The notes under the pieces are model-generated. The model worked only from the letters and a program-made list of their open reading frames with translations. It did not search any database and had not been told where the DNA came from. Positions 1-23,103 of a stretch of 23,103 nt of DNA are shown here, one piece after another. Origin of the DNA: a virus. Location of the stretch: positions 1 through 23,103 of IMG/VR virus record IMGVR_UViG_3300035698_001288; one strand, 5' to 3'. Made by a program: the position numbers and the translations under genes. Position 1 is the first letter of the stretch; the number at the start of each line of letters is the position of its first letter.

Positions 1-233
1 GCATTGAGCGCAGCCATTCCGTTAACGCGGATTTCTGGCGTGGCTACTGTACCGTCTGCCGTGTAGTTGTTCACGTTCCGCAGAGTAGCGATGTTCGTAA
101 TGTCGCCAACGGTATCACCAACGCGCAAATCTTGTGCCGCAGCGGCGACCGTAGCAACAACTGCCGCGACTATCTCCGAAGTCAGGCCAAAAACAGAATG
201 GGTACAATCCCTAATAGCATTCATAGTAGGCAT
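1..233 (-). CDS. Unknown phage protein, 3' end beyond window
   Basis: An open frame of 77 codons starts with ATG at 233 and runs off the left edge without a stop. It is not listed as a long ORF because it is cut by the window. A GGGAG ribosome binding site lies 8 bases before the ATG and overlaps the stop codon of the upstream gene; a second ATG at 224 is a less well placed alternative. The N-terminus begins MPTMNAIRDC, then comes an Ala/Val-rich stretch at about residues 20-33 that is short for a membrane helix, then a Thr/Asn-rich part (TVGDITNIATLRNVNNY). I do not recognise the family. Its place at the end of the late cluster would fit a minor virion or host-interaction protein, but that is inference only. 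It is in the same frame as the gene before it, separated only by a TAG. Confidence 0.7.
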   Translation of the reverse strand, partial: MPTMNAIRDCTHSVFGLTSEIVAAVVATVAAAAQDLRVGDTVGDITNIATLRNVNNYTADGTVATPEIRVNGMAALN

Positions 234-245
234 AAGTTTAACTCC

Positions 246-500
246 CTATTCGACCCAGTCAAATTCAGCGTTTCCAGCGATAAGTACCCGCCAATTCCCG
301 CCGCCGACTTCAACCCGTTTGATTGCGTCCACTGTAAACGCTTCTTGCGTAATCCAAGCTACCGCATCCGAAGCCACATTGTAGCTTTCAAATTGCAGTG
401 TCGCCGTACCCGTTCCTGCGTCGATAACAAGAAGAACAGTTTTATCACTGTTTATGTTATTGAAAGGCCCGAACTCTTGGGTTGCTGTATAGTGTGCCAT
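246..500 (-). CDS. Small hypothetical phage protein (84 aa)
   Basis: An 84-residue protein with no signal peptide or membrane segment. The composition looks like a compact beta-rich domain: alternating hydrophobic strands such as KTVLLVIDAGTGTATLQF, then a Gly-rich end (EVGGGNWRVLIAGNAEFDW). It lies 15 bases downstream of the Rz1 stop, with a purine-rich GGAAAGAGAA before the ATG. It ends at a TAG, one of only two TAG stops in the window, and the following gene continues in the same frame. Small beta-rich proteins of this kind occur near tail and head genes of podoviruses and may be virion decoration or adaptor proteins, but I cannot name the family. I see no catalytic motif. Confidence 0.65.
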   Translation of the reverse strand: MAHYTATQEFGPFNNINSDKTVLLVIDAGTGTATLQFESYNVASDAVAWITQEAFTVDAIKRVEVGGGNWRVLIAGNAEFDWVE

Positions 501-515
501 GTTATTCTCTTTCCG

Positions 516-731
516 TCAGCGTGGGCCGACTAATGTTTCAAGTTTGTCTGCGCAACTGCGCAATGCGGTTCTGTCTCGTCCCCAAAAGACCTCAATATCG
601 CGGGTGTTAAGTCCACGATCGGGAAGCGTTACTGGCAAGTCGCATGGGGCTACGACAGGCGGTTCAACGAAGATTAAGTCTTCGCACGCGCCCAACAGGA
701 AGAACGCACTCACTAACAATCGAATCTTCAT
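516..731 (-). CDS. Rz1: Rz1-like outer-membrane spanin lipoprotein
   Basis: A 71-residue lipoprotein. The start at 731 is chosen because a strong GGAGGATC precedes the ATG and because the protein then begins with a standard lipoprotein signal: basic MKIR, a hydrophobic core, and the lipobox LLGAC with Cys16 as the lipidation site. The frame stays open further upstream, but that part has no signal. The mature part is short and holds several Pro residues near its N-terminus (VEPPVVAPC), as usual for Rz1 o-spanins, plus two more Cys. The gene starts inside Rz in another reading frame and runs past its end, the classic overlapping spanin arrangement. Known role of the family: it pairs across the periplasm with Rz to fuse the inner and outer membranes in the last step of lysis of Gram-negative cells. 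Confidence 0.85.
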   Translation of the reverse strand: MKIRLLVSAFFLLGACEDLIFVEPPVVAPCDLPVTLPDRGLNTRDIEVFWGRDRTALRSCADKLETLVGPR

Positions 732-942
732 TCGCTTGATCCTCCAATGTTCTTGCGCGGGCGAGTAGATCGGCCTCACGTAATTGTCTAGCGGCTTCCA
801 GCCTATTCCGTTCAACGAGGATAATTTTCTCTTTCCCCGCTTGAACATTTTCAGCCCACTGTTTTCCGCCAAAGAAGCCACCAGCGCCAGCGCCTATGAT
901 TGCGAGCAGTGCACCGATGGCTAACCACAGTTTCAGTTGCAA
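664..942 (-). CDS. Rz: Rz-like inner-membrane spanin
   Basis: A 92-residue protein with one N-terminal membrane helix (LWLAIGALLAIIGAGAGGFF, residues 5-24), followed by a charged, probably coiled-coil periplasmic part (residues 28-75), the layout of an i-spanin. It overlaps the amidase stop by a few bases, and Rz1 begins inside it. The start is unusual: there is no ATG at the N-terminus, and the best candidate is TTG at 942, giving QLKLWLAIG. No clear ribosome binding site precedes it (the upstream bases are pyrimidine-rich), so expression may depend on coupling to amidase translation; a CTG two codons further in is another option. The protein is short compared with many Rz proteins. Identity rests on topology and on the nested Rz1, not on a conserved motif. 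Confidence 0.8.
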   Translation of the reverse strand: MQLKLWLAIGALLAIIGAGAGGFFGGKQWAENVQAGKEKIILVERNRLEAARQLREADLLARARTLEDQANEDSIVSECVLPVGRVRRLNLR

Positions 943-1472
943 AAGGAAACCGCAGCTTCGTAATACGCCTCTGCTAACTGATCTATGTTATGTGAGGCCA
1001 TGCGGCAGTCTTTCGCGTGAGTGCCGAAATAAGGTTCAGTTAAAATTGCGGGACACTTACCCGCAAACAGTGAACGCCCCCCACGATCTCCCTTACCGAG
1101 AATACGAACACCCCTATCCTTATTCCCTAACGCATGGCTAACCCGTGTCCGAGTAAATGTGGCCAGTTCCAACGACCCGTGAGAACCGCTTGAGAAAGTA
1201 CCGCCGCCATTTGCCTTCGGATTTACACTCCCGTTGAAGTGCAACTCCATAGAGCAATCAGCTTTCCACGCATCGACTTCAGCGTACACCGTGTCGATCT
1301 GTTTAGAGTATCGCTGTCCTGCTTCACGCCAGAAAATCTTGACGCTTTCTGGATCGCAATCACGGATCATTTTGGCCAGTTCATTATTCCAATCGAACTC
1401 AGTCCGACCATCAGTCACCCGTATTGCGCCTTGGGCTTTTGAGTTATGCCCGACAACAATAGCTAGTTTCAT
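933..1472 (-). CDS. N-acetylmuramoyl-L-alanine amidase endolysin (Amidase_3-like)
   Basis: A 179-residue endolysin expected to cut the bond between N-acetylmuramic acid and L-alanine in peptidoglycan. The N-terminus MKLAIVVGH carries the first zinc ligand candidate His9; Glu31 (NNELAK) is the second; His78 in MELHFNG matches the conserved His-x-Asn region; Glu146 in ILTEPYFG fits the catalytic Glu. These four are in the order and spacing seen in the Amidase_3 family. The start at 1472 is preferred over ATG at 1496 because AAGGAG precedes it and it overlaps the previous stop as ATGA. There is no signal peptide, so it would need a holin for release. The next genes are Rz and Rz1, completing a lysis cassette. 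There is no separate cell-wall binding domain. Confidence 0.85.
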   Translation of the reverse strand: MKLAIVVGHNSKAQGAIRVTDGRTEFDWNNELAKMIRDCDPESVKIFWREAGQRYSKQIDTVYAEVDAWKADCSMELHFNGSVNPKANGGGTFSSGSHGSLELATFTRTRVSHALGNKDRGVRILGKGDRGGRSLFAGKCPAILTEPYFGTHAKDCRMASHNIDQLAEAYYEAAVSFCN

Positions 1473-1840
1473 TTTAAACTCCTTAAGTGTGGCCACAGCC
1501 GACGTGGATAAAACGCCACTGTGAAAATGTTAAAGTCTTTCTGCTCATTATCCGGCAGCAACAACTGAAAGCCCCGCAACGCATGGTAGCAGGCGAAGAT
1601 GCCAATCGTGTTCCAAACCCAATTTGAGGAATTGCCGTATCCGAAACTGCCAAACCAATCCCACCACACCGAGCGGCCCGCAGAACGAAAGGCCAGATAA
1701 AACAAGGCGGCACCCAAATGGGCCACCACTGATCCATCCCACGAAAACGCATACTGGCGAAACGCCACCATAACCAAACAGGCTAAAACGAGAGCAGGGA
1801 CGCCAGTTAAAACATTCGGCTGCAGTAAAAATTCAATCAT
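1469..1840 (-). CDS. Small membrane protein, candidate holin
   Basis: A 123-residue protein with three likely membrane helices at about residues 8-27 (PNVLTGVPALVLACLVMVAF), 37-55 and 73-94. The region between helices 2 and 3 is Trp-rich (SVWWDWFGSFGYG) and the C-terminal tail is basic (YPRRLWPHLRSLK). The start at 1840 is chosen because AAGGA precedes it; the frame stays open to 1933 but that part is antisense-like and lacks a ribosome binding site. It overlaps the amidase start as ATGA, so the two are probably co-translated. Position directly before the endolysin and the three-helix topology make it a reasonable holin candidate, but no family motif supports this, and the single-helix protein at 1991-2215 competes for the role. 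Confidence 0.65.
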   Translation of the reverse strand: MIEFLLQPNVLTGVPALVLACLVMVAFRQYAFSWDGSVVAHLGAALFYLAFRSAGRSVWWDWFGSFGYGNSSNWVWNTIGIFACYHALRGFQLLLPDNEQKDFNIFTVAFYPRRLWPHLRSLK

Positions 1841-1991
1841 GTGAGTGGTCCTTGGGTCGCATTTCATTAATCGCTTCTCGCAAAGCCTTATCAAGCGCAG
1901 CGGTTTTAGCTGACCTAATACGGGACGCCTCACGAGCTTTCTCTTCTTGACGCTCTAATTCTTTAACATTAACTTTTTTGCGGAACCACAT
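1833..1991 (-). CDS. Short charged protein (52 aa)
   Basis: A 52-codon frame too short for usual ORF cut-offs. It begins MWFRKKVNVKELERQ and is almost wholly charged (Lys, Arg, Glu) until KDHSHD at the end, probably one long amphipathic or coiled-coil helix. It is credible because its ATG overlaps the stop of the upstream gene as TGATG and its own TGA overlaps the start of the next gene, the same coupling used elsewhere in this cluster, and because it closes an otherwise empty 150-base gap. Function unknown. Lying between two membrane proteins ahead of the endolysin, it may modulate lysis, but this is only inference from position. Confidence 0.6.
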   Translation of the reverse strand: MWFRKKVNVKELERQEEKAREASRIRSAKTAALDKALREAINEMRPKDHSHD

Positions 1992-2215
1992 CAGACACCC
2001 TTGCCTTTCACTACTTCAAGCACAGCTTCCAACGACGTATTAATGGCCTGCTCACGAATAACTGACGCACGAATTTCTTCGTCTTTGCGCGCGATAATCA
2101 TCTGCAAAAACTTTTCCGCCCGCTCGCGCTCCTTCCAATACAACCACCCAATGCCTACAGTGAGAAGCGATGTTGCTCCGCCGCCGAGTGTTTCAAGGAT
2201 TGTTGCAATTTCCAT
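1991..2215 (-). CDS. Single-helix membrane protein, holin or lysis-modulator candidate
   Basis: A 74-residue protein: a glycine-rich hydrophobic N-terminal segment (residues 8-27, ETLGGGATSLLTVGIGWLYW) followed by a highly charged, probably coiled-coil tail (KERERAEKFLQMIIARKDEEIRA). One helix plus a charged cytoplasmic coil is a layout seen in small phage holins and in XhlA-like lysis accessories. Its ATG overlaps the TGA of the barrel-like gene before it, and its TGA overlaps the ATG of the 52-residue gene after it. No catalytic motif. Holin is the most probable role given neighbours (amidase, spanins), but the three-helix protein at 1469-1840 is an alternative or partner. Confidence 0.7.
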   Translation of the reverse strand: MEIATILETLGGGATSLLTVGIGWLYWKERERAEKFLQMIIARKDEEIRASVIREQAINTSLEAVLEVVKGKGV

Positions 2216-2574
2216 CAGTAAGTCCTCCCGCCAAACAGCACAGAAACGCCAAGAACAATACCGAGGTTTTCGCTCGGCAAAGCCTCATAAGCAGGGGCGG
2301 CGAACACTTCTATGTTGTCGGTTACTTCGAAACCAACGCGCGCATAGGGCGCTAGGTCTATGTATTCGTAGCCCGTCACGCCGCCTAGTTCCAGAAATGC
2401 GCGGCCTTGCTCAAACCGATAACCGACATAAGCAGACGCAGTGTCTTCGCTATTCAGAAACGCACCAGCAACCACGCCATTATCAAACTGCAACTGCGCG
2501 TGTGGGTGCACTTCGTTGTAATCACCAGCTAGGCCGAGGTGTATCGTAGCGGTCATAGCTATGATAAGGTTCAT
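2215..2574 (-). CDS. Small exported beta-barrel-like protein
   Basis: A 119-residue protein with a short, weak signal-like N-terminus (MNLIIAMTATIHLGLAG) followed by alternating strand-like segments rich in Gly, Tyr and Phe: HPHAQLQF, GVVAGAFLN, SAYVGYRF, RAFLELGGVTGYEY, YARVGFEV, LGIVLGVSVLF. The pattern and the NS..S.Y.GY...G...TGY motif resemble small outer-membrane barrel proteins found in phages of Gram-negative bacteria. It starts with a good AAGGAG before ATG at 2574. A role in changing the host envelope, such as receptor masking or lysis help, is possible but unproven. The signal peptide lacks basic residues, so export is not certain. It couples by TGATG to the candidate holin. Confidence 0.7.
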   Translation of the reverse strand: MNLIIAMTATIHLGLAGDYNEVHPHAQLQFDNGVVAGAFLNSEDTASAYVGYRFEQGRAFLELGGVTGYEYIDLAPYARVGFEVTDNIEVFAAPAYEALPSENLGIVLGVSVLFGGRTY

Positions 2575-2716
2575 TTGATGAAACTCCTTCTCTTAGGATT
2601 ACGCACTGTTGGTTATATAAGACCCAGAAACAGTAATCTGCCCACCGCCCTTTTCTGGTGTAAGGTGTGCCGTTGCGATAAAAACCAGCAGGTATTTGGA
2701 GCGGTACTAGTGGCAT
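2522..2716 (-). CDS. Small tail-protein-like ORF, probably frame-shifted
   Basis: A 64-codon ORF whose first half matches a signature I know from the N-termini of phage tail proteins: MPLVPLQIPAGFYRNGTPYT, then KGRW. A GAGGG ribosome binding site precedes the ATG, partly inside a small CCCT/AGGG stem. The second half looks noncoding and overlaps the next gene by 53 bases. In the next frame the sequence reads GGGQITVSGSYITNSA and stops with TAA at 2599-2601, followed at once by the AAGGAG and ATG of the barrel-like gene, a natural gene boundary. The frames could join at the AAAAGGG run (2648-2654), giving a product of about 38 residues. Whether the 64-residue or the shorter product is made cannot be decided by eye. 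Function unknown; it directly follows the tail fibre. Confidence 0.5.
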   Translation of the reverse strand: MPLVPLQIPAGFYRNGTPYTRKGRWADYCFWVLYNQQCVILREGVSSNEPYHSYDRYDTPRPSW

Positions 2717-2744
2717 AACTTACCCTCAGTTAGGGGATTGCGCA

Positions 2745-4130
2745 TTACTCTCCTAAATAGCGGAGGGTCATATAAGAGTTTGCTTCTACAATAGTGTCAG
2801 CAGCATTGCTTGCGTTTTGCGCCCATGCCACTTGGATACCACCACTTACTGTGTTACGCAGTATCCCCGTTAGGAAATGCGCGCGGGTCGTAGCTGACGT
2901 ATCGCTATCAATAATGTTGTTCCCATCATAGATTACGTCAGTCGCCATGTCAACCAAGCGCAGAACAGAACTTGCAGGAGGATTAACCCTGAATTTAAAC
3001 GCGCCTGCACCAGCGTTGTGGAACAACCCGATACGCACTTCATACAAACCTACTTCTGATACAACTACGTTTAACGTATCATCAGCAGAGGTAGCGGTAA
3101 CGCTGACGCGGGTTTCATCCGCAGCCTTGATTGCATTTTCTAAATCTTCACGCGGTATGATTTCTCCATAACACGCAAATTCTGTCCCATTGTAACGAAT
3201 GGCCAGCGTTGCACCAGCCCTAATTTGCCCAGCCTGCATCGCTGTCAAACCACCGTTTAGACGGCGGCGGCAATGCAGCGCTACTGCGCCAAGCCCGTCT
3301 ACATTGATCGTTGGCGCGTCACCGCACTCTTGATCGAATACCACGTTGATCGGCATGTTTTGTGGCAGAGACGCTAAACTTCTTCCCGTGCTCAAAACAT
3401 ATGCTGTACTTGTTCCTGTAGTCAAGCCGAAGCTAGTCAGCAAGCCAAAGTTTGTGTTTGTTGTTACGCCAGCTAAAAGGTTAAGTTCCGTCGTTGTGGC
3501 AGTTACACCATCAAGGATATTCAACTCTGCCGTGGTGGCAGTTAAACCATCAAGCGCATCTGACGCAGCCGATGCCGCAGATGCAGCTGCCTCTACCGCA
3601 CTCAAAGCCGCCGCTGTAGCATTTGCCTCAGCCGCTGCAATGTGGCTGGAAGTAGGCCCAGTTATAAAAGCATCACCTGCGGAATTGCCTATAATAACCG
3701 TATCCGCTGTAGGATTAGGAAAAGCCACTCTACCTGACCCAATCGGCAAGGCCACCGTATCGTCAATCTTGCGCGTCAATTCCTGCACGAGCATGGTCAA
3801 CTTATCCCATACTTTTTCAGTCACACCCGAAAAGAAACCGCCTTGGTTGCTAACTGTGATTGTCTGCGTCACCGGAGTATTTCCCACGATCACAAGACTT
3901 TCAGTCGAAGCCAACACGTCGCCAGTCACTGGGTACGTTACGGTTCCGCCAATCAGGGATGCTCCGTAAGCCACTGTGTAATCGGTGGTCAATGTGTCAA
4001 TTTCTGTGGCATTGTCCCTGACGTAAACCAGTAACGTGTTTTCGGCTGCCAACACATAGGAATAGGGAAACGCAGTTGTCGCCCCATTACCGACGGTAAT
4101 TACGAACCGATTTACAGAATTTATAGTCAT
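2745..4130 (-). CDS. Tail fibre protein (T7 gp17-type N-terminus)
   Basis: A 461-residue receptor-binding fibre. Residues 1-130 match the T7 tail-fibre N-terminal domain that attaches to the tail: TINSVNRFVITVGNG, a YTVAYG beta region, and TEKVWDKLTMLVQELTRKID. An Ala-rich, probably coiled linker follows (about 164-192), then two copies of a TATTxELNxLxGVT repeat (197-222), then a central part. The last 125 residues (about 335-461) resemble a jelly-roll tip domain often seen at fibre ends, closing with VAWAQNASNAADTIVEANSY. T7 gp17 is 553 residues, so this one is shorter. It overlaps the upstream ejection protein as TAATG. No chaperone gene of its own is evident. Host range would be set by the tip. 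Confidence 0.85.
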   Translation of the reverse strand: MTINSVNRFVITVGNGATTAFPYSYVLAAENTLLVYVRDNATEIDTLTTDYTVAYGASLIGGTVTYPVTGDVLASTESLVIVGNTPVTQTITVSNQGGFFSGVTEKVWDKLTMLVQELTRKIDDTVALPIGSGRVAFPNPTADTVIIGNSAGDAFITGPTSSHIAAAEANATAAALSAVEAAASAASAASDALDGLTATTAELNILDGVTATTTELNLLAGVTTNTNFGLLTSFGLTTGTSTAYVLSTGRSLASLPQNMPINVVFDQECGDAPTINVDGLGAVALHCRRRLNGGLTAMQAGQIRAGATLAIRYNGTEFACYGEIIPREDLENAIKAADETRVSVTATSADDTLNVVVSEVGLYEVRIGLFHNAGAGAFKFRVNPPASSVLRLVDMATDVIYDGNNIIDSDTSATTRAHFLTGILRNTVSGGIQVAWAQNASNAADTIVEANSYMTLRYLGE

Positions 4131-7100
4131 TAGCGCCTCGTTTCTGGCAGACCAGCGGCCTCGCCTAATCCATTTTGCATTTGATCGAGCAACGCCCGAA
4201 AGTAGAATACGTTTTGGTAGGGAACCATCGACACCCTAGCCTTGTGTAGCGTTGATTGCGTCGGGTCACTTAACCCCTGAACAACCGAAGTTAAATCCGA
4301 TGCTAGCCCGTATGATGGCCCAAGAACAGACGCGAGAACTGAGTCGGCTCTACGCGACGATCGACCCTCACCACCGAAGATTGCGTAGTCGTTAAGTCCG
4401 GGAATTTGTTCGCCAATTCGCTGGCCTTCTCCGAATACAGCAAGTAATCCACTACGACCCAAGGCTTCGTACATGATGAGGTTTTCGTCCGCATTTTTCG
4501 CCTTTTCCCACTGTTCGCCGCCGATTGATCTAGCCCAAGCATAGTACGAAACGGCCCCTAGTGCAAGTGATAAAACAGTACCTTGCATAAAAGCCATATC
4601 GGACTGTTGTAATCCGGCGACCACAGTCCTGTTCGTCGCGGTGAAATTGAAGGAACGGAACTGTCCTACTACGCGGAACGCTTCGTTAGCGTCCATCCAA
4701 CTAGGGCGATCGAGGCCAGGCGTAATGATCAAATCGTCAATCGCATTTTGCACTGCGGCTTTCATCGCCATCGTCGCCTCGAAGTCGTCCCAGTTTTCGG
4801 TATTCGGCAAACGGAACCCATCGTCGAATAGTTCACTGCCGCCCTCGCGATTATACTGTTTCCAGATGCGCCCGATCATATCATCGTTCAGCCCGTTGGA
4901 GTAAAGCAAATCCTTCGCCTTGGAAATCTCTTTCGCATTTCCTCCTTCGTTCAGTACGCGGAACGCATTGCCATACTCGGCAAAGGTAATGTTAGTCGTG
5001 ATCAGTTTATTCTCGGCTGTCCACCGATCAAAGAGAGCTACGAAGCCGGTTTTGTTTGCAAGCGTTTCCAGCCCGCGTTCCGCCATATTCTGGCGCAGTG
5101 AATAATTCTCGCCGACATCGAATAGCGCCTGCGCGCGGTTGTGGAGTAACGGGTCCAGTGCGATCCCGAACCGATACGCTTCTTGCCGAGACATTTTTAC
5201 CTTCTTCAAATCGGTGACGAGTGGCGCCCATCCGTTATTGAAAACACTGCTCATGCCGTAACGGAATACAGGGCGGGCTAAATCGGGAATGGACGAAACC
5301 GCAACTGTACCCATGCGCAAAACCACGTTAGCATTTCGCGCCGCACGACCGAGACGGTAGCCGAATGCGTCGCCATTCTCAGGGATGCCTCTACTGTGCC
5401 GTTCACGGTCAACGATAACTCGCATGTCACGGATAATCTCGTTACCCTGCTTGAGCAGTGCGCGGTTCAATTCAATCCTGCGTTCCGGCGTGATCTCCAG
5501 CAGTGTTTTCTTATTAGGAATTTCCTTCCCCGTAGTTTGGTCGATGAATTTAAACAGCGTGTCTTTTGTGGTCGCTTTCAGTTTATCCACCTTGCCGCCA
5601 GATACTTCGATCTCGTCAGCCTTCATTGCCATGCGGATAACCGGACGCCCCTCGAAGATGTGCGTAGCATTCTTAAGCCGCTCAATTCCCCGCGCAATAT
5701 CATCGTCGATCTCTTGGAAGATACGAGCGCCGTTTGTACTCCCAGTCGCACGGTAGATTTCCATGTCTGGGAACATCGTGTGGCCATGAACGCGGACGAC
5801 GTTTTCGGGATTACGGTTGAGGTATTTCTTCTTCGTCGCGTAGGGCATTTCCAGAGTACGCTGCAATTGTGGGCCTCGTTTGGCAGAAAGTACGCTAAGC
5901 CCAGATACCCGATTAGGTTGCCCCGCAATCCTCCGGTAAAGTTCTTGCGCGTCTACTATAGCCTGCTCTTTGAAGTTAGCTTCACCTCGCACCACGTTCA
6001 AATCTTCAGCGCCTTCTTTACGCCATTTTGCGTCGAAAGTTTCCTCGAACTCGACAAGTTCTTCACGGAGTTTATCCGCCTTAGTCGCCCGATTTTTCAG
6101 TGGCGTTTTCTTAACCTTTTCCAGCGCCTTAACCCGTGACTTCAATCCGCGCACTTCAGCCATTGCGTCATTGTACTGTGAGCCCAGCCCCTTGCGAAAT
6201 GACTTCATGGCTTCGCGAAACTCAAGCCCGTTGATACCCTGTTTCTTCAGTTCGCTGGCTACGGTTTTGACGGCAAGAACCTCTTCCTCGTAAAATTTGT
6301 TAAGCGTATCTACGCGCGCAGTCGATTTGGTAATGTCTGCGGTGAGCGTCTTGGTCGGTATTCCGTAGTTGGCGATCTCAGTAACCCGCTTAGTGTGGGC
6401 TTTGGTAAACGACTGGTGCGCCTTTGAGAAACGGGCGTTCATAATATCCTCACCGTGGGCAGTGAAGTCGTCGAGAAAACTGTTCATGTTATCCACGACA
6501 GCTACGTTATCGAATTGATGGTGGACGTAGTGCTGCACGTCGCTACCCTCGACAAATTCCTGTTCGCGGTATAGCGGTTCTGCGTCAGGTCCATCGGCAA
6601 GGATACGATCTTCGTGGTACAGCTTAACTACGTCGTTGACTTTTTTGTAATACTTCAACTGCGCCTTGGCTGCGTCATTCACGAACTGGTCAGTGTGCTT
6701 AACCCCAGTATTCGCCACGTCAAATGCCGCGTTGCCGAAGTCTACGTAGCTCAATTTTCCCTCTGGAAGTTTAATCCTCGCTTTTATCTGGGCGAGCCAT
6801 GCCCCGTACAGTTTACCTTCCGGCAAGGGACCTTCAGCAATGTGGCGCGCATAGGCGTTATCGTATTCCTGTACGAAGTCAGCAATTTTCGCCTGATGCG
6901 TTCCGGTCCGAGAGTGGATCGTACCCTCGCCAGCGGCGGATTGAACCGCGTTACTGCCTTCCAATCGTACGCCAGGAAGTTGAAACCGTTCAGTCCAAAT
7001 TGACGCTGCAGGGGATAGCTTCTGATCGAGGTTACGTGACACGGGGTTAATTCGGTTCAGTGCCGTAATCAACTTCGCGCGTATCGTCCCAGGTTTTGCG

Positions 7101-8368
7101 ATCGTCCGCGCCGTGACTGACTCGGCAGCACTCAAACTACGGCTACCTGTTTCGGCATCGCTAATCTTGATTGCAGTTTCGACTTGCGGAACGGGTTTGG
7201 AGACAACGCCTTTCTTCACGAACTGTTTCGCCTCCTTATTCGTCATGAAGTTGACGTCGGGATAAGCGCGACGCAATTCCTTTATCCCCGCGAGTGCTGG
7301 ACCTTGCACGATGATGTTAGGAGCATCGCCAGCAGCCGCTTTGACGTTCTTCAACTGCACGTACGGAGCGTCTTGTTTAGCAGTCCCTTTCGCCACGTAA
7401 TCGGAAAGAGGGGTTACTTTAACTTTCGCGGGTACGCCAACTGCGTCTAGGATTTTAGCCAATGCAACTTCTGGCGTGATCTTGGCCGTACCCTTGATTG
7501 GAGCCGTTGTGTATTCGGCTAGGCGCGTTGAGGGGATGTCGCCCATCGTAGTGCGTGTACCCGCGTATATGGCCCCCATATCGCCGCCCGTGGCCTTGTA
7601 ATTGGCCTCGCTTGCCGCAACCTTGTATCGGGTGGAAGCAACGTCAAATGGCGCGTCAATGGGCCGCGTTACGGGCGCAGAACGGATTGTAGGGAAGGTC
7701 AACGTGTCGCGTGATCCATTGGCCCCAGCATACGATATGGTTAGTTCACCATCTGAACGAGCCATACTACCCTCGAGGTCAAGTCTAGCCTGCGGAGTTA
7801 TGTAACGGGAAGCCGTGCCTAGCAGCCCGCCAAGGACCGTACCCATCGCAACGCCAGCCAAACTCTCCTCAACAGTCCGCGCCGACTGGAGATTGTACAG
7901 TGCGGCTTCTTGGACAGTTACGGCACCTGCGGCCAGAGCGAAAGAATCCCTCGCCCCCTTCAATCCCTTTGCAGTGCCCGCGATAGGCAGAAGCGATACA
8001 GGGCTGATCATGCCTGCCGCAGCCGTAGCCACGAAACCCGCAAAACCAGATGTGGCGAGGATTTCCTTATCCTTCAGTTCCGTAGTGATCTTGTCGTTAA
8101 GAAAATCCAATTCCGCCTGACTTTGCGCACGGCCTAGAACGTCAGCGTATTGGTCGCCCAAAAGATTATCAGTAAGGGCCGCTACCACGTCGAACCCTTC
8201 TTCAGGCTCGAATGATGGACGCATGTTGTACTGTGCGAGGTTGATCAGATCGTTCTCTTGGCGAAAACCTGCGGACAGAACTTCGCCCAACCCGTAATCA
8301 GTTGCCTCGGGTTGGGCTACGCCTGTTGCAGGAGCCGCCGTTGTAGGGTCATACTTAACAATTTCCAT
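4130..8368 (-). CDS. Large internal virion (ejection) protein, T7 gp16-like
   Basis: A 1412-residue protein, close in size and position to T7 gp16 (1318), the last ejection protein before the fibre. Near the N-terminus are two Gly/Ala-rich hydrophobic stretches (GFAGFVATAAAGMISPVSLLPIA, about 105-130, and SLAGVAMGTVLGGLLGTA), and another lies towards the C-terminus (GTVLSLALGAVSYYAW). The middle is long, charged and helical. Proteins of this class leave the capsid at infection and help form the channel through the cell envelope for DNA entry. I see no lytic transglycosylase domain here, unlike T7 gp16; that domain lies in the gene before. Identification rests on size, order and composition, not on one diagnostic motif. 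It overlaps both neighbours as TAATG. Confidence 0.75.
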   Translation of the reverse strand: MEIVKYDPTTAAPATGVAQPEATDYGLGEVLSAGFRQENDLINLAQYNMRPSFEPEEGFDVVAALTDNLLGDQYADVLGRAQSQAELDFLNDKITTELKDKEILATSGFAGFVATAAAGMISPVSLLPIAGTAKGLKGARDSFALAAGAVTVQEAALYNLQSARTVEESLAGVAMGTVLGGLLGTASRYITPQARLDLEGSMARSDGELTISYAGANGSRDTLTFPTIRSAPVTRPIDAPFDVASTRYKVAASEANYKATGGDMGAIYAGTRTTMGDIPSTRLAEYTTAPIKGTAKITPEVALAKILDAVGVPAKVKVTPLSDYVAKGTAKQDAPYVQLKNVKAAAGDAPNIIVQGPALAGIKELRRAYPDVNFMTNKEAKQFVKKGVVSKPVPQVETAIKISDAETGSRSLSAAESVTARTIAKPGTIRAKLITALNRINPVSRNLDQKLSPAASIWTERFQLPGVRLEGSNAVQSAAGEGTIHSRTGTHQAKIADFVQEYDNAYARHIAEGPLPEGKLYGAWLAQIKARIKLPEGKLSYVDFGNAAFDVANTGVKHTDQFVNDAAKAQLKYYKKVNDVVKLYHEDRILADGPDAEPLYREQEFVEGSDVQHYVHHQFDNVAVVDNMNSFLDDFTAHGEDIMNARFSKAHQSFTKAHTKRVTEIANYGIPTKTLTADITKSTARVDTLNKFYEEEVLAVKTVASELKKQGINGLEFREAMKSFRKGLGSQYNDAMAEVRGLKSRVKALEKVKKTPLKNRATKADKLREELVEFEETFDAKWRKEGAEDLNVVRGEANFKEQAIVDAQELYRRIAGQPNRVSGLSVLSAKRGPQLQRTLEMPYATKKKYLNRNPENVVRVHGHTMFPDMEIYRATGSTNGARIFQEIDDDIARGIERLKNATHIFEGRPVIRMAMKADEIEVSGGKVDKLKATTKDTLFKFIDQTTGKEIPNKKTLLEITPERRIELNRALLKQGNEIIRDMRVIVDRERHSRGIPENGDAFGYRLGRAARNANVVLRMGTVAVSSIPDLARPVFRYGMSSVFNNGWAPLVTDLKKVKMSRQEAYRFGIALDPLLHNRAQALFDVGENYSLRQNMAERGLETLANKTGFVALFDRWTAENKLITTNITFAEYGNAFRVLNEGGNAKEISKAKDLLYSNGLNDDMIGRIWKQYNREGGSELFDDGFRLPNTENWDDFEATMAMKAAVQNAIDDLIITPGLDRPSWMDANEAFRVVGQFRSFNFTATNRTVVAGLQQSDMAFMQGTVLSLALGAVSYYAWARSIGGEQWEKAKNADENLIMYEALGRSGLLAVFGEGQRIGEQIPGLNDYAIFGGEGRSSRRADSVLASVLGPSYGLASDLTSVVQGLSDPTQSTLHKARVSMVPYQNVFYFRALLDQMQNGLGEAAGLPETRR

Positions 8369-11160
8369 TAGTTATCCAATCGCTGCAGGCGGGCGTTGAG
8401 TTCGGTCAGATTATCATTGTACCGTTTGTAGTCGTGTGGGTCGAACCGTTCGTGATAGCGATCACGTAATTCAGTTTGGCGGGCAATCTGGCGGACCAAA
8501 TCCATACGGTTACCTACGTCTTCGTTGATCGTTACTTCGCCAATTTGCGAAGTCAATTGAGTGTTCGTCTGTTGAAGGCGACTAATCTCTTGTTCAGCCT
8601 GCGAGCGTTCTTCATCGCCTTCCAGCGTGAATTGTAAGTTGCGGATCAAAGTATTGATCTGGTTCGTGTTGCTCTCAATTCTACCCTCGAGGTTCGCCTT
8701 CGTTTGCCGCGCGACTACATTGTCCTGCGCCTTTTCAGTAAGCGTTGGGCGGATACGCAACGGAAGTCCCTGAGCATCCATGCGCGTAATGTACGCGCCG
8801 TTAGCGTCTCGCAGCATAACCTTGTACGAGGCGGGTTGATTGTTCGCGCGGTCACTTACAGACTGGCCATCGCTAACCAATTCGAATACCTCGTCAGGGC
8901 CGAGTTCCAGACTTGTGCGAATATCATCTTCGATCCAGTTAAAGGAACCTTGGAATTGCTTATAGCCCGCTGAGCCTGATGTAGGCGGCATAAACATCAG
9001 TCGGTTTTCCCCGCCAATTTCAGACGGTCCCCAGCTATTTTGCATCTGTTCCGAAACGAACTCACGCGTCTGCTTCTCGTCCCCGAACAGTGTGTAGTAT
9101 TCCTGATACAGCGCATTAAAGTCTTTGCGCATCAGGCTCAAGGTTGCTGGGTTGGCGGGCAGTTGCACCCATTCGGATCGTGGCCGCATAAGAAATTCAG
9201 TACTCGAACGATAGTCTGAAAGCATATCTGCATTGGAAATGCCCGCCAAGCTAGTTTCGATTTCCTCGCTCATAGCTTCACGCATCGCCCGCTGTGTCGG
9301 ATCACGCCAGTCGTTAAACCGCTGGGCGATTGCTTCCGCTTGATCCGGCGGAGTGTACTTGGCGATAATGTTATACGCGTTAGTCGCCTCGACCAGTTCG
9401 TCGCTTACCCCAGTGGCAAATCCGTGTGGGTTGGCTTCACGCATCTGGTTGAGTGTGCTCATCGCATAGTTGACTTTCGCGGGGTCAGAACTGTTGTACA
9501 TGCCCTCGAGCATATCGTTACCGCGCTCAGGCAGAATACCAGTCGCCGAGAATACTTGCGCCAATCGACGCGCAGCCGCAGGGTCGTTATCGCTAAGCCC
9601 CTGAGTAATCCCCGTCCGGTCCATGTACGTCGCAGCCGCCAATTGATTTTCCGGCGTGTCCAGAATAACTGCGCCCGAAGTCAACGCCCCAGTAAACCGT
9701 TCAAGATTCTGGCGGTTCTCGCGTTCTTCGGATACCTTGGTAAGCAGGCTAGGCAAATCAGCTTGCAGCACATCCCCATTGGCAGCAGCAGCTATCACTT
9801 CCCGTTCGCCGATAATTCCCGCAGCCAAACCGATTTGTAATTGAACAGCCGCAGCCTTCTTCTGTTCCACAACTGCTTGATCGATCTGGGCTTGTGTTTG
9901 TTGCGCGGCGTTAGCCAGTGTTGCGCGGACATCGAAGGACAACCCCTCGTAGCGTGGATCAGTCCACAAGTCGGGCGCCTCGGAATTGCCCGTACCCCCA
10001 CCGTTCAGTCCCTGCGAACCTTGGAATGTGTTGAGGAAATCATCGTCAGACATTCCGATAAAGCCTTCCCAAGTTCCCTCGAGCGCGGCTTTGACATTAA
10101 GCAGTTGCGCACGATCGCCAGATTGAATAACCTGTTGGAAGTTCGCTTCGCCAGAACCGACTTGGCGGTTGAACCGTTCCTCTGCTAGGAATAGTGCCGC
10201 CCTATCTTGGTTGCGCGGGGAGAAGTCTTGCAGGTCCATAATGCCCGAAACCCGATCCCACTCAGTTGCCGTGAATTGGTAACGACCAGCGGCACTGCTT
10301 ACGCGCCCGTCAGGACGCTCGACAAAGATACGCGGGTGATCGGAGTAGTCGTCGAAATGTTCCGGCGCAGAACCGTGCCCATTGTAGCGAATGTTATACG
10401 CGCCGCCACTCTCAGGCTTCGCAATCGTGTTAAGGGTAGCCCGCTGCCAAGGTGCGAGACCCGCCATAACTGGGTTGCTTCCGTCAGCTTCTCCGACAGG
10501 AAGTTCGTTCGCCAAAGCGTCTTGCAGCACCAATTGGAACTCGGAGGATAGCAAGCCTGTTTCGGCCGCTTCCAGCATGGTAGTCTTATTCGCTTCTGGA
10601 ATATTCGTAGAATTAATCAGTTGCGTAACCACGACCATCGCACTGTCCGCGTCAGTAACGCCCTCGAGAATGTCGCCTGCGAGTGAGCCCGTAATGTCTT
10701 GGATCGTCTTCAACTGGAATTGGTTGCGCAGATCGTACTCAGTGCCGAATGTGCTGGTAGCCAAGTTTTGCACTGCGACTTCAGATTTGCCCCGATACTC
10801 CTCTTGCAAACTTTCGGGAAGAGACACAAGGAACTCTTCTTGCACGACACGGAGTTGTTCTGTCCGCGCGTTGGTCAATCCGGTGCCTTCTTCGGGCGCG
10901 TCGTTTACCAGAGTAATCTGTTCCCGTGCACGTGCGCCTTGCCACTCAGCCCAGCCCACATCGGCGTTGAACCGCTCATCCTGTTCCTCTTGCTGTTCCT
11001 GCGCACGTTGCAGCGCCAAGAGTGAATTGCCGTAATTTTCCGTCGAACGGGCCATGCCCTCAAACGCAGTCGCAATGCCAAAACCGAACGCGTCGGAGTT
11101 GCCTACGTTACGTTGGCTTTGCTGGCGATTGCCGCGTACCCGTACTTCACCAATAGCCAT
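8368..11160 (-). CDS. Internal virion protein with lambda R-type lytic transglycosylase domain
   Basis: A 930-residue virion protein in the place of T7 gp15 (747). Residues 1-225 are helical and charged. Residues about 235-370 form a lysozyme-like domain of the lambda endolysin R (GH104) type: AKPESGGAYNIRYNG with catalytic candidate Glu250, then DYSDHPR at 271-277, AGRYQF at 291-296, W301 and DFSPRNQD at 312-319, all in the same order as in lambda R. The long C-terminal part is helical with coiled-coil segments near 830-880. Expected role: local opening of peptidoglycan at infection so that the tail channel can extend, cleaving the glycan to 1,6-anhydro products. In T7 the equivalent activity is a different lytic transglycosylase fold at the start of gp16. 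Confidence 0.8.
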   Translation of the reverse strand: MAIGEVRVRGNRQQSQRNVGNSDAFGFGIATAFEGMARSTENYGNSLLALQRAQEQQEEQDERFNADVGWAEWQGARAREQITLVNDAPEEGTGLTNARTEQLRVVQEEFLVSLPESLQEEYRGKSEVAVQNLATSTFGTEYDLRNQFQLKTIQDITGSLAGDILEGVTDADSAMVVVTQLINSTNIPEANKTTMLEAAETGLLSSEFQLVLQDALANELPVGEADGSNPVMAGLAPWQRATLNTIAKPESGGAYNIRYNGHGSAPEHFDDYSDHPRIFVERPDGRVSSAAGRYQFTATEWDRVSGIMDLQDFSPRNQDRAALFLAEERFNRQVGSGEANFQQVIQSGDRAQLLNVKAALEGTWEGFIGMSDDDFLNTFQGSQGLNGGGTGNSEAPDLWTDPRYEGLSFDVRATLANAAQQTQAQIDQAVVEQKKAAAVQLQIGLAAGIIGEREVIAAAANGDVLQADLPSLLTKVSEERENRQNLERFTGALTSGAVILDTPENQLAAATYMDRTGITQGLSDNDPAAARRLAQVFSATGILPERGNDMLEGMYNSSDPAKVNYAMSTLNQMREANPHGFATGVSDELVEATNAYNIIAKYTPPDQAEAIAQRFNDWRDPTQRAMREAMSEEIETSLAGISNADMLSDYRSSTEFLMRPRSEWVQLPANPATLSLMRKDFNALYQEYYTLFGDEKQTREFVSEQMQNSWGPSEIGGENRLMFMPPTSGSAGYKQFQGSFNWIEDDIRTSLELGPDEVFELVSDGQSVSDRANNQPASYKVMLRDANGAYITRMDAQGLPLRIRPTLTEKAQDNVVARQTKANLEGRIESNTNQINTLIRNLQFTLEGDEERSQAEQEISRLQQTNTQLTSQIGEVTINEDVGNRMDLVRQIARQTELRDRYHERFDPHDYKRYNDNLTELNARLQRLDN

Positions 11161-11702
11161 TATTCAAGCCCTCTCACAGTGTTCGCATTAAATGTAGAAG
11201 CAGTTGAAATCAGGCTACTGCCGAAATTCAGCTTCGCGGCTGTAACTTTGTTCTTGCCCCGAACTGTGGCCATTTGCCCTTCGGTGATTGAGTCGGCGGC
11301 TTGCTGTCGGAAATTGGCGGCAGTAGTTTCACCTTCGTAAATAATATTTGCCCGATCTTTCGCAGCCAATTCCTTCGCGCTTTTACGACGCAAGCCCATG
11401 CTGCCAACGCCGAGGCTTAGACCCGAAGCGCCTGACTGGGCCAGCAACGAACCCATTTCACCTTGCGCGAGCATGTCTTGTTCCTGCGAACGGATGGCCG
11501 CTTCTTCAACAGTCTTTTGCGCATTGTTCGTCGCGATTTGCGCATTGTTTCGCGCCACGGCAGTTGCATACCGCGCTTCAGTCTCGGCGGCGTTTTTCGC
11601 GTTGATGTAACTTACGCCCGCCATGACTGCGGAGGCACCAGCCACCATTGCCGGAGTAATCGCCGCTGCCGCAGCTATTGCGAGAGGAATTGCCTGCGCC
11701 AT
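11160..11702 (-). CDS. Internal virion protein, T7 gp14-like
   Basis: A 180-residue protein beginning MAQAIPLAIAAAAAITPAMV, an Ala-rich hydrophobic N-terminus with a likely membrane-seeking helix at residues 4-33, followed by long Ala/Gln/Glu-rich helices (YATAVARNNAQIATNNAQKT) and a Gly/Ser-rich turn (SGASGLSLGVGSMGLRRKSA). Size, composition and place between a gp13-like gene and the large ejection proteins match T7 gp14 (196), which goes into the outer membrane on infection. The start at 11702 is preferred over ATG at 11714 because it overlaps the previous stop as TAATG, the coupling used repeatedly in this cluster, with GGAAGAA upstream. The 11714 start would add only four residues. Confidence 0.75.
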   Translation of the reverse strand: MAQAIPLAIAAAAAITPAMVAGASAVMAGVSYINAKNAAETEARYATAVARNNAQIATNNAQKTVEEAAIRSQEQDMLAQGEMGSLLAQSGASGLSLGVGSMGLRRKSAKELAAKDRANIIYEGETTAANFRQQAADSITEGQMATVRGKNKVTAAKLNFGSSLISTASTFNANTVRGLE

Positions 11703-12088
11703 TATTTCTTCCATTCATATAGGTTGCGTTCATCGACAGTTTGCATGTAAGACAGTCCACACAGTTTGATGAACTTGTTATCCATGTCCGAGTAGATAGA
11801 CGCTTCCGCGTGTACCCGCCCGAGAAGAGCCGTACAAAAATCAGTAGCCAGTTGGCGGCATTCCCGAATTTGCTTTCGAGTGTAATTCGTATCTTCTGGG
11901 ATAGCCAGCCAAATATAGTTGTCGATACTCAAAAACGTTTTCTGCATAACCCCGATGTAGGCCATCGTATCTGGCCCTTCCGACATACGCCAAATCTCAG
12001 GCGTAAGTTTGAGAAATCCGTCGTACTCAGGATCGTCGTAGATAAAAGCGCCATCCGAGAGAAGAGTTTCTACGCTATCAAGCTGCAT
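11702..12088 (-). CDS. T7 gp13-like protein with degenerate acetyltransferase-type fold
   Basis: A 128-residue protein between the nozzle and the gp14-like gene, the position of T7 gp13 (138). The C-terminal half, LLGRVHAEASIYSDMDNKFIKLCGL, recalls the ending of GNAT-like phage proteins in which a last beta strand is followed by an Asn/Asp-x-x-hydrophobic helix and a cysteine- or tryptophan-rich loop. I see no intact acetyl-CoA loop (Q/R-x-x-G-x-G/A), so an enzyme activity is unlikely; members of this family in podoviruses are virion or assembly proteins. The start overlaps the nozzle stop as TGATG. Family assignment is moderate and depends on gene order. Confidence 0.6.
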   Translation of the reverse strand: MQLDSVETLLSDGAFIYDDPEYDGFLKLTPEIWRMSEGPDTMAYIGVMQKTFLSIDNYIWLAIPEDTNYTRKQIRECRQLATDFCTALLGRVHAEASIYSDMDNKFIKLCGLSYMQTVDERNLYEWKK

Positions 12089-14937
12089 CAGGTGTCACTC
12101 CCGATCGAGTCAATTCGCAGGCCAAGGATGTGCGCAGGGAGGGGATAGCGTTGCTCGATCACAATACTCTTGTCATAATCCCAACCACTGGCGAGCGACA
12201 TTTCTTTTGTCCCGTTAGTAACTGGGCGCGGGCTATCGTAATTGGTAAACTGTTCGTCTTTCATTTCGTACATTCTACCGTCTTCTACGCCGACGAACAG
12301 GCCACGAGTATCTTTCAATTCTAGCGCGCAACTCTTGATAGCGCGGCGAAAGCCTTCAGTGATTTGTTGCGCGAAGGTAGGCTTCAGTGTACGGGCCTTG
12401 CAAAGATAGGGCAGTCCGACATGGATAACAGACGCAGGTTCTTCAAGGGTGATTGATCCGTCAGTAACAGTTAAGCCGGAATAGACGTTACCGTCAGCAA
12501 GTACGTCCACCGATCGGCCTTCGAGGTTCCAAAGATTCGAAACAACTGTAACAGGCGTAACCCAAGTTACATCGGCAATTGCGAAATCGAACGGGAGAGG
12601 CGGGCTGGTGTACGGATAGACTTCAGTAATATCCCGTAGGAATTTACCTGTAACCTTCTGCGCGCCAACAGAGTCCACACGGAACTTTCCGCCGCCGAGG
12701 AAGATAATATCGCCTGCTAGAATATCATCGTCGTCGGAAGGATTTTCAAACAGGATTTCCACGCCCTCGCCAGTGACTGCTTGCGGATACACTGCGCCAA
12801 CGAATAGATTGCGCTCCAGTGTCCGCGCACTGTCTACGTTGATGCTATCCTCGAGATTGACCAAACGCGCTTCCGAGGAAACTTCGAGGAATTGGGTAGT
12901 CGATCCGTCAGGATTTGGCCGCTTGATGATCCGGTGAATAGTGTCACGGCCCGCGACTGAGGCAACACAGCAGTCGATGTAGCGGCCTTGCGTTTCGTAG
13001 CTAGTGAAGGCGAAGATTTCATTAGGCCGCTCGTACGCGACCACAACCATGCGGCCATCTGACCGGACGCAGTGCAGAAGTTTATTCGGCTCGGCAGCCC
13101 ATTCCATGCGCGTAATCCGAGTATCGGCATTCACCAAGTGATTGGCTAGGACTGAAATATCCTGCAGTTTGAACGCGTTAGTATATTCCGTATACATCAT
13201 TGCGTTGATCGCGCTGCTTTGCGCTTCGACAAAAACCACGTCCAGATCAATTTGGGCTGGGTTGGTGTTTGAGCTACCTTTGTACGCTTGTGGCTCGGAG
13301 AGGGCGTTGACCGCCGAAACCGCTTTACCTTCCTCGGCGCGGAGTAGGCTTACGTTGGAACGCGTGAATACGAGCAGGCCACTGCGAAGTGCGACAAGGT
13401 GGAAAATGGGCTGGATATTATTGTCGTCGATTTCAAAGACGTAACCGTCACCCGCGTTTGGCACACGGCTCACGCTAAAGTCATTCGGTGCGCCCGGTCT
13501 GGTTGCCCAAATCGACATAGGAAAATTCAGTGACCCCGCGTATACGTCACGCTGTTGAAACCGCTTGTATGATCTAGGGGTGAGGCCCGTGATCGGAGTT
13601 GCCTTGGCGAAAAATGTCGCACTACTGCCGGAACCCGTAACTGCGAAACCGTACCCGTTAGGGGTAGTTCCCGAATTAGCCAATTCGTAGTCGTCGCCGC
13701 CATTGACAACGCGAACACCAGTTACGCCGCCCGCAGCATTGACCAGTGGGTTTGCGGAGAAAGAAGTACCGCCCCCAGTCGTGATTGTGATTACATCCGT
13801 AGCAGCGTAACCGGAACCCATTGCAGTAACGGATACCTCGTAAACAGTACCGCCGCGAAAGGGGTTGTACTCGCTTACAGGGGCGCGCGTAAAATCGGCT
13901 ACAATGTTATCGTCAGTGAATGAGGTTGTGTAGGAAATACCCGCGAAGCCAAGGAACTCGCCGCCAGTCAAATTGCCGCCATTAGATGCGACCAGCGATT
14001 TGTAGAGTACATAATACTCGGCGCTAGGAACAGCCGCCCAAGTTACGACCCAGCTACCCGCAGTGGCCGAAATGTCAACGATATTATCTTTCACCAATAC
14101 TGGGGATAGCTGACTTTCTTGCCCACCGATCACTGCCGAAACCGCGTAGAGAACGCCAGCCGTGCCGGAACCAGAAGTGGCTAGTGCGGGAACGGCGGGG
14201 GCAACCAGAGGGCTGACATTGGGGATGTCGATGATGGACCAGCTGTCCGAGTCAGCAAACGTGAGTTCTTTCCGCGTACCGTTAAGTGCGGTTATTACTG
14301 CCCGCTCTTTGTGCTGTTCGAATTTCAGATCGTTTCCGTCTGCAACGACGATCCCAGTCGCGATCTGGTAAACGCTTGAGACAGCATTTCCGGCCACGTT
14401 GGTTAGCGAACTAGCGTCGAGAAACGGGCCGTTTTCAATAGGGCTGATTGTAATCGTGTTCGTGGTTGTGAACAGGATTTTAAAATGCCGATTGCGCAGT
14501 TCCGGCGCGTCGAAAAGATTGCCTGTGTAGATGTAATCGCCAGTCGTGTAACCGTGGCCTGCGATAGTTAGTAAGGGGCAAATCCCGCTATCTGCGCCGA
14601 TGGTTATGTTTGCGTCGGCGAGCGTGGTGACTGTCTGCGCCGCGTTCAGCACATAGCCGTTTTGGCGAAACACGAACATGGCGGAATTTACAAACACCAG
14701 CACGTAGTCGTCGTCAAACGCACGGAACCTGAATAGGCGCGCTTTCTCATCAGTGTCAAATAGCGGCACTTTGTATACATCGCCAGGACGGGAAATGATC
14801 CCGCCGCGAAAATCGACGAAGAAGTTTGTAGCCTCTTTCAGCCCCAAAGGGTACTTGTTCAAATCTGTCCGCGCGTAAAAGTCTTGGCTGACTTCGCCAG
14901 TGACAAACGCATAGTTTACTGACGGGTCAGTTGTCAT
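12088..14937 (-). CDS. Tail nozzle protein, T7 gp12-like
   Basis: A 949-residue beta-rich protein forming the distal part of the short tail, where fibres attach and DNA leaves (T7 gp12 is 794). The N-terminus has the hallmark of the family: NYAFVTGEVSQDFYARTDLNKYPLG then ATNFFVDFRGGIISRPGD. An insertion that looks like a fibronectin-type sandwich spans about 243-350, and a Gly-rich GSGYAATDVITITTGGGT unit follows at 373-391, a repeat type common in phage surface proteins. The last third is the conserved nozzle core. The ATG overlaps the tail-tube stop as ATGA, and the TGA overlaps the next ATG. The extra length compared with T7 is explained by the inserted domains. Confidence 0.85.
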   Translation of the reverse strand: MTTDPSVNYAFVTGEVSQDFYARTDLNKYPLGLKEATNFFVDFRGGIISRPGDVYKVPLFDTDEKARLFRFRAFDDDYVLVFVNSAMFVFRQNGYVLNAAQTVTTLADANITIGADSGICPLLTIAGHGYTTGDYIYTGNLFDAPELRNRHFKILFTTTNTITISPIENGPFLDASSLTNVAGNAVSSVYQIATGIVVADGNDLKFEQHKERAVITALNGTRKELTFADSDSWSIIDIPNVSPLVAPAVPALATSGSGTAGVLYAVSAVIGGQESQLSPVLVKDNIVDISATAGSWVVTWAAVPSAEYYVLYKSLVASNGGNLTGGEFLGFAGISYTTSFTDDNIVADFTRAPVSEYNPFRGGTVYEVSVTAMGSGYAATDVITITTGGGTSFSANPLVNAAGGVTGVRVVNGGDDYELANSGTTPNGYGFAVTGSGSSATFFAKATPITGLTPRSYKRFQQRDVYAGSLNFPMSIWATRPGAPNDFSVSRVPNAGDGYVFEIDDNNIQPIFHLVALRSGLLVFTRSNVSLLRAEEGKAVSAVNALSEPQAYKGSSNTNPAQIDLDVVFVEAQSSAINAMMYTEYTNAFKLQDISVLANHLVNADTRITRMEWAAEPNKLLHCVRSDGRMVVVAYERPNEIFAFTSYETQGRYIDCCVASVAGRDTIHRIIKRPNPDGSTTQFLEVSSEARLVNLEDSINVDSARTLERNLFVGAVYPQAVTGEGVEILFENPSDDDDILAGDIIFLGGGKFRVDSVGAQKVTGKFLRDITEVYPYTSPPLPFDFAIADVTWVTPVTVVSNLWNLEGRSVDVLADGNVYSGLTVTDGSITLEEPASVIHVGLPYLCKARTLKPTFAQQITEGFRRAIKSCALELKDTRGLFVGVEDGRMYEMKDEQFTNYDSPRPVTNGTKEMSLASGWDYDKSIVIEQRYPLPAHILGLRIDSIGSDT

Positions 14938-15602
14938 GCTACGATCCCATTGAATTGCGTGACTGGGTAGAAATACCGATTGACGGGCATCTCGCCGGAA
15001 TAGCCGCGAATGGCAACCCAGCTAGGAATGTCGTCGATGATCTCGTCTTGCTCGTTGGCCACTTCTGTTTGCGCGTTCAGTACAATTTCTTGCGCCGTGC
15101 GGACCAGTCGATCGTGGACAAAAGACTTGCCCGTAAGGTCGAGGGAAAGTCGCGCGCCAAGGGTATTGGCAACAGCGTCTTGAAGCCCCGCATCCCACAG
15201 GGTGACATTTTCCACGTCACGAGTGTAGCGCAAAATCGCCTGTTCTACATTCGTGTCGATAATTTTTTGGTCGGTGTCTACGCCGCGTTCAAACCGCATA
15301 TAGCTATGCAGGTAACGGGGAGCGAGCGCATCCGATGGCTCGAGGTAACGATATTTAAATCCGGGCGCTGGATCAATATCGAACCATGTACTCGCCTCAG
15401 TCCGCGTTGAAAGCAGAGCGAGACGAGTATCTTTTTTGGCACAAGGCCAAGAAGCGGATTTCAGTACCGTTTGTCTCGCGACGGGATACCAAATCCGGCA
15501 GAGGTCTGCCTCCCGACTAATCTCATCTTCCGATGAAATATAACCTTTTGAGGAGGCAGCACTAAGTGCTCGGTTCCATATGTCTACTACGCTTAGTGCC
15601 AT
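14934..15602 (-). CDS. Tail tube / head-tail adaptor protein, T7 gp11-like
   Basis: A 222-residue protein (T7 gp11 is 196). The family pattern is clear: an N-terminal VDIWNRALSAASSK helix, a region with READLCRIWYPVARQTVLKSASWPCA matching the usual hydrophobic helix ending in a Trp, a YLEPSDALAPRYLHS segment, and a later helix with LGARLSLDLTGK. Members form a twelve-fold ring between portal and nozzle. A TTAAGGGGAACC ribosome binding region precedes the ATG. It overlaps the nozzle start as ATGA. Confidence 0.85.
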   Translation of the reverse strand: MALSVVDIWNRALSAASSKGYISSEDEISREADLCRIWYPVARQTVLKSASWPCAKKDTRLALLSTRTEASTWFDIDPAPGFKYRYLEPSDALAPRYLHSYMRFERGVDTDQKIIDTNVEQAILRYTRDVENVTLWDAGLQDAVANTLGARLSLDLTGKSFVHDRLVRTAQEIVLNAQTEVANEQDEIIDDIPSWVAIRGYSGEMPVNRYFYPVTQFNGIVA

Positions 15603-15619
15603 TGCTGGTTCCCCTTAAG

Positions 15620-15850
15620 TTACTTCTTGGCCTTGGCGGCTGGCGCGGCTGTCCCTACCGCGTCGGCATCTGATTCCTTCAAATCGAGTTCCGGCTCTTC
15701 GATTTCGGGCTCTTCAATCTGAGTTGCCGAAGAAGGAGACGCACCCTCTTTGAAGTGATGCACGGAGCCCGCTGTGCAGGTTACAGAACCATTCCAGAAA
15801 GCTCCGCGCAAACGATACCAGCCTGCAGGGCGTTTTGCTTTATCGCCCAT
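15620..15850 (-). CDS. Small hypothetical protein with acidic repeat tail
   Basis: A 76-residue protein. The first 35 residues have a compact form (GWYRLRGAFWNGSVTCTAGSVHHF) recalling small phage domains of the pattern Tyr-x-Leu ... Gly ... Gly. The rest is low complexity: a duplicated acidic unit IEEPEIEEPELDLKE, then Ala/Lys (APAAKAKK). It overlaps the cement-protein stop as TAATG and precedes the tail tube gene by 17 bases. I do not recognise a family. Position between cement and tail adaptor would suit a minor head or head-completion protein, but no evidence fixes this. Confidence 0.65.
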   Translation of the reverse strand: MGDKAKRPAGWYRLRGAFWNGSVTCTAGSVHHFKEGASPSSATQIEEPEIEEPELDLKESDADAVGTAAPAAKAKK

Positions 15851-16302
15851 TAGCTAGTCGCCTCAGTGAAGGCTTTCCAGTTCTGCGCCACAGGCGTCAG
15901 GAAAGCATTTACCGTACCGCCAGTCAAAGCAGCAACAGCGGTCGTTTGCAAAACGCCGAGATACCGCTCATACCCTTTGCCCTCTTGCGGCAGTGCGAAG
16001 ACCAGAACTCTGCGGCCCGCTGTCATGTCTGCGACTGCGAAGACAGGTGAAGTCGCGTGGACTGTGGCCGAACCGTCAGTCGCAATGGCTGCTTGCGCAT
16101 CCGAAACGAGGCTGAACGAGACCGTGGCGGAACCGCCAGAAGTCGCGGCAGTCGGCAGGGATACGACGAGATATATATTCTCGCCCTGACCAATGTCGCG
16201 AACATTTTGCAGGTCCATAACGTCGCCCAGAAGGTACGAGCCAGCACCGCCTGTGTTAAGCGCCAATCCCAGCGCAAAGGTAGAAAGTTTATCGGTAATC
16301 AT
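15850..16302 (-). CDS. Capsid cement (decoration) protein, Bbp16-like
   Basis: A 150-residue protein that follows the capsid gene. It begins MITDKLSTFALGLALN and contains VRDIGQGENIYLVVSLPTA and TSGGSATVSFSLVSD, then a beta-rich C-terminus (RVLVFALPQEGKGYERYLGV). This arrangement matches the Bbp16 family known from Bordetella phage BPP-1, where it forms the cement layer that bridges capsomers. The start follows TTAGGAG. A hairpin lies in the 63-base gap between capsid and this gene and could separate their expression. No other candidate for the cement role is near. Confidence 0.8.
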   Translation of the reverse strand: MITDKLSTFALGLALNTGGAGSYLLGDVMDLQNVRDIGQGENIYLVVSLPTAATSGGSATVSFSLVSDAQAAIATDGSATVHATSPVFAVADMTAGRRVLVFALPQEGKGYERYLGVLQTTAVAALTGGTVNAFLTPVAQNWKAFTEATS

Positions 16303-16329
16303 GTCTTTTACTCCTAAGACAAAATGGGT

Positions 16330-16358
16330 TTAGCGGAACCGTTATTGGCCCCGCCTAA
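16330..16358 (-). terminator. Hairpin between capsid and cement genes, weak attenuator candidate
   Basis: On the minus strand the RNA after the capsid stop can fold into a stem of about nine pairs (AGCGG and CC arms against GG and CCGCU, two G-U pairs, one bulged G) with a loop AAUAAC. A short T-run follows about ten bases later, so it is not a classic terminator. It could be a partial terminator or an RNA processing site that keeps capsid mRNA more abundant than downstream mRNA. Stability was judged by eye. Confidence 0.4.
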
Positions 16359-16365
16359 TTTTCGC

Positions 16366-17364
16366 TTAGACTACGCGGGCTTCGTCGACCTTGAGGCTGT
16401 CAACGCGGCGCATTGGAATGCCAGCACCGTTTGTCATTGTCTTGCGACCTCCGACGTCTTCCCACTTCAGGGTCGAGTCTTTGGTGAGCAGCTGGTACTG
16501 CTGACGTGCTGTCTTGCGGACAGTGCGATCCATGTAGTACGCGAGGTTCACGCCGTTCATGTTCGGAATACGCTCTTCAGCTTCAAACATCAATTGCGGA
16601 ATGTTTGCGCCTGTTGATGCATCTGCGAGCAGCAAGCTGCGATCAATGTTTGCGATGCGAACAACGAAACGCCAGTCTTTGACAACCAAGCCAAGGTCCC
16701 AGCGGTAGTGCGTCCGGTAGCCTTCCATACGACCTGCGCCGTTTGGTTCTTGGATCGTAACCTGACCTTTGTCGTTCATTTGCAAGCCGCCAGTCGAACC
16801 CTTCGGATAGATACCGAAGCAAGACTGTGAACCCCAACCGACGAGCCAGATGGATGCGTTGTCAGAACCAGTACCGCCAGCGTCGATGATGTTCTCGCCG
16901 TTTGCAGCGGACAGATCGTTGTAACGCACGTTCAGGCCGTGGAAGCGTTCTGGGTTGACTGACGAGTTACCAGCGAACAACGTGTTCGAGGCTTCTTGCG
17001 ACATTGCCTCAAGGAACGCACGATCTTCCGACAGGCGGAAGGCAGAAGTGTTCCCGTTGAGGTCAGCTTCGGCTTTGTCGATCTCGGCGTATGCTTCCAA
17101 CATACCAGTCGAGTCTGTGACCTGACCGCGAGTCGATTTGCTTGGCTGCACGTAGCCGTAAAGCTGACGCCACGTAACGTCTGGCAAGCCTGTGCGAATG
17201 GTTGAACGGTGACCAGTAACCAAGTTACCTTCCATCATCATCCAGTCGTCAAGGACTTCATTTGTTTCGTTGAGGATTTCCGCGACAACCGCGATGCTCC
17301 CGTCTGGGTCCGTTGCTTTAACAACGTCCAGCAATGTTGGGAACTTGGTATCAAGAACCGCCAT
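16366..17364 (-). CDS. Major capsid protein
   Basis: A 332-residue HK97-fold capsid protein, judged from family resemblance to the BPP-1-type capsids: N-terminal FPTLLDVVKATDPDG with ILNETNEVLDDW, then GHRSTIRTGLPDVTWRQLYG, an AYAEIDKAEADLNGN segment, a central SEDRAFLEAMSQEASNTLFAG, and a C-terminal GLVVKDWRFVVRIANID. The size agrees with podovirus capsids (T7 gp10A 345). AAGGA lies before the ATG. It follows the scaffold end by 11 bases and precedes the Bbp16-like cement gene, the same order as in BPP-1. No delta domain or protease is seen, so the separate scaffold must guide assembly. Confidence 0.9.
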   Translation of the reverse strand: MAVLDTKFPTLLDVVKATDPDGSIAVVAEILNETNEVLDDWMMMEGNLVTGHRSTIRTGLPDVTWRQLYGYVQPSKSTRGQVTDSTGMLEAYAEIDKAEADLNGNTSAFRLSEDRAFLEAMSQEASNTLFAGNSSVNPERFHGLNVRYNDLSAANGENIIDAGGTGSDNASIWLVGWGSQSCFGIYPKGSTGGLQMNDKGQVTIQEPNGAGRMEGYRTHYRWDLGLVVKDWRFVVRIANIDRSLLLADASTGANIPQLMFEAEERIPNMNGVNLAYYMDRTVRKTARQQYQLLTKDSTLKWEDVGGRKTMTNGAGIPMRRVDSLKVDEARVV

Positions 17365-17375
17365 AATCTTATTCC

Positions 17376-17606
17376 TTACTCAGCTGTGCCGTACATACGT
17401 TCGGCTTGGGTTAATGTTTGGTGCGACTGCCCTCCAGTGACATCGCCGCCCTCTTGCAGGTCTTTTGTCAGGGCGTGAAGTACCTTGACAATCTCGGGGT
17501 TGTTACCCGCGCCAGTAAGATCGAACGCCTTAAACGTATCGTCTGTAGCGCCAATTTGCAGCAACCCCTTTCTTGATCGTGGATAAAGTCTGACTAGTAT
17601 TTTCAC
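17376..17606 (-). CDS. Scaffold protein fragment 3 (C-terminal)
   Basis: The third frame of the interrupted scaffold gene. Only the part after about residue 14 (from LLQIGATDDTFKAFD) looks like the family; before it, the frame is a shadow of fragment 2. It contains GAGNNPEIVKVLHALTKDL and ends with a coat-binding helix candidate HQTLTQAERMYGTAE. No good ribosome binding site precedes the first ATG (17606), so independent translation is doubtful; production would need a +1 frame change in fragment 2 or a repaired sequence. Confidence 0.45.
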   Translation of the reverse strand: MKILVRLYPRSRKGLLQIGATDDTFKAFDLTGAGNNPEIVKVLHALTKDLQEGGDVTGGQSHQTLTQAERMYGTAE

Positions 17607-17796
17607 CGCCCAATTCGGGGAGTGCTTTTATAGCGTCTTTCCACGTTTTTTGCGTTTCATCCCATAGGGTCGCATTGGCAGCATCAGCCGCCTTGTTCGC
17701 CTCCGTTTGGGAATTAACTTGCAATTCGATAAGCCCTTTCGCCAGATCGGCGGAGGACAGTTCTTTGTTATTTATCAGCTCGAGGAAACTCGTCAT
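17530..17796 (-). CDS. Scaffold protein fragment 2 (middle)
   Basis: The middle piece of the scaffold gene, in the same frame as fragment 1 beyond its TAG. An ATG at 17796 with a weak GAAGAA upstream might allow re-initiation. Content: FLELINNKELSSADLAKGLIELQVN, then a helix with LWDETQKTWKDAIKALPELGG, which matches the middle of podovirus scaffolds. The family-like sequence ends at STIKKG; the last dozen residues (GVAANWRYRRYV) are out of frame and the true continuation is fragment 3. Confidence 0.5.
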   Translation of the reverse strand: MTSFLELINNKELSSADLAKGLIELQVNSQTEANKAADAANATLWDETQKTWKDAIKALPELGGENTSQTLSTIKKGVAANWRYRRYV

Positions 17797-17808
17797 GGTT
17801 TCTTCAGG

Positions 17809-18060
17809 CTATTCGAAACCTTCTGGGAGGGTAATGCCCTCGGCGGTAAGTGGTTCCGCTTCAGCAGTTTCTGTTTTTCCAACTTCTTTCGGAGTACCGT
17901 CTTCGTTAAGTTCAGGCTTCTCCTCAGTCGTTTCTTCTTCGGTAGTTTTCTCGGTTGTTTCTTCGCCGCCAGTCGAGATCATGCTTCCGCCGCCAGTTTC
18001 GTCTTCTGCTTCCCAAACGGGCCGCAGGTGCTTACCTACCATATCGAGAAATAGTTTCAT
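17809..18060 (-). CDS. Scaffold protein fragment 1 (acidic N-terminal)
   Basis: An 83-residue acidic piece starting MKLFLDMVGKHLRPVW, followed by a Thr/Glu-rich low-complexity part (EETTEKTTEEETTEEK) and ending LPEGFE before a TAG. A good CAGGAGA precedes the ATG, which lies 29 bases inside the upstream Bbp19-like gene. The LPEGFE motif is normally followed directly by a helix in scaffolds of this type, and the sequence after the TAG supplies that helix in the same frame. If the TAG is real and not suppressed, the product would be this fragment alone, which should not work as a scaffold. Confidence 0.55.
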   Translation of the reverse strand: MKLFLDMVGKHLRPVWEAEDETGGGSMISTGGEETTEKTTEEETTEEKPELNEDGTPKEVGKTETAEAEPLTAEGITLPEGFE

Positions 18061-18355
18061 CGTCAGTCTCCTGAATTAATGAACTGTAGAGCGACTGCGA
18101 GTGCAGGGACATTTCAGCCCTCAGTTCGGTTAAGATTTCGTACCGCCCACATAGTCGGGCTGTTTCGGTCGCCGTTTCAGCGTAGGGGGTTCGCCCCTCG
18201 CCACAGGCTGATAGTAATTCGCGGAACAAGAACCGCAGGTTGGGAGACTTTTCAATCTCCGCAAACGCTGCGGCTGTTCTACCTACGTCTTCGAGGAGCC
18301 ATTTCTTCTCCTCATCAGTCATGGTGTCCTCCTCGTCTTCGAGTTCTCGGGCCAT
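18032..18355 (-). CDS. Bbp19-like phage protein
   Basis: A 107-residue protein between portal and scaffold. The core SPNLRFLFRELLSACGEG...ETARLCGRYEILTELRAEM resembles the Bbp19 domain found in BPP-1-type phages: a short helix, a conserved Leu-x-x-Cys/Gly turn, a hydrophobic-Arg-x-G-Arg helix. Function is unknown; it is probably a minor head or assembly protein. Two starts are possible: ATG at 18355 with GAGGAAGG upstream, or ATG at 18322 (MTDEEKKWLL) with a better placed GAGGAGG. The first 11 residues (ARELEDEEDT) are acidic and dispensable-looking. The end overlaps the scaffold start by 29 bases. Confidence 0.7.
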   Translation of the reverse strand: MARELEDEEDTMTDEEKKWLLEDVGRTAAAFAEIEKSPNLRFLFRELLSACGEGRTPYAETATETARLCGRYEILTELRAEMSLHSQSLYSSLIQETDDETISRYGR

Positions 18356-18382
18356 ACTTTACCGCCTTCCTCACATCATATC

Positions 18383-18400
18383 CCAGATAGAACCATCTGG
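18383..18400 (-). other. Small hairpin between portal and Bbp19-like gene
   Basis: A perfect six-base inverted repeat (CCAGAT / ATCTGG) with a six-base loop lies in the 56-base gap between the portal stop and the next start. The coordinates are at the upstream side of the portal start direction, that is after the Bbp19-like start and before the portal stop on the plus strand; transcription runs from portal to Bbp19-like. No T-run follows, so it is not a standard terminator. It could be an RNA processing site, or chance. Confidence 0.3.
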
Positions 18401-18411
18401 CAATAGCTTAT

Positions 18412-20091
18412 TTACATTAACTGTTGCAGTGCATTCATGCCGCCGCCTACATCAGTCTCGGATAGTACCTTTGCGCCGCCAGCCAAATCTTTGCCGACCG
18501 CAGCGGATTGCGCCATATTTTCGGCTTCCAGTTCCGCGTCGTTAACTTCGCCCGCCGCTTTTCGGTCATTCAAACCCTCTGGCTTGATACCGATGTCTTC
18601 AGCGTATTGGCGCATGAGTTCGTCGATGTTCGGAACTGACTTGGCTTCCGGCCAGACAGCAGCTGCGCTACCAACGAATTGCAAATAGCGCTCGATCGTG
18701 ATCGTGCCAGATGCGCGCTGCGCGTCGGTAAGAACCGAGACAAATTCCACGTCGATTGACGCTTCGTCCAGTTCGTCTGGGATCGGCAAGAACAAGTCGC
18801 CCCGTTTCATGATCCCGAACAGCCGTTTGAGGATTGGGTTAAGCCCCTCGTCGTAGAACCGTTCTAGCACTGGGCCCAGATGCACCAGCTTTTCTTCGCG
18901 CCGTGCGTCGATCTCGGTTGCGGAACGCACAGTGTCCAACTGGGAAATCATGTTGAACAGTGAATTGTGCATCGTTTCGCGGATAGAGATAGTGTAGTTC
19001 GTAATGTCTTCGCGCAGATCGGCCATTGGGATTTGCACGTTGTAGGCTGCTTTTGCGCCGAAGTTACTGTTCGCGGTTGACGCGTAAGTGATCCCGCCAG
19101 CGCCCAAAGCTTTCGGACGGTTGCGCAGAGCTTGGTCTACGATCAGGGCTGGGCGGACCATTTTGGCGAGGCCGGAGGCACGTTCAGCAAGCATCTGTTG
19201 CAGGGCTTGTACGTCGCCAAGTGCGTCCATGGCTGGGGACGTGCCGTAACTATCGTTGCCAAGGATTTCCCAACGGTTCGTAATAGTCTTGGCCTCGTAA
19301 ACAGGGCGAACGCCGAGGTACGTGCCTGACTGGCAGCCCACTTCGAAGAACACCTCACGGAAGTCGGTGGTCAGTTTGGATAGGCCGTCTTCTCTGTTCG
19401 GCTCGATCAGGCGGATGATTTCAAATTCGGTTAGGAGGGAAGCGCCGCCCTTTTTAAATTCCTGCTTCGCTTTGATCGAAATGTTTTCTTCGCCGAACTC
19501 TTCTACCATCTGTTCTACGGTTAGAGTGAAGCGACGGACGTGGCGGTTAACGCGGTTTGAGGCGTCTTGCGCGATGAAAAACTCGCCTATCGGGTAATTG
19601 TAGCAGCGAATCACGTCGTCGAAATCTTCCTCAATACCCATTGACGCCGTGCCGAATGAGCACCACTCGAGATAGTGGAGGGCGATCGAGGTGTAGAAGT
19701 TTGATTGGGCAAGGACAGTCATCATGCGGCGAGAAGCATCGCCGAGCCAGATTGTCGCCTCGCGGGAAAGTTCTTCGTTCTTTTGCCCTTCCAGCTTCAG
19801 GCCGAACCATTTGCGCGACGGGGAGGTGATCCCGTTCATCATGCCCGAGGCCAAAGTGCGAAGCGCGATTGTGGACACGCTCGTAAGCAGTTTGGTGTTC
19901 CGGCGGTTTGCGCTCGTGGTTTCCTTTTTCCGCTGTAGGGTTGGATAGCGGCGCGGAAGGAAGTAGTCACTGATCTCGCGCCAGTGGTTGAACCACATGT
20001 TCCGCTCGAGGTCCATCTTTTTAACAATCGCCCAGTGATCCTTTTGGATTTTCACGAGGGTGTAGTTTGGCTTTTCCGTTGTATCGTACAT
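18412..20091 (-). CDS. Portal protein (T7 gp8-type head-tail connector)
   Basis: A 559-residue portal (T7 gp8 is 536). Family features: an N-terminal MDLERNMWFNHWREISDYFLPRRYP, the first helix with Trp and a Pro-containing turn; then NTKLLTSVSTIALRTLASGMMNGITSPSRKWFGL, the most diagnostic part; a wing domain in the middle; and a C-terminal helix with LDTVRSATEIDARREEKL followed by LGPVLERFYDEGLNPILKRLF, which recalls the crown of connector proteins. It forms a twelve-part ring at one capsid vertex through which DNA enters and leaves, and where the terminase docks. The ATG directly follows the previous stop (TAAATG). The C-terminal tail is Ala/Gly-rich and variable. Confidence 0.9.
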   Translation of the reverse strand: MYDTTEKPNYTLVKIQKDHWAIVKKMDLERNMWFNHWREISDYFLPRRYPTLQRKKETTSANRRNTKLLTSVSTIALRTLASGMMNGITSPSRKWFGLKLEGQKNEELSREATIWLGDASRRMMTVLAQSNFYTSIALHYLEWCSFGTASMGIEEDFDDVIRCYNYPIGEFFIAQDASNRVNRHVRRFTLTVEQMVEEFGEENISIKAKQEFKKGGASLLTEFEIIRLIEPNREDGLSKLTTDFREVFFEVGCQSGTYLGVRPVYEAKTITNRWEILGNDSYGTSPAMDALGDVQALQQMLAERASGLAKMVRPALIVDQALRNRPKALGAGGITYASTANSNFGAKAAYNVQIPMADLREDITNYTISIRETMHNSLFNMISQLDTVRSATEIDARREEKLVHLGPVLERFYDEGLNPILKRLFGIMKRGDLFLPIPDELDEASIDVEFVSVLTDAQRASGTITIERYLQFVGSAAAVWPEAKSVPNIDELMRQYAEDIGIKPEGLNDRKAAGEVNDAELEAENMAQSAAVGKDLAGGAKVLSETDVGGGMNALQQLM

Positions 20092-20286
20092 TTAGACACC
20101 ACTCAGCAATGAAGGGGCGCTAGTGCGGGTTGAGGTGTCGCGCAGCGCGGGATTGTAGGACAGTTTGTTCGGGCGTTGGCCCTTGCCACTGGCAGGGTTG
20201 GTCGCGGAAATGAAACTCGCCGGAGTGGGCGTGGAAGCAGGTTTGACGATTGGCGCTGGTTTCAGGGCTTTAGGGCGTTTACGCAT
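20092..20286 (-). CDS. Small basic Pro/Ala-rich protein
   Basis: A 64-residue protein beginning MRKRPKALKPAPIVKPASTPT. The first half is basic and Pro/Ala-rich, and the second half Ser/Thr/Asn-rich (YNPALRDTSTRTSAPSLLSGV). It is probably disordered. AAGGAAA precedes the ATG; the start overlaps the terL end by 8 bases and its stop touches the portal start. Small ORFs of this size lie between terL and portal in many podoviruses, and I do not know a function. The coupling suggests that it is translated. DNA or portal contact is conceivable from its charge, but this is guesswork. Confidence 0.65.
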   Translation of the reverse strand: MRKRPKALKPAPIVKPASTPTPASFISATNPASGKGQRPNKLSYNPALRDTSTRTSAPSLLSGV

Positions 20287-21844
20287 AGGAATTTTCCTTT
20301 ACTGGCTCGGCTGTCGGACTGTTTTCGTAGTGGTCCGCAGAAGTCGATTGGGTTAGTGGGATCAGGGATGGGGAGGCGAACGTACAAGCGAGCGCATCGG
20401 ATGCGTCAGGCGACGGTAGGCCTCGGCGTTTCATGTCCTTCTTGGTTTCCATCTGAATGAAATCCTCGCGGACGTAGGTGTAGGTTGGTCCAGCCAGCTC
20501 GGTGGTTAGATCGTTTTCCAAACCTGTGATTTTGGTTGGGATACATCCGCGAGGTAGCCAATCGCCCATACGGCCCCAGATAGCGGCGCGCTTGTTGTTG
20601 TATTTCTTTCTGGTGTGGGCAGGGCCGTCGTCGGGCTCGTCGTCTTTCGCGCCAAAGCTAACCTCGTATACGGGCGCGCCCATGTCGTTGAGGGTATCGA
20701 CTACTCCAGCGCCCAAACCGCCCCCGTCAACGAAGATGCAGACAGCGCCCAAATCCATATAGGCGTCGAATACTCGCGCGGCCAGTTGGGTTGTGCTCAG
20801 TCCTCGGTAGACGCGGGGGAGGAGGGTTCGAGCGTCGCGTCCTCGGCGTGGGTAAATGACGCTCGCATCGTCGCCAAATCTCGCGCAATCGACGCCGAGT
20901 ACAACTGGCGCCTCATTAGTATCAGGGACCTCGCGCGCGGCCGCTTCCATCGCCGTAGTGTATGAGATAAAGCTGTTAGCATCAATGCGAGGAAACATGC
21001 CGCGAACACGTACACGCACAAAATCATGATCTTCACCATAGTCGTCAATCCAGTTCTGAATTTGCGTCTTGTTAGTGATTGATACTTCGCGCGAGTCAAC
21101 TGCGCGGGATTGCCAACGGTGGGCGAATTGGCCCCCTTCGAAACAATCGCGAAAACGGCCACTGTTCTTAGTCGGGTTGCCGAAGCAGCACCAGATGATT
21201 TGAGTATTCTTGTCGGTCAGTGCGCCCTCAGTCGTTTCCCAGATCATGTCCGCGACAGCAGACGCTTCGTCAAAGATGATCAGGATGCGGCGACCTTTGT
21301 TGTGCAGGCCCGCGAACGCTTCCGTGTTCTTCTCACTCCAAGGAACCATGTCGATCCGCCAAGTTTTCTCGTGGTCGGGGTCGATTGAGAAGCGGGCGGT
21401 GGCAGTCATTTTGAAGAGCATCTTACTGATGGACATGCGATGCCACTTGGCGAGCTCGGCCCACGTTTTAGTCTTTAGCTGATTTTCCGTGTTGGCGGTA
21501 ACGACGCCCTTGGTATCGACCATAGTGGATTGCGCCCAGTCGATGATCCAGCTAACGCAGGCGGACTTGCCGATACCGTGGCCGGAGGTAATGCCGTATA
21601 GAAGGGGCTGGCATTCGACTTCCTCGTCGTAGGCGCGGGCAGCGGTGATGGCTTCACTGATCGTGACTAGGCCATTTCCGAGGGATTGGAGGAGGTCTTT
21701 CTGCCAAGGCTCGGGGCCGGAATAATCGGCAAGAGGGCCAGTCTCGCGCCAAGGATAGGCGAACAGAACGTAGCCATACGGATCGTCTTTGTACTTGGCC
21801 AAGGACTCGAGAAGTAACTCGATGGCTGCGTCGGACTCACTCAT
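20279..21844 (-). CDS. terL: Terminase large subunit
   Basis: A 521-residue packaging motor: ATPase plus nuclease. Walker A is GITSGHGIGKSA at 84-95 and Walker B with catalytic Glu is ILIIFDEA at 187-194; a coupling motif CCFGNPTKNSG follows at 219-229. The nuclease half has GVDCARFGDD (317-326, metal ligand Asp319), FVDGGGLGAGVVD (371-383, Asp373) and SPDASDALA (478-486), which are the three acidic clusters of the RNase H-like domain. All catalytic residues are present, so it should be active. It works with the small subunit to cut concatemeric DNA and pump it into the portal. It overlaps terS by 8 bases and is translated from ATG at 21844. Confidence 0.93.
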   Translation of the reverse strand: MSESDAAIELLLESLAKYKDDPYGYVLFAYPWRETGPLADYSGPEPWQKDLLQSLGNGLVTISEAITAARAYDEEVECQPLLYGITSGHGIGKSACVSWIIDWAQSTMVDTKGVVTANTENQLKTKTWAELAKWHRMSISKMLFKMTATARFSIDPDHEKTWRIDMVPWSEKNTEAFAGLHNKGRRILIIFDEASAVADMIWETTEGALTDKNTQIIWCCFGNPTKNSGRFRDCFEGGQFAHRWQSRAVDSREVSITNKTQIQNWIDDYGEDHDFVRVRVRGMFPRIDANSFISYTTAMEAAAREVPDTNEAPVVLGVDCARFGDDASVIYPRRGRDARTLLPRVYRGLSTTQLAARVFDAYMDLGAVCIFVDGGGLGAGVVDTLNDMGAPVYEVSFGAKDDEPDDGPAHTRKKYNNKRAAIWGRMGDWLPRGCIPTKITGLENDLTTELAGPTYTYVREDFIQMETKKDMKRRGLPSPDASDALACTFASPSLIPLTQSTSADHYENSPTAEPVKENSYA

Positions 21845-22445
21845 GCTCGATGTCCCGTGGGTCAGGGGTTACGTCGCGCATTTTCTGTACGCGGATTGTG
21901 GCTTGGTCCAGTCGATCGCCGAGACCGATTTTGATGTCGGTGGTCGTTTTCGTACTGACGCCCAATCCCGTGCGATCGGCAGTGAGTTTCATCAATTCCA
22001 TCAGCGCGCTTTCGGAGAACCTTTCTGGATCGTCTTCCAAACGCTCGCGGAGTTCCTCGGCCGCATCCAAGTGCAGTTCCGTCATAGCGACTGCGCCGTT
22101 AACGTAGCGCTCAGTTGCCGCGTTCCGGTAGAACAAGATCAGTTCGCCAAAGGCTGTATCGGCTTGAAGGATGCTGATGCGCGAATTGGAATAGCCATAG
22201 ACTGCGGTGCATTCTTGCGGGGACATTCCAGAGGCCAGCCCACGGGCAAGGGCGTGATGCCGCTCACGGATTTTCTTCAACGGAGGGGCGGTTGAGCCGC
22301 GCATCTCTTTCAGGCACTCCATGTCGTCGGCGCACAGGTCGCGGGAGTAGGCAAAGGTTAGCGAGGGTACGTTTCCGACAGTCCGCAAGCCAAGGGAGTT
22401 CGCGATCTCGTCCAGTCCTTCTATTTCTACTTCTGTGCGTGGCAT
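21837..22445 (-). CDS. terS: Terminase small subunit (probable)
   Basis: A 202-residue protein directly upstream of terL and overlapping it. A likely helix-turn-helix lies at about 57-90 (HHALARGLASGMSPQECTAVYGYSNSRISILQAD), the right type for DNA recognition, followed by a helical region with TELHLDAAEELRERL that could form the oligomer, and a C-terminal tail. The start is supported by a strong GGAGGAGGG. It is the first gene of the leftward unit. Small terminase subunits are poorly conserved, so the call depends mainly on gene order and the HTH; the size fits the family. Confidence 0.8.
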   Translation of the reverse strand: MPRTEVEIEGLDEIANSLGLRTVGNVPSLTFAYSRDLCADDMECLKEMRGSTAPPLKKIRERHHALARGLASGMSPQECTAVYGYSNSRISILQADTAFGELILFYRNAATERYVNGAVAMTELHLDAAEELRERLEDDPERFSESALMELMKLTADRTGLGVSTKTTTDIKIGLGDRLDQATIRVQKMRDVTPDPRDIEHE

Positions 22446-22526
22446 GAGTTAGCCCTCCTCCGGCCAAGTTAGCATACGACCCCGCGCGTAGCAAGGGGGA
22501 ATTTCGGCCGGATATGGTCGGTTCAG

Positions 22527-22555
22527 ATTATGGATGAGCCATACCGAACTGGAAA
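22527..22555 (-). promoter_or_regulatory. Candidate leftward sigma70-type promoter for the late cluster
   Basis: On the minus strand TTTCCA (22550-22555) and CATAAT (22527-22532) lie 17 bases apart, 4/6 and 5/6 matches to the sigma70 consensus. The start point would be near 22520, giving an mRNA leader of about 75 bases before terS. The -35 element lies within the palindrome at 22550-22566, as expected for a repressed or activated promoter. No other long gap exists in the leftward unit, so a promoter here is needed unless transcription enters from further right. Confidence 0.45.
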
Positions 22556-22566
22556 TCCGATTTCCA
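22550..22566. promoter_or_regulatory. Perfect palindrome, operator candidate 1
   Basis: Eight paired bases on each side of one central base: arms TGGAAATC and GATTTCCA around C. It overlaps the -35 element of the candidate leftward promoter. It has the size and symmetry of a dimeric repressor site. A related site lies 33 bases to the right. Confidence 0.5.
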
Positions 22567-22581
22567 AAAGTAAGGCTCGAT

Positions 22582-22600
22582 CCCAAAATTCGATTTCGGG
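22582..22600. promoter_or_regulatory. Imperfect palindrome, operator candidate 2
   Basis: A 19-base element with 7 of 9 pairs matching (CCC..GGG ends and AAAT/ATTT inside). It shares AAATNCGATTTC with operator candidate 1. The centres are 33 bases apart, about three helical turns, so two bound proteins would lie on the same DNA face. Confidence 0.4.
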
Positions 22601-22690
22601 AAAATTGCCTCCCTACGCGCGCGGCGGCCCCCCGCATCGTCGAACCCCCCCCGAGTCGATGTTCCTGTTTTGTTCCCGTTTGGTTGGCCT

Positions 22691-22747
22691 TTTGTCGTGC
22701 AATCAAGCCCATTGGTACTCGATAACAAAAACTTGCGGCACGACAAA
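22691..22747. repeat. Ten-base perfect inverted repeat with 37-base spacer
   Basis: Arms TTTGTCGTGC (22691-22700) and GCACGACAAA (22738-22747) are exact reverse complements, and with one bulged T they extend by two G-C pairs. The loop is too long for a normal terminator. It may be a pair of protein-binding sites or the base of a larger RNA fold. Its role is unknown. Confidence 0.5.
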
Positions 22748-22835
22748 GGGGCAACAGAGCACGATCAAAACGTGAACAAAGGGATGATTGGGCGTTTTGC
22801 TTGGCTGTTTGCCCAGTGTGATGGTGTGATTTTAA

Positions 22836-22906
22836 TTGCAATCAATCCCCCTTATTTGTCGCTTTTGGGGTTGTTATACTCGGTCATATCCTTATGTTGA
22901 TTGCAA
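22836..22906. repeat. Inverted repeat TTGCAATCAA flanking the rightward promoter
   Basis: TTGCAATCAA at 22836-22845 and its exact reverse complement TTGATTGCAA at 22897-22906 flank the candidate rightward promoter. A third copy of the inner nine bases (TGCAATCAA) is at 22698-22706 in direct orientation. Likely regulator binding sites. Confidence 0.45.
22872..22880 (+). promoter_or_regulatory. Candidate rightward extended -10 promoter
   Basis: TGTTATACT matches the extended -10 form (TGn then TATAAT with one mismatch). A -35 element at the usual distance is poor (TTATTT at 22852-22857), which is typical of extended -10 promoters. The start point would be near 22887, about 58 bases before the ATG of the plus-strand gene. 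Confidence 0.5.
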
Positions 22907-22944
22907 GGGTCGCGGCGTGTGACCTTGTTATAGGAGTTAATTGA

Positions 22945-23103
22945 ATGACATCTTACATGATCCACGTACAAACAGAGACTGGTGTGATCGCATCAATCGG
23001 CGCAAGCAAAGCAAACCTTATTACTTGGGCAAGCTCGGCAATGGCTTGGGTATTGTTCGACGATATCGGAATTGCCCAGCATCATAACGCCGCATGGGAT
23101 AGC
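22945..23103 (+). CDS. Unknown protein, first gene of rightward unit, 3' end beyond window
   Basis: 53 codons open from ATG at 22945 to the right edge, with AGGAG eight bases before the start. The product begins MTSYMIHVQTETGVIASIGA and continues with Trp- and Ser/Ala-rich TWASSAMAWVLFDDIGIAQ. It shows no signal peptide and no recognisable motif so far. It is the only plus-strand gene supported here and probably opens an early or replication-related unit. The family is not recognised and the fragment is too short to judge. Confidence 0.65.
   Translation, partial: MTSYMIHVQTETGVIASIGASKANLITWASSAMAWVLFDDIGIAQHHNAAWDS

Follow-up and report, generated by a model that had tools for sequence, protein, structure and literature searches.

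A broken PHROG 458 gene ahead of the capsid gene in a single phage record: an in-frame TAG and a +1 frame change that most likely reflect private mutation or sequence error

Between the portal gene and the major capsid gene of some short-tailed phages lies a gene of family PHROG 458, as in Bordetella phage BPP-1 (bbp18), Escherichia phage phiV10 and, by position, Burkholderia phage BcepC6B (gp07). Public records label this family "protease"; a paper on the structure of the BPP-1 head mentions no head scaffold and no protease in its main text (PMC3863775), and an intact homologue gave no meaningful match to a curated family (Pfam) or a solved structure. Changes of reading frame within phage structural genes are known from Listeria phage PSA, where true +1 shifts occur in capsid and tail genes, at a proline codon with a pseudoknot or a stop beside it (PMC5009743).

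The window analysed here is the 23,103-base virus record IMGVR_UViG_3300035698_001288, whose head and tail module is that of a short-tailed phage of the BPP-1/BcepC6B/phiV10 type. The capsid protein of the record is ∼55% identical, over the capsid protein, to that of the nearest named phages. The PHROG 458 gene occupies positions 18060-17376 of the minus strand between the portal and GP7-type capsid genes and, as expected for the family, stands directly upstream of the latter. It is split into three pieces, which are listed below together with the two breaks and the flanking genes.

18412..20091, minus strand: portal (head-tail connector) gene, intact (PF12236)
17809..18060, minus strand: piece 1, N-terminal part of the PHROG 458 gene, 83 amino acids plus TAG, from frame reading and homologue alignment
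17809..17811, minus strand: in-frame TAG, a sense codon in the aligned column of relatives, from translation and alignment
17566..17808, minus strand: piece 2, central part of the gene, frame unchanged from piece 1, extending up to STIKKG, from translation and homologue matches
17565..17571, minus strand: AAAGGGG run, site of the +1 reading-frame change, from sequence and homologue matches
17376..17564, minus strand: piece 3, C-terminal part, LLQIGATDD through to the natural stop, read in the +1 frame, from translation, PHROG and homologue matches
16366..17364, minus strand: major capsid protein gene, intact (Pfam GP7, PF20911, E 4e-125)

Some further features of the window were noted. An ORF of 107 amino acids upstream of the broken gene found no family match in PHROG and Pfam searches; within it, a stable RNA hairpin is predicted on the minus strand at 18200-18300 (z -6.0 for 60 nt and -2.5 for 101 nt). 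Positions 22446-23103, at the window end, are without a clear gene and contain several runs of C or G, including eight C at 22645-22652. At 516-942, reading frames overlap, one of them with a lipobox-like LLGACE, an arrangement which we take to resemble an Rz/Rz1 spanin pair.

The product of the broken gene is probably a scaffold, given its position, its acidic, low-complexity N-terminus and its conserved C-terminal motif. The acidic N-terminus and the motif LTGAGN..PEIV.VLHALT...A.RMYG are common to the gene and its PHROG 458 relatives of the BPP-1 bbp18 type. An earlier note on this DNA had spoken of a scaffold gene outright; that name follows from position and composition, and public records use another label for the family.

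Beyond the TAG, the frame of piece 1 resumes as PEETMTSFLELINN and continues to STIKKG. The minus strand then reads ACG ATC AAG AAA GGGG TTG CTG CAA (17580-17556), with the +1 change at AAGAAAGGGGTTG (17574-17562). If frame 0 is followed past the run, it yields GVAANWRYRRYV and meets a stop after 12 codons, while the +1 frame reads GLLQIGATDDTFKAFDLTGAGNNPEIVKVL and onwards to RMYGTAE, followed by the natural stop. In relatives, over 20 homologous proteins align with the gene in two frames; for the close homologues, the switch point falls at about 17563-17573. Homologues align to piece 2 up to STIKKG and to piece 3 from LLQIG, with zero residues missing; in five of the loci (L004, L005, L008, L010 and L017), the match to one piece runs straight on into the match to the other, as with residues 97-176 and 177-234. 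Pieces 1 and 2 together match positions 47-182 of the PHROG 458 profile (E 2e-13), and piece 3 matches positions 189-244 (E 2e-8). A match of one gene to one family in two frames is far beyond chance. Because relatives match both frames at consecutive residues and both parts belong to PHROG 458, the pieces read as one family gene with a TAG and a +1 change. Judged by its sequence, the window gene is thus a broken member of PHROG 458, its frame being interrupted at 17811-17809 and again at 17571-17565. The earlier note had placed a +1 change at AAAGGGG within one gene, and both the position and the homologue matches agree with it. It had also proposed two defects in this gene, and two breaks are indeed present; the other one, however, is the in-frame TAG and not a second frameshift.

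Relatives were gathered by scans with the capsid protein, which gave 80 viral loci and six from bacterial genomes. In all 82 loci with the upstream region present, BPP-1 and BcepC6B included, the gene preceding that of the capsid protein forms one open frame (178-311 codons, with the length measured between stops or from the end of the contig). These loci represent 54 distinct proteins at 90% identity, 35 of which match both pieces by sequence; in the rest, divergence is too great for a match to one or both pieces. Nine close homologues were read codon by codon: each has one continuous frame and a shorter run, and GGGG occurs in none of them. A search of viral contigs with the junction pattern and a scan with the joined pieces 1 and 2 revealed no near-identical relative, a search from which near-identical records were possibly omitted; the scan with pieces 1 and 2 gave no match at all. 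The sole pattern match to the junction (L082) was rejected as unrelated AT-rich sequence. Among the sequences examined, the gene is broken in this record only. The comparison of run lengths bears out the suggestion of the earlier note that the run contains one extra base, since the nine close homologues are continuous with a shorter run and no relative examined is split.

A programmed +1 shift would require tRNA-Gly on GGG to slip by one base on GGGG, to re-pair with GGG and to go on in the frame of piece 3. The GGG-G sequence would permit complete re-pairing after such a slip, four-base runs serve as a +1 motif in PRFect (PMC10885494), and the shifts of phage PSA provide a precedent. However, the nine close homologues lack the site, and GGG-G occurs in phase at 18 sites of intact genes, two of them GGG-GTT, which are read normally. 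PRFect demands for its +1 sites an A-site codon rarer than the +1-frame codon (PMC10885494). The waiting codon here, GTT, is neither a stop nor rare (20.5 per thousand codons) and is commoner than TTG (18.1), so the site fails this prefilter. A weak hairpin lies downstream of the run, but its z depends on the stretch chosen (about -2 for 52 or 102 bases, -1.4 for 60), 9% of nearby 60-nt stretches reach a z of -1.9 or below, and no structure downstream of the site is shared by eight relatives. In addition, the TAG ∼240 bases upstream would need readthrough as well and would stop most ribosomes first, so that expression would be blocked before the shift site is reached. We therefore regard programmed shifting as highly improbable. 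The earlier note had offered a programmed +1 (or -2) shift as one explanation and had proposed looking for a conserved slippery site and downstream structure; neither is conserved, and programmed recoding is not supported. An elaborated version, in which a lineage-specific combination of TAG readthrough and +1 slippage on GGGG would produce little full-length head-assembly protein and more of truncated forms, strikes us as extremely improbable.

The first break could be accounted for if this phage decoded TAG as an amino acid, and only one of the other listed genes ends in TAG. At the TAG column, close relatives mostly have Leu, Pro, Ile or Val. The other TAG (248-246), however, directly precedes GGAG and an ATG, as at a normal gene end. 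This gene lies at 246-500 and shares its frame with the following ORF (233-3), which has a Shine-Dalgarno sequence of its own. No tRNA genes were found in the window, which represents part of a genome, and reassignment would leave the frame change unexplained. Since another gene terminates in TAG, with a Shine-Dalgarno sequence behind it, we hold reassignment to be highly unlikely.

Alternatively, translation could restart after each break, and the protein would consist of two or three separately made pieces still able to assemble. Possible starts are an ATG at 17796 in piece 2, shortly after the TAG, and a GTG at 17606 for piece 3. Against this, neither is preceded by a good Shine-Dalgarno sequence, the start in piece 2 is not conserved, initiation at the GTG would prepend 13 unrelated residues, and a split gene was found in no relative read. 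Restart thus seems very unlikely.

Because the gene is whole in every comparable relative examined and no frameshift signal is held in common, a private mutation or a sequence error, not a programmed frameshift, is most likely, and the site is very probably a single-record lesion and not a recoding site. One surplus base in the short purine run of this probable scaffold gene would make the ribosome exit the true frame at the run and terminate 12 codons on; the upstream TAG would halt translation at codon 84 regardless. Piece 3 retains 44-55% identity to close homologues, which points to a break that either happened recently or is not real.

The frame change and the TAG could both be consensus errors of an unverified virus contig, which we consider slightly more likely, or recent, real loss-of-function mutations in a defective genome or provirus. 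The contig without an independent copy, the short homopolymer and the still well-conserved pieces speak for error. Background indel rates are reported as under 2 per 100 kb for viral assemblies based on short reads, against ∼23 per 100 kb for long-read assemblies after polishing (PMC6487183); one indel in ∼22.4 kb of coding sequence lies between these rates. Among those genes for which the fetched loci (about 11-22 kb) contain homologues, only the broken one showed a frame split on its own strand, and the remaining listed genes of the window are open. Record-wide homopolymer miscalling is not evident, and longer runs within genes stay in frame: the listed genes hold 32 homopolymer runs of at least five bases and 185 runs of four, and the AAAGGGG site alone is off frame, which argues against a generally homopolymer-error-prone record.

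The broken gene makes up 3.1% of the coding length, and two breaks in so short a gene are mildly surprising. The chance that two random disruptive changes share a gene, whichever it is, is ∼9%; that both fall into this one is ∼0.1%, a post hoc figure. Both breaks would be accounted for by a defective provirus or by locally thin read coverage. If the lesions are real, full-length protein is not made and particle assembly would fail without the help of another phage. The record should be marked as having a broken head-module gene, and annotation as two or three proteins should be avoided. More generally, a slippery-looking run in one virus record does not amount to recoding when the relatives examined all have the gene whole.

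In comparison with known systems, the locus resembles Listeria phage PSA in having a +1 frame change in a gene of the structural module. Unlike in PSA, it has no such proline codon or adjacent stop, and the site is not common to relatives. From the PHROG 458 relatives read, all with one continuous frame, the window gene differs by its two breaks.
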